Assembly: GCF_001281265.1 (NCBI RefSeq)
Contig: NZ_JXDB01000007.1
Location: forward strand, 62,001-126,000
Origin: Apilactobacillus kunkeei DSM 12361 = ATCC 700308
GTDB taxonomy: Bacteria; Bacillota; Bacilli; Lactobacillales; Lactobacillaceae
Reading direction: 5' to 3'
Length of the DNA: 64,000 nt
A program made the position numbers and the translations under genes. Within the stretch, counting starts at the first letter, position 1. Each line of letters begins with the position of its first letter. Positions 1-64,000 of the stretch are shown one piece after another. The notes beneath the pieces were generated by a model. It was given only the letters and a program-made list of their open reading frames with translations. It had not been told where the DNA came from and ran no database searches.

Positions 1-330
1 GATATTGAAGGCGACGAAAATGCTGAAGACCAAAAGGTTGTTTACTTTAAGGACATTACTGTCGAAAAAGAAAGTAGAATTGTAAAACGTGGAGACGATA
101 TTATCGACTTGACTAAGCGTGAATACGAATTACTACTTACTTTAATGGAAAATGTAAACGTTGTATTAGCCAGAGATGTTCTTTTAACTAAGGTTTGGGG
201 ATACGATTCAAGTGCTGAAACAAACGTTGTTGATGTTTACATCCGTTACCTAAGAAACAAAATTGATAGACCTGATCAAAAGAGCTACATCCAAACTGTT
301 AGAGGAACCGGTTACGTGATGAGATCATGA
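1..330 (+). CDS. OmpR-family response regulator, C-terminal part (5' end outside window)
   Basis: The open frame runs in from the left edge and encodes a winged-helix OmpR/PhoB-type DNA-binding domain, seen in [37 protein letters not shown] and the closing [10 protein letters not shown]. The receiver domain lies outside the window. The stop codon overlaps the start of the histidine kinase gene by 4 bases, so the two form a translationally coupled two-component pair. Given the ArlS-like kinase it is probably ArlR-like. The family assignment is firm and the exact name is inferred. Confidence 0.93.
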
Positions 331-1883
331 TTTCCAACCATGATGATAAAGTTTCAAAGACAGTAAGCAGCAATCGAAGATGGTTTTCTCTTAAATGGAA
401 ATGGTCAATTGGATCAGCAATTATAATTTTTGTAATTCTATCAATTTTTTCTTTTTTGATTTACAACCGTTTTTCTGATGTCTTATTACACCAGGAGAAC
501 TCACGTACTATTGAATCGGATGTAACGATATCAAATCGATTAAGAACGATTAATCGATCATTGGATGAAAAGACAGTTAGTTCTGCTTTAAATCCAAATA
601 GTGGTTTTAGGGACGGCAACCCTAATAATGAAATGTCGACAGACGTTTATTCTGATTCTATTTATACTAACTTATTTAGTAAGGATATCGTGGTTAGTGT
701 ATACAATAAGAATTCAGACCAAATCTTCTCATCGAAGAAGTCGCCAAAAAAGATTTACAATTTCAAACCGGTAGATAGCCGTAAAACGGTTATTACCAAG
801 AACTCAGGTAAGACAATCTTAGTTTTAGATTCACCGATTTATTCTGCCAAGACGCATGAATTAATTGGTTATCTAAGAGTAGTTGATTCAATGTCTGACT
901 ACAATTTGTACATTAACAAATTAGCCGGAATTTTATTTGTAATTTTAATTATTGGTATCTTCTTCTCTGCTGCATTGTCGTACTTTCTATCATCATACAT
1001 GCTTCGTCCAATCAAGATTATCTCTAACACCATTCATAGTGTTAAAGAATCTCCGGAAACGGACAGTCGTGTGCCTAAGTTGACTCAAAATGACGAGTTG
1101 ACTGACTTAGGGGACTTGTTCAATGATATGATTGATACAATGCAAAGATACATTGATCAACAACAACAATTCGTTGAAGATGTTTCCCATGAATTAAGAA
1201 CTCCGGTAGCTGTAATTCAGGGACACTTAGACATGCTTTCTCGTTGGGGAAAGGATGACCCTGAAGTCCTAGATGAATCAATTAAATCTTCAATCTACGA
1301 AATTAATCGTATGAAGAGTTTAGTTCAAGAAATGTTAGACCTTTCTCGTGCTGAACAAGTTGAAATCAACTATGGAAACAAGACAACGGATGTTCAAGAT
1401 GTTGTTCATCAACAATACAATGATTTCCAAATGATTCACCCTGATTACAAGTTCATCTTAGATGATGATATTGGGGAAGAAACAATCATTCAAATTTACC
1501 GTAATCACTTGGAACAAATCTTGATTATCTTGTTAGACAATGCTGTTAAGTATTCTAAACAAAGAAAGGAAATTCATATTTCGCTTTCTCGTAAGTATCG
1601 TTATGTTGATATTGCGGTTCAAGATTTTGGTGAAGGATTAAGCCAAGAAAGCATCGATAAAATCTTTAACAGATTCTACCGTGTTGATAAGGCTAGAAGC
1701 CGTAACCAAGGTGGTAATGGTTTAGGACTTTCAATCGCTAAGCGTTTGGTAGAGGCCTATAACGGTAAAATAAATGTTGAAAGTTCATCGGGATATGGAT
1801 CAATCTTTACAATTTCATTCCCAATCCTTTCAAAGGATAAGATTGAACATTTGAAACAACTAGATATGAATACTAAGCAATAA
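327..1883 (+). CDS. arlS: ArlS-like sensor histidine kinase
   Basis: A 518-aa membrane sensor kinase. TM1 lies near residues 27-47, followed by an extracytoplasmic sensor region of about 150 residues, TM2 near 199-222 and a HAMP linker. The DHp H-box reads [11 protein letters not shown] with the phospho-acceptor at His288. The HATPase_c domain has the N-box [10 protein letters not shown]1 DFGEGL and G2 [12 protein letters not shown]. The stretch [15 protein letters not shown] after the H-box resembles the ArlS/YkoH group. The ATG overlaps the regulator's stop codon. ArlS is an inference from these motifs and the signal sensed is unknown. A terminator follows. Confidence 0.88.
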
Positions 1884-1887
1884 GCGC

Positions 1888-1921
1888 AAAAAAAGCACCG
1901 CAATTAAGCAGTGCTTTTTTT
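1888..1921. terminator. Bidirectional intrinsic terminator between arlS and plsY
   Basis: AAAAAAGCAC and GTGCTTTTTT form an A/T-flanked stem with an interrupted upper part. It has a T-tract on either strand and lies between convergent genes. Confidence 0.8.
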
Positions 1922-1925
1922 GTGT

Positions 1926-2537
1926 TTATTTATTGTTTTGATGTTTGTATACCAAACCAAATGGAACTAAGTTTTCATTACCTTCTTTAATACGTTGAAT
2001 GTTACTTCTGTGCTTAATGAAAATAAAGATTGTTAGAATAATACCAATAATTCCAAGTACGTAATCATGATCCAATAAAATCAAGATTGTGATTAATGGA
2101 AATGAAATCATACTTGCTACACTAACCATACTAGTTAGGTAAGTGAATGAAAATTCAAAAATAAAAGCACATAAGAATAAGATTGGATGAATTGCTAGTA
2201 ACATTCCGGCACTAGTAGCAACGGCTTTACCACCCTTAAACTTAGCAAAGATTGATAATGTATGTCCCAATACAGCGAATAAACCAAATACGATTGGTGA
2301 TACGTTAGAGATATGGAAGAATGTTGGTAGCAATGTTGCAATGGTACCCTTTAGAATATCTAAAACCATAACGACAGCACCGGCAGTCTTACCAAGTTCT
2401 CTAAATGTATTGGTGGTTCCCATATTTCCAGAACCTAACTTGGTAATATCTTTATTGAAAAAGACCTTACCAATCCAGATTCCATTAGGAATTGCCCCTA
2501 ACAAGTAGGCTACAATTAATAAAATTGTGATTTTCAA
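1926..2537 (-). CDS. plsY: Acyl-phosphate:glycerol-3-phosphate acyltransferase PlsY
   Basis: A 203-aa integral membrane enzyme that transfers the acyl group from acyl-phosphate to glycerol-3-phosphate, the first step of phospholipid synthesis. Family motifs are GAIPNGIWIG near residue 15, GSGNMGTTNTFRELG near 37-50 and FAKFKGGKAVAT near 98-108, within about five hydrophobic helices. The start is TTG, eight bases after GGAGG. The partner enzyme PlsX is encoded at the far right of the window. The gene is convergent with arlS and divergent from parE. Confidence 0.96.
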   Translation of the reverse strand: MKITILLIVAYLLGAIPNGIWIGKVFFNKDITKLGSGNMGTTNTFRELGKTAGAVVMVLDILKGTIATLLPTFFHISNVSPIVFGLFAVLGHTLSIFAKFKGGKAVATSAGMLLAIHPILFLCAFIFEFSFTYLTSMVSVASMISFPLITILILLDHDYVLGIIGIILTIFIFIKHRSNIQRIKEGNENLVPFGLVYKHQNNK

Positions 2538-2689
2538 AAATGGTTCCTCCCAAAAATTAACTATCTATTAATTTTACCATTTTTAAGCATTATGACAACA
2601 TTTTCTCTATACAGGACGCTTAATATTCCCTTTTAAAAGCGTTTTAAATAAGGTAATATATTATATTGTATGAAAGGGAGTGCGTTACG

Positions 2690-4660
2690 ATGGCTAAGAA
2701 GTCAGAAAATTATAATGATGACTCCATCCAGGTCCTAAAGGGTCTGGAGGCAGTTAGAAAGCGCCCTGGTATGTATATCGGTTCTACTGATAGCAAGGGT
2801 CTTCATCATTTGGTATACGAAATTGTAGATAATGCAGTCGATGAAGCATTAGCAGGATATGGTGACGAAATTGACGTTACTATCCATAACGATAATAGTA
2901 TAACTGTGGTGGACCACGGACGTGGGATGCCAGTGGGAATGCATTCATCAGGTAAGCCAACTCCCGAAGTTATCTTAACCGTGCTACATGCCGGTGGTAA
3001 GTTTACTGAAAACGGTGGATACAAGACTTCAGGGGGACTACACGGGGTTGGATCAAGTGTTGTTAATGCACTTTCAACTCACTTAAGTGTGACAATCGTA
3101 AGAGATGGCTACAAATATGAAGAGGATTTTGAAAATGGTGGTCAACCAATTGGAACTTTGAAAAAAATTGGTAAGACAAGTGAACACAGTGGAACAACTG
3201 TAACATTTAAACCAGACTCATCAATCTTTACTACCACAATTTATAACTATGAAATACTAAAACAACGTTTAAGAGAATCTGCCTTCTTGTTAAACGGAAT
3301 TAAAATTACTTTAACTGACGAACGTGAAGGTCAAGAACGAAGCGATGAATTCTACTTTAAAGATGGAATCAAGGAATTCGTTCAATATTTAAACGAAGAC
3401 AAACACACATTGGGTAATATTATGTACTTTGACGGATCAAAAGATGGTGTTGAAGTAGAAGTTGCCGCACAATACAACGATGGTTATACAGAAAATACAT
3501 TATCATTCGTTAATAATGTGCGTACCAAAGATGGTGGTACTCATGAATCAGGATTTAGAAGTGCCTGGACTAAATCGTTCAACGACTTTGCTAGAAGAGT
3601 AAAGTTGCTTAAAGATAAAGAAAAGAACCTAGATGGTAGCGATGTTCGTGAAGGACTATCAGCAATCATATCTATTAAGGTGCCCGAAGAAATGCTTCAA
3701 TTCGAAGGACAAACCAAGGAAAAGCTAGGAAGCCCAGAAGTGCGTTCTATCGTCGATAACATTGTTTCCGAACAATTGGGTTACTACCTAATGGAAAACG
3801 GTGAATTCGCCCATGAATTGGTTCACAAGTCCCTTCGTGCCCGTAAGGCCAGAGAAGCTGCGCGTAAGGCCAGAGATGAAAGTAGAAATGGTAAGAAGAA
3901 ACACAAGAAGGAACGTTTACTATCAGGTAAGTTAACACCAGCTCAATCTAAGGATGTTTCTAAGAATGAATTGTTTCTAGTCGAAGGGGACTCTGCCGGA
4001 GGTTCTGCTAAGCAAGGCCGTGACAGAAAACATCAAGCTATCTTGCCACTTAGAGGTAAGGTTTTAAATACCGAGAGAGCTAAGCTAGACGATATTCTTA
4101 AGAACGAAGAAATTAGTACCATGATTTACACAATTGGTGCCGGAGTAGGTCCAGAATTCAACATTTCTGATGCCAACTACGACAAGATTATCATCATGAC
4201 CGATGCCGATGATGATGGTGCTCATATTCAAATTCTACTATTAACATTCTTCTACAAATACATGCGTCCAATGGTTGAACAAGGTCGTGTCTACATTGCA
4301 CTACCACCGCTATACAAGATTCAACAAAAGGCCGGTAAGAAGAATCATGTTGATTACGCATGGACCAATGATGAATTAACTGACAAGTTAAAGGAATTCG
4401 GTCAACATCCAGCCTTACAAAGATTTAAGGGTCTAGGTGAAATGAATGCTGATCAATTATGGGAAACTACTATGGATCCTGAAAACAGAACATTAATTCA
4501 AGTTCAAATCGACGATGCTGCATTAGCCGAAAAACGTGTTACTACATTAATGGGTGACAAGGTTGAACCAAGACGTGAATGGATTGAAGAAAACGTTAAG
4601 TTCACACTTGAAGAAGATGGCAGTATTTTAGATACCACCAAAGAAACAGAAAACGAGTAG
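2690..4660 (+). CDS. parE: DNA topoisomerase IV subunit B
   Basis: A 656-aa ATPase subunit of topoisomerase IV, which decatenates chromosomes. The GHKL ATPase has DNAVDEALAG (residues 47-56), DHGRGMP (75-81) and GLHGVG (116-121). A TOPRIM domain follows with EGDSAGG near 431 and TDADDDGAH near 503. The ATG is chosen because AAAGGGAG lies nine bases upstream; an upstream in-frame TTG lies before that Shine-Dalgarno sequence. parC follows after 15 bases. ParE is preferred over GyrB because of the partner's sequence and the plsY-parE-parC order common in Firmicutes. Confidence 0.96.
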   Translation: MAKKSENYNDDSIQVLKGLEAVRKRPGMYIGSTDSKGLHHLVYEIVDNAVDEALAGYGDEIDVTIHNDNSITVVDHGRGMPVGMHSSGKPTPEVILTVLHAGGKFTENGGYKTSGGLHGVGSSVVNALSTHLSVTIVRDGYKYEEDFENGGQPIGTLKKIGKTSEHSGTTVTFKPDSSIFTTTIYNYEILKQRLRESAFLLNGIKITLTDEREGQERSDEFYFKDGIKEFVQYLNEDKHTLGNIMYFDGSKDGVEVEVAAQYNDGYTENTLSFVNNVRTKDGGTHESGFRSAWTKSFNDFARRVKLLKDKEKNLDGSDVREGLSAIISIKVPEEMLQFEGQTKEKLGSPEVRSIVDNIVSEQLGYYLMENGEFAHELVHKSLRARKAREAARKARDESRNGKKKHKKERLLSGKLTPAQSKDVSKNELFLVEGDSAGGSAKQGRDRKHQAILPLRGKVLNTERAKLDDILKNEEISTMIYTIGAGVGPEFNISDANYDKIIIMTDADDDGAHIQILLLTFFYKYMRPMVEQGRVYIALPPLYKIQQKAGKKNHVDYAWTNDELTDKLKEFGQHPALQRFKGLGEMNADQLWETTMDPENRTLIQVQIDDAALAEKRVTTLMGDKVEPRREWIEENVKFTLEEDGSILDTTKETENE

Positions 4661-4675
4661 ATAGGAGGAACTATA

Positions 4676-7141
4676 GTGGTTAATCATTCAGTTATTGAAA
4701 AACTAACGCTTGAACAAATCATGAGTGAAAGATTTAGTAGATACTCTAAGTCAATCATTCAAGAAAGAGCGTTACCAGACGTTCGTGACGGATTAAAACC
4801 GGTTCAACGTCGTATTCTATACGCCATGAATAAAGACGGAAATACTTATGACAAGGGATTTAGAAAGTCAGCTAAGTCCGTTGGTAATGTTATGGGTAAC
4901 TTCCATCCCCATGGTGATAGTTCAATCTATGAAGCATTAGTACGTATGAGTCAAGAATGGAAAATCAGAGAACCATTAATCGAAATGCACGGTAACAATG
5001 GTTCAATGGATGGAGATCCAGCTGCAGCTATGCGTTATACAGAAGCACGTCTAAGCAAGATTGCTTCTGAAATGCTAAGAGATATTGATAAGGATACTGT
5101 TGATTGGGTGCCTAACTTTGATGACACCGAAAATGAACCAACGGTATTACCATCTCGTTTCCCTAATCTATTAGTTAATGGTGCAACCGGAATCTCATCG
5201 GGTTACGCAACCGAAATTCCTCCTCACAACCTATCTGAAGTATTAGATGCTTTGATTTACCTACAAAAGCATTCAGATGCTACTTTGGATGACTTAATGC
5301 AATTCATTAAGGGACCTGACTTCCCAACAGGTGGAATTGTACAAGGTCTAGACGGCATTAAGAAGGCTTATGAAACTGGTCGTGGTAAGATTATCATTCG
5401 TTCTAAGACAGATGTTGAAGAACTACGCGGTAACAAGACACTTATTCGTGTAAGTGAATTACCATACGAAGTTAATAAGCTACAACTAGTTAAGCAAATC
5501 GATGAAATCAGAATTAACAAGAAGATTGATGGAATTGCTGAAGTTAGGGATGAAAGTGATAGAAACGGTCTATCAATTGCCATTGAATTAAAACGTGATG
5601 TTGATGCTACCGGTATTCTTAACTACCTATTTAAGAACACTGATCTACAAATCAATTATCACTTTAACGTCGTTGCAATTAATAAGATGAGACCAGAACG
5701 TCTATCATTAAAGGAAATCTTAGAATCATACCTAGATTACCAACGCTTGATTGTTGCTAAACGTACTAAGTACGACTTAGACAAGGCAATGGCAAGACAA
5801 CACATTGTAGATGGTTTAATCAAGGCCTTATCAATTTTAGACCAAGTTATTAAGACCATTCGTGCAAGTGACAACAGAAAAGATGCATGTAATAACTTAA
5901 TCACTGAATTCGACTTCTCTGAAAAACAAGCGGATGCCATTGTTAAGTTACAACTATACCGTTTAACTAATACCGATGTGGTTGAACTACAAGCTGAAAA
6001 AGATAAGTTAAGTGCAGACATTCTAGAATACAATACCATCCTAAATGATAAGAACGAACTAAATAAGGTATTAACCAAAGAGTTCAAAGACATTAAGAAG
6101 GCCTATGGTAGCGATCGTCTTACTAAGATTGAAGCAGAAGTTGAAGAACTTAAGATTAGTAAGACTATCACAGTGCCGGAAGAAGACGTTGTTGTACTAG
6201 TCAGTCATGATGGATACCTAAAACGTAGTAGTGTTCGTTCATACAAAGCTTCAGAAGTTGAAGAAAATGGTCTAAAGGAAGATGATTATCCAATCTTCTT
6301 AGAACAAATGACTACACTACAACACTTATTCATGTTTACTAATAAAGGTAATCTAATTTATCGTCCAGTTCATGAAATTACAGATGCTCGTTGGAAAGAA
6401 ACCGGTGAACATATTTCTCAAACTATCGGTCTAGCCGATGACGAAAAAATCATGAAGGTCATGTCATTCAAGACATTGAAAGAAACTGGTAAGTTTGTAA
6501 TCTCTACTAGTGACGGATATATCAAACAAACTGAGTTTGATAAGTTAACTCCCGGTAGAAACTACCGTTCAAGACCAGCTGTATTTGAAAAACTAAAAGA
6601 TGATAGTGCAAATGTAGTTAATGTTGATTACCTAGCAGATGCAAATGCTAATCCCAATGTCTTTATTGCATCTAATGTTGGACTAGCTACTTGTTTTGAA
6701 CTAGATGAAGTATCATATTCTGGTGCAAGATCTACTGGTGTTCGTTCAATGGACATTAGGGATGAAGAACAAGTTGTTGATGTGCAACTAGTAGAACAAG
6801 ACGATAAGGTAGGGATGATTACCCAACGCGGATTCTACAAGAACATGAAGGTAGATGAAGTACCTCTTGCTAGTCGTGCAAGAAGAGGGGTTCAAGTTCT
6901 AAAATCATTGAAGAAAAACCCACATGAATTGGTTGACTTTGTAAAACTAGAAAGGGCAACTGATAGCTTTAACCCAATTAGAGTATTTACTAGTAGACGC
7001 CGTGTCCATGATATTATGACAGGTGACCATCCAGTAAATGATCGTCAATCAAACGGTTCTGCTGTGATGGATGTCGATGCTGAAGGTACACCAACTAGCA
7101 TGACTGTATTACATCCTGAAGTAGTGGCAAATATTAAGTAA
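4676..7141 (+). CDS. parC: DNA topoisomerase IV subunit A
   Basis: An 821-aa breakage-reunion subunit. The catalytic tyrosine is Tyr121 in AAMRYTEARL. The quinolone-determining stretch HPHGDSSIYEA has Ser82 and Glu86, the residues usually seen in susceptible strains, so no resistance change is visible there. A coiled C-gate region and a C-terminal beta-pinwheel follow. The start is GTG at 4676, seven bases after AGGAGG. The gene is cotranscribed with parE. No strong terminator is visible downstream; the next 128 bp are very AT-rich and contain an 11-bp inverted repeat. Confidence 0.96.
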   Translation: MVNHSVIEKLTLEQIMSERFSRYSKSIIQERALPDVRDGLKPVQRRILYAMNKDGNTYDKGFRKSAKSVGNVMGNFHPHGDSSIYEALVRMSQEWKIREPLIEMHGNNGSMDGDPAAAMRYTEARLSKIASEMLRDIDKDTVDWVPNFDDTENEPTVLPSRFPNLLVNGATGISSGYATEIPPHNLSEVLDALIYLQKHSDATLDDLMQFIKGPDFPTGGIVQGLDGIKKAYETGRGKIIIRSKTDVEELRGNKTLIRVSELPYEVNKLQLVKQIDEIRINKKIDGIAEVRDESDRNGLSIAIELKRDVDATGILNYLFKNTDLQINYHFNVVAINKMRPERLSLKEILESYLDYQRLIVAKRTKYDLDKAMARQHIVDGLIKALSILDQVIKTIRASDNRKDACNNLITEFDFSEKQADAIVKLQLYRLTNTDVVELQAEKDKLSADILEYNTILNDKNELNKVLTKEFKDIKKAYGSDRLTKIEAEVEELKISKTITVPEEDVVVLVSHDGYLKRSSVRSYKASEVEENGLKEDDYPIFLEQMTTLQHLFMFTNKGNLIYRPVHEITDARWKETGEHISQTIGLADDEKIMKVMSFKTLKETGKFVISTSDGYIKQTEFDKLTPGRNYRSRPAVFEKLKDDSANVVNVDYLADANANPNVFIASNVGLATCFELDEVSYSGARSTGVRSMDIRDEEQVVDVQLVEQDDKVGMITQRGFYKNMKVDEVPLASRARRGVQVLKSLKKNPHELVDFVKLERATDSFNPIRVFTSRRRVHDIMTGDHPVNDRQSNGSAVMDVDAEGTPTSMTVLHPEVVANIK

Positions 7142-7170
7142 TATAACTCCAATAGAAATTTATTATTATT

Positions 7171-7198
7171 ATCATAAAATATATTGTTATTTTATGAT
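7171..7198. repeat. Perfect 11-bp inverted repeat in the lysR upstream region
   Basis: ATCATAAAATA is repeated inverted as TATTTTATGAT around a 6-nt loop. No T-run follows on the plus strand, so it is a poor terminator. It lies 72 bp upstream of a LysR-type gene and could be an operator or an RNA hairpin at the end of parC. The function is not known. Confidence 0.5.
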
Positions 7199-7269
7199 TA
7201 ATAGGTTATTATATTTTAATGAACTATTAATAGATAATAATATGTAATAAATGATATAGGGGTATAGGC

Positions 7270-8238
7270 ATGAAAAAAACTAAGCAAGAAAATATTTTCT
7301 CTTCTAAGACACTTTCATACTTTTTGCAATTAGCAGAAACTATGAATTACACTCAGGCTGCGCAAATTTTGGGAATTACGCAACCTGCATTAACTCAACA
7401 AATTAAAAAGCTAGAAAAGACAGTTGGCGCTCCATTGTTTTACTCAATTGGAAAAAAGCTAAAGTTATCATCTGCCGGTAACATTATGCTTAAGTCAACT
7501 AAGGATATTTATGAAATCTTAAACCAAACTGCTGATGAAATTGAACAATCAAACAGTGCATCAACTGGTGACATTAACATTGGTGTTCTATCATCAATCC
7601 AAGTTAAAGTTTTTGAAAAGTTCATTGCTCAACTTTACAAGAAGAATCCTGAACTAAAGGTTAACCTAAGAATGTTAACTCGTAAGGAAATTTGGGAAAG
7701 TTTGGAAAACAACCGTATTGATTTAGCAATCATGTACTTACCAGATTCATCAATTAAGAACTGGAAGCCATACGAAGCTCAAAAGATTATGAGCGATGAC
7801 TTAATGTACATTCACCACAACGAAAAATTATCTGGTAAGGATAAGATTAAGTTCAAGGACACATTAGATCGTCCTTGGGTTACTTACCCAGAAGATTACT
7901 TCTTAGATTCAATCTTAAAGACTGAATACAAAGATCAACTTCTAGATAATCCTAAGAGTGGCGCTTGCTTCTCAACTCCAGACCAAATTTTACGTTTTGC
8001 TGTTAATACTGGATTAAATACTGCTCTTCCAAGTTCATTTATGATTGACAAAGATGTCAAAACATTGGAAGATAATAATACATGGGTTGCCCGTTTGAAT
8101 CCAAATATCAATTTTGATTTAGCATTCGTTTACAGATCTAACAAGAAGATGATTCCTCGTGTTGGTTCATTCTTAGACGAATTCGATGCCTTCTTAGATG
8201 AAGAAGACTACCTATCAAGATTAAAGGACAACTACTAA
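7270..8238 (+). CDS. LysR-family transcriptional regulator
   Basis: A 322-aa regulator. The N-terminal winged HTH spans about residues 12-70 (MNYTQAAQILGITQPALTQQ, then KKLEKTVGAPLFYS). It is followed by a periplasmic-binding-protein-like effector domain starting near INIGVLSSIQ. The ATG is preceded by an AGGGG-type ribosome-binding site. No divergent target gene lies next to it, unlike many LysR regulators. The closest physical neighbour is ppaC, 21 bp downstream and possibly cotranscribed. The ligand and regulon cannot be read from the sequence. Confidence 0.9.
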   Translation: MKKTKQENIFSSKTLSYFLQLAETMNYTQAAQILGITQPALTQQIKKLEKTVGAPLFYSIGKKLKLSSAGNIMLKSTKDIYEILNQTADEIEQSNSASTGDINIGVLSSIQVKVFEKFIAQLYKKNPELKVNLRMLTRKEIWESLENNRIDLAIMYLPDSSIKNWKPYEAQKIMSDDLMYIHHNEKLSGKDKIKFKDTLDRPWVTYPEDYFLDSILKTEYKDQLLDNPKSGACFSTPDQILRFAVNTGLNTALPSSFMIDKDVKTLEDNNTWVARLNPNINFDLAFVYRSNKKMIPRVGSFLDEFDAFLDEEDYLSRLKDNY

Positions 8239-8259
8239 AAATACGAAGGAAGTTTTATT

Positions 8260-9186
8260 ATGGCTAAAGAATTAGTTTTCGGACACCAAAGTCCAGATAC
8301 TGATGCAATTTGTGCAGCTATCGAATATGCATATTTACAAAATAAACTAGGATACGACGTTGAAGCCGTTGCTCTAGGTACTCCAAACGAAGAAACTAAA
8401 TTTGTTTTAGATTACTTCGGTCAAGAAGCACCTCGTGTTATCACTGAAGCTTCATCAGAAGTAGACTCAGTTATGCTAGTAGATCATAATGAACCTCAAC
8501 AAAGTGTTTCAGATATTGATAAATTAACAGTTACTCACGTAGTTGATCACCACAGAATTGCAGATTTCAACACTGAAAAGCCTGTATTCTACCGTGCTGA
8601 ACCAGTTGGTTGTGTAAGTACTGTATTATTTGAAATGTTCAACGAAAAGAACGTTGAAATTCCTGAAAAATTAGCTGGTCTAATGCTTTCAGCAATCATT
8701 TCAGATACTTTATTACTAAAATCACCAACAACTACTGATGTTGATAAAAAGGCTGTTGCTGAATTAGCTAAGATTGCTAAGGTTGATGCTGAAGAATACG
8801 GTATCAAGATGCTAAAGGCTGGTACTAACGTTGATGCTAGATCTGACAAAGACCTAATCGACGGTGACGCTAAGTCATTCACTATGGGTGGCAAAGCAGT
8901 ACGTATCGACCAAATCAACACTGTTGATTTAAACGACGTATTAAAACGTAAAGAAGACTTATTAAAGGCAATGGAAGAAGAAGCTAAAGCAGAAGGCTAC
9001 GACTTGTTCTTAGTAATTGCTACCAACGTATTAGACAGTAATTCTGAAGCCATCGTTTACGGTGAACCCAAGGATGCTGTAGAAAAAGCATTTAACCAAA
9101 AAGTTTCAGAAGATACAATTGCACTTCCAGGTGTTGTATCAAGAAAGAAACAAGTTGTTCCTCAATTAACTGATGTTTTAGACTAA
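8260..9186 (+). CDS. ppaC: Manganese-dependent inorganic pyrophosphatase (DHH family II)
   Basis: A 308-aa cytosolic enzyme hydrolysing PPi to phosphate. The family II metal-binding motifs are [10 protein letters not shown] (8-17), VDHNE and VDHHR. The C-terminal DHHA2 domain ends with the substrate motif SRKKQ. The length matches the family (about 309 aa). The Shine-Dalgarno GAAGGAAG precedes the ATG. A terminator follows. Confidence 0.97.
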
Positions 9187-9201
9187 TACTAGGACGTATT
9201 T

Positions 9202-9236
9202 AAAGGACACATCCTAATGGGTGTGTTCTTTCTTTA
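9202..9236 (+). terminator. Intrinsic terminator after ppaC
   Basis: A 13-bp stem (9202-9214 with 9219-9231, two G-U pairs) with a 4-nt loop is followed by an interrupted T-rich tract. Confidence 0.7.
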
Positions 9237-9251
9237 TATAAAAAAATATCT

Positions 9252-9300
9252 GACAGCGTTGCTTCCGGAATACGGCTGTCTCAAATAAAAACAATAGGAG
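9252..9300 (+). promoter_or_regulatory. Structured leader of the pnuC-like gene, candidate translational riboswitch
   Basis: GACAGC (9252-9257) pairs with GCTGTC (9275-9280), enclosing a 17-nt loop that contains TTCCGGAA. The loop bases TTCC (9263-9266) can pair with GGAG (9297-9300), which is the ribosome-binding site of the next gene. This gives an H-type pseudoknot that would hide the Shine-Dalgarno sequence. Small pseudoknotted NAD+-II (pnuC motif) riboswitches are known upstream of pnuC in Lactobacillales. Assignment to that class is inference, as I could not compare it with a covariance model. Confidence 0.42.
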
Positions 9301-9309
9301 ATCTTCAAA

Positions 9310-10017
9310 ATGGTAAAGGTATTTAGAAATTTAGCTACTTCAAAGACAATGGATTTATTAGGAATCGCAATTATTTTCTTATCAGCGTTTCTTTCAGGTT
9401 ATTTATTCGAATCACTAAACGATGTGACTCATTGGGGCCATTGGGCAATCTTTGTTCCTTTCGGACTAATTAGTGCTTTTGACGCCTGCATGTCAATCAT
9501 GTCTACTAGGTTAGTCGGTCGTTTTAGTAACCTAGGTAACTGGATTGGTGTTCCTGAAATCATTCTTGGATGTGCAATTGATTACCTATTGGGAAACCAT
9601 GGGGCAATCCTAACTTATCCAATCAGTTTTATTATCCAAATTTGGGCAATTAGAACATGGACAAACTCTGATAAATTCAAGAAATCTGATTTTATGAATA
9701 CAAAAAAGGGACAAATTGTCTTTGTACTATTGTCATTATTATCACTAGCATTTAGTTTTGGTATTAATTACATTGGATACGGTAGTCTAAATTCATCTGA
9801 TTCCGTTTTATATGTATTAACTAGTTTTGTATTCGGAATTTCATTGATTGCAAATATCATGAATGCAATGAAGATATCTACACAATGGAAATTCTGGCTA
9901 TTATACGACTTTATTCAACTAGCTAAGGCAATTAGCCAATTCAACTTTGCAAACGTTGGTAAGTATATTTATTACATTCTAATGGCACTTGCTGGTAATG
10001 CATATTGGAAGGACTAA
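9310..10017 (+). CDS. pnuC: PnuC-family nicotinamide riboside transporter
   Basis: A 235-aa membrane protein with about seven hydrophobic segments. The C-terminal region (WKFWLLYDFIQL, then NVGKYIYYILMALAGN and YW) matches the W..W..D and terminal N..YW pattern of PnuC transporters, which take up nicotinamide riboside for NAD synthesis. The N-terminal half includes GNWIGVPEIILG. It is a single gene between a structured leader and the msr promoter region. The family is likely. The substrate is inferred, and a thiamine-type PnuT relative cannot be excluded. Confidence 0.78.
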   Translation: MVKVFRNLATSKTMDLLGIAIIFLSAFLSGYLFESLNDVTHWGHWAIFVPFGLISAFDACMSIMSTRLVGRFSNLGNWIGVPEIILGCAIDYLLGNHGAILTYPISFIIQIWAIRTWTNSDKFKKSDFMNTKKGQIVFVLLSLLSLAFSFGINYIGYGSLNSSDSVLYVLTSFVFGISLIANIMNAMKISTQWKFWLLYDFIQLAKAISQFNFANVGKYIYYILMALAGNAYWKD

Positions 10018-10055
10018 TTAATATATTTTTCTGTGCTAATAATTTGCATTATTTT

Positions 10056-10070
10056 TTATAATCGTTATCA
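10056..10070. promoter_or_regulatory. Candidate Fur/PerR-family box upstream of msrB-msrA
   Basis: TTATAATCGTTATCA fits the 7-1-7 PerR box TTATAATnATTATAA at 12 of 14 positions and the Fur box TGATAATnATTATCA at 12 of 14. A wider dyad, TATAAT-7-ATTATA, spans 10057-10075. A site before methionine sulfoxide reductases suggests peroxide or metal control. This is inference from the consensus only. Confidence 0.45.
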
Positions 10071-10140
10071 TTATAGTTATATCGTGTACGATATATCTCC
10101 ACCGGATATATCAGATCAAGCAAAAGGAGCTGTTACGATT

Positions 10141-10578
10141 ATGAAGAAATACAGTGAAGAAGAATTAAGAAGTAGATTAACTGACGAACAATACGAAGTT
10201 ACTCAAAATGCCGGTACAGAAATGCCATTTTCAAACGAATATGATGACTTTTTTGAAGATGGCTTATACGTAGATATTGTATCAGGTGAACCTTTATTCA
10301 CTTCAAAAGATAAATACAACTCTGGATGTGGTTGGCCAGCATTTACCAAGCCAATTGAACAAAGCAGCATTAAGAGTAATTTAGATACCTCACATGGTAT
10401 GGTAAGAAACGAAGTAAGAAGTAGCGAAGCTAACTCACACTTAGGTCACGTCTTTCCTGATGGTCCTAAAGATAAGGGTGGATTGAGATACTGCATTAAC
10501 TCAGCATCATTAAGATTCATTCCAGTTAATAAGTTAGAAGAAGAAGGCTACGGCCAATACGCTGCAGAATTTAAATAG
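10141..10578 (+). CDS. msrB: Peptide-methionine (R)-S-oxide reductase MsrB
   Basis: A 145-aa repair enzyme reducing methionine-R-sulfoxide. Motifs are [25 protein letters not shown] and the active-site Cys in [11 protein letters not shown]. No zinc-binding CxxC pairs are present. The ATG at 10141 is chosen because AAAGGAG precedes it and the protein then has the usual MsrB length; the frame extends upstream without another supported start. msrA follows 17 bp later. Confidence 0.95.
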
Positions 10579-10595
10579 GAAGGGAGATTTGTTTT

Positions 10596-11117
10596 ATGAG
10601 TAAAGATACAGCTATTTTCGCAGGAGGATGTTTCTGGTGCATGGTTGAACCATTTGACCAACAACCAGGAATTGAAAGTGTTATCTCAGGTTACACAGGA
10701 GGACACGTTGCAAACCCCACATACGAACAAGTATGTAGCCATACAACAGGCCATACTGAGGCCGTTGAAATTACATTTGATCCTGAAGTCATTTCATACA
10801 AGGATTTAGTCGAAATTTACTGGAGACAAACAGATCCAACTGATGCTTCTGGTCAATTCCAAGACAGAGGTGACAGTTATCGTCCCGTTATCTTTGTTAA
10901 CAGTGAAGAACAAAGAAAAGTTGCTGAAGAATCCAAGAAGCAACTAGCTGAAAGCGGTATGTTTGATGAACCAATCGTTACATCAATCGAAGATGCTAAA
11001 CCATTCTATCCAGCTGAAGACTATCACCAAGATTTCTACAAGAAGAACCCATTAAGAGCTCAAATTGAAGAATTAGGTGGCCGTCAACAATTTAAGGATA
11101 CAAAGTGGGCTAAATAA
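10596..11117 (+). CDS. msrA: Peptide-methionine (S)-S-oxide reductase MsrA
   Basis: A 173-aa enzyme reducing methionine-S-sulfoxide. The catalytic Cys lies in [12 protein letters not shown] near residue 12. [17 protein letters not shown] and [13 protein letters not shown] are further family signatures, with [10 protein letters not shown] near the C-terminus. It is cotranscribed with msrB and covers the opposite stereoisomer. A strong terminator follows. Confidence 0.97.
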
Positions 11118-11121
11118 TAAT

Positions 11122-11156
11122 AAAAAGGTTCCCAGCATATGCTAGGAACCTTTTTT
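11122..11156. terminator. Bidirectional terminator between msrA and the nuclease gene
   Basis: AAAAGGTTCC pairs with GGAACCTTTT. A further AGCATATGCT palindrome in the loop extends the stem, and T-runs flank both sides of the convergent genes. Confidence 0.85.
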
Positions 11157-11158
11157 AA

Positions 11159-12133
11159 TTAATACTTATGTCTGTAATAATGGCTACGTGAATGGTATTG
11201 GTGATGTTCTGATTCTTTCTTGTATTCTTTACGATACTTTCTTTCGTAGTGCTTTTTAATTTCGTGATGAACGACACCTGCTACAACGGCATCTCTTACG
11301 TAATGATGCTTCTTGTATGAGTTACGGCGATTATTGAACGATGGTGAGTTTTCAGGTGTAGGGACCTTAATCTCGTTATTTATCTTGGATCTACCGGTTG
11401 AATAGTTGAATTCAACACCAGGTTGAACATTGAAGATGTAAACGTTAAAGTTTAGACTTCCATCAGTTGAAATGGCTTGCATATGAACACCACGAGCCAT
11501 TAATTCATTTCCTCTAAAAATAGGGGTAACTTGGAAAATAACCTTTTTATCTTTTCTAAGTGCTTCTCTGACTTGTGATTCATAAATAGTTTGTAGTTTT
11601 TGATTACTGAATGCAGTTTGGGTAAATAGGTTCTTCAAATTATTTTGATCACCAGATTGTACTGATGGTTCATATTTACCATTTATACTGATTCCTTTAG
11701 ATAAACTGTAGGCAATTTCATGGCCACGATTGATAATAGCATCATTGTTCACGAACTTTTGGTGCCATCCAGTTGGTTGAACCACTTGTCTGGTTCTTAG
11801 ACTGTCATTTGCAATATTACGTTTTTCTAGGTAGGCAGTATTACCTTCAGATGTTCTGTTTAAGGAATCTAGATTAGTGTATTCTACGTGATTGTATTTC
11901 CAATCAGATGATTTTAAGTTAGATGCATCATTATTCACGGTCAAGATTGCTGATGTGTTATTTTGATAGTTTAGTGACGCTAAATCATTTGTATTCGTAT
12001 TTGGCAAATCTTTGGTAACGTCTGATGATTTGCTACTCTTGGTAGCGGTGTTTCCGTTACTATTATTTGCACATCCACTTAGGACTAATGACAGTCCAAT
12101 AGTAAGAGTGGCCATTATTTTAGTATACTTCAA
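11159..12133 (-). CDS. DNA/RNA non-specific endonuclease, lipoprotein (EndA-like)
   Basis: A 324-aa secreted nuclease. The signal peptide ends in a lipobox LSGC (Cys21), predicting membrane anchoring. A low-complexity Ser/Asn/Thr linker precedes the beta-beta-alpha-Me nuclease domain. The catalytic His138 sits in NRGHEIAYSLS, where most relatives have DRGH. GDQNNLKNLFTQTAFSNQ supplies the metal-binding Asn. The last 55 residues are rich in His, Lys, Arg and Tyr, suggesting nucleic-acid or surface binding. The start is TTG, eight bases after AGGAGG. It resembles the DNA-entry nucleases of competence systems, but no com genes are nearby. Confidence 0.88.
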   Translation of the reverse strand: MKYTKIMATLTIGLSLVLSGCANNSNGNTATKSSKSSDVTKDLPNTNTNDLASLNYQNNTSAILTVNNDASNLKSSDWKYNHVEYTNLDSLNRTSEGNTAYLEKRNIANDSLRTRQVVQPTGWHQKFVNNDAIINRGHEIAYSLSKGISINGKYEPSVQSGDQNNLKNLFTQTAFSNQKLQTIYESQVREALRKDKKVIFQVTPIFRGNELMARGVHMQAISTDGSLNFNVYIFNVQPGVEFNYSTGRSKINNEIKVPTPENSPSFNNRRNSYKKHHYVRDAVVAGVVHHEIKKHYERKYRKEYKKESEHHQYHSRSHYYRHKY

Positions 12134-12206
12134 TTAAAAATCCTCCTAATAAACCTATGTATGATAAAATAGTTGTCTAAAGTTAAATACGTAAGGAATG
12201 TTATTT

Positions 12207-12752
12207 TTGGCGCTAAGAAAAACGCATGTTGCTTCAGCAGAAGCAGTAATGATAGGTTATGCCATTTCGACTAATCAACCGTTACCAATTATCATAACTG
12301 AGGCAATTGGTGTGTGGATAGGGAGTCAACTTCCTGATATTGATCAAAGACAAACTAGAGTAAATAAGAAAACCGGTTTAGAAACATCCGTTTTGACCTT
12401 ATGGGGTCATCGAACCTGGTCACACAGTATTTGGATACCAGTCTTCCTATTTATTTTAGCACGCTACAGCTCTAATAGCCCAATCCTAAATGGAATAAGT
12501 TTCTATGAATATAAAGTGATGGGATACTTTTATTTTACGTTGGTTTTGGGATACTTCTTACATGAACTATTAGATTCTTTTTCGGTTGAAGGGATTAGAT
12601 GGTTGTATCCATTAGGAAATCGTAAGATCATACGTAAGAAGGGCATATTTATATATAAGGTTCATAGTATGAAAGAAATTATAATTAGATATGTTTCTGT
12701 TACTATAGTGGTGATGGAATTGATTTTCTACTTATATAAAAACTTAAAATAA
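12207..12752 (+). CDS. YdjM-family membrane-bound metal-dependent hydrolase
   Basis: A protein of about 181 aa. Motifs are KTHVASAEAVM near the N-terminus, SQLPDIDQRQT, HRTWSHSIW and YFLHELLDSFSVEGIRW, placed between hydrophobic helices. These Asp/His motifs define the YdjM (DUF457-like) group, whose substrate is not established. I place the start at TTG 12207, nine bases after AAGGA. An ATG at 12198 lies directly against that AAGGA and is a less likely start. The gene is divergent from the nuclease gene. Confidence 0.82.
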   Translation: MALRKTHVASAEAVMIGYAISTNQPLPIIITEAIGVWIGSQLPDIDQRQTRVNKKTGLETSVLTLWGHRTWSHSIWIPVFLFILARYSSNSPILNGISFYEYKVMGYFYFTLVLGYFLHELLDSFSVEGIRWLYPLGNRKIIRKKGIFIYKVHSMKEIIIRYVSVTIVVMELIFYLYKNLK

Positions 12753-12783
12753 AAAGGGGTGCATCAAAGATGCATCCCTTTAT
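12752..12783. terminator. Bidirectional terminator between the ydjM-like gene and rqcH
   Basis: AAAGGGGTGCATC and GATGCATCCCTTT pair around a 3-nt loop with A/T flanks, between convergent genes. Confidence 0.85.
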
Positions 12784-14492
12784 TTATTTTCTCTTAATTG
12801 ATCAACGAATTCTTTACTTGGTGTTACAAAGAGGGTCTTTTGACCTTCATAAATAACAAATCCAGGCTTAGAACCATTTGGTTTTCTGATTTTTTTAACT
12901 TGAACATAGTCAACGGGAACGGTTGCTGAATCTCTTGCTTTAGAGAAGTAGGCGGCAAGCATTGCAGCAGTTTCGATGGTTTCATCATCAGGATTGAAGT
13001 CCTTGATGATAACGTGAGAACCGTGAATCTTTTGTGTATGCAACCAAGTATCTCTCTTATCAGCATCTTTCATTGTTAACTTATCGTTTTGAAGGTTATT
13101 CTTACCAACAAGAATGTGAATGCCTTTATCAGTAATAAATTCTTCAGGTTTACTAATCTTAGTATTCTTATTTTTATTCTTTGTATTACGATTGTTGTGA
13201 TGCTTTAAATATCCTTCGTTTTTTAGTTCGACTTTGATGTCGTCTAAATCGGATGGGTTGGCAATCTCAATTTGTGAAAGGATGTTTTCAAAGTAGTCAA
13301 TTTCATCATTGGTCTTCTTTAATTGTTCAGTCACAAATGAGACAGCATTCTTTTCCTTTTGATAACGTTTAAAGTACTTTTGCGCATTTTCTGAAGGACT
13401 TAACTGATTAGAAATACTAATGTCGATTTCGTTTCCATTATCATAGAAATTAGGAAGAGCAATTTTAGTCATTCCTTTTTGAATCTTGTATAGGTATGTT
13501 GTTAGAATTTCACCCTTAATACGATATTCATCGGCATACTTAGTATTATCCAAGGTCTTTTCAAGTTTCTTTTTCTTGTTTTTATTCTTCTTTAATTCAC
13601 TTCTAGCAACCTTAATTAATTGGCCACCTTGTTCGCGAACACGGTCCAATCTAGCTTTTGTTTCGTAGAAGTTATCTAGCAATTCGCTTAATGTATCAAA
13701 CTGAATGTTATTTTCTTCAAACGGATAGACATTAAAACTATTATTCTTACCATGTTCAATCATGGTTGGTACTGGATTGTTGAAGTGATCAAAGAAATTA
13801 TCAAACTTATCTTTGACAGCACCATCTTGATGCATTGCTTGAGCAAGATATAATGATGTGTCTTTACCTAGTCCTTGGATTCTCTTACGTAGTTCTGATG
13901 ATAGAACCTCTTGGTTAGGGAATTCCTTAGTTAAGTCTTCAATTTTTTGATAATCAACGTTTTCATTAAATGGATTAACCATGTCTTGGTTTGGTGGGGT
14001 GATGTATGTGTCACCAGGCAAGATAGTTCTGTATCTATTCTTATCTGCACCAATTCGTTTGATTGCATCGATAATTCGCATATCATCTTGTGTATCTACT
14101 AAGATGATATTACTGTGTCTGGCCATGATTTCAACGACTAAACGCATTTCCTTTAAATCACCAATTTCGTTTCTAGTTGTGAAATGAAAAATCATTACAC
14201 GGTCATTATCAATCTGGGATACTTTCTTTAAAACTGATCCACTAAGATGTTTTCTTAATGTCATTGTGAAAGTAGTTGGTGTGTGCGGATTAACGTATGG
14301 AATTTTTGAAACTTGCACACGCGCATAATTAGGATTGGCTGAAATTAAAATAGGGTAGTTTTCATGGTTTGAACGAACTGTTAAAACAATTTCGTTATCA
14401 TAAGGTTGATTAATTTTGGATACTCGACCACCTGAAACTAATCGATTTAATTCACCAGTCATTGCATGAGTAAATGATCCATCAAATGACAT
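12780..14492 (-). CDS. rqcH: RqcH, ribosome-associated quality-control NFACT protein
   Basis: A 570-aa homologue of eukaryotic Rqc2/NEMF. Family knowledge: it binds stalled 50S-peptidyl-tRNA and adds C-terminal alanine tails. The NFACT-N domain contains Asp97-Arg98 (IDNDRVMIF), the pair reported as functionally essential in Bacillus subtilis RqcH. A Lys-rich coiled coil lies near 280-400 and the NFACT-R domain includes TWLHTQKIHGSHVIIKD. Older annotations call it a fibronectin-binding protein. It appears monocistronic. A small RqcP partner is not in this window. Confidence 0.93.
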   Translation of the reverse strand: MSFDGSFTHAMTGELNRLVSGGRVSKINQPYDNEIVLTVRSNHENYPILISANPNYARVQVSKIPYVNPHTPTTFTMTLRKHLSGSVLKKVSQIDNDRVMIFHFTTRNEIGDLKEMRLVVEIMARHSNIILVDTQDDMRIIDAIKRIGADKNRYRTILPGDTYITPPNQDMVNPFNENVDYQKIEDLTKEFPNQEVLSSELRKRIQGLGKDTSLYLAQAMHQDGAVKDKFDNFFDHFNNPVPTMIEHGKNNSFNVYPFEENNIQFDTLSELLDNFYETKARLDRVREQGGQLIKVARSELKKNKNKKKKLEKTLDNTKYADEYRIKGEILTTYLYKIQKGMTKIALPNFYDNGNEIDISISNQLSPSENAQKYFKRYQKEKNAVSFVTEQLKKTNDEIDYFENILSQIEIANPSDLDDIKVELKNEGYLKHHNNRNTKNKNKNTKISKPEEFITDKGIHILVGKNNLQNDKLTMKDADKRDTWLHTQKIHGSHVIIKDFNPDDETIETAAMLAAYFSKARDSATVPVDYVQVKKIRKPNGSKPGFVIYEGQKTLFVTPSKEFVDQLRENK

Positions 14493-14649
14493 TATCTCAT
14501 CTCTCTTTCGTACAAAGTATTATCTTCTAGTATAACTGATATGCAAGCAAATTAGCAAAAATAACAGAGTTCTCATGATATAAATATGTTTTAATGTTAT
14601 AATTTTATTTATAAATAATCGTATGTATTATGAAAAAGGATGAAAGATA

Positions 14650-15519
14650 ATGAAAATTGCAATCGTAACAGATAGTACTTCTTATTTATCAAAAGAAGAA
14701 CAAGAAAAATATGGAATTCATATTGTTCATATGCCTGTAATGATTGATGGTAAAAGCTATGAAGAAGGCAGCAACATCTCAACAGATGAATTCTATGAAA
14801 AACTAAAAAACTCACAATCATTCCCAAGTACATCACAACCACCAATGGGTGAGTTGATTAACTTGTATGATTCATTGGCTGATGAAGGTTACGACACTGT
14901 AATCAGTATTCATTTAGCAAGTACCATTTCGGGTTTTTACAATTCATTGTCAGCACTTGCACCAACCATTGAAAACATTAAAGTAATTCCTTATAACTCA
15001 AAGATTACCGTAAAACTAATGGGTAACTTGGCAATCGAAGCTGCAAGGAAGGTACAATCGGGGGCTAGCGTCGATGAAATCATTGAACATTTAGACCACG
15101 TTAGAGATACAATTGATGAAGTATTCGTTGTTGATGACCTACAAAACCTTGTAAGAGGTGGAAGACTATCAAATGCTTCAGCATTCCTTGGAAGCTTACT
15201 TAAAATTAAGCCATTACTAACTTTCGATAAGAAGAGTAATGAAATTGTGGCTTTTGAAAAGGTAAGATCTCGTAAGAAGGCACTTAAACGTACTGAGGCA
15301 ATTTTCAAAGAAGCTGCTTCTAAGGTTGATTATCCATTAAAAGCGATTGTTATTAATGGTAATGATCCAGAAGCTGGACATGAATGGAAAGAAAATATTC
15401 AACAATTATATCCAAATATGAGTATTGAAGAAAGTTACTTTGGTCCTGTTATTGGTACCCATTTAGGTAACAAATCTCTTGCTCTAGCTTGGATGATTGA
15501 TACTGACAAAAAGGACTAG
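14650..15519 (+). CDS. DegV family fatty-acid-binding protein
   Basis: A 289-aa protein of the DegV/FakB type, which binds fatty acids for phosphorylation by FakA. Signatures are AIVTDSTSYLS at the N-terminus, SQPPMGE near residue 60, ISIHLASTISGFYNS near 85-100, and DDLQNLVRGGRLSN. The ATG follows AAGGATGAAAG. No fakA gene is in the window. The stop codon lies inside the stem of its terminator. Confidence 0.93.
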   Translation: MKIAIVTDSTSYLSKEEQEKYGIHIVHMPVMIDGKSYEEGSNISTDEFYEKLKNSQSFPSTSQPPMGELINLYDSLADEGYDTVISIHLASTISGFYNSLSALAPTIENIKVIPYNSKITVKLMGNLAIEAARKVQSGASVDEIIEHLDHVRDTIDEVFVVDDLQNLVRGGRLSNASAFLGSLLKIKPLLTFDKKSNEIVAFEKVRSRKKALKRTEAIFKEAASKVDYPLKAIVINGNDPEAGHEWKENIQQLYPNMSIEESYFGPVIGTHLGNKSLALAWMIDTDKKD

Positions 15520-15538
15520 TTTATGCTAGTTCTTTTTT
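15507..15538 (+). terminator. Intrinsic terminator overlapping the degV stop codon
   Basis: AAGGACTAG (15511-15519) pairs with CTAGTTCTT (15526-15534), followed by a T-run. The TAG stop is within the 5' arm. Confidence 0.7.
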
Positions 15539-15548
15539 ATTATTAAAA

Positions 15549-15583
15549 AATAATTAGAAAATACATTGCTTTTTCTAATTATT
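15549..15583. repeat. Perfect 13-bp inverted repeat upstream of the PanE-like gene
   Basis: AATAATTAGAAAA is mirrored by TTTTCTAATTATT around a 9-nt loop, 45 bp before the next start codon. It lacks a T-run typical of a terminator. It may be an operator or a leader hairpin. Confidence 0.45.
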
Positions 15584-15627
15584 AGTTCTATACTCATAGC
15601 AACTTATAAAGATATGAGGTGTTGTTT

Positions 15628-16584
15628 ATGAAATACGGGATTATTGGAGCAGGAGCAATGGGATACAGGTATGGTGTTTTATTGCAAGAGAATACTGGCG
15701 TGGAAGTAGATTTCATCGAAACCTGGGAACCTAACATTGAGAAGGTAAAGGAACAAGGTGGTGTTTACGTTTCACGTGACCACGAAAATAAACATTTAGT
15801 GCCGATTAATATCTTTTACCCAGAAGATTATAAAGGACATCCAGATGTTTGGATTATCTTCAAAAAACAAATGCAACTAGAAGAAGAACTTAAGCGAGAT
15901 AGTGCTGCTGGAATCTTTCATGATGATCAATATGCTTTTTCTGCAATGAATGGAATGGGTCATTTTGACAAGATTGAAAAGTATTTTGATAAAGATAAAA
16001 TTGTTTGTGGAACTGCAATGATTGCGACCGTCTTAAATGGACCTGGTGATGTTGACTTCATGGGACCAGTAAACGGTGAAGCAATGCATTTAGCACCATA
16101 CAATGATAAAGAACCTGATGAAACTGTTAAGGCTCTATTTAATGACTTAAAAGAAGCGAAATTAGGACCAATCATGGCCGATAATTGGATTAATATGTGT
16201 ATGACAAAAGTAGTGTTCAATGCTGTTGTTAATACTCTTTGTACAATGTTTGAAGTCCAAATGGGACAATTCATTCAATATCCCAAAGCACCTGAAATGG
16301 CTCGTCAATTATTTAACGAATCCTTTGATGCATGTGAAAGAGCAGGTATTTATATGGATGAAACAAGAGATGAACAAGTTCAATCAGTTATTGATACTAG
16401 TCACACTCTAAAATATCATTATCCTTCAATGTATCAAGACTTCTCGAAAGGTAGAGAAACAGAAGTTGATTACATTAATGGATATATTGCCAAATTAGGT
16501 AGAGAAAACGACTATGTATGTCGTACTCATGAATTTGTAGTAAATCAAGTTCATTTGGTTGAACAAATGAGACAATTCAAATGA
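15628..16584 (+). CDS. Ketopantoate reductase (PanE/ApbA) family protein
   Basis: A 318-aa NADPH-dependent reductase family protein. The Rossmann motif GIIGAGAMGYRYG is at the N-terminus, MNGMGHFDKIEKYF lies mid-protein, and the C-terminal helical domain contains MTKVVFNAVVNTLC with the expected catalytic Lys and Asn. The ATG at 15628 follows TGAGGTG; two upstream in-frame codons (GTG, TTG) overlap that ribosome-binding site. It could be PanE of pantothenate synthesis or a paralogous 2-oxoacid reductase. No other pan genes are adjacent, so I do not assign a symbol. Confidence 0.85.
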   Translation: MKYGIIGAGAMGYRYGVLLQENTGVEVDFIETWEPNIEKVKEQGGVYVSRDHENKHLVPINIFYPEDYKGHPDVWIIFKKQMQLEEELKRDSAAGIFHDDQYAFSAMNGMGHFDKIEKYFDKDKIVCGTAMIATVLNGPGDVDFMGPVNGEAMHLAPYNDKEPDETVKALFNDLKEAKLGPIMADNWINMCMTKVVFNAVVNTLCTMFEVQMGQFIQYPKAPEMARQLFNESFDACERAGIYMDETRDEQVQSVIDTSHTLKYHYPSMYQDFSKGRETEVDYINGYIAKLGRENDYVCRTHEFVVNQVHLVEQMRQFK

Positions 16585-16649
16585 TCACACACAAAATATA
16601 ATTGTTTTGTAATTATAAAAATGATAATATTATGTTGTAACAAAAATTT

Positions 16650-16743
16650 GGGAGTAGGTAGTTATGCGTAAAGTGCAGACGGAACGGAATGTGAACGTTT
16701 GACGAAAACTTAGGTTGCGATGTAACTGCCGCATTCGCCACAA
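16650..16743 (+). promoter_or_regulatory. Tetrahydrofolate (THF) riboswitch aptamer
   Basis: The segment begins GGGAGTAGGTAG, continues through GCGTAAAGTGC, GGAATGTGAACG and TTTGACGAAA, and ends CTGCCGCATTCGCCAC. The order and sequence of these blocks match my recollection of the folT-type THF riboswitch consensus (GGAG.GUAG, GCGU.AAGUG, GGGAUG, GACGAA, CCGCAUUCGC-like end). The folate transporter gene downstream supports the assignment. A covariance-model search would confirm it. Confidence 0.8.
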
Positions 16744-16770
16744 CTTTTTATAATATCAACTTTTTATAAT
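16741..16770. repeat. Tandem direct repeat in the folT leader
   Basis: CAACTTTTTATAAT occurs perfectly at 16741-16754 and 16757-16770, a 16-bp offset. It lies between the THF aptamer and the hairpin preceding the ribosome-binding site. Confidence 0.7.
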
Positions 16771-16776
16771 TATATG

Positions 16777-16796
16777 AGTGGCAGCTCCACTAGGAG
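16777..16796 (+). promoter_or_regulatory. Hairpin adjoining the folT Shine-Dalgarno sequence (riboswitch expression platform)
   Basis: AGTGG (16777-16781) pairs with CCACT (16787-16791), immediately followed by AGGAG (16792-16796). The CTCC in the loop and 3' arm (16785-16788) could alternatively pair with GGAG, so the ribosome-binding site may switch states. This suggests translational control. It is a pairing inference, not folded computationally. Confidence 0.5.
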
Positions 16797-16806
16797 ATGT
16801 CTTTTG

Positions 16807-17352
16807 ATGAATGTTTCAACTTTATTCAGGGTTCCACGTATTAACGTTAGGGACGCCGCTACAATTGCTATTTTAATGGCAATGACTTATGTTTTAGGAA
16901 GAGTCGGTATACATACACCAATCGTTGTATTTACTTTCTCATTCTTAGCTACTGCTGTATTGGCTTCAATGTATGGACCAATCATAGCAGGAATCGTAGG
17001 TGGGGTATATGACGTATTCGTTACAATCTTAAGCGGTCAAATGTATTTGCCTGGATTTACAGTGTCAGCTGTTTTATCAGCTTTCATTTTTGGTTTATTT
17101 TTATACAAAAATGAAAAGTTCAGTCCATGGAAAGCCATTTTAGCTCAGTTGGTCATCACATTATTAGTAAATACTTTATTGAATACTCTATGGTTATCAA
17201 TGTCAACATTGACAGCCGGATACAGTTTCAAGGTATTCTTAATGACTAGATTGATCAAACAACTTATTACAACACCAATCCAAATGGTGCTTCTAGTAGT
17301 TGTGCTAGGCAATCCAATTATGCAAAAGTTGATAAAATCTCGTTGGAAATAA
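16807..17352 (+). CDS. folT: ECF transporter S component for folate, FolT
   Basis: A 181-aa membrane protein with about six helices. It has the RDAATIAILMAMTYVLGR start typical of ECF S components and the region FTFSFLATAVLASMYGPIIAG. It would bind folate and dock on a shared EcfAA'T energising module encoded elsewhere. The ATG at 16807 is favoured because GGAG lies ten bases upstream. An in-frame ATG at 16774 would place the riboswitch hairpin inside the coding region. The upstream THF aptamer supports the folate assignment. Confidence 0.88.
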   Translation: MNVSTLFRVPRINVRDAATIAILMAMTYVLGRVGIHTPIVVFTFSFLATAVLASMYGPIIAGIVGGVYDVFVTILSGQMYLPGFTVSAVLSAFIFGLFLYKNEKFSPWKAILAQLVITLLVNTLLNTLWLSMSTLTAGYSFKVFLMTRLIKQLITTPIQMVLLVVVLGNPIMQKLIKSRWK

Positions 17353-17372
17353 TTTAGATTTGGAGTGTAATT

Positions 17373-17843
17373 ATGAGCACTATCTACGATTACCAGTTAA
17401 CTGAAATGAATGGTCAATCCATCAATTTCGGTGATTTAAAGGGTAAAGTTATCTTAATAGTTAATACAGCTAGCAAGTGTGGTCTTGCTGGACAATTAAA
17501 AGATTTACAATACTTATATGATAAGTACAAGAATCAAGGACTTGTCTTAGTTGGTGTACCATCCAATCAATTCCACATGGAATTAAATAGTGATGAAAAG
17601 ACCAGCGAATACTGTCAATTACATTATGGGGTTACATTTCCAATGGCTAAACAAGCAAAGGTAAATGGCAAAGATGAATTACCATTATTTACATACTTGA
17701 AGTCAGTATCTGGTAAAGGTCGTATTAAATTTAATTACACCAAATTCTTGATTAATAAGAATGGTGAATTCGTAAAACGTTACTCACCATTAAAGAATCC
17801 ACGTAAAATTGAACAAGATATTATCAATGAACTAGATCAATAA
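17373..17843 (+). CDS. Glutathione peroxidase family protein with altered catalytic tetrad
   Basis: A 156-aa thioredoxin-fold peroxidase of the BsaA/GPx group. The peroxidatic Cys36 is in NTASKCGLAGQ. Two usual tetrad residues look replaced: the NQFGxQEP motif reads NQFHMELNS (Glu at the Gln position) and WNFTKF reads FNYTKF (Phe120 for Trp; Asn121 retained). Cys81 in EYCQLHYGVTFP could serve as resolving Cys. The ATG follows TTTGGAG. The family is sure; peroxidase activity is uncertain. A terminator follows. Confidence 0.87.
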   Translation: MSTIYDYQLTEMNGQSINFGDLKGKVILIVNTASKCGLAGQLKDLQYLYDKYKNQGLVLVGVPSNQFHMELNSDEKTSEYCQLHYGVTFPMAKQAKVNGKDELPLFTYLKSVSGKGRIKFNYTKFLINKNGEFVKRYSPLKNPRKIEQDIINELDQ

Positions 17844-17845
17844 CT

Positions 17846-17873
17846 AAAAGCATCCGTTTCGGGTGCTTTTTTG
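17846..17873 (+). terminator. Intrinsic terminator after the gpx-like gene
   Basis: AAAAGCATCCG pairs with CGGGTGCTTTT around a 3-nt loop (one T-G pair), followed by a T-run. Confidence 0.85.
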
Positions 17874-17900
17874 TATAGATAAATCAATCATATACTAATG

Positions 17901-17929
17901 TTTACATGAATCATGATAAATATTATCAT
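17901..17929 (+). promoter_or_regulatory. Promoter with overlapping Fur-like operator
   Basis: The -35 TTTACA (17901-17906) and -10 TATCAT (17924-17929) are separated by 17 bp. TGATAAATATTATCA (17914-17928) overlaps the -10 and matches the 7-1-7 Fur consensus TGATAATnATTATCA at 13 of 14 positions. It drives the small split ORF at 17971. The regulator is inferred; MntR- or Zur-like proteins remain possible. Confidence 0.55.
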
Positions 17930-17970
17930 CCAGAACGCATTTATGAACACCATAAAAGAGGAAAATAATT

Positions 17971-18129
17971 ATGATTGATTATGGATCAAGCTATGTAATA
18001 CAAGGTTTAATTGCATTAATTTCTAAAGCATTATACTTATGATTTATAACGACAGCTGTGGTATTGATCATAGTTATAGCAATGTTATTTGTCAGAAATT
18101 ACTTACGCGTACTAAAAGGAGAATATTAA
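17971..18129 (+). pseudogene. Small membrane-peptide gene interrupted by an in-frame TGA
   Basis: ATG at 17971 follows GAGGAAAA and begins a 23-residue peptide ending at TGA (18040-18042). The same frame continues for 28 more codons to TAA at 18127, encoding a strongly hydrophobic helix and a basic tail (FVRNYLRVLKGEY). If TGA replaced TGG (Trp), the product would be a 52-aa single-helix membrane peptide. A promoter upstream and a good terminator at 18140 show a complete transcription unit. I recognise no family. Options are a recent nonsense mutation, a functional 23-aa peptide, or stop-codon readthrough. It is too small to rule out chance. Confidence 0.45.
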
Positions 18130-18139
18130 ATATAATAGT

Positions 18140-18163
18140 AGCATCCAAAAAGGATGCTTTTTT
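18140..18163 (+). terminator. Intrinsic terminator after the split small ORF
   Basis: AGCATCC pairs with GGATGCT around a 5-nt A loop, followed by six T residues. Confidence 0.85.
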
Positions 18164-18377
18164 AATTCATATATTGATGGGGAATACAGAGAACACTTCT
18201 CAGTTTATTTAAAATTATCTACTTTACATAATATATATTATACGAAGTATACTTAAAAAGAAGAAGTAGCAATGATTCTCAATTTTCACATTTATTTATA
18301 ACTTAATTTGATTTATATATTCTTGTAATATGTTTATGGTATGATTTGGATAAATTCTTTGGAGGTTTTATTTATAT
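18164..18377. other. AT-rich gene-free interval with overlapping palindromes
   Basis: No coding frame is supported. TTTACA at 18223-18228 leads into the 14-bp palindrome ATAATATATATTAT (18228-18241), overlapping the inverted repeat TATAC-GAA-GTATA (18239-18251). An extended -10 element TGGTATGAT (18337-18345) lies just before the GNAT ribosome-binding site and is a likely promoter for it. The palindromes may be operators or fragile AT-rich sequence. Confidence 0.4.
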
Positions 18378-18908
18378 ATGATTACCTTTAGAAATCTATC
18401 TGATAATAATGATTCAAGTTATTGGTTAGATCTTTATTCAGATTCGTTCCCAACTAACCAACGAATTGATTTCAACGATTTAACTAATATTGCCAATTCT
18501 AATGACTCCGTTCAAATGCTGCTAATTCAGTTAGACGCTCAAAATGTCGGCATTATTTATCTTGTCGATTTTCACGATCAAGCATTTATTTTATATCTTG
18601 CTATTGATGCTAATATGCGTGGTAACGGTTTAGGAAAATTAACTATAAAGGCCTTGAAATCAAGGTTTAAAGACGGTTTCATTCTGGAATCTGAGTCCAT
18701 TTTAGTTGATTCTGCTAATCATAAACAACGAAATGCTAGATATCGTTTCTATACTAATAACGGTATGATTGATACTGACTTAGCAACCAAGGATTCTGAT
18801 GACGAATTCCACCTACTTACTTCAAATAAGTATGCTGGTGTGGATCTATACAAGAAAGCTAACCAAATTCTTGGTTTAGATGTAGATGTAATTAAATACA
18901 ATAAATAG
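18378..18908 (+). CDS. GNAT family N-acetyltransferase
   Basis: A 176-aa protein with the acetyl-CoA-binding motif A: LYLAIDANMRGNGLGKLTIK (Arg81 to Gly86 form R-G-N-G-L-G). The N-terminal strand ITFRNLSDN and the C-terminal YRFYTNNGM fit the GNAT fold. GGAGG lies twelve bases before the ATG. It is a single gene and the substrate is unknown. Confidence 0.85.
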   Translation: MITFRNLSDNNDSSYWLDLYSDSFPTNQRIDFNDLTNIANSNDSVQMLLIQLDAQNVGIIYLVDFHDQAFILYLAIDANMRGNGLGKLTIKALKSRFKDGFILESESILVDSANHKQRNARYRFYTNNGMIDTDLATKDSDDEFHLLTSNKYAGVDLYKKANQILGLDVDVIKYNK

Positions 18909-18917
18909 AAAAAATAG

Positions 18918-18985
18918 GACGCTCTCTGCTGCACGTTTAAATGTTTATATGTATAGTTATACGTTTATGTGCAGTGTGTGGCGTC
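18918..18985. ncRNA. Long imperfect hairpin, possible structured RNA or inverted-repeat remnant
   Basis: GACGC (18918-18922) pairs with GCGTC (18981-18985), and CTGCAC (18929-18934) pairs with GTGCAG (18969-18974). They are separated by a symmetrical 6/6 internal loop and enclose an AT-rich apical region with GTATA/TATAC. The GC-rich arms stand out from the AT-rich surroundings. There is no T-run, so it is not a standard terminator. The function is unknown. Confidence 0.35.
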
Positions 18986-19081
18986 ATAAATACATAAGAT
19001 TATTTTGATAAGACTTATAATGATGGTTTTTAAGTTTCATATGATAGAATGCATTCATACTTGATTTTAAGGAGAAGCAAA

Positions 19082-19567
19082 ATGAATGTTTTAAAGTTAA
19101 AAAAATCTACATATTTAATTATTGCGATAATAATTATATTGGTTGCGCTAGGAATCAGAAATACGATTGATAATGGTAAGTTCTACCAATTTACAAATAA
19201 CAATGCTGGATTGCTTGTAAAAGCTGATGAAAACAAAAAAGTTATTTGGAAAATGGTAAATCAAGACTCAGATGTTACATATCTATATTTCAACAAGAAT
19301 AACCAAGTATTAATTGCTGAAGACAACTCTGATCTAAATGGAATCTATAAGAATCCAAACAATTATAGTGATGATATCGGAACCTTTAAAAATAACGGTA
19401 GCGAAATTACTTTCAACATCAAGTACGACGAAGAACAAGTTAACATCAAACTTTACAATTTAAAGAAGGTTAGCGATAATAAATTTGTTGGTATTAGTGA
19501 AACTGACTCTGGTAGTACTTCATTTAAGAAGAACATCACAATTACCAAAGATGGTTATATTAAGTAA
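19082..19567 (+). CDS. Membrane-anchored hypothetical protein
   Basis: A 161-aa protein with one N-terminal helix (residues 10-25, YLIIAIIIILVALGI) after a short Lys-rich cytoplasmic stretch. A soluble extracellular domain of about 130 residues rich in Asn, Asp and Lys follows. There is no Cys and no recognisable family. The ATG at 19082 is chosen because AAGGAG lies seven bases upstream; an upstream ATG at 19049 precedes that site. It is a single gene ending at a strong bidirectional terminator. I do not recognise it. Confidence 0.75.
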   Translation: MNVLKLKKSTYLIIAIIIILVALGIRNTIDNGKFYQFTNNNAGLLVKADENKKVIWKMVNQDSDVTYLYFNKNNQVLIAEDNSDLNGIYKNPNNYSDDIGTFKNNGSEITFNIKYDEEQVNIKLYNLKKVSDNKFVGISETDSGSTSFKKNITITKDGYIK

Positions 19568-19588
19568 AAAAGGGCGTCTGCGTCTATT

Positions 19589-19618
19589 AAAAAAGCATTC
19601 CAAAATGGAATGCTTTTT
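19589..19618. terminator. Bidirectional terminator between the orphan gene and carB
   Basis: AAAAAGCATTCCA pairs perfectly with TGGAATGCTTTTT around a 4-nt loop. The right arm overlaps the carB stop codon. Confidence 0.9.
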
Positions 19619-22118
19619 ATTTGTCATCGACTAATCTAAATTTGATTTTAGCCCCTACTTCTTGGGAACTATTAGCGTGATCAACTTTGACATTTAATTG
19701 TTTGAATGGGAAGGTTGCTTGCATATGAGTAACTCTATTAGACATATCAGGCATATTCTTCATTAATTCGTTAATATCCAATCTCTTAGTGTAGAAACGG
19801 ACAAGTGCCCTAACCCAATTAATTCCGGTTGCTCTGCTTAAGAATATTGTTTCAGTTAAACGTAGTGGTCTAATACCAACATACTCTGATTCCCCCTTCT
19901 TATTTTGATTAAACAAGATTTGGACTAATCCAATCCAATTGGAACTTTGAATATGGGCTTTAGATTCTTCAATATCTCTTTGTAATGCTTCATCACCTAA
20001 GACATATGGCGTCTCGTATGCAGTTACATAATCTAAGTCACTCTTATTATTACTAATTAACTTTTCTGTTGAGATAAAGTAACTTTCATCTTGAGTCACA
20101 AAGAAGTTTAGTGCATAGGTAACATCCTTAGGTAAAACAACCCCTGTTTCTTGATCAGGTGGCAATACTTGAACGTTTAAACCAGTGTATTTCTTTAATT
20201 GTTTTAGTAGGAAATGTCTGTTTCCTGGAATGAATACTCTAACTGGTTTTTCCAGTTCAATAATATTTAGAATTGCCCCTAATTGAATTGGTTCAATATA
20301 TTGCTTATCACTAATTTGTGGACTTAGTGATAATGCATTTGGATTGTTATTCATGACAATTGTCTTGTAACCGATTCTGTGTAGTTGGATTAACATTTCA
20401 GCTGTGTAGTAATCAGCAGCTGTATTAGGACCTAGCTTGTTTCCACCACGACCGATTACTAGAGCGGTCTTTTCTGATTCTTGACTAGATTCGTTTTCAA
20501 TTTCATAACTACTGTAGAAAGAACGAATGTTTTGATCAAATTCACCAGCTGAAGGTTCAATTGCCTTATATGTTGGGTATTCACCAGCAGCGTGATATAA
20601 CTCTCTAACTTTTTCGATTGGTTGATGCCATGTTTCAGCCATCATACCATCACCAAAGCCATGATCATGAGCAACTTCAATGGTTCTTAGTTTCATTGGT
20701 TCTTTAATGATTAGTTCTTCAACATCCAATAATTCCTTTAGCTTGTAGAAATAGAATTGGTTAATCTTGGTTAATTCCTCTAATTCATCTACTTGGTAAC
20801 CACGTCTTAGCGCTTCAATTAATACTAATAAACGGTCTGACTTAGGGTGAATCAATTGACTGATTAATTCATCACTACTGATTTCGTACATGCTTGGTAG
20901 AACATCACGAGGTGAGAATTGAGAACTACGCAAAGCTTTTAACATTGCTTCTTCAACAGTTCTACCTACCCCAATGGTTGAACCAACAGACTTCATTGTA
21001 GTATTTAGATGTTGATTAGCTTCTGGAACATTATCAAATGGCCATACTGGCATCTTAATTACCACGTGGTCTAATGTTGGTTCCATGATGGGTGTTAAAC
21101 GGTGATAGTTAGCGTGTAATTGAATCTCTGGTAATGAATTACCTAGTAAAAGATTTGTACATACATAAACTAATGGATAACCTGTAGATCTCGCAGCTAG
21201 TGCTGAACTACTGTTAATCAACGGATTAATTTTTGTGATGTAGTAATTACTACCATCGTTAGGATCTAGGGCAAATTGAATATGACATAAACCAACGATA
21301 TTCAATAAGTCCATCATCTTAAACGTTGCAGTTCTTAGACTTTGGTACTCAATATCGCCCAGTGTTTGAACTGGAGAAATTACGATTGAATCACCAGAAT
21401 GGACACCAACAGCATCAATATTTTCCAAACCACTAATTAGAATCTTGGTATTGGTTTGATCTCTAACCGCAACAGTTTCAATTTGTTTGTAACCAACGAT
21501 GCTCTTTTCAATGATACATACGCTGTCGTCTTTAAATTCGTCTTCTAACATGTCAGAAAGTTCTTCAGCATTATTACAGATGATTCTTTCGGTACTTTCC
21601 TTATGGCTAACTTTTTTGATGTTAACTGGGAAACCAATTTCTCGAACGACTTCAAATGCTTCGGATTCACTTCTAACTATTTTAGAAGGTACTGCTGGTT
21701 CATCGATACTATTAATAGCAATCTTCATCTTATCTGGATTATTAATAACCTTTAAAGACTCTTTAGAGATCCCTAAAACACGGACTCCTAAATCACTTAG
21801 AATTCCTTGGTTTAATAGTTCCTGTGTAACGTGAATTGCTCTTAATCCCCCAGCGATTGGAATAATTGCATCAGGAGATTCCTTCTTAATTACATCAAGA
21901 ACATTTTTTAAATTAATTTCTTTTATAAATACATTAGCCGGTTGAACTTCTGAAAGTGTAAGTGAAAAAGGATTATTATCAATCACTAGAACTTGAACGC
22001 CATTTTTCTTTAAGGCTGTCATCATTTGAAATGCAGCAGCATCAAGCTCAGTTTCATTACCAATTTTAGAAGGTCCACCACCTAAAATTAATACCTTCTT
22101 GATTTTATTATCTATCAT
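19617..22118 (-). CDS. carB: Degenerate carbamoyl-phosphate synthase large subunit (CarB-like)
   Basis: An 833-aa CarB homologue; functional CarB is about 1060 aa. The order is a pre-ATP-grasp and ATP-grasp domain (about 1-395), oligomerisation domain (about 395-545), second pre-ATP-grasp, a strongly shortened second ATP-grasp (about 680-790) and no C-terminal regulatory domain. Key sites are altered: the Gly-rich loop expected near 170 reads VSHKESTE, and the metal/ATP motif IEVNPR reads TKINPL (Lys296 for Glu, Leu300 for Arg). The second copy reads YVGIRPLR. It is the last gene of the ebsA-fhs-lspA-rluD-pyrR-carA-carB operon, 3 bp after carA. Catalysis looks unlikely, yet the frame is intact. 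Confidence 0.85.
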   Translation of the reverse strand: MIDNKIKKVLILGGGPSKIGNETELDAAAFQMMTALKKNGVQVLVIDNNPFSLTLSEVQPANVFIKEINLKNVLDVIKKESPDAIIPIAGGLRAIHVTQELLNQGILSDLGVRVLGISKESLKVINNPDKMKIAINSIDEPAVPSKIVRSESEAFEVVREIGFPVNIKKVSHKESTERIICNNAEELSDMLEDEFKDDSVCIIEKSIVGYKQIETVAVRDQTNTKILISGLENIDAVGVHSGDSIVISPVQTLGDIEYQSLRTATFKMMDLLNIVGLCHIQFALDPNDGSNYYITKINPLINSSSALAARSTGYPLVYVCTNLLLGNSLPEIQLHANYHRLTPIMEPTLDHVVIKMPVWPFDNVPEANQHLNTTMKSVGSTIGVGRTVEEAMLKALRSSQFSPRDVLPSMYEISSDELISQLIHPKSDRLLVLIEALRRGYQVDELEELTKINQFYFYKLKELLDVEELIIKEPMKLRTIEVAHDHGFGDGMMAETWHQPIEKVRELYHAAGEYPTYKAIEPSAGEFDQNIRSFYSSYEIENESSQESEKTALVIGRGGNKLGPNTAADYYTAEMLIQLHRIGYKTIVMNNNPNALSLSPQISDKQYIEPIQLGAILNIIELEKPVRVFIPGNRHFLLKQLKKYTGLNVQVLPPDQETGVVLPKDVTYALNFFVTQDESYFISTEKLISNNKSDLDYVTAYETPYVLGDEALQRDIEESKAHIQSSNWIGLVQILFNQNKKGESEYVGIRPLRLTETIFLSRATGINWVRALVRFYTKRLDINELMKNMPDMSNRVTHMQATFPFKQLNVKVDHANSSQEVGAKIKFRLVDDK

Positions 22119-22121
22119 TAG

Positions 22122-23195
22122 TTATCTCCTTTGTGAGCTAACGTTTTCTAGAAATTCTTCAAACAAGTCTGCACTGTCTTGTGGACCAGGTCCACCATCT
22201 GGTGAGAATTGAACAGAAAAAGCAGGATAATCACGATGTCTGATACCTTGGACAGTACCATTAACTAAATCAACATATGTAATCAATAATTGATCATGGA
22301 TGATTGATTTAGGATCAACAGCGTATCCTTCGCTTTGTGATGCATAGATGATTTGATTAGTAATAACTTGTCTAATTGGATGATTACTACCATGATGTTC
22401 ACCGTCTAATTTGTAAACATTGGCATCATTGGCTAATGCAAACAATTCATGTCCTAATCCCATCGCAAACATTGGGATTTCTTTTTGGACCTCTCTAATC
22501 ATCTGTAAAACAGAATCTGGTAAATCTCTTGGAGAACCAGGTCCAGTTGATAAAACAACACCATCAGGGTCTAAATCAAAGATTTCCTGACTAGTTGTTT
22601 CAAATGGCATCACAATAACGTTACAATCAAGGTCAGCCAATTTACGTAAAATACCGTATTTAAGACCGAAATCAATCAATACAATATTGTATCCATCACC
22701 AGTATTTGGAAATGGCGCCTTGGTAGATACTTGATTTACTTGTTGATTAGTAAGAACCGTTGCATGAAGTTGATCAAAAGCATGTTCATCATCCATATCA
22801 ACAATACTTGCCTTCATTGTTTGTTTTCGATTTAAGCGACGTGTTAATTCTCTAGTATCGATTCCCGCAATACCAGGAATGTTATGTTGCTTTAGGAATA
22901 AATCTAAGTTTAAGTTTCCTAATCTATTGGTAGAAATATTGGAGTATTCTTTAACAACTACCCCTTTTGAATTTGTCACAATTGCTTCAAAGCTTTTGTG
23001 GTTAATTCCTGTATTACCAATAGATGGCTGTGTAAACACAATGATTTGATTATGGTAAATTTGATTTGTTATAACTTCTTGATAGCCTAACATATTAGAA
23101 TTTACAATAATTTCTCCAGTTGTGGTTGCTTCAGCTCCGAAGGCTTTACCTTTATATGAAGTTCCATCTTCTAATATTAAATATCTAGTGGTCAT
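22122..23195 (-). CDS. carA: Degenerate carbamoyl-phosphate synthase small subunit (CarA-like glutaminase)
   Basis: A 357-aa protein of normal CarA length and layout. It has an N-terminal CPSase_sm domain (MLGYQEVITN, GIDTRELTR) and a class I glutamine amidotransferase domain from about 169. The nucleophile elbow GICLGHQ reads AMGLGHE, so Cys is replaced by Gly246. The HPE dyad reads SPD (Ser331 and Asp333). All three triad residues are therefore substituted, while the folding motifs (LSTGPGSP, SVQF, GPGPQDS) are kept. Glutamine hydrolysis should be absent. Some CPSases use free ammonia, but the partner CarB is degenerate too. Confidence 0.88.
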   Translation of the reverse strand: MTTRYLILEDGTSYKGKAFGAEATTTGEIIVNSNMLGYQEVITNQIYHNQIIVFTQPSIGNTGINHKSFEAIVTNSKGVVVKEYSNISTNRLGNLNLDLFLKQHNIPGIAGIDTRELTRRLNRKQTMKASIVDMDDEHAFDQLHATVLTNQQVNQVSTKAPFPNTGDGYNIVLIDFGLKYGILRKLADLDCNVIVMPFETTSQEIFDLDPDGVVLSTGPGSPRDLPDSVLQMIREVQKEIPMFAMGLGHELFALANDANVYKLDGEHHGSNHPIRQVITNQIIYASQSEGYAVDPKSIIHDQLLITYVDLVNGTVQGIRHRDYPAFSVQFSPDGGPGPQDSADLFEEFLENVSSQRR

Positions 23196-23228
23196 AACAA
23201 CAATCTCCTTAAATATTTTATTTAAGAG

Positions 23229-23756
23229 TTACTTTTCATCAATTTCAACAGAATCTTGATCATCGATTTCATCAACTTGAACATTGATGATTTCTTGTTT
23301 TGAAGTTGGAATGTTCTTACCAACAAAGTCAGCTCTAATTGGTAATTCACGGTGTCCACGATCAACTAATACAGCTAATCTGATGTTCTTTGGACGACCT
23401 AATTCAGCAATTGCTGATAATGCAGCGTTAATAGTTCTACCAGTAAATAAAACGTCATCAACTAAGATGATGTTTTTGTCCTTTAATGAAACAGCTTCAT
23501 CAGAAAGAACTGCTGGTTCGTTGTCAGTGTGTTGAATATCATCACGATACTTTGTAACGTCGATCCCAACTACAGGAACTTCTTTATTTTCAAGCTTTTG
23601 TAAACGATTAGCAATGCGTTTAGCAAGGTAAATACCACGAGTCTTAATACCAACTAATACTAGGTTATTTACCCCCTTATTTTTTTCAATAATTTCGTAA
23701 GTAATACGAGTTAACGCTCTTTGCATGGCCATTTTATCAACAACGACTTTACTCAT
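23229..23756 (-). CDS. pyrR: Bifunctional pyr operon regulator / uracil phosphoribosyltransferase PyrR
   Basis: A 175-aa PRTase-fold protein. The PRPP-binding motif [19 protein letters not shown] (95-113) is intact. In Bacillus, PyrR binds UMP and terminates pyr transcripts. Here no attenuator can fit in the 11 bp before pyrR or the 33 bp before carA, and no pyrB, C, D, E or F gene is adjacent. Its targets, if any, lie elsewhere. A salvage UPRT role is possible. Confidence 0.94.
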
Positions 23757-23767
23757 TACAAATCCTC

Positions 23768-24685
23768 CTATTTTTGATTGTATTTATTTCTTAATTTAGT
23801 AATTGTTTGTTCAAAAATTTCTGGCAATGGTGTTTCAAAAATCATTTGTTCGTTTGTCTTTGGGTGAACAAAGCCTAATTTCTTAGCATGTAAAAATTGA
23901 CCATTACCCTTTAAAGTGTTCTTGGGTCCGTATAGAGGATCTCCAGCAAGTGGATGACCAATATACTTCATATGAACTCTAATTTGGTGAGTACGACCTG
24001 TTTCTAATACACATGAAACAAGTGTATATTCTCCACCGAAGCGTTCTAAAACCTTAAAATGAGTAACGGCGTTCTTTCCATCATCTACGATTGCCTGTTT
24101 TTTACGGTCTTTTTTAGATCTACCAATTGGGGCGTTAATAACGCCACTATTTTCTTTGATATTTCCATGTACTAATGCAATATATTCACGAATGTTTGAT
24201 TTATCCTTTAATTGTTTGGACAAAGATTCATGAGCATAATTATTCTTAGCAACCATTAATAGACCAGATGTATCTTTATCAATTCTATGAACGATTCCTG
24301 GTCTATAGGTTCCATTAATTGTTGAAAGTGGTGAATGATAAAGTAATGCATTCACTAATGTATGGTCAGGATGACCTGGAGAAGGATGAACAACCATTCC
24401 TTGCGGCTTATTGACGACAATTACATCATCATCCTCATATACAATATCAATGTTGATGTTTTCCGGTTCCACGTTCATTGTTTCTGGTTCAGGAATGATT
24501 ACCTGAATTACCTCACCGTCTTTAACATCGTATTTTGCCTTTTTCTTTTGTCCATCTACCAAGACTAATCCATCTTCAATCAAACTTTTGGCTCTTGAAC
24601 GACTTAAATCATCAACGTTATCAGTTAATGATTTATCTAGTCGAACATGCCCCTTTGTGACTGTATAAGTTACTGTATCTTTAAT
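23768..24685 (-). CDS. rluD: RluD-type 23S rRNA pseudouridine synthase, probable AUU start
   Basis: A 305-aa protein with an N-terminal S4 RNA-binding domain ([20 protein letters not shown] onward), then the catalytic domain with HRIDKDTSG (Asp136) and GRTHQIRVH. The conserved S4 region has no ATG, GTG or TTG before codon 35. The frame opens after TAG at the lspA end and its only plausible initiator is ATT at 24685-24683. That codon overlaps the lspA stop and follows GGTGA by five bases. Starting at TTG 24583 would delete most of the S4 domain. Homologues include B. subtilis YlyB, also located between lspA and pyrR. Confidence 0.9.
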
Positions 24686-25133
24686 CTAAATCACCATCTC
24701 TTAATATTGCAAAAAATAACAAGATAATTCCAAATGTAATGCAGATATCTGCGAAGTTAAACACTGGGAAATTAATAAAATCAACTTGGAACATATCAAC
24801 TACATAACCTTGTAAGAAACGGTTAATGAAGTTACCTAAAATTCCAGCTAATAAGATTGTTGTACTTGTTAAATAAAGCTTTCTACCCTCTAATTTTATC
24901 ATAAAATAAACAATCGCTACGACTGCTACTAAGGTAATAATGGAAAATAACCATTGTTGGCCTTCCAAGATACTCCAAGCAGCACCACTATTATGCAGAT
25001 TAGTAATTGATAATACTCCTGGGATGATTGTTGTACTTGATGTTTCTGAAATGTTTGCAGAAATCCAAATTTTGATTGCTTGATCAATTCCAACAAGAGC
25101 ACATAGGCTAATTAAAATATATACAATTGGCAT
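24681..25133 (-). CDS. lspA: Lipoprotein signal peptidase II
   Basis: A 150-aa membrane aspartyl protease that cleaves prolipoproteins. It has four hydrophobic helices. The catalytic aspartates are Asp113 (GYVVDMFQVDF) and Asp129 (FNFADICITFG), with NSGAAWSI and GNFINR as further signatures. It is followed by rluD, whose proposed start overlaps its stop codon. A substrate, the lipoprotein nuclease, is encoded in this window. Confidence 0.96.
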   Translation of the reverse strand: MPIVYILISLCALVGIDQAIKIWISANISETSSTTIIPGVLSITNLHNSGAAWSILEGQQWLFSIITLVAVVAIVYFMIKLEGRKLYLTSTTILLAGILGNFINRFLQGYVVDMFQVDFINFPVFNFADICITFGIILLFFAILRDGDLD

Positions 25134-25145
25134 TGAAAAACTCCT

Positions 25146-26801
25146 TTAGAATAGCCCTGTAATCTTACCATCATTATCAATATCCATGTCTAAAGCTGCT
25201 GGATGTGATGGTAAACCAGGCATTGTTAGAATCTTACCAGTTAATACAACGATGAAACCGGCACCTAGTTTAGGTTGGATGTCAGAAACATTAATTGAGA
25301 AGTCAACTGGTGCTCCTAACTCTTTAGCATTATCAGTGAATGAGTATTGTGTCTTAGCGACACAGATTGGTAATTTGTCCCAACCATTTTTAACTAGTTT
25401 CTTTAATTGTGTCTTAGCTTTATTACTTAATACAACACCATTTCCACCATAAATTTTAGTAACGATAGCATTTAACTTGTCCATAAATTCATCATCGTTG
25501 TTGTATAGCGGTTTAAATTCTTGATTGTTGTCACATACATCAACTAATTCTTCAGCTAATTCAGTTGCACCTGCTCCACCATTTTCCCATACAGTTGTAT
25601 TGAATGGTTTTACACCTTGTTCTTTGATGTAATCGTTTAATGCGTTAATTTCTTTTTCAGTATCGCTGGTAAATTCATTTACAGCAACTACAACTGGTTT
25701 GTTGTATTGCTTCATGTTAGCAATGTGTCTACCTAAGTTCTTAGCACCCTTTAGCAATGCACCTACGTTTTCTTGATCTAAGTCGTTCTTGTTAACTCCA
25801 CCATTTAGCTTTAATGCTCTAACAGTAGCAACAATAACAATCGCATCTGGACGTTTTCCTAACTTTTCAGATGTAATGTCTAGGAACTTTTCTCCACCTA
25901 AATCTGCACCGAAACCAGCTTCGGTAATTGCGTAATCCGCATGTTGAATGGCTGCTTTAGTAGCTAAAATACTGTTACAACCATGAGCGATATTAGCAAA
26001 AGGGCCACCATGAATGAATGCTGGAGTGTGTTCTAGTGTTTGAACTAAGTTTGGCTTGATTGCATCTTTTAATAGTAATGCTAATGCACCAGTAACACCC
26101 AAGTCATTAACAGTAACTGGTTGTCTATCGTAGTTGTAACCAATTAGGATTTTACCTAATTTTTCTTTTAAGTCGTTTAAATCTTCACTCAAACATAAAA
26201 CTGCCATGATTTCACTTGCGACAGTAATGTCAAAACCATCTTCACGAGGGACACCAGATGTACGTCCACCCAATCCAACGATTACGTTTCTTAATTCTCG
26301 GTCGTTAATGTCAACGACTCTCTTCCAGGTAATTGTTCTAGGATCAATGTTTAACTTGTTACCATGATGAATGTGATTATCAATTAGTGCTGATAATGTG
26401 TCATGTGCTTCAGTAATAGCAGGAAAGTCACCTGTAAAGAAAAGGTTAATATCTTCCATTGGTGCTACTTGAGCGTATCCACCACCAGTTGCACCACCTT
26501 TAATTCCCATAACAGGTCCAAGTGATGGTTCTCTTAGCGCAATTGCTACAGACTTATTAATTCTGTGGAATGCGTCACCTAAACCAATGGTTAAAGTAGT
26601 TTTACCTTCACCAGCAGCAGTTGGATTAATTGATGTTACTAAAATCAGTTTACCGTTTTTTGAACCGGAAAATGGTAGGTTGATTTTCGCTTTATATTTA
26701 CCATAAGGATCCATTTGATCGTCACTTATATTTAAACTTGATGCAATTTCGCTAATGTTTTTTAACTCAGCTGATTGTGAAATTTCAATATCTGTTTTCA
26801 T
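25146..26801 (-). CDS. fhs: Formate-tetrahydrofolate ligase
   Basis: A 551-aa enzyme forming 10-formyl-THF from formate, THF and ATP for purine and formyl-Met synthesis. The P-loop is [14 protein letters not shown] (60-73), with GGAAGGGYAQ-like [13 protein letters not shown] and [14 protein letters not shown] as family signatures. AGGAGATG lies nine bases before the ATG. It heads most of the leftward operon after ebsA and is 12 bp upstream of lspA. Together with the THF-controlled folT it points to reliance on folate uptake. Confidence 0.97.
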
Positions 26802-26830
26802 GGTAAGAACATCTCCTAGAATTATGTAAT

Positions 26831-27214
26831 TTATTTTTTAAGTAAGTTGCTTAGCTCAATTATTGAATTGACAGGCAATAGCAATCTATAGTGCTTTTTG
26901 TTAACTTCGATGTCAGCAGTATGCTTAGAGAAACGAACGTTATCAATATCGCTAATATTTGCTTCCAACCATTTTGGATTCATTAGCTTACTTACTGTTA
27001 TTTTATCATCTTCAATGGTAATTCTTCTAAAAATAATTTGAAAAATCGCAAATAAGAAGAATACTAAAAAGAAAAAGATTGTAATCCATTGAATCACTGT
27101 TACTTCAAGCCAGAAAATAATTCCAATAAATAAAAGAGCAAAAGTCCATGCCCAAGTAATTACGGTATACAAAGGTTCTGGCTGGTATAAAAAAGTTCGT
27201 TTTTGGGTTATCAT
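26831..27214 (-). CDS. EbsA-family two-helix membrane protein
   Basis: A 127-aa protein with [17 protein letters not shown] at the start, two adjacent membrane helices (about 18-62) and a PH/YdbT-like cytoplasmic tail. This pattern resembles the lactobacillar EbsA family, whose role is unclear. AAAGGAAGG precedes the ATG. It is the first gene of the leftward operon and starts only 31 bp from the divergent RNase HI-like gene. Confidence 0.7.
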
Positions 27215-27245
27215 TAAGTAAAACCTTCCTTTGGAGAATTAGATT

Positions 27246-27635
27246 ATGTTTAAATTATACACTGATGCGGCCACAATGAACAATTCTGGGAACAGTTCTT
27301 GTGGAATTTTAATTGTTCATGATAGTGAACAATACCAAAAAAAACTTAAATTAAATTCAAAAGACAATCATGAAGCAGAGTTCGAAGCTTGCCTACTCGG
27401 CTTTAAGGCGATTTCACCATTAACCAATAAGGACTCAATCATTGTTTATTATACAGACAGTAAAATTGTTCATGAAAGTTTAGAAAAACAATATGCTAAA
27501 CACTATCAAGAATATGTTGATCAAATTCTAGAAGAACAGTCCAAGTACAGCATGGTAATTAATAATTGGATTCCAGATACAAAAAATGAAGGTGCCCATA
27601 ATCTTGCGACACAGGCCCTTCACTTATTTTACTAA
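27246..27635 (+). CDS. RNase HI-like protein
   Basis: A 129-aa RNase H-fold protein. The catalytic carboxylates are Asp6 (LYTDAATMNN), Glu in EAEFEACLLGF and Asp in YYTDSKIVHESL, plus a likely Asp near PDTKNEGAHNLA. It lacks a hybrid-binding domain. It is related to the YpdQ/RNase HI-like group, which is not always active as RNase H. Its 3' end overlaps the convergent oxidase gene by 12 bp. Confidence 0.85.
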   Translation: MFKLYTDAATMNNSGNSSCGILIVHDSEQYQKKLKLNSKDNHEAEFEACLLGFKAISPLTNKDSIIVYYTDSKIVHESLEKQYAKHYQEYVDQILEEQSKYSMVINNWIPDTKNEGAHNLATQALHLFY

Positions 27636-28748
27636 TTTAATATAATTTTCAATTGGCTTGCGATATTCATCGATATCGTAATCTACTTTATCAGCAATAA
27701 TTTCTGCTAAAATCTTACCTACTAAAGGTCCAGTTGTTAAACCAGATGATCCTAGTCCACTGCCGACTAGGATTTTTTCATATCCGGGGATGCGTCCAAA
27801 GAATGGAGCGAAATCTGAGGTATATGCTCTAGTTCCAATTTTTACTCTAATTAGGTTTTCAGCATTAATTTGATTAGACATGCTGTGTGCACTGTTCAAT
27901 AGTGCATCAATAATATCCGAATCAGCAGATAAATCGAATCCCTTATCATTTTCATGACTAGCTCCCACAATTAAGCGTCCATTACCTAATGGGATGAAAT
28001 CTGATTCACCTTCAGGCATTACAACTGGCATATCGACGTTAGCACCAAGAATTTGAGTGGTAGATAACTCAATTAATTGTCCCTTTTGTGGTCTAACATC
28101 AACATCTAAAGGAAGTTGTCTTAGTATATCCTTTGTCCAAGCACCAGTTGCTAAGATGATATTATCAAATTCTAGGAAGTGTCCGTCTAATTCGACATTA
28201 CCATCTTTATTAATTGATACAGGTTGTTTGATTATTGTTAAATTCTTGTTTTTAGCAATCTTGGTCAAATGACTGGCGTATTTATCACCATTCAATCTAG
28301 CACCACCTGACACGAATACACCAGGATAGGAATTATCGATAATCGGAACGAATCTCATCACTTCGTCTGCAGTTAATTCTTTGATTTCACCAATTGTATC
28401 GGTCTCATCACGACGTTCTTCAGCTAATTGATAAAGTTCCTTTAGTTTTTCAGAATCTTCACGCGTAATAATGGTCCCACATTGGTTATAAATACTCTCA
28501 GGCATTTTTGATTCCTTAGATATTTGTTTTAACAATGTTGCCCCATCACGGGCTAAGTTATACCATTTTTTGTTTCTTCTCTTTGATAACCATGGTGAGA
28601 TGATACCTGCAGCTGCTTTTGTTGCTTGACCGTTACCATCATCAAACATGGTTACTTCAAAATCATTACCAGAATCTAGTTGGCTTAAGAAATAAGCAGC
28701 AGTTGATCCGACAATTCCGCCACCAATAATAGCTATTTTCTTGGTCAA
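27624..28748 (-). CDS. FAD-dependent amino-acid oxidase/dehydrogenase (DadA/ThiO-like)
   Basis: A 374-aa DAO-family protein. The dinucleotide motif IAIIGGGIVGSTAAYFLSQ is at the N-terminus, followed by QATKAAAGIISPW and the C-terminal GSGLGSSGLTTGPLVGK. The TTG at 28748 is preferred: AAAGGG lies eight bases upstream, and the GTG at 28757 overlaps that site. The substrate could be glycine, proline or a D-amino acid. It lies immediately downstream of ypsC. Confidence 0.85.
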   Translation of the reverse strand: MTKKIAIIGGGIVGSTAAYFLSQLDSGNDFEVTMFDDGNGQATKAAAGIISPWLSKRRNKKWYNLARDGATLLKQISKESKMPESIYNQCGTIITREDSEKLKELYQLAEERRDETDTIGEIKELTADEVMRFVPIIDNSYPGVFVSGGARLNGDKYASHLTKIAKNKNLTIIKQPVSINKDGNVELDGHFLEFDNIILATGAWTKDILRQLPLDVDVRPQKGQLIELSTTQILGANVDMPVVMPEGESDFIPLGNGRLIVGASHENDKGFDLSADSDIIDALLNSAHSMSNQINAENLIRVKIGTRAYTSDFAPFFGRIPGYEKILVGSGLGSSGLTTGPLVGKILAEIIADKVDYDIDEYRKPIENYIKLVK

Positions 28749-28760
28749 TATATACACCCT

Positions 28761-29894
28761 TTATTTTCTAATCTTTTTACCCCAGAATTGGAAATAATCG
28801 GTTCTTAAGTAACCGTTGTACAGTTTACGAGTCTTAGTTGGAGCTTGTCCGTAGAACTTATCAAATTCTAAATCTGATGTAAGGAAGTACTTAGACCAAC
28901 TAGTCATTGGTTTAAATACGCGTCCTAAGCCCTTGTATAGCTTACGAACTTCTTGTTTATCACTTAAACGCTCACCATATGGTGGGTTTGAAACAACCAC
29001 ACCATTAATCTTGTCAGTCTTGAAGTCTAAAACAGACAATTGCTTAAATTGAATATCATGAAGTAATCCAACTTCTTGAGCATTAACTTTAGCAATATCA
29101 ATCATGTTTCCATCTACATCAGATGCCATGATGTCTAATTCCTTGTCGTAGTCAGCTTTTTCATCAGCTTTGTTTCTAATGTCTTCAACAACATCCTCAT
29201 CTACCCAATCCCATTTTTCACATGAAAATTCACGGTTAAAACCAGGAGCAATGTTTCTTGCAATCATTGCTGCTTCGATTGGAATAGTTCCAGATCCACA
29301 CATTGGATCTAAGAAAGGCATGTCTGGGTACCAACTAGTTAACATGATTAATGCTGCAGCCATATTTTCTTTGATTGGTGCTGGACCTTTGGCAACACGG
29401 TAACCACGTTTGAATAAACTTTCACCAGTTGTATCTAGGGTAACCATAACATGGTCTTTATTAATTCTAGTTTCAAGCTTGTAAAGTTGACCGGTTTCTG
29501 GAAGTCTTGTACGACGGTGGTATGTTTCGTTTAACTTATTTACTACCGCCTTTTTAGCGATTGCTTGAACGTCTGGAACACTGTGTAATGCAGAGTTGTG
29601 TGAACGTCCATTCATTGGAAATTGAGCATCCATTGGTAACAATTCGTCCCAAGGAAGTGCTTTAACATTTTGGAATAAATCTTCAAAAGTCTTAGCTTCG
29701 AATTCACCAACAATAATTTCGACACGATCGGCGGTTCTTAGCCAAAGGTTAGTATTGATAATGTCTTCAATTGTTCCTTCGAATCTAACTCTTCCGTTTT
29801 CGACTTGAACTTCATAACCTAAATCACGAAGTTCTCTACCAACTAAAGCTTCAATTCCGGCGGCACAAGTGGCCATTAATTTAAAAGTTTTCAT
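28761..29894 (-). CDS. THUMP-domain class I SAM-dependent rRNA methyltransferase (YpsC-like)
   Basis: A 377-aa protein. An N-terminal ferredoxin-like/THUMP RNA-binding region (GIEALVGRELRDLGYEVQ) precedes a methyltransferase domain with LDPMCGSGTIPIEAA and the catalytic NPPYGERL. It corresponds to the N-terminal half of RlmL and to B. subtilis YpsC. It lies next to rnpB, gpsB and ypsA in the conserved Firmicutes order. The likely target is an N2-guanosine in 23S rRNA. Confidence 0.9.
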   Translation of the reverse strand: MKTFKLMATCAAGIEALVGRELRDLGYEVQVENGRVRFEGTIEDIINTNLWLRTADRVEIIVGEFEAKTFEDLFQNVKALPWDELLPMDAQFPMNGRSHNSALHSVPDVQAIAKKAVVNKLNETYHRRTRLPETGQLYKLETRINKDHVMVTLDTTGESLFKRGYRVAKGPAPIKENMAAALIMLTSWYPDMPFLDPMCGSGTIPIEAAMIARNIAPGFNREFSCEKWDWVDEDVVEDIRNKADEKADYDKELDIMASDVDGNMIDIAKVNAQEVGLLHDIQFKQLSVLDFKTDKINGVVVSNPPYGERLSDKQEVRKLYKGLGRVFKPMTSWSKYFLTSDLEFDKFYGQAPTKTRKLYNGYLRTDYFQFWGKKIRK

Positions 29895-29930
29895 TTAATT
29901 CATCCTTTTTATGAATTATTTATTTTCAAT

Positions 29931-29965
29931 AAAAAAAGGGAGGAAGAAAACTTCCACCCTTTTCC
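29931..29965 (-). terminator. Terminator of rnpB
   Basis: On the minus strand AAAAGGG-GGAAG pairs with CTTCC-CCCTTTT across a single T-T mismatch, followed by T residues. Confidence 0.85.
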
Positions 29966-29969
29966 TGAA

Positions 29970-30362
29970 TGGTGTACATTCCTGTAAGCCATGTTTTGTG
30001 CTTTATATTTAAGTCAGGCCTTTAAATATAAAGTAGTAATCATCTATCTGAGAAATAAATTTCTCCCCCACACTTGGTTCAATTTCCGTGTGTGAAGCTC
30101 CCCTACCAAAGTTTGGGTTTCCCGCTCGCGGGGTTTACCGCGTTCCACCAGTATCGTTTCCGATACTGTATCGTCACTGTGGCACTTTCAGAAGTACTAA
30201 AGCATAGCAAAACCTTAGCTCGTTTCTTCGCCATTACTACAAATTGTAGTCCCCCGGCTTATTTTTTCACCGAGCACGAACACTACAAGCATCGCAGCTT
30301 GTGCGAGAGTGGACTTTCCTCAGCCAACATAAGTTGACCGCGATTACTCAGAACATACACCA
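29970..30362 (-). ncRNA. rnpB: RNase P RNA, Bacillus type B
   Basis: About 393 nt. The P1 helix pairs GGTGTATGTTC (5' end, 30361) with GAATGTACACC (3' end, 29971) with two G-U pairs. Universal blocks are GAGGAAAGTCC after the 5' end, GGTAGGGGAGCTTC mid-molecule and ACATGGCTTACAG near the 3' end. It lies between gpsB and ypsC as in Bacillus. It is the catalytic RNA that processes tRNA 5' ends. The ends are good to a few bases. Confidence 0.95.
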
Positions 30363-30373
30363 GTTATTAACGA

Positions 30374-30760
30374 TTAATATCTGTCGATGCTACTTGGTCC
30401 TTCAGTAGAACCAAATACACGTTGTTCTAGGTTAGATACACGTTTTAGAAGTTCATTTTCAATACGTGTTCTACCTAAAGTATCATGATTTGATGGTGCT
30501 GAATTTGAATCATTGAAATAACCAGATGGAGAAACACTTGGTTCTGGTGTAACAGTACCAGCAGATTGCTTTAATCTTTGTACTTCCATTCTTAGTTGAT
30601 TGTTTTCATTTTCTAGACTATTGATTCGATTATCGAATGCTTGGTAGTCCTTGATAATACCGTCCAAGAAAGTATCTACTTCATTTGGATCGTACCCTCT
30701 CATCTTTTGAGAAAAAGTCTTTTCTAAGATGTCCTTAGGGGTAAATTGTATATTGTTCAT
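30374..30760 (-). CDS. gpsB: Cell-cycle protein GpsB
   Basis: A 128-aa DivIVA-like protein. The N-terminal lipid-binding domain has FTPKDILEKTFSQKMRGYDP and EVDTFLDGIIKDY, followed by a coiled coil (about 38-70), a variable linker and a C-terminal trimerising helix (RIENELLKRVSNLEQRVFG). In relatives it links PBP1 to the division machinery; the window's PBP1A could be its partner. It sits between ypsA and rnpB. Confidence 0.95.
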   Translation of the reverse strand: MNNIQFTPKDILEKTFSQKMRGYDPNEVDTFLDGIIKDYQAFDNRINSLENENNQLRMEVQRLKQSAGTVTPEPSVSPSGYFNDSNSAPSNHDTLGRTRIENELLKRVSNLEQRVFGSTEGPSSIDRY

Positions 30761-30829
30761 TATTCACACCTCATATCATAAATAATCACGAACAAGTATT
30801 ATTGTACCAGAAATTTAAACATTTTCAAT

Positions 30830-31396
30830 TTATTCCTCAAAATTATTTAAATTATTTTGGTACTCATTCGCGGCTTCTTGTAGTTCGTCAAAATCAATTA
30901 AATGATAATCATAGTCATGTATTTCTGAAAATCTTTTAATCTGCTCATAATCATATTGTGTTTTGCCAGGATTGTCAACATCATAGATTAGTAGCGCTCT
31001 ATCCGTGTGGTTGAGCATAAAATCATGATATGCTCTCAACTGCAATGGTGATTTATATGGATCATTAGAAACACTGGCAGAGAAGTCTACTTTATTAATA
31101 CTTTGTGATAATTTCATTTGATTTTGTTCGTTCCATTGGTTACCAAATTCCTTGAATGGTAGCATCATAGAAATTTGAAATTCATCTGGATATTCCTCTT
31201 TTAACTGGTCTGCTACTTCAACTGTCCATTGTTCGACTCCCATTTGACCACCTGTTATTATCCAATCGACTCCATCTTCAATTGATTGTTTTAAATTATT
31301 TTCTATCACATTTTTGATAACTAATTCTTTTGGATCCTTATCGCCAAACACGCCTAGTTCATAACTTCGATATCCAGTTACCCAAAGTCTTGAGAT
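30830..31396 (-). CDS. ypsA: YpsA (DUF1273, SLOG superfamily), probable AUC start
   Basis: A 188-aa protein. The N-terminus RLWVTGYRSYELGVFGDKDP matches the YpsA family, with ITGGQMGVEQW and LPFKEFGNQWNE following. The frame is closed upstream by TAA with no ATG, GTG or TTG. AGGGGGTG, a near-perfect anti-16S match, lies five bases before ATC (31396-31394), at the Met position of relatives. The next canonical start, GTG at 31351, would remove the first strand of the fold. In B. subtilis, YpsA affects cell division. It is upstream of gpsB. Confidence 0.88.
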   Translation of the reverse strand: MSRLWVTGYRSYELGVFGDKDPKELVIKNVIENNLKQSIEDGVDWIITGGQMGVEQWTVEVADQLKEEYPDEFQISMMLPFKEFGNQWNEQNQMKLSQSINKVDFSASVSNDPYKSPLQLRAYHDFMLNHTDRALLIYDVDNPGKTQYDYEQIKRFSEIHDYDYHLIDFDELQEAANEYQNNLNNFEE

Positions 31397-31436
31397 ATTA
31401 ACACCCCCTACCTTATTATTAACTTTTTAGTACTAA

Positions 31437-31445
31437 TGGTATAAT
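31437..31445 (+). promoter_or_regulatory. Extended -10 promoter element before recU
   Basis: TGGTATAAT is an extended -10 hexamer 52 bp before the recU ATG, in the divergent ypsA-recU interval. No clear -35 was identified. Confidence 0.5.
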
Positions 31446-31497
31446 ATCATTAATAAACTTACAGTAATAATTTATTATTTTTTGAAAGGTGGTACAC

Positions 31498-32109
31498 ATG
31501 GCTATCCGTTATCCAAATGGTAAGGCTTATAATACCGGCTTGGATAAAAAGAATTCATCACCCAAGAGTAGATACGTAAAGCCAACATTACATGGTGGTC
31601 GTGGAATGACTCTTGAAGAAGAATTGAATCGAAGCAATGAGTATTATTTAAGTAAAGATATTGCCGTAATACACAAAAAACCAACCCCTGTTCAAATCGT
31701 TAAAGTTGATTATCCTAAAAGAAGTGCTGCTACGATTAAGGAAGCATATTTTCGTAAGGCATCTACCACCGATTATAATGGTGTATATAAAGGAAGATAC
31801 ATAGACTTCGATGCCAAGGAAACCAAAAATAAAACATCGTTTCCCCTATCTAACTTCCATGAACATCAGGTAGAACATATGAGGCAATGTGTTGATAATG
31901 GTGGAATTTGTTTCGCGATTATTAAATTCGTAGCGTTAGATGAAGTGTATTTATTCAAGGCTTCCGACCTCTTTTATTTTTGGGATAAACAAAATAATGG
32001 TGGAAAAAAATCCATAAAAAAGGATATAATTGAAGAACTTGGTTATAAAATTAATTATTCATTAAATCCCACGATACCTTATTTGGATGCCGTGGATGAA
32101 TTAGTATAG
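31498..32109 (+). CDS. recU: Holliday junction resolvase RecU
   Basis: A 203-aa nuclease resolving recombination intermediates. Motifs are [45 protein letters not shown] (catalytic Asp and Glu-x-Lys) and [10 protein letters not shown]. The ATG at 31498 follows AAAGGTGG by five bases; an in-frame GTG at 31489 overlaps the ribosome-binding site. pbp1A follows 19 bp later, the standard Firmicutes arrangement. Confidence 0.95.
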
Positions 32110-32128
32110 ACCGTAAAGGAGAATAGTA

Positions 32129-34447
32129 ATGTCTCAAAACAATCCTAACTTGGGCAGCCGTGTCCAAAGAAACCAAAAGCAACATAAATCGTCTAAACAC
32201 GCTACATGGATCAAAAAGGTCATTGTAGGTGGATTAGGATTTATTTCATTGCTAATCGTACTAGGAAGTATCGTCTTCATGATTTACGCTTCTAGTGCAC
32301 CTGAAATTAGTTATCAATCACTATCAAGTGATAACTCAACCAAGATTTATGACAAATCTGGGCATGTTATTTCACGATTAGGGGTTCAAGATCGAGATTA
32401 TATCAAGTCTGACAAGATTCCTAGCCAACTAAAGAATGCGATTGTCTCAATCGAAGACCGTCGTTTCTACAAGCATCATGGTGTTGACCCAATCAGAATT
32501 ATGGGAGCTTCATTATCAAACATAACTTCTGGTTCTTTAAATCTTCAAGGTGGTTCTACACTAACTCAACAATTAGTTAAGTTGTCAGTGTTCTCTACTG
32601 CTGCTTCTGATAGAACTTTCAAGAGAAAAGCTCAAGAAGCATGGTTAGCACTTAAGATTGAACGAACATATTCAAAACAACAAATTCTAGAATTCTACAT
32701 TAATAAGGTATACATGGGTAACAACGTATACGGTATGGAAACCGCTTCTGAATACTACTTCGGTAAATCATTAAGTAAGCTTTCCATTGCACAAACTGCT
32801 TTACTGGCTGGTATGCCTCAATCACCAAGTTACTACAACCCTTATGTATATCCTCAATATGCAAAAGAAAGAAGAAACGAAGTATTGAACGCAATGGCAT
32901 CATATGGTGCTATCACTCAAAAACAAGCAGCTGATGCTAAGAAGACAAGTATCAAGTCTGGTTTAGTTAAGAATCCTAAGAACAGTTCATTCGAATCTGT
33001 TAAAGAAAAATATATTGATTCATATCTAAAACAAGTTATTCAAGAACTTAAAGCCAAGGGTTACAATACTCAGTCTGGTTTGAAGGTTTACACTAACTTA
33101 GACTTATCTGCACAAAAGAAACTTTATGATTTAGCTAACAACGATGCATCCGTTGGATTCCCTAACAACACCATGCAAGTTGGTGCAACATTAGTAAATC
33201 CAAAAACTGGTGCCGTTAACGCAATGATTGGTAATAGAAAGACAGATATTCAATTAGGTTTAAATAGAGCCGTACAAACTGATAGATCAAGTGGTTCTAC
33301 TGCAAAACCATTAATGGATTACGGTCCAGCAATTGAATACTTAAACTACCCTACTTATCAATTAGTTCACGATACTCCTTACACTTATGCTGGTACTAGC
33401 ACAACTCTAAAGGATTTTGATGGTAGATATGAAGGCACAATTTCAATGCACAAGGCATTGGTTGAATCAAGAAATATCCCTGCCATTAGAACTCTTGAAA
33501 ACGTTGGTGTAAGTAAGGCAACCGACTTCTTAAGTTCATTAGGTATGTCATTCAGTGATCCATTATCACTACAAAATGGTATTGGTTTATACATCTCAAC
33601 TGAACAAGAAGCTGCCGCTTACTCAGCATTCGCTAACAATGGTGTATACCACAAACCCTACTTAATTAGTAAGGTTGTTACTCCAGATAACGAATCACAT
33701 GACTTCAGTTCTGAAGGTTCTCAAGTAATGAGTCCTGCTACTGCATTCATGATGACATCAATGCTAAAAGGTGTTATGAACCAATCAAATGGTTCTGGTA
33801 CTGCAGCTTACATTCCTGGTTTATATCAAGCTGGTAAGACCGGTACTACTCAATACCCTGACAACACTTACAACGGTTACCTACCTGCATATGCAGCAAT
33901 GGATTCATGGTTCACTGGTTACACTCAAAACTATGCCTTATCTGTTTGGACTGGATATGATCACCCATATCAAACCGGTAATTATATAACGGCTGCTCAA
34001 ACTGATATCGCTCAACGAATTTACAAGTACGAAATGCAATACATTTCTCAAAACCAAACTAATAGCGATTGGGTAAAACCAAGCAACGTAACTGCTGTTA
34101 AGTCTGGTGGTCAAACTGAGTACTACAAAGACGGTTACTCCTCTATTCAAGGTGATAAGACAACCGGTTATGCTGGTGGATCACTTTCATCAGTACTAGA
34201 TAGTACCAAGAAACAAACCAAGGATACCAAGTCAAACAAATCATCAGATGATGATGACGACAAGGATTCCCAAAAGGATAAAAACGAAGCTAAGAAGAGT
34301 GCTGGTTCAAATGGTAACAACAATAATGATTCAAACAAGGATCAACAAAATAACCAGAACCAGAACAATAATAATGGTAATAACACAAATAATGCCAATA
34401 ACAATAATCAACAAAATAACAACAATGGCAATAACAACAACCATTAA
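32129..34447 (+). CDS. pbp1A: Class A penicillin-binding protein 1A
   Basis: A 772-aa bifunctional peptidoglycan synthase. A cytoplasmic basic tail and one TM helix (about 28-53) precede the GT51 domain (IEDRRFYKHHGVD, GGSTLTQQLVK, GNNVYGMETASEYYFGK). The transpeptidase has active Ser in RSSGSTAKPL, SRN in VESRNIPA and KTG in AGKTGTTQ. The C-terminal 80 residues are charged, then almost pure Asn/Gln with a final His. Upstream recU and the GpsB gene nearby fit a cell-wall context. A terminator follows. Confidence 0.95.
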   Translation: MSQNNPNLGSRVQRNQKQHKSSKHATWIKKVIVGGLGFISLLIVLGSIVFMIYASSAPEISYQSLSSDNSTKIYDKSGHVISRLGVQDRDYIKSDKIPSQLKNAIVSIEDRRFYKHHGVDPIRIMGASLSNITSGSLNLQGGSTLTQQLVKLSVFSTAASDRTFKRKAQEAWLALKIERTYSKQQILEFYINKVYMGNNVYGMETASEYYFGKSLSKLSIAQTALLAGMPQSPSYYNPYVYPQYAKERRNEVLNAMASYGAITQKQAADAKKTSIKSGLVKNPKNSSFESVKEKYIDSYLKQVIQELKAKGYNTQSGLKVYTNLDLSAQKKLYDLANNDASVGFPNNTMQVGATLVNPKTGAVNAMIGNRKTDIQLGLNRAVQTDRSSGSTAKPLMDYGPAIEYLNYPTYQLVHDTPYTYAGTSTTLKDFDGRYEGTISMHKALVESRNIPAIRTLENVGVSKATDFLSSLGMSFSDPLSLQNGIGLYISTEQEAAAYSAFANNGVYHKPYLISKVVTPDNESHDFSSEGSQVMSPATAFMMTSMLKGVMNQSNGSGTAAYIPGLYQAGKTGTTQYPDNTYNGYLPAYAAMDSWFTGYTQNYALSVWTGYDHPYQTGNYITAAQTDIAQRIYKYEMQYISQNQTNSDWVKPSNVTAVKSGGQTEYYKDGYSSIQGDKTTGYAGGSLSSVLDSTKKQTKDTKSNKSSDDDDDKDSQKDKNEAKKSAGSNGNNNNDSNKDQQNNQNQNNNNGNNTNNANNNNQQNNNNGNNNNH

Positions 34448-34458
34448 TTTATAGCTAC

Positions 34459-34497
34459 GAAAAAAGCACCTAGAAAAATTCTAGGTGCTTTTTTATT
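34459..34497. terminator. Bidirectional terminator between pbp1A and dnaD
   Basis: AAAAAAGCACCTAGAA pairs perfectly with TTCTAGGTGCTTTTTT around a 3-nt loop, between convergent genes. Confidence 0.92.
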
Positions 34498-34504
34498 TGC
34501 ATTC

Positions 34505-35239
34505 TTATTTATCAATTTTAAATAAAGGAATATCTGGTTTATTTTGTGTTGCTTTATCACTAAATTTAGCGCTCTTGTTAAACTTTTGTTCATGGTTGCG
34601 ACGATTACGTTCAACATCAGCTGGCGTCTTGATATTGGCTTTTTCCCAGTTGACTAGAATTCTATCCATATACTTCAAGCTGTATACCTGATTTAAAACA
34701 GACTCTCTAAGTGCCAATTTGATCATTTGAGGGTCATACTCGTCATCATTAATCCATTGATTAATAGTTTCAATTTCAATTGGTGATAATGGTCGACCAA
34801 ATTCTGATTCGATGGAATTAAATACCTTTTTACGATCAGATTCTGTAATCTCATTGGAAGCCATGTTACCTTCAACAACTTCGTTTGAAATTTCCTCTTC
34901 TGAAGTTTCTTGGTCTAATTCTGATAACTTTTCGTACATTAAAGAGAAATCATAGACGTCAAAGGCTTGGCCCTTTGCATTTGATAGTGTCTTAATTCTC
35001 ATTAACTTTTTCTCTACTAATTCATGCAATACTTGGTAAGCCTTTGCGTTTGAAAAACCAGTCGCATTTGTAATCTCTTTGATATCAGGGAAATAATTAC
35101 CTATATCGATGTTTCTTTTAATTTGAAGATAAATCACCAGTTGGTCACTAGTCATTCCTAATTTAGGATAATTCTTTAATAGATAATTAGAAATGGTAGT
35201 TTGACCTGATTGAAGTATCGTCTTTGCAAATTTATCCAT
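34505..35239 (-). CDS. dnaD: DnaD replication-initiation/primosome protein
   Basis: A 244-aa protein. The N-terminal winged-helix DDBH1 domain has SDQLVIYLQIKRN and FSNAKAYQVLHELVEKKLM. A DDBH2 domain follows (FGRPLSPIEIETINQWIND), ending with LKYMDRILVNWEKANIKTP. In Bacillus it acts with DnaA, DnaB and DnaI in loading helicase. AAAGGGG precedes the ATG. It lies downstream of dinG and ypmB-like genes; asnS and nth, which often flank dnaD, are absent here. Confidence 0.92.
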   Translation of the reverse strand: MDKFAKTILQSGQTTISNYLLKNYPKLGMTSDQLVIYLQIKRNIDIGNYFPDIKEITNATGFSNAKAYQVLHELVEKKLMRIKTLSNAKGQAFDVYDFSLMYEKLSELDQETSEEEISNEVVEGNMASNEITESDRKKVFNSIESEFGRPLSPIEIETINQWINDDEYDPQMIKLALRESVLNQVYSLKYMDRILVNWEKANIKTPADVERNRRNHEQKFNKSAKFSDKATQNKPDIPLFKIDK

Positions 35240-35257
35240 TAAAACATACCCCTTTAT

Positions 35258-35761
35258 CTATACGTTAGCTATAAATCTTAGCACTTTACCTGACTTAAAG
35301 TCGATGACAGCATAGTTTAATTCATTCTTAGAATTAAAGTAACTAACTGCCCAGGCAGTTTTTTCGTTAAAAATTGTTGGAGCAACACTAATCAACTTCG
35401 CAATTCTTTGTTTTTGGTTAGCGACACTTTTAGCTTCATTTGCGGAAATTCCATCTTTGACGTTGGCAACGTTAATGCTACCAGTCTTCTTTTCAATTAT
35501 TACGTATTGTTTTTGGTTGTCTTTATTAGGTCCTTCAATAGTGTAATAAGTCCTATTTAAATCAGACATGTAGAAGTGATCGACTGATTTAATACCAACC
35601 TTCTTTTCTGCCAATGTAGTCGCTTGATGCTTAGCAGATGAAAGTGGTTGTCTAGCCCATAGAAACAGACCCATGATTATTAAAATTAAAACGATAATGA
35701 TTCCGATTAACCATTTAAAAATTCTGAAATAGTTAATCTTCTTTAAAAACGAAACGTTCAT
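35258..35761 (-). CDS. YpmB-like membrane-anchored protein (DUF5590/PepSY-like)
   Basis: A 167-aa protein with one N-terminal helix (about 17-34) and an extracellular domain with two PepSY-like repeats (QPLSSAKHQATTLAEKK and ISANEAKSVANQKQR followed by beta strands). Its place between dinG and dnaD matches B. subtilis ypmB. The function is unknown. AAGGGAG precedes the ATG. Confidence 0.8.
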   Translation of the reverse strand: MNVSFLKKINYFRIFKWLIGIIIVLILIIMGLFLWARQPLSSAKHQATTLAEKKVGIKSVDHFYMSDLNRTYYTIEGPNKDNQKQYVIIEKKTGSINVANVKDGISANEAKSVANQKQRIAKLISVAPTIFNEKTAWAVSYFNSKNELNYAVIDFKSGKVLRFIANV

Positions 35762-35773
35762 CTTCTGACTCCC

Positions 35774-38482
35774 TTACACCTTTTTTAGTTTTTCGATAAT
35801 CTTTCTTTTATCAAGTAGTTGCGGCTTGATATGACTCGGAATTAAGTCAATTAAATTACTACCATATGGTCCTTCAATGACTTCCTTATCTCTTAGATAA
35901 ATTAATCCCTTTGAACCAGATAATTCTATCACATCTTTAATCGCATCTTTAATATTTAGGATGCTTAATGGGATGGACAATCCATCATTTGGGTTACCGT
36001 GCTCATTGTTGATTAAATCATATTGCGCTTGTAAGTAGATATCATCAAAAGAATCGATAGCCATTGAATCGATGATTAATGTATTGATTGGTTTGTTCTT
36101 GTTGCGTAACGATTTTAATAAATCGTTATTTCCAACAATTATGTTCTGTGAATCAGCCACAATCTTCTTAACGATTTTATCGTCGTTTCCGCTGAAATCC
36201 TGACTTAAGATGACGTTGTGTTCATTTACATCTGATTCATACAAGGACTTAGCAATTTCTTTTACTCGTTGTTTGGAACGAGTAAGAATAAATGAATTCC
36301 CATTATTATACTTCATCACTTTTTCAAGTGGCATCGGAATTTGCAAGGCTTCATCTAGAATCAAATTAACTTGTCCATTTAAATCATTTTCATCTTCAAA
36401 CTTAATCATTCTTGTATTTTGACGTTTTAACTCCAATTTATCGTAGAAATATTGTGAACGTTTTGAAGAATAAATAGCACTATCCAAGAAAATAATTCCC
36501 TTGAAGTACTTATATAGTTCGTTTGGTAGAATGTTCTCATTTCTAACTAATCCACCATACAATAATCCATTTTCAACATCCTTATCTTCATTAACACTAA
36601 AAGCAAAGACCAGCTGTTTACCTAGTTTGTTTAGTTTAAACAAACGGACTAGGTTATTTTCGATAAATGAACAATATTCCTCTAACTTATCGAAGAACGC
36701 ATATAAGATGGCTTTGTCGTGACCGTTAAAATGATTAATTGATCTCTTCATGTCGTCAACAATGTCCAAAATGGTTTGTTGGTTTCTAGAGATTGAATTA
36801 AATAATGATTTCTTGTTCAAGACAAATGTATTAAATCTTTCAACATCCGGTTTAACGATGTATCCATCAACAGTTCTATTAAGCTTACTCTTGGAATAAA
36901 AAGCATTCAGAAAGTCATCCTTAATTGTTTCAAACTGATCGGTGTTCTTGGCTAATAAGTTTTCAATTTTCTTAGCCATGCCAGATAGCTTTTTAGCTTT
37001 ACTAAAGATGTCAAATACGTTTCTGTTATGAGTTTGATACATCAAGTTAGTGATGTGATTACAGATAATCTTGTTTTCACTTAACTTGAATTGAATTCGA
37101 TAGTTATCTAGTGCATTATCACTTAACCTTCTAGAATCTTTAATCACTAAGTATGGGTTGTTTTGGTGCAATCTTTGCACGTTTTGTAGTAAATAATCAT
37201 GAGATACCAAAATCACGTTAGCGCTTTGGTAATCATGAGCTAACTTCATAATGTAGTATCCTCGGTTTTGTTCATCACTAACGACGTTTAAGAAGTAGTT
37301 TTGGTTATTATCCTTGTCCAGTTTTAGCTCGTTAATATCACCAGTTTTGGTAAATGTTAGCCAAACCAAAATCTTACATTTTAGAAATTCGGTGTTCTTA
37401 GAGTTACTAACGACATTTAAACTATCTGAAAACTTATCCAAATCGATATAGTCAGTTACTGGTCGAACAATTAAACATCTAAGACGGTCAGAAGTAATTT
37501 TATTAATATTCTTCACTTGATTGACCAAGGCTGATTCTGAATTAAAATCTTCATCTCCGGCAATAACAATCTTTTGATCCTTCTTAAGTAAATAACTAAG
37601 TGGGAATAGATAACTAAAGTCATAGTTAAATTCCCTATTTTCCTCAATCAATAGGTTATTGCTTTCGGATGCTGAATGATAGTTTCCATAAATCGAATTC
37701 ATCAATTTATTTTCAGTATTGTTAAACTGAGTAACCCCTTTAAACATCTTTGATTTCTTACGTTTATTATTAGGATATTTCAAATTTACGAAGTCACTAT
37801 CAGTATGATATTTAATTTTTCTAACCTTTAGATTCTTAATGTTCATAATCTTAGGATTATCATCTTTGTGTTTTAAATGATAAGCACGCGTAAACATGAT
37901 TAAAGTATTCATCGGAAGGGATGGATTAATGTCTAAAATCTGTTTGACGGTCTTCTTTGGTAAATTATCCAATTGGTGTAACAGGATAATTAGGATTTTA
38001 GCAGTTGCTAGTGCGTCACTGCTTGATGAATGTGGATGATCATGAACAATGTTTAGGTTTTTACTTAAATCAGTAAGTTTGTAGCTAGGTTCTGTTGGTA
38101 ATAGCAATTGACTCAATGTAACAGTATCGATTGCTTTATTAGTTAGTTCTTTATGATTCACCCTTTTAAATTCAAAATTTAAAAATGGGAAATCAAAATT
38201 GACGTTATGCGCAACAAAGATTGTCTTATCCAGTAACTGATAAATCTTATCTGCTACTTCGTCAAATGTTGGTGCATTAACGACTGTTTGATTTGATATT
38301 CCAGTTAATTTTGTAATTTCAGTTGGAATACTAATTTCAGGATTAATAAATGAATTAAATGATCCAATAATCTTGTTGTTTTGAACAAAAGTACAACTAA
38401 ATTGGATGATTCGATTAGTATAGTTGGACTGACTACTACCAGTAGTCTCAATGTCCACCACTGAAAAAATGGTATTACTCAT
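35774..38482 (-). CDS. dinG: DinG-family protein: intact 3'-5' exonuclease, eroded helicase
   Basis: About 902 aa. The N-terminal DEDDh exonuclease is complete: VVDIETTG (Asp10, Glu12), AHNVNFDFPFL, and His-x4-Asp in HPHSSSSDALATAK. The helicase half keeps DinG length and order but has lost its motifs: Walker A (normally EAGTGTGKT) reads EENREFNYDF near 280, the DEAH box reads KDSR near 448, and the C-terminal Q..GR..R region reads IKDAIKDVIEL. The ATG at 38482 is chosen because GGTGA lies eight bases upstream. It is divergent from mvk. A nuclease without ATPase is the likely product. Confidence 0.85.
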   Translation of the reverse strand: MSNTIFSVVDIETTGSSQSNYTNRIIQFSCTFVQNNKIIGSFNSFINPEISIPTEITKLTGISNQTVVNAPTFDEVADKIYQLLDKTIFVAHNVNFDFPFLNFEFKRVNHKELTNKAIDTVTLSQLLLPTEPSYKLTDLSKNLNIVHDHPHSSSSDALATAKILIILLHQLDNLPKKTVKQILDINPSLPMNTLIMFTRAYHLKHKDDNPKIMNIKNLKVRKIKYHTDSDFVNLKYPNNKRKKSKMFKGVTQFNNTENKLMNSIYGNYHSASESNNLLIEENREFNYDFSYLFPLSYLLKKDQKIVIAGDEDFNSESALVNQVKNINKITSDRLRCLIVRPVTDYIDLDKFSDSLNVVSNSKNTEFLKCKILVWLTFTKTGDINELKLDKDNNQNYFLNVVSDEQNRGYYIMKLAHDYQSANVILVSHDYLLQNVQRLHQNNPYLVIKDSRRLSDNALDNYRIQFKLSENKIICNHITNLMYQTHNRNVFDIFSKAKKLSGMAKKIENLLAKNTDQFETIKDDFLNAFYSKSKLNRTVDGYIVKPDVERFNTFVLNKKSLFNSISRNQQTILDIVDDMKRSINHFNGHDKAILYAFFDKLEEYCSFIENNLVRLFKLNKLGKQLVFAFSVNEDKDVENGLLYGGLVRNENILPNELYKYFKGIIFLDSAIYSSKRSQYFYDKLELKRQNTRMIKFEDENDLNGQVNLILDEALQIPMPLEKVMKYNNGNSFILTRSKQRVKEIAKSLYESDVNEHNVILSQDFSGNDDKIVKKIVADSQNIIVGNNDLLKSLRNKNKPINTLIIDSMAIDSFDDIYLQAQYDLINNEHGNPNDGLSIPLSILNIKDAIKDVIELSGSKGLIYLRDKEVIEGPYGSNLIDLIPSHIKPQLLDKRKIIEKLKKV

Positions 38483-38641
38483 GATTTCGTTCACCAATCT
38501 TTCAAAAAATACTTAACTTAATAATACTACATTTATTAGGTGTTTATCTATTATTTCAGGACACAAATATAAATATTTAAGTTATTTTTATTATGATGAT
38601 TTTATGATAATATTAACATTAAGAGAAAGTGAGCGATAACA

Positions 38642-39571
38642 TTGACAAATCAAGCAATTGGACATAGTCATGCCAAAATAATACTTATGGGCGAGCACAG
38701 TGTTGTATATGGTCAACCAGCCATTGCACTACCCGTTCCTAAAATTGACTTAAACGTTAGAATAATGGAAAAACAAAATGGTATTTACATCAATAGCAAG
38801 TATTTCATTGGTAACTTAAATAACGTCCCAAATGACCTATTAGGAATTAAAAACTTAATTGATAGCACCCTTGCTAAACTACACAAAGAGGATGCCTCTT
38901 TTGAGATGATTATCGATAGTTCCATTCCATCTGAACGTGGAATGGGTTCTTCAGCAGCAACATCAGTTGCCATCGTCAAAGCATTATTTCATTACTTTAA
39001 CGTCAGTTTTGATAAGAATTTATTGCTTGATTTAAGTAATGTTGAAGAAACAATCACACACGGAAACCCTTCTGGCTTGGATACAGCAACTGCTGGATCA
39101 GATAATCCAGTATGGTTTATCAGAAATGAAACATTAAACGAAATTAACTTCAACTTGAATGCTGTACTAGTAATTGCCGATTCTGGTATCAAAGGAAGAA
39201 CCGATATTGCAATTAACTACGTTAAACAACAACTAAATAACAATAAAGAAGACACCATGAAATCAATTAAACATATTGGCGAACTGGTTACTCGTGCTAA
39301 GTTTGATATCGAAAACGATAATCCAATTGAACTTGGTAAATTAATGACTGAAAATCAAAAAGAGCTAAAGAAATTAAAAGTAAGTAACGATAAGATTGAT
39401 GAATTAGTTGAAATCGCTAATCGAAATGGTTCATTAGGTACCAAGCTAACAGGTAGCGGACTTGGAGGATGTATCATTGCTTTAGCAAGAAACATTCACG
39501 AAGCCCAAAGCATTGAAAATGCGCTACTAAAAGCTGGTGCCTTAGATACCTGGATTCAACCTTTTAACTAA
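38642..39571 (+). CDS. mvk: Mevalonate kinase
   Basis: A 309-aa GHMP kinase phosphorylating mevalonate. HAKIILMGEHSVVYGQPAIA is the N-terminal signature, PSERGMGSSAATS (96-108) the ATP-binding loop and TKLTGSGLGGC the third motif. The start is TTG at 38642, preceded by GAAAGTGAG. It is the first gene of mvk-mvaD-pmk-fni, which converts mevalonate to IPP/DMAPP for undecaprenyl and quinone precursors. Confidence 0.95.
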   Translation: MTNQAIGHSHAKIILMGEHSVVYGQPAIALPVPKIDLNVRIMEKQNGIYINSKYFIGNLNNVPNDLLGIKNLIDSTLAKLHKEDASFEMIIDSSIPSERGMGSSAATSVAIVKALFHYFNVSFDKNLLLDLSNVEETITHGNPSGLDTATAGSDNPVWFIRNETLNEINFNLNAVLVIADSGIKGRTDIAINYVKQQLNNNKEDTMKSIKHIGELVTRAKFDIENDNPIELGKLMTENQKELKKLKVSNDKIDELVEIANRNGSLGTKLTGSGLGGCIIALARNIHEAQSIENALLKAGALDTWIQPFN

Positions 39572-39591
39572 AATCGGAGGAATTATACAAA

Positions 39592-40560
39592 ATGTTAGGT
39601 GAAAAAATTACCGCAAGAGCACACACAAATATTGCCTTAGTTAAATATTGGGGAAAAGAAAATGAAGAATTAATTATCCCTGCTAATAGTAGCCTATCGC
39701 TAACACTTGATGAATTTTATACTGACACAAGTGTCCTTTTTGATGAGTCTCTTAGTTCCGATGAAGTTACCTTAAACGGTAAGGTTATCGAGGATGAAAA
39801 AATTACCAAATTTATGGATATCATTCGTAAGAAATCAAACATTAATGCATTTGCGCGCATTGAATCAACCAACCATGTCCCTACTTCAGCCGGATTAGCA
39901 TCTTCTGCTTCTGCATATGCTGCTCTAGCTGCTGCCGGTAGTAAGGCTTACGGACTTAATTTAAGTAAAAAAGGTTTATCTCGTTTAGCAAGACGCGGTT
40001 CCGGTTCCGCAACACGTTCAATATTCGGTGGCTTTGCGGCTTGGAATAAAGGAACTGATGATGAATCATCATACGGTTACAGCATTGAAGATCCAGTAAA
40101 AATGGACATTAATATGATTGCAATCATTCTTGATAATCAACCTAAGAAAATTAGTAGTAGAAAGGGAATGAAGATTTCTATTAAAACTTCTCCCTACTAT
40201 CAAAGTTGGATTAAGCAAACTACTGCTGATTTTCAAATAATTGAAGAAGCAATTAAGGAAAATGACTTTACCACTTTAGGTAAAACAGCAGAACTAAATG
40301 CTATGAGAATGCACTCATTAACATTAAGCTCTGATCCTTCCTACTTATACATAAATGCCGATAGTCTTAAAGTCATTAACATGGTTAAGGAATTAAGAGA
40401 AAACGGCGTTGAATGCTATTACACAATGGATGCAGGTCCAAATGTTAAAATTATCTGTCAAAGTGATAAAATCAGTGCAATCACTGATAAGTTGTCAGAT
40501 AAATTTTCTAATGATCAAATCAAAGTATCTGGACCTGGTGAAGGAATAAAGTATCTATAA
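39592..40560 (+). CDS. mvaD: Diphosphomevalonate decarboxylase
   Basis: A 322-aa GHMP-fold enzyme making IPP. Signatures are ARAHTNIALVKYWGKEN near the start, NHVPTSAGLASSASAYAAL and the substrate region RRGSGSATRSIFGGF, with MDAGPNVKI near the C-terminus. CGGAGG precedes the ATG. It lies 20 bp after mvk. Confidence 0.97.
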   Translation: MLGEKITARAHTNIALVKYWGKENEELIIPANSSLSLTLDEFYTDTSVLFDESLSSDEVTLNGKVIEDEKITKFMDIIRKKSNINAFARIESTNHVPTSAGLASSASAYAALAAAGSKAYGLNLSKKGLSRLARRGSGSATRSIFGGFAAWNKGTDDESSYGYSIEDPVKMDINMIAIILDNQPKKISSRKGMKISIKTSPYYQSWIKQTTADFQIIEEAIKENDFTTLGKTAELNAMRMHSLTLSSDPSYLYINADSLKVINMVKELRENGVECYYTMDAGPNVKIICQSDKISAITDKLSDKFSNDQIKVSGPGEGIKYL

Positions 40561-40580
40561 ATTGAAAGGACTAATTTAAA

Positions 40581-41645
40581 ATGATTTCTGTAAAAGCACC
40601 CGGAAAGCTATATATTGCTGGTGAATATGCTGTGGTTGAAAACGGATATCCAGCTATCCTTGTTGCAATTGATCAATATATTACAGCTAATATTAGTGAA
40701 TCCGAAAATAATGTTGGTGTAATTCATTCAAAACAATATGAAAATGACAAAATTGAATGGGTTTACGATAATAATCAAATCAAACCTCTAAAAGATAACA
40801 GTTCTTTCAACTACGTAATTTCAGCAATGAAAACATTTGAAACATATGTCAAAGAATTAAACATAAATCATAAGTTATATAACATTGATATTGATAGTAA
40901 TTTAAACAGTGAAGACGGAAAAAAATATGGATTGGGTTCCTCAGCCGCAGTCACTGTCGCAACAATCAAAGCTTTAAACGAACTATATGGTTTACACTTA
41001 AGTAAACTGCAAATATTTAAACTAGCTGCCATTGCTCATTTAAGAATTCAAGGTAACGGTTCATTGGGTGACGTCGCTGCTAGTAGTTTTGGCGGTTGGA
41101 TTGCTTACAGTTCATTCGATAAGAAATGGTTAGCAAATCAAACCAATCTAAAAGACGTGATGGAACAAAGTTGGCCTCATCTAATGATTGAACAACTTAC
41201 CCCACCTTCTGACCTCGAATTACTTATTGGCTGGACAGGAACTCCTGCTTCAACTTCCAATTTACTTAAAAGCGTTGAATCATCATCAAACGTTGATAGA
41301 TACAAGCGGTTCTTAGTAAAGAGTAAGCGTTGTATCAATAAGATGATAAATGGTTTTAAAAATAAAGATATTGCAGTTATTAAAAACCAAATTAAAGAGA
41401 ACAGAAATATCATCGTCGAATTAGCAAGTTTCACAGGTATTGACATCGAAACAAGTAAGCTAAAACGACTATGTGAAATTGCGGAAGAATATAACGGTTC
41501 AGGAAAATCTTCTGGCGCCGGAGGTGGAGATTGTGGAATTGCCATTGTTGAAAAACAATCCCCCATTAAAGATATCGAATCAAAATGGACAGAAAATGGC
41601 ATTATCCCACTTCACCTAAATATCTATTCAGAAAAGGAGGCATAA
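40581..41645 (+). CDS. Phosphomevalonate kinase
   Basis: A 354-aa GHMP kinase making diphosphomevalonate. It has VKAPGKLYIAGEYAVVENGYPA, the ATP loop KYGLGSSAAVTVATIKAL and the C-terminal GKSSGAGGGDCGIA. GAAAGGA precedes the ATG. The gene is often called mvaK2 or pmk. Its stop codon region carries the ribosome-binding site of fni. Confidence 0.95.
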   Translation: MISVKAPGKLYIAGEYAVVENGYPAILVAIDQYITANISESENNVGVIHSKQYENDKIEWVYDNNQIKPLKDNSSFNYVISAMKTFETYVKELNINHKLYNIDIDSNLNSEDGKKYGLGSSAAVTVATIKALNELYGLHLSKLQIFKLAAIAHLRIQGNGSLGDVAASSFGGWIAYSSFDKKWLANQTNLKDVMEQSWPHLMIEQLTPPSDLELLIGWTGTPASTSNLLKSVESSSNVDRYKRFLVKSKRCINKMINGFKNKDIAVIKNQIKENRNIIVELASFTGIDIETSKLKRLCEIAEEYNGSGKSSGAGGGDCGIAIVEKQSPIKDIESKWTENGIIPLHLNIYSEKEA

Positions 41646-41648
41646 TCA

Positions 41649-42686
41649 ATGGTCAGTATCCAATCTCATCGAAAAGATGAACACGTTTCATTAGCTATTA
41701 AGTTCTACGATAAAACCAGTCATGCTGGTTTTGATCAACTAAGATTTGTCCACCAAGGAATTCCAGAAATCAGTTTTGATGATATCGATACATCAACAAC
41801 TATCGAAAATATAAAAATGGACTTCCCTATCTATATCGAAGCCATGACCGGTGGAAGCGAATATACAAAGAAGTTAAATGAAAAGCTAGCTAGAATCGCA
41901 AAGAGTACTGGGATTGCTATGGCCACTGGTTCTCAAAGTGTCGCTTTAAAAGACAATTCAGTTGCTTCTTCTTTTGAGATTGTTAGAGAAACCAATCCAA
42001 ATGGAATTTTATTTTCTAATTTAGGCGCTTCATCGGATGTTTCAAGAGCTAAGGCAGCGGTAAAAATGATGAATTCTGATGCGATTGAAATTCATATTAA
42101 TACTCCACAAGAAATGATTATGCCTGAGGGTGATCGAGAATTTAACTGGATTGAAAATATTAAATCCATTCAAGAAGAACTCGCCTGCCCTGTCATCGTT
42201 AAAGAAGTTGGTTTTGGCATGTCTAAAGAAACCATTCAACAATTAGTCGATGCTGGTGTTAAAAATATTAATATCAGTGGTAAAGGTGGCACTAGTTTCA
42301 GTAAGATTGAAAACTACCGTAGAAAGAAACAAGAAATGGATTATCTAGAAGATTGGGGACAAACAACCGTTGAATCACTTCTAGAAGCTCAACCATTTAA
42401 AGATAAAACTAATATCATTGCCTCAGGCGGTATCAGAACACCACTTGATGCTGTTAAAGCAATCGCACTTGGCGCTAATTCCATTGGAATTGCAGCCCCT
42501 ATTCTATATTCACTAATCAAGAATGGTGAAGACGAAACCATTGAATTCATTAATGATTTTATTTATGGAATGAAATCATTAATGACCATGCTTGGTGCAA
42601 AAAACTTATCTGAGTTACAAAGTAAAAAATTAATATTGAGTTCGGATCTTCTATCATATGTTTCCCAACGAGGACTTCCCTACTAA
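41649..42686 (+). CDS. fni: Type 2 isopentenyl-diphosphate delta-isomerase (FMN)
   Basis: A 345-aa flavoenzyme interconverting IPP and DMAPP. Signatures are RKDEHVSLAIKF, FPIYIEAMTGGSEYTKKLN, INISGKGGTSFSKIE and ASGGIRTPLDAVKAIALGA. AGGAGG overlaps the end of the kinase gene. It completes the lower mevalonate operon; the upper genes (HMG-CoA synthase and reductase) are elsewhere. A terminator follows. Confidence 0.97.
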   Translation: MVSIQSHRKDEHVSLAIKFYDKTSHAGFDQLRFVHQGIPEISFDDIDTSTTIENIKMDFPIYIEAMTGGSEYTKKLNEKLARIAKSTGIAMATGSQSVALKDNSVASSFEIVRETNPNGILFSNLGASSDVSRAKAAVKMMNSDAIEIHINTPQEMIMPEGDREFNWIENIKSIQEELACPVIVKEVGFGMSKETIQQLVDAGVKNINISGKGGTSFSKIENYRRKKQEMDYLEDWGQTTVESLLEAQPFKDKTNIIASGGIRTPLDAVKAIALGANSIGIAAPILYSLIKNGEDETIEFINDFIYGMKSLMTMLGAKNLSELQSKKLILSSDLLSYVSQRGLPY

Positions 42687-42689
42687 TTT

Positions 42690-42720
42690 AAGCAAGCGGT
42701 TTTTGCTTGCTTTTTTCTTT
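42690..42720 (+). terminator. Terminator of the mevalonate operon
   Basis: AAGCAAGC pairs with GCTTGCTT around a 7-nt loop, followed by six T residues. Confidence 0.85.
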
Positions 42721-42787
42721 TATTTTTATAAGTTAAAGTAACTTTATACTTCTAACTAAAGGATTAACTTTAAATAACTTTACCAAT

Positions 42788-42822
42788 AAAAAAAGACCTC
42801 TACTTTTAAGTAGAAGTCTTAA
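42788..42822 (-). terminator. Terminator of the zinc-ribbon gene pair
   Basis: On the minus strand AAGACTTCTACTT pairs with AAGTAGAGGTCTT (one G-U), followed by a T-run. Confidence 0.85.
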
Positions 42823-42831
42823 TTTTATGAT

Positions 42832-44319
42832 TTAATTATCATCATCATTATCTTTGTCATAATCTTTAATCTTACCTTCTGACTTAAGCGTTTGTAACTT
42901 AAGTGAACTATCTTCCTTCTTCATGTTAGCGGTAAATTTAAAGATTTGAATATGATTGTGATCATCACCGTCATCATCAGAAACATCAAAAGTATATTTA
43001 AAAGTCCCTGTAACAACTGAGTGGTCACCTGCAGGAACAACTGAATCAACAGATGAATCAATGCTTACACTATTAAATTTGTTGTCGTTAATTTGATCAG
43101 CTTGTTGCTTTGCCCAAGTAATGAAATCTTGAGCGTCACTGTTGTTTGAACCATCAACGAAGTAATCACTAGGATCAAAGTCGTTATTGTCATTTACAGC
43201 TGAACTAAGATCATTTGAGAAGTCACTGATTAGATTTGCAGCATCGTCTTTATCCACTGCCCCTGGGTAGTTAAGACTAACTTCTTGTCCATCGTCACTT
43301 TCGCTCAAATGATACTTATCTGAGGTAACTGTCTTACCATCTGAATGCATGACACCATAAATATAAATTGCAGAAGAGAATGGCATGTCTGAAACCTTGT
43401 AATCTCCATCACTGTTACTAGTACCGACTTTCTTATCATTAATGTAAATGTCAGAATTTGGGCCAGCCTTCACGGTGAATTTAATAGTCTTTAATGGCAT
43501 GTAGATATTATCACTGTTATCAAGGTAAGTAGTTTGTGCATTAGTAACTTTTTTACCTGATAATGTCTTTGAAACAGTAATATTATAGTCACCCGGTAGA
43601 ATTCGACCCAAACTAAATTCTGAATCTGAATCTGAAGTTTGACCAATCTTATTATTATTTAAAATAACATCTGCAGACTTTTCACTAGTTGTAATCGTTG
43701 GAACAACTGGTTTTACCTTGACTTGGTAGTTAGGGAATAATAACCACTTGCGTCCGTCTTGAACATATTCAAAATTACCATCCTTTGAAGATCCAGAATC
43801 ACTTAGTTGGCCCTTTAATGATTGTAATTCGTCATTATTCTTGTTCATGTGCTTAGATAATGGTGCCATTGTACTGTCATTTAAAGTAACGCGACTATCG
43901 GTTGATTCAAAGTATGAATCGGTATTCTTGTCACTAGTTAATGAAGTCATTGCACGATCTAATACCGCACTCTTTGAGTAGTAGTGGTTTCCGAAAAGGT
44001 ATCCGATAAAGCCGAATACAACAACAACTACAACCACAATTCCAATAATTAGGTTTCTAGTTTGATGTTTTTTACTCTTCTTAAAGCCACTTCTTGTTTC
44101 CATAACATTTCCATTATTTGATGGTTGTTGTTGGGAAACACTATTGTTATTACTTTGAGGTTGTTGGTAATCATTAACTGTATTATCAACACTTGATGGA
44201 CTAGATTGATTTGTTTGATCAGTTACGTCATTATCTAGTTGTGCACCACAGTTGTGACAAAATTGTTCGTCAGCATCAACCTTTGTACCACAATTTTGAC
44301 AGAATCTTGATTCCCTCAT
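42832..44319 (-). CDS. Zinc-ribbon membrane protein, TcaA/YvbJ-like
   Basis: A 495-aa protein. An N-terminal cytoplasmic zinc ribbon has Cys7, Cys10, Cys21 and Cys24. A Gln/Asn/Ser-rich linker, a Lys-rich stop and one TM helix (about 89-110) follow. A long extracellular region contains two PEGA-like beta modules (ILPGDYNITVSK; AGPNSDIYINDKKVG) and an NTF2-like tail. This layout resembles TcaA/YvbJ proteins linked to cell-envelope antibiotic response in staphylococci. It is cotranscribed with the gene upstream. Confidence 0.78.
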   Translation of the reverse strand: MRESRFCQNCGTKVDADEQFCHNCGAQLDNDVTDQTNQSSPSSVDNTVNDYQQPQSNNNSVSQQQPSNNGNVMETRSGFKKSKKHQTRNLIIGIVVVVVVVFGFIGYLFGNHYYSKSAVLDRAMTSLTSDKNTDSYFESTDSRVTLNDSTMAPLSKHMNKNNDELQSLKGQLSDSGSSKDGNFEYVQDGRKWLLFPNYQVKVKPVVPTITTSEKSADVILNNNKIGQTSDSDSEFSLGRILPGDYNITVSKTLSGKKVTNAQTTYLDNSDNIYMPLKTIKFTVKAGPNSDIYINDKKVGTSNSDGDYKVSDMPFSSAIYIYGVMHSDGKTVTSDKYHLSESDDGQEVSLNYPGAVDKDDAANLISDFSNDLSSAVNDNNDFDPSDYFVDGSNNSDAQDFITWAKQQADQINDNKFNSVSIDSSVDSVVPAGDHSVVTGTFKYTFDVSDDDGDDHNHIQIFKFTANMKKEDSSLKLQTLKSEGKIKDYDKDNDDDN

Positions 44320-44340
44320 AAATTAACCCCCTAATCTTAA

Positions 44341-45135
44341 TTAACTTTGTAGTGACTTGATGAAAACAATAAAGAACACAACAATTAATGATAAGTGGGC
44401 TAATAATAGAACATATAACTTATCAAATTTGTTTGAGTTTTGGCCATCAATAATTGCGTAAGTAAAACCAATTAGGTCGTTAATTACTACAAATAGGAAG
44501 ATAAACATGTTGAATGTTAATGCAACAAGACCACCAATTAATACGAATAAGAACATGATAGCTGATAATAAAACTGAAATGTTAGTGTATGCAGCCAATT
44601 TGTTGATGAATTCAAAGAAATCAGTTTTTTCACCAGTTCCAGCGACTGCAAAAGCTCTAAATCCGTATGCTAATGCAATGAAAGCAACAATCATTAACAC
44701 TGAGAATAATTCAACTTTACCAGCACCTGCATTTACTAAGCCTTGGAAAAAGCTTACAACGGAAGCAGATGAATCATTACCAAAACTATTTGCAGCAGAT
44801 TCAATTCCACCATTAATCTTTGAAGTAATTAGCATAACAGATAAAATGGCAATTACAGCGCTAGCAATAAATGAAGTTAAACCGAAGTACTTGTTTGAAG
44901 CTTTTCCGGTTAATGAAGGATGTTTAACACTTTCCCAGAACCACTTGAAGAAATCCTTAGCATAGTTCTTAGCTTGTTCTGCACTTTGGTTAGGAACAAC
45001 GTTTTGGTTTTGTGCTCCGTTAGTGTTAGCACCGTTTGGTTGTACGTTTTGTACAATTTGGGCTCCACACTTAGGACAGAACTTTGCTCCTTCCTTTAAT
45101 TCATTACCACATTTTGGGCAAAATTTTGCATTCAT
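44341..45135 (-). CDS. Zinc-ribbon protein with multi-pass membrane domain (DUF6574-like)
   Basis: About 264 aa. The zinc ribbon has Cys6, Cys9, Cys20 and Cys23 (KFCPKCGNEL; AKFCPKCGAQ). A variable linker precedes about five or six helices. The ATG at 45135 is chosen because GGAGG lies upstream of it; the ATG at 45150 precedes that site. The gene is 21 bp before the TcaA-like gene in the same direction. Role unknown; an envelope function is inferred from the partner. Confidence 0.72.
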   Translation of the reverse strand: MNAKFCPKCGNELKEGAKFCPKCGAQIVQNVQPNGANTNGAQNQNVVPNQSAEQAKNYAKDFFKWFWESVKHPSLTGKASNKYFGLTSFIASAVIAILSVMLITSKINGGIESAANSFGNDSSASVVSFFQGLVNAGAGKVELFSVLMIVAFIALAYGFRAFAVAGTGEKTDFFEFINKLAAYTNISVLLSAIMFLFVLIGGLVALTFNMFIFLFVVINDLIGFTYAIIDGQNSNKFDKLYVLLLAHLSLIVVFFIVFIKSLQS

Positions 45136-45167
45136 ATAAAATACCTCCATAAATATGTAATATAAAT

Positions 45168-45176
45168 ATTATACCA
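45168..45176 (-). promoter_or_regulatory. Extended -10 promoter of the zinc-ribbon operon
   Basis: On the minus strand TGGTATAAT lies 32 bp before the ATG. The -35 is weak. Confidence 0.5.
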
Positions 45177-45245
45177 TTATTAATCATATCACATTTTTAT
45201 TTAATTATCTTATCAGCTAATAAATATTATGAATAAATAACTAAA

Positions 45246-45278
45246 AAAGAGCTACAATTCAATGCAACTCTTTTAATT
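45246..45278 (-). terminator. Terminator of the rsmF-like gene
   Basis: On the minus strand AAAAGAGTTGCA pairs with TGTAGCTCTTTT (two wobble pairs), followed by T residues. Confidence 0.75.
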
Positions 45279-45279
45279 A

Positions 45280-46623
45280 TTAATCAACGTTGAATCTTAG
45301 TCCCTTAGGGAAGAAATTTTTAATCGTACCATTTACAACCTTACCAAAAGCAATAGGTTGGTTCTTACAGATTAGTTGGTACCATCCCTTCTTAACATCC
45401 TTATCACAGTTGATAACATCCCCATGGACATATTGTTTCCAGTCATCTTCAGATATTTCTAAACGATTAACAACCTCATTACTATGCAAAGCTAATGCTA
45501 ATGCATAACTTGGTTCAAAACGTTTCTTCTTAATTGTTCCTAGATGTAATCCTGGACGCATCACCTTTAATCCCTTCAATTCGGGAAGAGTATTATCAAA
45601 GGTGTATAATTGATCTCCGAATAAAATTAAGTGTTTTGGATCAAAGTTATTTAGGTTTGCTTCCTTAAACTCATTCCATAGTTTCTTATCATCAATTGAT
45701 AGATTACTTTGCAAACGATGTTTAATCTTCTTAGCATTACCTTCGTCGTTACTAGATAGTTTGGAAACAAAGTGACCTTCACCCTTGAAGTGATTAGGGA
45801 ATAGTCTAACCGTATTAGCTAATTCTTCATTTCCATCTGCCCATTGTGGCTTACCACTTAACATCCCATCGTATTTCTTAATTGGATCAATGGAAAAATC
45901 ATAAGTGTCTTTCATCCATTCGACAATTTGTTCATCCTCCTCTGGAGCAAACGTACATGTTGAGTAGATAATCTTACCACCTGGTTTTAGCATCTTAACT
46001 GCTTGTTCAATGATTTCCTTTTGACGAGTAGCACATTGACTGGGATATTCCGCATTCCAATATTGAATAGCATCGTTATTCTTTCTAAACATCCCTTCAC
46101 CAGAACATGGCGCATCAATTAGAATCTTATCGAAGAAACGTGGGAAATGCTTGGCTAGGTTGTTTGGATTTTCATTTAGAATTAGCGCGTTTCTAATCCC
46201 AAATCTTTCAACATTTTCTACTAGAATCTTAGCACGCTTATAATCAATTTCATTGGTTACTAATAAACCCTGATTATCCATGTAACTAGCGACATGGGTT
46301 GTCTTTCCACCGGGAGCGGCACATAGGTCCAATACGTAATCTCCTGGTTTGATATCCGCTACTTCACCTACATACATCGCACTAGGTTCTTGTGAGTAAA
46401 TCGCACCACTTTGATGCTCAACACTCTTACCGTTAACATCACCATAGTAGCCATATTGGCAGTATTCAATTGATTCATTATTAGGTTCTGCTGGCATGTG
46501 TTCCTTTAATGGATTAATTCTAAATCCAGGATTGGTATCTTTATCTAGACTGGCAAAGAATGATTCTGCATCATCCCCCAGTAGTTTTTGATATTTAGTT
46601 TTAAAATCGTTTGGTAATTGCAC
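45280..46623 (-). CDS. RsmB/NOP-family rRNA cytosine-C5 methyltransferase (RsmF/YebU-like)
   Basis: A 447-aa protein with SAM motif LCAAPGGKTTHVASYM, motif IV DAPCSGEGMFRK (Cys) and motif VI YSTCTFAPEEDE (catalytic Cys). The C-terminal RsmF-type domain has MRPGLHLGTIKKKRFEPSYA. The start is GTG after AAAAGGAG. It probably methylates 16S rRNA. It is divergent from the HAD gene. Confidence 0.92.
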   Translation of the reverse strand: MQLPNDFKTKYQKLLGDDAESFFASLDKDTNPGFRINPLKEHMPAEPNNESIEYCQYGYYGDVNGKSVEHQSGAIYSQEPSAMYVGEVADIKPGDYVLDLCAAPGGKTTHVASYMDNQGLLVTNEIDYKRAKILVENVERFGIRNALILNENPNNLAKHFPRFFDKILIDAPCSGEGMFRKNNDAIQYWNAEYPSQCATRQKEIIEQAVKMLKPGGKIIYSTCTFAPEEDEQIVEWMKDTYDFSIDPIKKYDGMLSGKPQWADGNEELANTVRLFPNHFKGEGHFVSKLSSNDEGNAKKIKHRLQSNLSIDDKKLWNEFKEANLNNFDPKHLILFGDQLYTFDNTLPELKGLKVMRPGLHLGTIKKKRFEPSYALALALHSNEVVNRLEISEDDWKQYVHGDVINCDKDVKKGWYQLICKNQPIAFGKVVNGTIKNFFPKGLRFNVD

Positions 46624-46709
46624 GAGATTGCTCCTTTTGCATTGACTTACATTTTTTAATTAGTTAACATATTACTATTATATTTTTTTAAAAGAGGTGA
46701 AACAACTAC

Positions 46710-47516
46710 ATGGATAAGAAACTTATCGCAATTGACCTTGATGGAACTACACTAAATAGTGAGTCAAAGGTTTCACAAAAAACTATTAATACTTTAAATA
46801 AAGTAATTGATTTAGGTCATGTTGTCAATATTGTATCAGGACGTCCACCACGTTTGATTACAGACATCTATAACCAAATTGGTTTAGACAATCCTTTAAT
46901 TAGTTTTAACGGTAGTCTAGGATACAATCCACTAACTGATTGGAATAAGGCATACGAATACAATATCGATCGTGACATCGTCTTTGAAGTCTTAAGACAA
47001 GATAAAGACTTAGGGATTAACCTAATGGCTGTTGAAGGTAAAGAACTATTCTTGGCTAATCGTGAAGCAAACGACGAAGTTGGTTTCTTCCCAACTAGTC
47101 TTGAACCTTCTGAATTCATTACTAAAGAGAACTTAAATGAAAACCCAATTTGTCTAACTCTACAAATCCAACACAATAAGATGGATAAATTCATTAACTA
47201 TGTAGATCGTAACTATGGTGATACCCTACAAATTTCACCATGGGGAGGTCCTGATTCAATCGTTGAATTAGCATCTAAGGACGTTAGTAAGGAAACTGGT
47301 CTAGAAGTACTATCTGACTACTACAATATTGACCAATCTAACATCATTGCTTTTGGTGATGAATTTAACGATGAAACCATGTTGAAGTACGCTGGCTTAG
47401 GAGTTGCTATGAAGAATGGTCAACCTAAGATTAAACAATTAGCCGATGACGTTACCAAGTACAATAACGATAATGACGGTTTAGCTCGTTATCTAGACGA
47501 ATACTTTGAACTATAA
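46710..47516 (+). CDS. Cof-type HAD-IIB hydrolase
   Basis: A 268-aa sugar-phosphatase-type HAD protein. Motif I is IAIDLDGTTLN (Asp8, Asp10), motif II is IVSGRPP, and motifs III/IV are GDEFNDETML. A C2B cap lies between. AGAGGTGA precedes the ATG. The substrate is unknown; such enzymes act on sugar phosphates or flavin nucleotides. Confidence 0.92.
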   Translation: MDKKLIAIDLDGTTLNSESKVSQKTINTLNKVIDLGHVVNIVSGRPPRLITDIYNQIGLDNPLISFNGSLGYNPLTDWNKAYEYNIDRDIVFEVLRQDKDLGINLMAVEGKELFLANREANDEVGFFPTSLEPSEFITKENLNENPICLTLQIQHNKMDKFINYVDRNYGDTLQISPWGGPDSIVELASKDVSKETGLEVLSDYYNIDQSNIIAFGDEFNDETMLKYAGLGVAMKNGQPKIKQLADDVTKYNNDNDGLARYLDEYFEL

Positions 47517-47546
47517 AAAGACTTGAGATTAACTCAAGTCTTTTTT
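47517..47546. terminator. Bidirectional terminator between the HAD gene and glpK
   Basis: AAGACTTGAG pairs with CTCAAGTCTT around a 5-nt loop with A and T flanks, between convergent genes. Confidence 0.9.
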
Positions 47547-47553
47547 CTTTTTC

Positions 47554-49059
47554 TTATTTATTTGGATGAAACATTTGCGTACTCTTAACCGCTAATTGCC
47601 AACCTTCATAGTAGTGATTACGTTTGGCTTCATCCATCTTAGGATAAAACTCGTCTTGCTTTGGTTTAATTTGCTTAATCTCATCAATATCTTTCCAAAA
47701 GCCAACTGCTAATCCTGCTAAGTAAGCAGAACCTAATGCAGTGGTTTCTGATATGGATGATCTTTCAATTGGTGTATTTAAGATATCTGATTGGAATTGC
47801 ATCAAATAATCATTTTGCGCAGCCCCACCATCAACCTTTAGATGCTTCAAGTCTAATTGAGTATCATCCACCATAGTGTTAACCACATCCTTGGTTTGAT
47901 ATGCTAGTGAGTCCAAAGTAGCCTTAACAAAGTCTTCCTTGGAAGTAGCTCTAGTTAACCCAAAGATTGCTCCTCGACTGTCTTGGTCCCAATATGGGGC
48001 GCCTAGACCAGTAAATGCCGGAACGACGTAAACATCATGGTCGTTGGCAGAATTAAATGCTAATTCCTGGGTTTCCTTAGCATCGTTAATAATTCTAAGA
48101 CCATCTCTTAACCATTGAATGGCGGAACCTGCGACAAAGACACTTCCCTCAATGGCATAGTTAACCTTGCCATCAATTCCATAAGCAATAGTTGTTAGTA
48201 AACCACGATCAGATAATACCGGTTTATTACCCGTATTCATGACAATGAATGAACCAGTGCCGTAGGTATTCTTAACACTGCCGGCTTCTAGTCCTAATTG
48301 ACCGAATAATGCCGATTGTTGGTCACCAGCAATTCCTGAGACCGGAATTTGCACACCATAAAAAGCGTAACCAGCAGTGTAACCATATATTTCAGATGAT
48401 GATCTAACACTTGGCAATATTCGTTTTGGAATATCCAAAGCGGCTAGAATTTCGTCATCCCAACTTAACGTGTGAATGTTATACAACATTGTTCTACTTG
48501 CATTGGAATAATCAGTCGCATGAACATGACCACCAGTTAATTTCCATAGAATCCAGGTATCAATGGTTCCAAATAAAATATCACCATTTTCCGCCTTTTT
48601 TCTAATGCCATCGACGTTATCTAACAACCACTTGATTTTGGTGGCTGAGAAGTATGAGTCAATAACCAAACCGGTCTTTTCATGAATCATCTTGGTATAA
48701 CCAGCGGCTTTTAAATCATTCGCAATGTTACTTGTTTGTTTTGATTGCCATACAATTGCATTATGAACTGGTTCACCCGTAATTCTATCCCACATGACTG
48801 TGGTTTCTCTTTGGTTGGTAATCCCAATTCCACGAACCTTATAAGGCGGTATTTTGGAGTGAATTAATGCTTCTGAGATAACAGTCTGCACAGCGTCCCA
48901 TATTTCATTAGCATCATGTTCAACCCATCCTGATTGAGGGAAAAATTGCGTAATTTCCTTTTGTGACTTACTTACCACTTCGCCACTATGGTTAAAAATC
49001 ATAGCACGAACACTGGTAGTTCCCTCATCAATTGACATTATATACTGTTCGTTTTGCAT
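47554..49059 (-). CDS. glpK: Glycerol kinase
   Basis: A 501-aa FGGY-family kinase making glycerol-3-phosphate. Signatures are [28 protein letters not shown], the FGGY motif GAGGATGGT-like [12 protein letters not shown], and [19 protein letters not shown]. Its His loop region ([16 protein letters not shown]) is typical. TGAGGAAA precedes the ATG. No glpF or glpD lies next to it. Its product could feed PlsY. Confidence 0.96.
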
Positions 49060-49075
49060 TTTATTTCCTCAGTTA

Positions 49076-49264
49076 TTATTTTTCGTCACTCTTTAGTTTA
49101 CCTGCAACACTGTAGTTACTCTTCTTCATTTCGTTTAAAACAATGTGAACGTGTTCAGCTGGTGCACCAGTGTTCTTTACGATTGCACTGGTAACGTCAG
49201 CAACTAGTCCCTTCAATTGTTCTTCGTTTCTTCCTTCGATTAAATCAATATGTACTAATGGCAT
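49076..49264 (-). CDS. 4-oxalocrotonate tautomerase family protein
   Basis: A 62-aa protein. The ATG at 49264 is chosen because it is followed directly by Pro (MPLVHIDLIEGR), the catalytic N-terminal proline once Met is removed, and lies seven bases after AGGAG. The ATG at 49270 is too close to the site and would bury the proline. It is 16 bp upstream of glpK. The physiological substrate is unknown. Confidence 0.9.
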   Translation of the reverse strand: MPLVHIDLIEGRNEEQLKGLVADVTSAIVKNTGAPAEHVHIVLNEMKKSNYSVAGKLKSDEK

Positions 49265-49381
49265 AATCATTCTCCTAATCTATAATTTTATTCTGATTAT
49301 ACTTTAGATACTTATATATTTCAATTTTTTAAAAGTTTAATGTACAATTATAGAAATGAAATTAACGAGGGAGTGTTTAAC

Positions 49382-50812
49382 ATGCCAAAGTTTCCAGAAT
49401 ACGATGCATGTACTAGTATCTTAGTCGGTAAGAAGGCATCTGTTGATGGTTCTACCATGATTGGTCGTAACGAAGATTGCAAAGCAACCTGGCCAAAACA
49501 TTTTGTTGTTCATCCTCATAAAGAGTATAAGGAAAAACCAGTGTTTAAAGCGCAAGAAAACGCCTTTATGATGGAATTACCTACTGTTAGAGGAAAATAC
49601 ACCGCTACTCCAGAATGGACTAATAAAGAGGGATTATTTGAAGAAGAAGGTATTAACGAATACGGTGTTGCTATGAGTGCTACCGAAAGTGCCTACTCAA
49701 ATAGTTATGTATTAGGATTTGACCCACTAGTTGAAGGCGGTATCAGCGAAGCTTCTGTGGTCACAGTTGTTCTACCGTACGTGAAAACAGCACGTGAGGG
49801 TGTTAAACGCCTAGGTGAAATCGTCTCCAAGTATGGTTCAAGTGAAAGCAATGGTATCTTATTCTCAGATCAAGAAGAAGTTTGGTACTTTGAAATTGGT
49901 TCCGGCCATCAATGGGTAGCAATGCGAATTCCAGATGATTGCTATGCTGTTGTATCAAATCGCCTAGCCATTCAAAACATCGACTTCGATGACCCTGATA
50001 ACTTTATGTGGTCAGCAGATATCATTGATTTCGTCAGAAAGAACCACTTAAATAACTCTAATAACGGTAGTTTTAACTTTAGAGAAATCTTCGGAACTAG
50101 AAATGAGTCTGACCTATACTACAACAACCCACGTGTTTGGTATGGTCAACGCATGTTTAACCCAGAAATTAAACAAGATCCAGAATCATATGACCTACCA
50201 TTTGTCAGAAAGCCAAGTCGCTTAATCTCCGTGCAAGATGCTAAGGACTTTCTAGCATCACACTACCAAGGAACCCCATTTGATCCAGTTGGTAAAGGTA
50301 GTCACGAAGACAAGACAAGATACCGTCCAATTAGTTTGGCAAAGGCCCAAGAATCACACGTCTTACAAATTCGTCCTAACCTTCCAATCGAAGTTGGTGG
50401 TATTCACTGGTTATCAATGGGTGTTGCCGCACAAAGCGTCTTTGTTCCATTCTTTGCCGGCATCAAAGATACCCCACTGGAATACAAGATTGGTAAGTTA
50501 ACCTATGAACCAAAGTCAGCTTATTGGATTTTCAAACTGGCTGGAGTGTTATTAGACCCACACTACAATACCTTTGTTGATGTTGTCGGTGACGTCCAAG
50601 AAAAACTTAATATCTACTTCCAACAAAAGATTAATGAAGCTGATATCAAGGCCAATGATTTAGCACCTCAAGAAGTATCTGATTTTGTCACAAAGATCAG
50701 TAATGAATGTGCTGAATATGCAATGGATAGTTACAGACATCTATCATACGAAATGATTTCCAAATCAACCGACTTTTCAAAGTTAAACTATAATACAGAC
50801 GAAAACCTATAA
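49382..50812 (+). CDS. Peptidase family C69 dipeptidase (PepD-like)
   Basis: A 476-aa Ntn-hydrolase. The nucleophile Cys lies in YDACTSILVGKKASVDGS, six residues after the initiator Pro-Lys, and DGSTMIGRNED is the family signature. Further support is YEVAMSATES-like EYGVAMSATESAY and VSNRLAIQ. The ATG at 49382 follows GAGGGAG by eight bases; an upstream ATG at 49340 precedes it. It is cytosolic, with no signal peptide, and is used in peptide utilisation. Its strong terminator backs onto that of rplS. Confidence 0.93.
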   Translation: MPKFPEYDACTSILVGKKASVDGSTMIGRNEDCKATWPKHFVVHPHKEYKEKPVFKAQENAFMMELPTVRGKYTATPEWTNKEGLFEEEGINEYGVAMSATESAYSNSYVLGFDPLVEGGISEASVVTVVLPYVKTAREGVKRLGEIVSKYGSSESNGILFSDQEEVWYFEIGSGHQWVAMRIPDDCYAVVSNRLAIQNIDFDDPDNFMWSADIIDFVRKNHLNNSNNGSFNFREIFGTRNESDLYYNNPRVWYGQRMFNPEIKQDPESYDLPFVRKPSRLISVQDAKDFLASHYQGTPFDPVGKGSHEDKTRYRPISLAKAQESHVLQIRPNLPIEVGGIHWLSMGVAAQSVFVPFFAGIKDTPLEYKIGKLTYEPKSAYWIFKLAGVLLDPHYNTFVDVVGDVQEKLNIYFQQKINEADIKANDLAPQEVSDFVTKISNECAEYAMDSYRHLSYEMISKSTDFSKLNYNTDENL

Positions 50813-50815
50813 AAT

Positions 50816-50845
50816 AAAAGGATGACTTAATTGTCATCCTTTTTT
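50816..50845 (+). terminator. Terminator of the C69 dipeptidase gene
   Basis: AAAAGGATGAC pairs with GTCATCCTTTT around a 6-nt loop, followed by T residues. Confidence 0.9.
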
Positions 50846-50848
50846 GTA

Positions 50849-50882
50849 CAAAAAAAGAGCAACGCATAAGCGTTACTCTTCA
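50849..50882 (-). terminator. Terminator of rplS
   Basis: On the minus strand AAGAGTAACGC pairs with GCGTTGCTCTT (one T-G wobble), followed by seven T residues. Confidence 0.9.
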
Positions 50883-50902
50883 TTTTAGATATAAATTTTA
50901 TC

Positions 50903-51259
50903 TTAACGACGACGTGCTTCTTTAATACGAGCAGCCTTACCATGACGTTCGCGTAAGTAGTATAGCTTAGCACGACGTACGGCACCACGACGAGTTACTT
51001 CTAACTTAGCAACACGTGGTGAGTGTAGTGGGAAGATACGTTCAACACCTACACCTGAAGTAATCTTACGAACAGTGTAAGTAGCTTGGATACCTGTACC
51101 GTGGCGTTTGATAACAACACCTTCGAATACTTGGATACGTTCGTTGCTACCTTCAACAACCTTTACAGATACCTTAACAGTATCTCCGGCTCTAAATTCT
51201 GGAACATCACTCTTTAGTTGTTCCGCGTTAATCTTTGAGATTAATTCGTTTTGACGCAT
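50903..51259 (-). CDS. rplS: 50S ribosomal protein L19
   Basis: A 118-aa ribosomal protein (usual length about 115). [16 protein letters not shown] and [22 protein letters not shown] are typical. The ATG at 51259 follows GGAGG; the frame extends 15 codons upstream through leader sequence. It is preceded by a 126-bp gap from trmD containing a probable leader. Confidence 0.97.
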
Positions 51260-51261
51260 AA

Positions 51262-51340
51262 TATAACATCCTCCAACTAGCATTCTTGTCTTTACTTGTT
51301 GCAACAGCGGAATACCGTTTTTATTTAACTATAAAAATAG
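51262..51340 (-). promoter_or_regulatory. Possible L19 leader upstream of rplS
   Basis: The minus-strand segment contains CGGTATTCCGCTGTTGCAAC and AAGACAAGAATGCTAGTTGG before the ribosome-binding site. It resembles the conserved 5' untranslated element of firmicute rplS genes as I recall it. The pairing was not computed. Confidence 0.35.
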
Positions 51341-51385
51341 TCAACTAAAATACTAACATAACCGCAATTACTTGTAAAGATTATT

Positions 51386-52132
51386 TTATTCCTCTTCTAT
51401 TTTTACTTCCGCTAACAATTTCTTTTGTAAATCAGTTAATTGACTGTAATCAATTAAGTCTGGGCGTCTAATGTAAGTCTTTCTTAGCGCCTCTTTTTCG
51501 CGCCATTCTTCAATCTTTTGGTGGTTACCACTAGTCAACACATCAGGTACTGTCATTCCCCTAAAATCTGCCGGTCTAGTGTATTGAGGATATTCTAGTA
51601 ATCCACTTGAGAATGAATCACCTGGTGCTGATTCATCATTACCCAAAACATCAGATAATAATCGAGCAGTTGCATCAATCATCACCATTGCTGGTAGTTC
51701 TCCACCAGTTAAGACAAAGTCACCCAATGAGTATTCATCAGTAACTAATGTCTTAATTCTTTCGTCATATCCTTCATAGTGACCACAAATGAACGTTAAA
51801 TGGTCTTCTTTAGATAGCTTTTCGGCCTCTTTTTGATCGAACTTCTTTCCTGCCGGATCCAATAGAATTACACGTCCCTTAGAAATGCCTTCCTTAGCAG
51901 CTTCTTCTTGGGTGTGAGTAAGTGCATCAAAAATAGGTTGAGCTTGTAGTAACATTCCCGCACCACCACCAAACGGGTAGTCATCAACGTTACCGTGCTT
52001 GTTGGTCGAAAAGTCTCTAAAGTTAGTGATATTAATATCTAATAATCCTTTATCCTTTGCTTTTCCAAGGATTGAATCACCCAAAGGGCCATCAAACATA
52101 TCTGGAAACAAGCTTAAGATATCAATCTTCAT
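51386..52132 (-). CDS. trmD: tRNA (guanine37-N1)-methyltransferase TrmD
   Basis: A 248-aa SPOUT methyltransferase preventing frameshifts. Signatures are [35 protein letters not shown] and the knot [19 protein letters not shown]. The ATG at 52132 follows TAGGGGG; its start overlaps the rimM end by 11 bp. Four-gene order khpA-rimM-trmD-rplS is as in other Firmicutes. Confidence 0.97.
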
Positions 52133-52646
52133 CGTCGAGCCCCCTAGGAACATCCACAGTAATTATTTCATCGTCTAAATTAACATCTAAGATAACTGAA
52201 TCAATCTTAGGTAATAATAAATCGGACTTGTTATCACGTGAGACAACCCAAACATCATTGGCACCTGGTGAAAGAATTTCCTTAACGGAACCAATCTTTT
52301 GTCCATCAGTATCTAAAACATCTAAACCAATGATTTGGTGATAGTAGTATTCGCCAGGTTGTAAGTCATCACTATCAAGTTGATCTTCAGCAATCTTTAA
52401 TTCCGAAGGTTTTAAGTATTCAACATCATTGATAGTTGGCTTGTCTTTAAAGTGTAGCAAGATGAAGTTCTTATGAGTTCTAACACCATCGATCACTAAC
52501 TTTTCACTCTTAGTATCATTTAAAAACGCATAAACTTCATTACCAACTTTAAAACGTTTTTCAGGGAAATCGGTAATAGACATTACACGAACTTCACCAC
52601 GAAGTCCCTGAGTATTTACAATCTTTCCAATATTATAAAAGTTCAT
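52122..52646 (-). CDS. rimM: 16S rRNA maturation factor RimM
   Basis: A 174-aa protein with the N-terminal beta-barrel ([18 protein letters not shown]) and PRC-barrel domain ([26 protein letters not shown]). It helps 30S head assembly. It ends inside the start of trmD. A terminator lies between it and khpA, so it probably has its own promoter or depends on read-through. Confidence 0.95.
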
Positions 52647-52670
52647 TATTCATTTCCCCTTTTATGTTAA

Positions 52671-52713
52671 AAAACTCTTAAACAAAACACCAAGGTTTCA
52701 TTTAAGAGTTTTT
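52671..52713 (-). terminator. Terminator after khpA
   Basis: On the minus strand AAAACTCTTAAA pairs with TTTAAGAGTTTT around an 18-nt loop, followed by T residues. The upstream arm overlaps the khpA stop codon. Confidence 0.75.
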
Positions 52714-52959
52714 ATTCTTACTATCATCAATAATCAGTCTTACGCGCTTATCACCAGAAACACGAGCACTATAAACAATCGTACGAATTGTTTGTGCTAC
52801 ATGGCCCTTTTTACCGATAATTCTACCGACATCGGTAGGATTGGTAACAAGATGATATTCATAGAAACGATCCGATTCACTATGATCGATAGCAACATCC
52901 TCTGGATATTCCACCAGTGGTTTTACGATTTTTTTAATCAGCTCATCAAAATTAGTCAT
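52702..52959 (-). CDS. khpA: KH-domain RNA-binding protein KhpA
   Basis: An 85-aa single KH domain with the GxxG loop in GRIIGKKGHVAQTIRTI. In streptococci and lactobacilli KhpA pairs with KhpB/EloR to regulate elongation of the cell. It is 13 bp downstream of rpsP and cotranscribed with it. Confidence 0.94.
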   Translation of the reverse strand: MTNFDELIKKIVKPLVEYPEDVAIDHSESDRFYEYHLVTNPTDVGRIIGKKGHVAQTIRTIVYSARVSGDKRVRLIIDDSKNKNS

Positions 52960-52972
52960 AACTCGATATCAC

Positions 52973-53248
52973 TTATTTCTTAGAGTATTTAGCTTCATGA
53001 TATTTCTTCATGATACCAGCATCAGATAGTAAGTTACGTACAGTATCTGAAGGTTGTGCACCCTTGTTTAACCATTCGAAGATATCTTCTTCTTCTAGTT
53101 TAACAGTACTTGGTTGAGTTAATGGATTGTAAGTACCAACAGTTTGGATGAAACGACCATCACGAGGGCTACGTGAATCAGCAACTACAACACGGTAGAA
53201 AGGACGCTTCTTTGAACCCATTCTCTTCAAACGAATTTTAACAGACAT
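52973..53248 (-). CDS. rpsP: 30S ribosomal protein S16
   Basis: A 91-aa ribosomal protein: [20 protein letters not shown] and [18 protein letters not shown] are the family signatures. AGGAGGTG precedes the ATG. It has its own promoter, found between it and the upstream 95-aa gene. Confidence 0.98.
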
Positions 53249-53284
53249 TAATAAACACCTCCTGTATTTCTTTTAACGATATTA

Positions 53285-53313
53285 AATATAACAGTTATTT
53301 AGATGCTTGTAAA
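53285..53313 (-). promoter_or_regulatory. Promoter of rpsP-khpA
   Basis: On the minus strand the -35 TTTACA (53313-53308) and -10 TATATT (53290-53285) are separated by 17 bp, 36 bp before the ATG. This separates rpsP from the upstream AAA/VWA cassette. Confidence 0.75.
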
Positions 53314-53340
53314 GGTTTTTTTCTTTACACCATGATTTTT

Positions 53341-53628
53341 TTATTGAAAATCAGCTAAAAGAGCACTTTTTGCTAGTTGATCCATGTATTTTTCGTTATA
53401 AATAACAAAATTATGGACGCTTTGATAATCATCAAAATCAACTTTAACATTCTCAAATATCTGATTTCTAACTAACTCCTTGGCTAGATTAACATCATTA
53501 ACTGACATCTTTGCCACAAATGGAGAGTCTTCATAAATCTCATCCCAAGAATTAGATAGTAATGCCTTTGCTCTTTTAATATTGACGTTATTATTAATCG
53601 CCATTTTTAATATATCCGGTTCTAACAT
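53341..53628 (-). CDS. Hypothetical 95-aa protein of the AAA/VWA cassette
   Basis: A small, acidic, probably helical soluble protein (RAKALLSNSWDEIYED; VNDVNLAKELVRNQIFENVK) without Cys or membrane segment. I do not recognise it. It starts 4 bp after the VWA gene ends, so the two are surely cotranscribed. An accessory or adaptor role is inferred from position only. Confidence 0.7.
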   Translation of the reverse strand: MLEPDILKMAINNNVNIKRAKALLSNSWDEIYEDSPFVAKMSVNDVNLAKELVRNQIFENVKVDFDDYQSVHNFVIYNEKYMDQLAKSALLADFQ

Positions 53629-53632
53629 TTTA

Positions 53633-54862
53633 TCACATCCTAATTTGGTCTAAATATAAGACGTTGTCTTTTTGATTAAGTACTGATAAATCGTCGTAGT
53701 AGTCCAATAGAACCCAGGTAATATTCAAGTTTGATTGGTTCAAATATTCTTCACCCTTACCGTCGGTGAAAATAATGCATCCCTGCTTAGCCAATTTATG
53801 ATTGTTGACATAGTCAACAATGCTTTGGTACTTGGTACCACCCTTTAATAACCGTTTATTGGATAACAGACTATCGCTAATCGTATGAACCTCAGCATCA
53901 AACGTATAGCAATTAACCTCAATATTTCGCATCGATTGAATTTCCTTAACGACACTAACCATATTGGTATATTGATCATCGCTGATTGAACCCGAACTAT
54001 CAATAAAGACGTTTACATGTTCACTCTGACGTCCAATCCTTCCTGCAATATCCATGCGATATGGTTGTCTGCGGTTAAATCGGTTATATGTCTTCTTTGA
54101 TCGATTACTCTTATTTCCAGTAAGTCTGCTTACGATTTGTCGTAAATTTATTCTAGGCATCATAACAGACTTAAGCTGCTTATTAACTGCCATTGAAAGT
54201 TCACCACGATATTGGCTATAAGCATCCCTTAATAGCTTATAGATTGTTTCTTTTCTTTGGTCATAGTCTTGATTACTGATATTGCCCTCATCATCAAAAT
54301 ATCGATGATCATCGACAATTCGAAGGTTATCATTATCTAATTTACCAACACCATCCTGTTTATCCTGACTAAACAAATCGTAAAGCTGTTTAGCGTATTG
54401 ACTCGAATCCAGATTTGGTTTCATATCAAGATTATATTGGTAGTTAATCTTATCTAGCGTCCATCCCTTGGAATAAACATCGGTAACGTATTGGTTAACG
54501 GCCACATCGGAGGCCACGTCATTCAATTGACTGTGATTGACGTATCTGAGGGGATGCAACCACACGATATGCATGGCTAGATGCTCCAGGATTGCAACCA
54601 AATCATTATCATCTGCAACATCATCATTTAAATGAGTAGGATTATATGCCAATTCCAATTGGTTATTTGACCACTTCAATGCCAGAAATGAATCAATCGT
54701 ATCATCTGCATTCCTGTTTAAATGGAGCAAAATTTCGCCATAGAAGCTCTTATTATGAATTAAGGATAAAATCCCTTTAGCAATAATTCCATCCATCTCA
54801 ATTGGACTATTTTGCTTTGATTTTTTATGAATTAGGTCGTAAATATCACTATTAAGTGTCAT
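53633..54862 (-). CDS. VWA-like protein with a degenerate metallopeptidase-like N-terminal domain (DUF2201/COG3864-like)
   Basis: A 409-aa protein. The N-terminal half resembles the putative metallopeptidase domain of this family (ILEHLAMHIVWLHPLRYVNH; DVASDVAVNQYVTD). The zinc motif HExxH reads H94-L-A-M-H98, so the general-base Glu is missing while the third His103 remains. The C-terminal half is VWA-like with a MIDAS DSSGS (Asp288-Ser292) and FTDGKGEEY. The start ATG 54862 follows AGGTGA by five bases and lies 5 bp after the AAA gene. Confidence 0.8.
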   Translation of the reverse strand: MTLNSDIYDLIHKKSKQNSPIEMDGIIAKGILSLIHNKSFYGEILLHLNRNADDTIDSFLALKWSNNQLELAYNPTHLNDDVADDNDLVAILEHLAMHIVWLHPLRYVNHSQLNDVASDVAVNQYVTDVYSKGWTLDKINYQYNLDMKPNLDSSQYAKQLYDLFSQDKQDGVGKLDNDNLRIVDDHRYFDDEGNISNQDYDQRKETIYKLLRDAYSQYRGELSMAVNKQLKSVMMPRINLRQIVSRLTGNKSNRSKKTYNRFNRRQPYRMDIAGRIGRQSEHVNVFIDSSGSISDDQYTNMVSVVKEIQSMRNIEVNCYTFDAEVHTISDSLLSNKRLLKGGTKYQSIVDYVNNHKLAKQGCIIFTDGKGEEYLNQSNLNITWVLLDYYDDLSVLNQKDNVLYLDQIRM

Positions 54863-54867
54863 ATTAA

Positions 54868-55968
54868 TCACCTGTATGCATTAAAACTGATTTTGGTTAA
54901 CATATCATATAACTGCTTAGCAGCTAAACTGGTTTCGGCCATGTTGTAGATGTCATCGATTAACCCACTATCATTAATCAATATTCTAGCAATCGCGTAT
55001 TGACCATCTGAACTTAATAAGTCGATAAACGTTGTTAAACGGTGGCAAGTGTCATCACTTAATGTTGATAATGCAGTTACGTATTCACTGACTAATGATT
55101 GCTTAGTAACCTCATCGTTAGAGGCTAGTTTATCAACGACATCTTGTAAGTCGCCATTTAAATCAATCTTATCATCGATAGATTGATGCATGAATTTAAT
55201 AAAGGCTTCTGCAATGGATGGTCCTACATTTCCCGAGATGACCTCGCTTAAAATGTCTTCATCATAATCGTCGTTGTATTGATTAATGATGTTTGAAACA
55301 CGGTGCCAAGATCTAGGCGTCGGTTTAATTTCATCATGGCCATAATCTAAAAATTCGGGATTGTCACTAATAAAATTAATGACTTGTTGGTTAACTTGGT
55401 TCTCTTTTGCCCACTTTAGCCAATCGTTTGCATCAGTTTGCATGTTCACGTGTACAGTTCTATCGGTGATAGCGTCGTCACTAGCATAGACATCATAATT
55501 AGAACTAATATCATCAGGGTTTTCAGCAATGATGATGTGGACTTGCTTTGGTAATACCACCGAATTAATGCGGCGTTGTAATACTAAATTCATTAGCTCA
55601 CTTTGTACGTCAGAAGTTCCACGATTAAATTCATCTAAGAACCAATAGATTAGTTTGTACGGATTAGCCTCAGCATATTTAATAATTTCAATAATCGTGT
55701 GAGAGTAACCGAATTTAACATCTGCTAGTGTTCCATACTTGTCAGTTTCAATAAATGACTTGTCTGTTAATGGTGGCACAGGAATAGCTAAATCACCTTT
55801 TTCAGATAAACTCACAACTGTAGTAAATAATTTGGCGTGATTTTGCTCAGCTAATTGACTTACAAGTGCAGACTTCCCAATTCCAGCAAGACCAACGATA
55901 TTTGCTACCGCACCACTTTTTTCAATCAAATCTACAGCTTGCATTGTTTTAATAAAACCTAATGCCAT
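54868..55968 (-). CDS. MoxR-type AAA+ ATPase
   Basis: A 366-aa protein. Walker A is GLAGIGKS (26-33), Walker B is LIYWFLDEFNRG (Asp112-Glu113), and sensor/Arg regions include IIIAENPDD and TPRSWHRVSN. C-terminal helices follow. The ATG at 55968 is six bases after AGGAGGG, which itself abuts the ffh terminator's T-tract. MoxR ATPases usually work with VWA proteins as chaperones or metal-insertion machines. Its partner is the next gene. Confidence 0.85.
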   Translation of the reverse strand: MALGFIKTMQAVDLIEKSGAVANIVGLAGIGKSALVSQLAEQNHAKLFTTVVSLSEKGDLAIPVPPLTDKSFIETDKYGTLADVKFGYSHTIIEIIKYAEANPYKLIYWFLDEFNRGTSDVQSELMNLVLQRRINSVVLPKQVHIIIAENPDDISSNYDVYASDDAITDRTVHVNMQTDANDWLKWAKENQVNQQVINFISDNPEFLDYGHDEIKPTPRSWHRVSNIINQYNDDYDEDILSEVISGNVGPSIAEAFIKFMHQSIDDKIDLNGDLQDVVDKLASNDEVTKQSLVSEYVTALSTLSDDTCHRLTTFIDLLSSDGQYAIARILINDSGLIDDIYNMAETSLAAKQLYDMLTKISFNAYR

Positions 55969-55981
55969 AAACATCCCTCCT

Positions 55982-56019
55982 AAAAAAGACACAACTACCC
56001 AGGGTAATTATGCCTTTTC
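55982..56019 (-). terminator. Terminator of ffh, abutting the AAA gene ribosome-binding site
   Basis: Minus-strand arms 56017-56003 and 55999-55985 pair over 15 bp (three G-U pairs) around a 3-nt loop, then six T residues run directly into AGGAGGG. Confidence 0.8.
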
Positions 56020-56021
56020 CA

Positions 56022-57500
56022 TTATTTGCGTTTTTTGTTACGTTTGTGCTTATTTTTATTCATTTTTTTGCTAATTTTTCTGCTCATGCGTTTCATTGCC
56101 ATTTGTGAGATCTTGCCACCTAGGCCGCCACCCATTCCTGGCATTGAAGGCATTCCGTCCATGCCCATGTTACCCATCATTTGTTCCATACCAGACATAT
56201 TACCCTTAGACATCTTATTCATCATGTCTTTCATTTGATTAAATTGTTTAATCATACGGTTAACTTCTTGAATTGGACGTCCACATCCACGTGAGATACG
56301 ACGTCTTCTTGATGGATTTAATAAATCAGGATTATTACGTTCTTCATAAGTCATTGAATAGATAATTGCCTTGATGTGTTCTAAATCCTTAGGATCCATG
56401 TTCACGTTCTTCAAGGCAGGATTATTAGCCATCCCTGGAATCATCTTCATGATTTCATCCAAAGGACCCATCTTTTGAATTTGTTCTAGTTGGTCTAGGA
56501 AATCTTCAAATCCAAAAGTATTGTTTTGCATCTTTTCGGCTAATTCTTTGGCTTGCTTTTCATCATAATCATTTTGAGTCTTTTCGATTAACGATAGAAT
56601 GTCACCCATTCCAAGAATACGAGAAGCCATACGGTCTGGATGGAAGACATCAAGTGCTTCCATCTTTTCACCTTGTCCCACAAACTTAATTGGTTTTTGG
56701 GTTACTTCACGAATTGAAAGGGCAGCCCCACCACGAGTGTCACCATCTAACTTAGTTAAAACAACACCGGTAATATCTAGTGCATCGTTAAAGCCTTCTG
56801 CGGTATTAACGGCATTTTGACCAGTCATTGCATCAACAACCAATAGGATTTCATCAGGATGAGTCAATTCCTTAATGTTCTTTAATTCGTCCATTAAGGC
56901 TTCATCGATTTGTAGACGACCAGCAGTATCGATTAATACGTAGTCATTATGGTCTTCTTTGGCCTTTGCCATCCCATTTCTAACAATTTCAACTGGATCG
57001 ACATCAGTGCCTTGTTGGAAAACAGGAACATCAATTTGTTTCCCAACTGTTTCCAATTGGTCGATGGCAGCTGGACGGTAAACGTCGGCTGCGATTAGTA
57101 ATGGACGAGCATTTTCTTCTTTTTTAAGTTTTAAAGCTAATTTACCAACAGTGGTAGTTTTACCTGCCCCTTGTAAACCAGCCATCATGATAACAGTTGG
57201 AATCTTTTCAGATTTGTTCAATGGGACTGCTTCTTCACCCATTGTCTTTGTTAATTCTTCATTAACAATCTTTACGATTTGTTGAGCTGGATTCAATCCT
57301 TCCAATACTTCCGCTCCACGAGAACGTTCTTGGACACGCTTAACAAAATTTCTTACAACTGTGAAGTTAACATCGGCTTCAAGTAAAGCAAGTCTAATTT
57401 CACGCATAGTTTCTCTTAAGTCAGCTTCAGAAACTTTACCTTTACCACGTAAATTACGCATTGCTTTTTGAAGACGTTCTGTTAATCCTTCAAATGCCAT
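56022..57500 (-). CDS. ffh: Signal recognition particle GTPase Ffh
   Basis: A 492-aa protein. The NG domain has GLQGAGKTTTVGKLALKLKK, DTAGRLQID and TKLDGDTRGGAAL. The M domain is Met-rich (QMKDMMNKMSKGN) with SRRRRISRGCGRP, the SRP-RNA motif. A basic Lys/Asn tail ends the protein. It binds signal peptides and partners with FtsY, encoded two genes upstream. ylxM precedes it by 14 bp. Confidence 0.97.
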   Translation of the reverse strand: MAFEGLTERLQKAMRNLRGKGKVSEADLRETMREIRLALLEADVNFTVVRNFVKRVQERSRGAEVLEGLNPAQQIVKIVNEELTKTMGEEAVPLNKSEKIPTVIMMAGLQGAGKTTTVGKLALKLKKEENARPLLIAADVYRPAAIDQLETVGKQIDVPVFQQGTDVDPVEIVRNGMAKAKEDHNDYVLIDTAGRLQIDEALMDELKNIKELTHPDEILLVVDAMTGQNAVNTAEGFNDALDITGVVLTKLDGDTRGGAALSIREVTQKPIKFVGQGEKMEALDVFHPDRMASRILGMGDILSLIEKTQNDYDEKQAKELAEKMQNNTFGFEDFLDQLEQIQKMGPLDEIMKMIPGMANNPALKNVNMDPKDLEHIKAIIYSMTYEERNNPDLLNPSRRRRISRGCGRPIQEVNRMIKQFNQMKDMMNKMSKGNMSGMEQMMGNMGMDGMPSMPGMGGGLGGKISQMAMKRMSRKISKKMNKNKHKRNKKRK

Positions 57501-57514
57501 TTATTTCACCACTT

Positions 57515-57856
57515 TCATTTTTCTTCAGTTACTTCTAAATCATCAACTAATTGATTTAGTTTATCGTCATTTGGATAGTTATCCTTAACGTAATTTCTAA
57601 TTGCATCAGTTTGATCATTTCTTTTCACAAAATCTGCATACAAGTGAAGTTGTGCTTCATATTTTTCCAGAATTACTTCTGTTCTTCTTATGTTATCATA
57701 CACAGCCTGTCTACTGACATTAAACTCTTCAGAAATTTCTCCCAATGAGTAATCGTCAGCATAATAAAGTTGAATATAACTATCTTGCTTATTTGTTAAT
57801 AATGGACGATAAAATTCGAATAAAGAATTAATTCGATAATTTTTTTCCATTTCCAA
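57515..57856 (-). CDS. ylxM: SRP-associated regulator YlxM
   Basis: A 113-aa helix-turn-helix protein: [21 protein letters not shown] is the sigma-4-like HTH. In streptococci YlxM modulates SRP GTPase activity. The start is TTG at 57856, about ten bases after AAAGGA. ATG at 57850 is an alternative. It lies between ftsY and ffh as in Bacillus. Confidence 0.92.
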
Positions 57857-57881
57857 TTAAATCAAGTCCTTTCAGTTCAGA

Positions 57882-59102
57882 CTATTTAATTAGACCCTTA
57901 AATAATCCATATACAAAATCATTTGCGTTAAATTCTCTTAAATCTTCTACCTTTTCACCTAAACCAACGTACTTAACTGGAACATGAAGTTCATTTCTAA
58001 TTGCTAAAACAATTCCACCTTTGGCAGTACCATCTAGTTTAGTTAACACGATACCAGAAACATTGGTGGTTTCCTTGAATAGCTTAGCTTGGTTTAAGGC
58101 GTTTTGACCTGTGGTTGAATCTAGAACTAATAAGACTTCATGAGGAGCGTCTGGAATTTCTCTAGTTAAGACCTTCTTCATCTTAGCAAGTTCGTTCATT
58201 AAATTAACCTTGTTTTGAAGTCTACCAGCAGTATCTACGAATAAAATATCATAGTTTTCATCTTTAGCCTTATGAACTGCTTCATAAACAACTGCAGATG
58301 GGTCGCTTTGTTCAGGCTTCTTGACGATATCAACACCATCACGTTTTGCCCATTCATCTAATTGTTGAATAGCACCAGCTCTAAATGTATCTGCGGCAGC
58401 TAATAATACTTTCTTGCCTTGTTGCTTGTACATATTAGCCATCTTACCGATTGTAGTAGTCTTACCAACACCATTAACCCCAACGAATAAAATAACAGTT
58501 GGGCCTTGGCTAGCAAAATGAATTTCGGTATTTTCATCATTACCATTTTGATCATAGATATCAATCATCTTTTGAATGATAACGTTTTGAACATCATCTT
58601 TACTCTTGGAATTTTGTAACTTAACTTCATCCCTTAATTGGTCTGTTAAGCTAACAGCCATATCAAATCCAACGTCTGATTCAATTAGAGTATCTTCTAG
58701 GTCTTCGAAGAAGTCTTCATCAACACTTCTGAAGTTAGCAAACAAACGGTTCAAACGTTCCCCAAATGTACTTCTGGATTTTTCTAGTCCTTCAGTAAAC
58801 TTAGTTTGATCATCTTCAACAGACTTTTCAGCAGATGGTTGTTTCTCAACAGTTTGTTCTTCAACTTTTTCTTCGTCAGCGTTGTCATCAACGTCTGATT
58901 CTTTTGAATCTTCTTCTTGGTCAGATGGTTCTTGTTCTTTTTCACTAGTTACAGTTGCTTGTTCACTAACTTGGTCAACTTTATCATCTGTTTTTTGTCC
59001 ATCATCAACAGCAGCAGTTTCATCGCTTTTTACTTCTTCAACTTTACTATTGTTTTTTTCTTCTTCGTTATTACGCTTTTTAAAAATATCAAATAATCCC
59101 AT
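57882..59102 (-). CDS. ftsY: Signal recognition particle receptor FtsY
   Basis: A 406-aa GTPase. The first 110 residues are strongly acidic (Glu/Asp/Ser/Lys-rich), typical of the membrane-targeting A domain. The NG domain has GVNGVGKTTTIGKMANMYK, DTAGRLQNKVNL and TKLDGTAKGGIVL. It receives SRP-ribosome complexes at the membrane. It lies 3 bp from smc. Confidence 0.97.
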   Translation of the reverse strand: MGLFDIFKKRNNEEEKNNSKVEEVKSDETAAVDDGQKTDDKVDQVSEQATVTSEKEQEPSDQEEDSKESDVDDNADEEKVEEQTVEKQPSAEKSVEDDQTKFTEGLEKSRSTFGERLNRLFANFRSVDEDFFEDLEDTLIESDVGFDMAVSLTDQLRDEVKLQNSKSKDDVQNVIIQKMIDIYDQNGNDENTEIHFASQGPTVILFVGVNGVGKTTTIGKMANMYKQQGKKVLLAAADTFRAGAIQQLDEWAKRDGVDIVKKPEQSDPSAVVYEAVHKAKDENYDILFVDTAGRLQNKVNLMNELAKMKKVLTREIPDAPHEVLLVLDSTTGQNALNQAKLFKETTNVSGIVLTKLDGTAKGGIVLAIRNELHVPVKYVGLGEKVEDLREFNANDFVYGLFKGLIK

Positions 59103-59105
59103 AGC

Positions 59106-62100
59106 TTATTCCTCCGCGGCATTAAATTTGTTTAGGTTAGCTGTAACCACTTTAGAAACTCCGGAATTTTGCATGGTAACTCCATACAATGTATCGGCAT
59201 AAACCATTGTTTCTTTTCTATGCGTGATAACGATAAATTGCGTTCCATCGTCTAGTTTAGTCATGTATCGGGCGTATCTATCGACGTTTTCTGCATCCAA
59301 TGCGGATTCAGCTTCATCCAAGATACTGAAAGGTACCGGCTTAACTTTTAACACGGCGAAAAGTAATGCAATGGCTGTTAATGCTTTTTCTCCCCCTGAT
59401 AATAAAGACATATGACGGTACTTCTTACCAGGTGGTTGTGCCATAATTTCAATTCCAGTAGTTAACAAATCATTCGGATCTGTAAGTAATAATTTTGCTT
59501 TTCCACCACCAAAAATTTCGTTATAAACTTTTGAGAATTGGGTAGCAATTGAATCGAAAGTATCCTTAAATTTCTTTTCAACAGTAACATCAATCTTGTT
59601 CATGGTATCAGTTAGTTGTTGGCTAGAATTCTTCAAATCATCTGATTGTTGTACTAGAAATTCGTATCGTTTTGATACTTCCTTGTACTCATCAATTGCG
59701 GATACATTGACAACTCCTAGATGGTCGATTGAACGACGTAAATCGTCGATATGAGCCTTAATATTATCGATGGTATCGTCGACAACAATATCATCAATTT
59801 CATTTAGGTTAACCTCATACTTACCAATTAGTTGTTGTTTTAGACTAGCAAGTTGCTTTTCCAATTGATCAAACTTGTTAGTTTGTTTATTTAGATAATT
59901 TTGTTGGTTAACAGAGTCCATTGTTTGCTTATCAATTTGGTCTTCAATTTCTTTGATTTCAGCTTGATGCTCATCAATGGATTCTTTGCATTCTTGTAGA
60001 TTACTTTGGATAACCTGGATTTGTTGGTTAACTAACTTAATTTCGTCATCTTGGTTTACTGAAAGCATATTATTACTAATTGCTTCATTTAACTCATCAA
60101 TGTTGTCTTTTTCGTCATCAATATCAGCATCTAATCGATCAAAATCTTCAATTAGGTTTGCCTTTTGGTCACGGAAATTGGATAGTTTTTCCTTCAATAC
60201 AATCAATTTTTCACGCGTTGACTGTACCTTTGAAGAGTTATTATCCTTCATTGATTCCAAAGTTTCAATCTTTTCTTGAATATCTTTTGATTTAGTTTGA
60301 TTATTTACCAAATCAACATTCAATTGTTCTTTTAGTTTCTTGTTTTGACGTTGTTTTTCATCAATATCATCGTCAAACAATCCACCATTAGACATTCTGA
60401 TTGCCTTTAGTTCACGTTGCTTTCTAACTAAGGATTCCTTAGCAAAGGTCAATTTGTTATTGATTGAGTCTAGTTGACCATCGTATTTACGCTTATTGTC
60501 ATAGAAAGAGTCAGATTTAGCATTTAACTCTTTTAGTTGATCTTGTAATTCAACCAGCTTAGCCTCAGTCTGCTTGGCAACCTCTTGGCTTTCCTTAAAT
60601 TGCTTTTCTAACTCTTCTAACTTATTCTTTTGGGTCAAGACACCATCATATTGACGTTTGTTAGAACCACCGGTGATTGAACCACCAGCATTAACGATTT
60701 CACCACTTAGGGTCACAATTCGGTTAGAATGTCTAATCTTGTTACCAATATCGGTAGCAGTATGTAAATCATTAACGATTAAAACATTACCTAACAAATG
60801 ACTAGTAACTGATTTAAGTTTGTCATTAATTTGGACCAATTCGTTGGCCACACCAATGAATCCATCGCTATTTTGACAGGTACTTAAAACGTTATTGTTA
60901 ACGCTGCGTTGTGAAATTTCATTAACGGGCAAGAAAGTAGCTCTTCCCAAACGATTATCGTTTAAAAACTTAACCGCTTGTCTAGCTGAAGAATTGTTAG
61001 TGACCACAATTTGTTGTAATTGATTACCTAAAGCAGTTTCAATTGCTGTGGTATATTCAGCAGGTACTTTGATAAAGTCGGATACTGAACCCAATACACC
61101 ATTAAGATGTTTTTTATTATTTAAGACACTTTGGGCACCACGATAAAAATTACTATGATCGTTTTGCAAATTATTCAAACTATTATATTTAATTTTAAGG
61201 TTTTGCGTATCTTCTAATTGTTTGTACCAAATGGCTTGTTGATTATCTACTTGTTTTTTTAGACCGTTCACCTGAGCTTGATAGTCGTTAAAATCGCTTT
61301 GCACCTTTTGAACTTCTTCATTCTTCTTGTTATAAGCCTGATTTAACTCTTTGACTGATTGTTCTAATTGATTGATTTCATTGTTTACTCCAGAAATCTT
61401 TTGACGATTGGAGTCATTTTGTACATCAGCTTGCTTTTGGGTCTTTTCTAAGTAAGTAGATTCATTGTTAACATTAGCAATTTTTTGCATAATCGCTAAA
61501 TATTCACCACGAACATCCTCATACTCTTCCTTTTTATCAGCAATCATTTGGTCAATCTTATCCTCATCAATTTCTTCAAGATATTGTTTATGCTTATCAA
61601 TTTCTTGATTTAACTTGTCGATTTCAGAGTTGATTTCTTTTTCTTTTGTTTGTAAATCAGCAACTTGTGAATTTAACTTTTCTAGGTTGGCTTTATGTTC
61701 CTTCAAACTAGTCTTTTTAAATTCAATTTCTTGCTTGGAAAGATTTTGTTGACCTGATAATTGCTCAATCTTCTTAGAGTAGTTCAACAGATTATCTTGT
61801 TGTTCTTCCTTCTTTGTTAGAAGAACCTCAAGTTGTTCATTTAATGACTTCTTTTGACTGGTAAGCTCATTTAAGTGTTTGTTAATATCTTCGGCGTTTT
61901 GCTTTTCCTCAGCAATAATCGTCTTGGTGTTATTCCAATCAGCACCAACTTGATTTAATTCAAGTGCAATTCTTGAAACATCGTATTTTTTCAATTCTTT
62001 TTTCAAATCTAAATACTTAATTGCCGTTTCACTTTGCTCTTTTAATTGGTCATTTCGATCTTTAAGTTCGAAAATAATGTCTTCAACTCTATCAAGATTT

Positions 62101-62657
62101 TCATGAGTTTGTTGAAGCTTTAAGTTGGCATCATGCTTTTGTTGTTTATACTTGTAAACACCAGCTGCTGTTTCAATAATAGAACGACGATCTTCAGGCT
62201 TACTGTTAAAGATATCTTCAACGCTACCTTGAGAAATGATTGAAAATGAACCAATTCCCATCCCTGTGTCCATAAATAGATTATTGATATCCTTCAATCG
62301 GCATTCAGAATTATTAATTAAGTATTGGCTTTCACCGCTACGATACAAGCGTCTTGTAATAATAATTTCTGAATATGAACTATTAATGTATTGGTCGGTA
62401 TTGTCCAAGGTTAACTTAACTTCGGCACGATTGACCGGTTTATGAGTACTAGAACCAGAAAAAATAACGTCGGACATCTTTGAACCACGTAAAGTCTTAG
62501 AAGATTGTTCACCGAGTACCCATCTGATAGCTTCAATAACATTACTTTTACCACTACCATTAGGACCAACAATCGCAGTTAAACCATCTGTAAAGTTAAT
62601 GGTTGTTTTGTTTGCAAAGGATTTAAATCCAGCAATCTCTAATGATTTTAACTTCAA
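59106..62657 (-). CDS. smc: Chromosome-partition SMC ATPase
   Basis: An 1183-aa condensin. Walker A is VGPNGSGKSNVIEAI at the N-terminus, then a coiled coil, the hinge (about 505-660: LGSVSDFIKVPAEYTTAIET), a second coiled coil, the C-terminal signature LLSGGEKALTAIALLFA and Walker B FSILDEAESALD. Gln- and Asn-rich coils are normal in AT-rich genomes. ScpA and ScpB are elsewhere. It lies 21 bp after rnc. Confidence 0.97.
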   Translation of the reverse strand: MKLKSLEIAGFKSFANKTTINFTDGLTAIVGPNGSGKSNVIEAIRWVLGEQSSKTLRGSKMSDVIFSGSSTHKPVNRAEVKLTLDNTDQYINSSYSEIIITRRLYRSGESQYLINNSECRLKDINNLFMDTGMGIGSFSIISQGSVEDIFNSKPEDRRSIIETAAGVYKYKQQKHDANLKLQQTHENLDRVEDIIFELKDRNDQLKEQSETAIKYLDLKKELKKYDVSRIALELNQVGADWNNTKTIIAEEKQNAEDINKHLNELTSQKKSLNEQLEVLLTKKEEQQDNLLNYSKKIEQLSGQQNLSKQEIEFKKTSLKEHKANLEKLNSQVADLQTKEKEINSEIDKLNQEIDKHKQYLEEIDEDKIDQMIADKKEEYEDVRGEYLAIMQKIANVNNESTYLEKTQKQADVQNDSNRQKISGVNNEINQLEQSVKELNQAYNKKNEEVQKVQSDFNDYQAQVNGLKKQVDNQQAIWYKQLEDTQNLKIKYNSLNNLQNDHSNFYRGAQSVLNNKKHLNGVLGSVSDFIKVPAEYTTAIETALGNQLQQIVVTNNSSARQAVKFLNDNRLGRATFLPVNEISQRSVNNNVLSTCQNSDGFIGVANELVQINDKLKSVTSHLLGNVLIVNDLHTATDIGNKIRHSNRIVTLSGEIVNAGGSITGGSNKRQYDGVLTQKNKLEELEKQFKESQEVAKQTEAKLVELQDQLKELNAKSDSFYDNKRKYDGQLDSINNKLTFAKESLVRKQRELKAIRMSNGGLFDDDIDEKQRQNKKLKEQLNVDLVNNQTKSKDIQEKIETLESMKDNNSSKVQSTREKLIVLKEKLSNFRDQKANLIEDFDRLDADIDDEKDNIDELNEAISNNMLSVNQDDEIKLVNQQIQVIQSNLQECKESIDEHQAEIKEIEDQIDKQTMDSVNQQNYLNKQTNKFDQLEKQLASLKQQLIGKYEVNLNEIDDIVVDDTIDNIKAHIDDLRRSIDHLGVVNVSAIDEYKEVSKRYEFLVQQSDDLKNSSQQLTDTMNKIDVTVEKKFKDTFDSIATQFSKVYNEIFGGGKAKLLLTDPNDLLTTGIEIMAQPPGKKYRHMSLLSGGEKALTAIALLFAVLKVKPVPFSILDEAESALDAENVDRYARYMTKLDDGTQFIVITHRKETMVYADTLYGVTMQNSGVSKVVTANLNKFNAAEE

Positions 62658-62678
62658 AGTGATTTCCCCATCCTGTTT

Positions 62679-63371
62679 TTATTCTGTAAGGTTTTTAATT
62701 GCCTTCTTAGCAGCACCTTGTTCTGCATTCTTCTTGGAGTGACCTAGGCCAATACCTTTTTCAACACCATCGATGGTAACGGATACCTTAAAACGACGGT
62801 CGTTTTCCGGACCATTTTCGTCTAATAAGTGATATTCAATATCAACTGGTCCATTTGATTGTGCTAATTCTTGTAATTCAGTTTTGTGATCAAAGAATTC
62901 GTCGAACCATCCCTCGTCTAATTTAGGGAAAATTACTTGATGACAAAACTTAACTACAGGTTCCATTCCTTGGTCAAGATATACTGCCCCAATGAATGAT
63001 TCAAAAATATCACATAATAGTGAATCTCTAGTTCTAGCTTGAGCTTTTTCTTCACCCTTACCTAAACGAATGTACTTATCAAATTCACATTCTCTAGCAA
63101 AACTGCTAAAGCTGTGTTCATTTACCATTGCGGCTCTTAATCTAGTTAAACGGCCTTGTGGTAAATTTGGATAACGTTTGTAAATGTATTCTGATACTAC
63201 TAGTTCGTAAACAGCATCACCCAAAAATTCAATTCGTTCATAAAATTTCAAATTCTTACCTGGATGTTCATTAACGTATGAAGCTTGAGTAAAGGCTTCA
63301 TCTAATAATGATTCATCCTTGAACTTAATGTTAAATCGTTTTTCTAATAAATCATCAAATTCTTTTTCCAA
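62679..63371 (-). CDS. rnc: Ribonuclease III
   Basis: A 230-aa dsRNA endonuclease. The signature ERIEFLGDAVYELVV and the catalytic Asp/Glu region (LCDIFESFIGAVYLD) are intact. The C-terminal dsRBD ends with GLGHSKKNAEQGAAKKAI. The start is TTG, six bases after GGAGGG. It precedes smc as in Bacillus. Confidence 0.96.
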   Translation of the reverse strand: MEKEFDDLLEKRFNIKFKDESLLDEAFTQASYVNEHPGKNLKFYERIEFLGDAVYELVVSEYIYKRYPNLPQGRLTRLRAAMVNEHSFSSFARECEFDKYIRLGKGEEKAQARTRDSLLCDIFESFIGAVYLDQGMEPVVKFCHQVIFPKLDEGWFDEFFDHKTELQELAQSNGPVDIEYHLLDENGPENDRRFKVSVTIDGVEKGIGLGHSKKNAEQGAAKKAIKNLTE

Positions 63372-63396
63372 GTCTTTCCCTCCAGTGAATAATACA

Positions 63397-63432
63397 ACAA
63401 AAGACGATTACTATTGAGTAATCGCCTTTTTA
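63397..63432 (-). terminator. Terminator of acpP
   Basis: On the minus strand AAAAGGCGATTACT pairs with AGTAATCGTCTTTT around a 4-nt loop (one G-U). The T-tract is short and interrupted, so read-through to rnc is possible. Confidence 0.7.
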
Positions 63433-63433
63433 A

Positions 63434-63682
63434 TTATTTGTTATCAGCGTTAGACATAACGTAGTCTACAGCTTCATCAATAGTCTTAATGTTTTCTGCA
63501 TCTTCATCTGAGATATCAGTACCAAAAGTACTTTCTAGAGATAATACAAACTCAACAAAATCAATTGAATCAGCGTCTAAATCGTTTTGAAAGTTTAAAT
63601 CACCTTTAATGGTATCTCTATCAATACTGAATTGATCAGCAACCATATCAGCAATTTTGTTAAATACTTCTTCTTTTGTCAT
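63434..63682 (-). CDS. acpP: Acyl carrier protein
   Basis: An 82-aa acidic protein. The phosphopantetheine-carrying Ser39 lies in DLDADSIDFVEFVL. It follows plsX after 49 bp, so plsX-acpP-rnc-smc continues the Bacillus-like order, without the fabDG genes usually found between. Confidence 0.95.
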   Translation of the reverse strand: MTKEEVFNKIADMVADQFSIDRDTIKGDLNFQNDLDADSIDFVEFVLSLESTFGTDISDEDAENIKTIDEAVDYVMSNADNK

Positions 63683-63731
63683 AATCTATCTCCTTAAAAT
63701 CGTAATTGATAATTCTAATTATAACAGATTT

Positions 63732-64000
63732 TTAGTTATTTTTGGCGTTTTGTTTGATTTGTTGCATATCATCAGCATGCTTATCAAAATATTCAACAAC
63801 GTCATCAATAGTCTTATTATCAATCATTGTCTTAATTTGGAAAATAGTGTTCTTGATTGTAACAGCTTCACTACTACCGTGAGCCTTAACAACAGGAGCC
63901 TTAGTACCCATTAATACGGCACCACCATATTGTGAGTAATCCATTTCCTTAGCAATCTTCTTGAATGTTGGCTTAAGCATTAAAGCACCAACTTTTGACT
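63732..64000 (-). CDS. plsX: Phosphate acyltransferase PlsX, C-terminal part (5' end outside window)
   Basis: The frame runs out of the right edge. KVGALMLKPTFKKI, DYSQYGGAVLMGTKAPVVKAHGSS and AIKNTI-like TIKNTIFQIKTMI match PlsX, which makes acyl-phosphate from acyl-ACP for PlsY. Adjacent acpP supplies the carrier. Confidence 0.92.
   Translation of the reverse strand, partial: SKVGALMLKPTFKKIAKEMDYSQYGGAVLMGTKAPVVKAHGSSEAVTIKNTIFQIKTMIDNKTIDDVVEYFDKHADDMQQIKQNAKNN

Follow-up and report, generated by a model that had tools for sequence, protein, structure and literature searches.

Bacterial carbamoyl-phosphate synthase (CPS) is represented by the CarA-CarB enzyme of E. coli (PDB 1bxr and 1a9x). 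In the pyr operons of Lactobacillaceae the corresponding genes are pyrAa and pyrAb. At six such loci in our samples (L135, L136, L138, L139, L143, and L144; the letters g, G, and L denote genera, genomes, and loci, and f2 is another family of the same order) they are placed after rluD-pyrR. The glutaminase-like domain of mammalian CPS I is dead, its Cys being replaced by Ser294, and is retained as a structure (PMC4655335). In L. plantarum, the pyrR..pyrAa-pyrAb operon corresponds to lp_2704-2700 (PMC7645587) and pyrR2 to lp_1782 (PMC7911632). PyrR2 is reported to respond to inorganic carbon (PMC3582564; original work by Arsene-Ploetze 2006 and Bringel 2008, as cited in PMC3582564 and PMC5712122).

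The locus described here lies in a window of 64,000 nucleotides, which is the whole stretch of Apilactobacillus kunkeei DNA that was analysed. As in E. coli, its CarA-CarB homologues (pCarA and pCarB) form a two-gene operon, and homology is collinear over the small subunit, the first ATP-grasp domain, and the oligomerisation domain, and continues over a portion of the second ATP-grasp domain. Unlike E. coli CPS, the window pair lacks the catalytic triad, key ATP-site residues, the lid of site 2, and the allosteric domain. The pair shares with pyrAa-pyrAb the place after rluD-pyrR, whereas CarA at those loci keeps Cys, His, and Asp, and CarB has about 1060 aa, with intact site residues in the three that were read (L135, L138, and L143). 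Of the active sequences, L143 and L144 are two of those closest to the dead pair on trees. A dead glutaminase is kept as in mammalian CPS I, but both phosphorylation domains of that enzyme work and it uses free ammonia, whereas the synthase part of the lactobacillar pair is dead too. PyrR2 of L. plantarum is comparable in being a PyrR located outside the pyr operon. Among the literature matches listed, there was no paper on a pseudo-CPS of lactobacilli and no mention of a dead CPS beside PyrR2.

Gene order and loss of catalytic residues

The gene order on the minus strand is fhs-lspA-rluD-pyrR-pCarA-pCarB, with a terminator-like stem behind (Table 1), and the gaps between rluD, pyrR, pCarA, and pCarB are 11, 33, and 3 bases. 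The stem is likely the operon terminator, and the start of rluD probably lies farther upstream than the listed TTG. The pCarB ORF is genuine; the opposite plus-strand frame is full of stops. The A. kunkeei genome (1.52 Mb) contains two further CarA-CarB pairs, both with a CarB above the curated cut-off, and the pyrR of the window encodes the sole PyrR detected in it. At many dead-CPS loci, a convergent downstream frame resembles RqcH/NFACT (one was tested).

Table 1. Features of the pseudo-CPS locus, in window coordinates
Feature	Position	Strand	Basis
pCarB, 833-aa large subunit of the pseudo-carbamoyl-phosphate synthase	19617..22118	-	ORF, CarB homology
ATP-grasp site 1 motif TKINPL (residues 295-300), IEVNPR in active CarB; E299>K, R303>L	21219..21236	-	
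Core of the second ATP-grasp domain, degenerate (approximately residues 641-833), without lid subdomain and allosteric domain	19620..20198	-	hhalign and profile match
pCarA, 357-aa pseudo small subunit, with G246-S331-D333 in place of the C-H-E triad	22122..23195	-	
Gly246 codon at the position of catalytic Cys269 (E. coli numbering)	22458..22460	-	
pyrR	23229..23756	-	NF003548, 255 bits, cut-off 218
rluD, encoding a pseudouridine synthase of the RluA family; TTG listed as start	23768..24583	-	Name via annotated homologue
lspA, encoding signal peptidase II; upstream neighbour, conserved	24681..25133	-	
fhs-like gene (presumably formate-tetrahydrofolate ligase), upstream neighbour in many relatives too	25146..26801	-	
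Palindromic stem with A/T-rich flanks	19590..19618	- (+ in the scan listing)	Scan

Residues in the comparisons below carry E. coli numbers, assigned by alignment to E. coli CarA and CarB, and the lists of glutamine- and ATP-pocket residues were drawn up from background rather than derived from a structure. The initial annotation had called CarA inactive-looking, and the alignment agrees. The class I glutaminase triad Cys-His-Glu is Gly-Ser-Asp in the window protein (C269>G246, H353>S331, and E355>D333), and Gln273 is replaced as well (Q273>E250). In the window-type pairs (rows from the first homologue set, n = 49; 41 once near-copies were removed), Cys269 is Gly and His353 is lost in all 49 CarAs, and Glu355 is Asp in 46. 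The exchange of Cys for Gly is nearly, but not strictly, universal among dead CarAs, as L140 (G033) retains Cys and lacks His, Glu, and the CarB sites. The pCarA motif HAFDQL was rejected as a marker of the dead family because it was found in 5 of 24 Cys-bearing CarAs and in L141, and is absent from 3 of 52 main rows. Despite the missing triad, pCarA scores above curated cut-offs (TIGR01368, 350 against 307; NF009475, 414 against 221), so that the pseudo-CPS resembles a functional CPS in annotation, and the small subunit is named accordingly in CP033372.1. Metabolic models could credit many lactobacilli with a carbamoyl-phosphate synthesis that is absent there.

The CarB homologue is shortened to 833 aa and lacks key ATP-grasp ligands, as had been claimed for it. 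CarB homology spans residues 3-630 and scores below two cut-offs (TIGR01369, 533 bits against 1027; NF003671, 510 against 599). The curated CarB cut-off is generous: L141, L140, and L258 each have a CarB that exceeds it although the sites are broken. The site 1 ligands Arg129, Glu299, and Arg303 and the Gly-rich loop are all missing from window pCarB. Lys296 and Leu300 stand at Glu299 and Arg303, Arg129 is Pro, Glu215 is Gln, and HKESTERI is found in place of the Gly-rich loop; Gly241, His243, Gln285, and Asn301 are retained. The E208>K exchange is uninformative because the active CarBs of the A. kunkeei genome likewise have no Glu there. Across the 49 window-type CarBs, position 299 is always Lys or Arg, Arg303 is always lost, and both the loss of Arg129 and the G179R replacement occur in 48. 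His243 (45 rows), Glu215 (40), Gln285 (36), and Arg306 (33) are mostly kept, and columns 175, 176, and 301 of site 1 are strongly variable.

Most of the second ATP-grasp domain and the whole regulatory domain had been described as missing. The second part of this description stands: the pCarB alignment stops near the equivalent of E. coli residue 936, and no match to the C-terminal allosteric domain was found. The first part needs amendment, as the second ATP-grasp domain is truncated, with a degenerate C-terminal part still in place. This part aligns to active CarBs by hhalign (probability 95.9, E = 5e-9), and a profile match places it on residues 753-877 of E. coli CarB (E = 1.8e-10); Pfam gave no match to the second ATP-grasp core in window pCarB. 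The missing segments correspond approximately to E. coli residues 655-765 (lid subdomain) and 937-1073 (allosteric domain). At site 2, the lid is thus absent, and the motif containing Glu841, Asn843, and Arg845 is degenerate.

Judged by its motifs, the window CarA-CarB is a catalytically dead CPS. An ammonia-using enzyme of the CPS I type, with a dead glutaminase, should have both ATP-grasp sites intact, and here they are not. A residual partial activity, either ammonia-dependent synthesis or bicarbonate-dependent ATPase, appears most improbable. Of 13 site 1 residues examined in the diverged relative L148 (g22), 12 are indeed retained, and the other one (208) is variable among active enzymes too, but window-type members have both ATP sites broken and have lost the site 2 lid.

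The replacements themselves are conserved (in addition to G179R and E299K/R in CarB, Q273E in 39/41 and G352F in 41/41 CarAs), and the glutamine-pocket columns of pCarA, as given by that list, have a mean top-residue share of 0.83 compared with 0.72 overall. Both observations would fit a new enzyme or ligand-binding protein that uses another substrate in remodelled pockets (Arg179 and Lys299 in CarB site 1, and Glu273 in CarA). We regard such a protein as quite unlikely, because the triad, the full metal ligand set, and the Gly-rich loop are missing, site 1 columns 175, 176, and 301 vary considerably, and the pocket list does not come from a structure.

Conservation and probable descent from the pyr operon

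The initial annotation had named misassembly as one finding that would overturn it. Misassembly or chance is excluded by eight further records that contain the pair with 86-99% identity over pCarB, seven of them named Apilactobacillus and one a MAG of an uncultured Lactobacillus sp.; in one of the eight, the pair is cut at the contig end. The nearest named records are A. kunkeei LMbo, A. waqarii, and A. nanyangensis, each with 99% identity over pCarB. One record of Fructilactobacillus sanfranciscensis also bears the pair.

For dN/dS we used the four pairs of sequences with dS of about 1.3 or less; six of the ten pairs were set aside because dS was larger or saturated for pCarA or pCarB. The values for pCarA (0.010-0.038) and pCarB (0.015-0.078) are similar to those for PyrR and RluD, and the dead pair is under purifying selection. 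In eight genomes with both copies, mean identity was 62.5% for dead CarA and 60.1% for active CarA, the dead copy being higher in 16 of 28 pairs; omission of G001, in which the active copy forms a long branch, gave 61.3 and 63.0%. The corresponding values for CarB were 40.6% (dead) and 67.5% (active), with the dead copy higher in 0 of 28 pairs. Conservation of dead CarA roughly equals that of active CarA, and dead CarB falls far behind its active counterpart, so that the small subunit is the constrained part. A functionless, decaying relic is hardly credible. The fast evolution of pCarB and one broken copy, a split pCarB frame in the L. fermentum DR9 assembly, are what such a relic would show, but open CarA frames in 30 genera, the presence of the pair in many records, dN/dS far below 1, and the conservation of dead CarA refute decay for the window-type family overall. 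The pair therefore combines the features of a CPS-derived pseudoenzyme, namely descent from CPS, loss of catalytic motifs, and purifying selection. The term pseudo-carbamoyl-phosphate synthase, already proposed for it, is supported by the conserved family, by this selection, and by the two other CarA-CarB pairs in the genome.

The wider distribution was examined in 397 Lactobacillaceae genomes and 246 genomes of the order outside the family (G397-G642). A pCarA profile detected CarA-like genes in 394 of the 397, and because its scores split dead from active only roughly, residues were read in individual loci. By this reading, which left out g32, g34, and g36, 30 of the 40 Lactobacillaceae genera sampled have a dead CarA, which is window-type in 18 and diverged in 12 (g4, g9, g10, g11, g15, g18, g22, g23, g27, g35, g37, and g40). 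The C-terminal piece of pCarB matched in 145 of the 397 family genomes, nearly always in frames of about 820-906 aa. In G029 (g29), two CarBs exceed the cut-off and the scores show no pair of the dead type; in the five g29 genomes tested, no PyrR was found. Outside the family, the best score (1.2e-161) was no better than that of the weakest window-type genus (g26), and 19 of 20 CarAs read have GICLGHQ, the other being the f2 case described below.

Dead CarA follows rluD in 29 of the 30 genera, either directly, behind pyrR, or in some behind uraA; no rluD was found near the pair in g28 (L137). An adjacent pair after rluD is present in 48 of the first 49 loci. The remaining one, L086 (G294), matched only weakly and off target (E = 2.6e-5) and was rejected as a broken copy, as its genome has another match in an 833-aa frame.

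Active-looking genes occupy the same place elsewhere. Six genera (g12, g13, g25, g30, g31, and g33) have at the rluD place a CarA that keeps Cys and His, with PyrB between CarA and pyrR. The active-CarA loci of g12, g30, g31, and the f2 genus g77 are ordered rluD-pyrR-pyrP-pyrB-pyrC-pyrAa-pyrAb (names assigned mostly by eye; in g31, the frames are listed from within pyrB, a 323-aa frame, onward). The arrangements pyrR-uraA-pCarA-pCarB (g11, g15, g22, g23, and g40) and uraA-pCarA-pCarB (g27; the permease family was tested for two of these six genera) are intermediate between this order and the window-type order pyrR-pCarA-pCarB. Because an active-looking pyr operon lies at the same place in six genera, the dead CPS can be regarded as its remnant in situ, and the best reading of the pair is as the CPS of the old pyr operon, still in its original place. 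In trees, the window-type clade has a support of 100/100 (52 rows), and its grouping with four active CarAs, two of them at the rluD place, has 98/90 in one tree and 96/96 in another.

In the f2 genus g49 (L258-L260), CarA is also dead (GTGLGHQ or ATGLGHQ), and CarB has 1063-1066 aa with both sites broken. The dead CPS of this genus lies beside pyrC and, in L258, also pyrB. A single origin of the dead CPS was rejected when one f2 row was included (AU test, p = 0.006). Inside Lactobacillaceae it was not rejected (p = 0.154) in a test from which the Cys and Gln273 columns and three columns neighbouring other triad sites had been dropped. Most sampled Lactobacillaceae groups keep the dead CPS under strong selection, and it has probably acquired a new, non-catalytic job. 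Its in-place descent from the pyr operon, with surviving intermediates, makes it a good system for the evolution of an enzyme into a regulator.

PyrR and the possible role of the dead pair

In a panel of 80 genomes, 72 have a dead CPS, comprising 60 of window type (classed by CarB score and length, and residue-checked in part) and 12 diverged ones. A CarB above the cut-off accompanies the window-type pair in 34 of the 60, A. kunkeei among them, and is absent from 26, of which 18 also lack PyrB. One of the 26, G249, has an otherwise active-like CarB that is split. Over all 72 genomes, 30 have no active CarB and 21 of these no PyrB (G033 was set apart). Since the pair persists without a CarB above the cut-off and without PyrB, it is not merely a helper of CPS. 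A decoy or regulatory subunit that forms mixed complexes with the active CPS would suit the 34 genomes in which both occur, but the other 26 largely refute it for the family, and we consider it very unlikely. As the A. kunkeei genome has two other CPSs and relatives keep the pair without PyrB or a CarB above the cut-off, its deletion need not give simple auxotrophy.

We tentatively favour the dead pair, as a remnant of the pyr operon in place, being a regulatory pseudoenzyme of pyrimidine (uracil) supply, an explanation that is quite possible although it falls short of probable. The neighbouring pyrR, the uracil permease in some genera, and the PyrR RNA site in some genomes suggest such a role. 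The ancestral pyrR-pyrP-pyrB-pyrC-pyrAa-pyrAb operon would have been reduced, and the pair kept once synthesis moved to another CPS or vanished. pCarA and pCarB may form a heterodimer, in which contact or ligand sensing would fall to the conserved dead glutaminase subunit, with pCarB as a faster-evolving scaffold. The target of the pair might be PyrR or a product of its regulon. In E. coli CPS, UMP is bound by the allosteric domain, and the absence of this domain from pCarB counts against a regulatory function.

All 60 window-type genomes of the panel have PyrR, mostly as a single copy. As it is nearly universal (78/80 panel genomes and 58/65 in a further set), this co-occurrence says little. 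PyrR RNA sites (RF00515, searched over the 80 genomes with stricter filters, by which weak sites are lost) were detected in 72/80. Those of A. kunkeei precede the uracil permease, pyrF-pyrE, and the pyrB operon, and none was found ahead of its dead-CPS operon under the strict filters. A site lies just upstream of the dead-CPS operon in 7 of 72 genomes (G010, G014, G021, G022, G027, G040, and G044), and six of these seven operons include uracil permease. In PyrB-less relatives, the sites are ahead of permeases, uracil phosphoribosyltransferase, and other genes (most names assigned by eye).

Other genomes argue against a PyrR-linked role. No PyrR was found in G017 (g18, 87% complete), which has a dead CPS, and in g6 and g3 the dead pair still follows rluD although pyrR has another location. 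PyrR was also not found in three g37 genomes, where the dead pair may still be present. The pair might work outside pyrimidine metabolism, RluD or the ribosome being possible partners, and its adjacency to pyrR might be due to ancestry only. Its place directly after rluD where pyrR is off-locus (g6, g3, g18, and g37) and its survival beyond PyrB and any CarB above the cut-off are consistent with this. However, the place after rluD is inherited, as the active-CarA pyr operons of six genera occupy it too, the genes sharing the operon in the intermediates are pyrimidine genes, and the g28 pair has no rluD found nearby; this explanation seems to us unlikely.

The proposed regulatory pseudoenzyme of pyrimidine supply can also be considered in relation to PyrR2. 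The g38 genomes, which are probably Lactiplantibacillus, have two PyrRs, one encoded ahead of pCarA-pCarB and the other in an operon arranged pyrR..pyrAa-pyrAb; L. plantarum PyrR2 probably belongs to the dead-CPS operon. In a replacement study of L. plantarum pyrR2, the strain reportedly came to need high CO2. A former bicarbonate-using enzyme might report the bicarbonate level to PyrR as an inorganic-carbon sensor behind PyrR2. The carbon response reported for PyrR2 and the second PyrR in the dead-CPS operon of g38 favour this idea. Arg303, which we take to be the equivalent of the bicarbonate-binding Arg of biotin carboxylase, is nevertheless lost in all window-type rows, which argues against a simply kept bicarbonate site; the pair is retained where neither a CarB above the cut-off nor PyrB was found, and the identity of g38 is itself a probable assignment. 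Such a sensor is doubtful and, in our estimate, decidedly improbable. A carbonic anhydrase partner, hinted at by L. fermentum, was rejected, as a motif scan of the 57 dead-CPS loci in the first tree set gave no beta-type match, and its lone alpha-type match was the CarB frame of L141 itself.

In a broader form, which we consider unlikely, the dead CPS would have arisen at least twice in Lactobacillales from the pyr operon CPS and would be the sensor or transducer of a PyrR-pseudo-CPS complex. It would give PyrR a signal other than UMP: in L. plantarum, inorganic carbon or the supply of carbamoyl phosphate, and where PyrB is missing, the supply of uracil. If this were true, a biosynthetic enzyme would have become the regulator of its own former operon with its place unchanged. 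The locus bears on the source of the inorganic-carbon response of the second L. plantarum PyrR and on whether the genes that follow pyrR2 also contribute to the phenotype published for it. In G331 (g38), the PyrR of the dead-CPS operon is 64.9% identical to the other PyrR.

CarA-CarB pairs with lost catalytic residues

In L148, a locus of the Lactobacillaceae genus g22 (genome G021), a CarA homologue that has lost its catalytic motifs is partnered by a CarB of 1054 amino acids. Twelve of the 13 residues examined in the first ATP-grasp site (site 1) of this CarB are kept, and the second site (site 2) is destroyed. It is possible that this protein represents a bicarbonate-dependent ATPase intermediate. 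The CarA of L140 (G033, genus g33) retains the Cys residue, with the His and Glu residues replaced by Leu and Asn, respectively. Sites 1 and 2 are both broken in its CarB, which nonetheless passes the threshold of the curated CarB model.

The dead CarA and CarB homologues in another family of Lactobacillales (f2; L258, L259, and L260 of genus g49) lie beside a retained pyrC, and pyrB is also retained in L258. The search with the pCarA profile gave only one CarA per genome at an E value of 1e-100 or better in these three genomes.

PyrR and genes of other carbamoyl-phosphate synthases

No PyrR was found by our search in the five tested genomes of genus g29 or in G242, G299, and G330 of g37. In L156 (G037, g37), two pyrR genes flank an active CarA-CarB pair, one upstream and the other directly after CarB. 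The CarB of the other synthase in L252 (G249, g14) is broken into frames of 675 and 347 amino acids. In L204 and L212 (g14), a PyrR RNA site (RF00515 match) precedes ABC transporter genes, which encode a substrate-binding protein and an ATPase and were judged by eye to be of the phosphonate type.

The Limosilactobacillus fermentum DR9 locus

The split pCarB (dead CarB homologue) of this strain is followed by a carbonic anhydrase gene on the opposite strand. The 760 kb "plasmid" also carries lspA and rluD, and it appears to be chromosomal.

Position of the split pCarB in L. fermentum DR9
Locus	Accession	Position	Feature
L244	CP033372.1	7085-9588	Two frames (139 and 691 aa) that make up pCarB in this assembly
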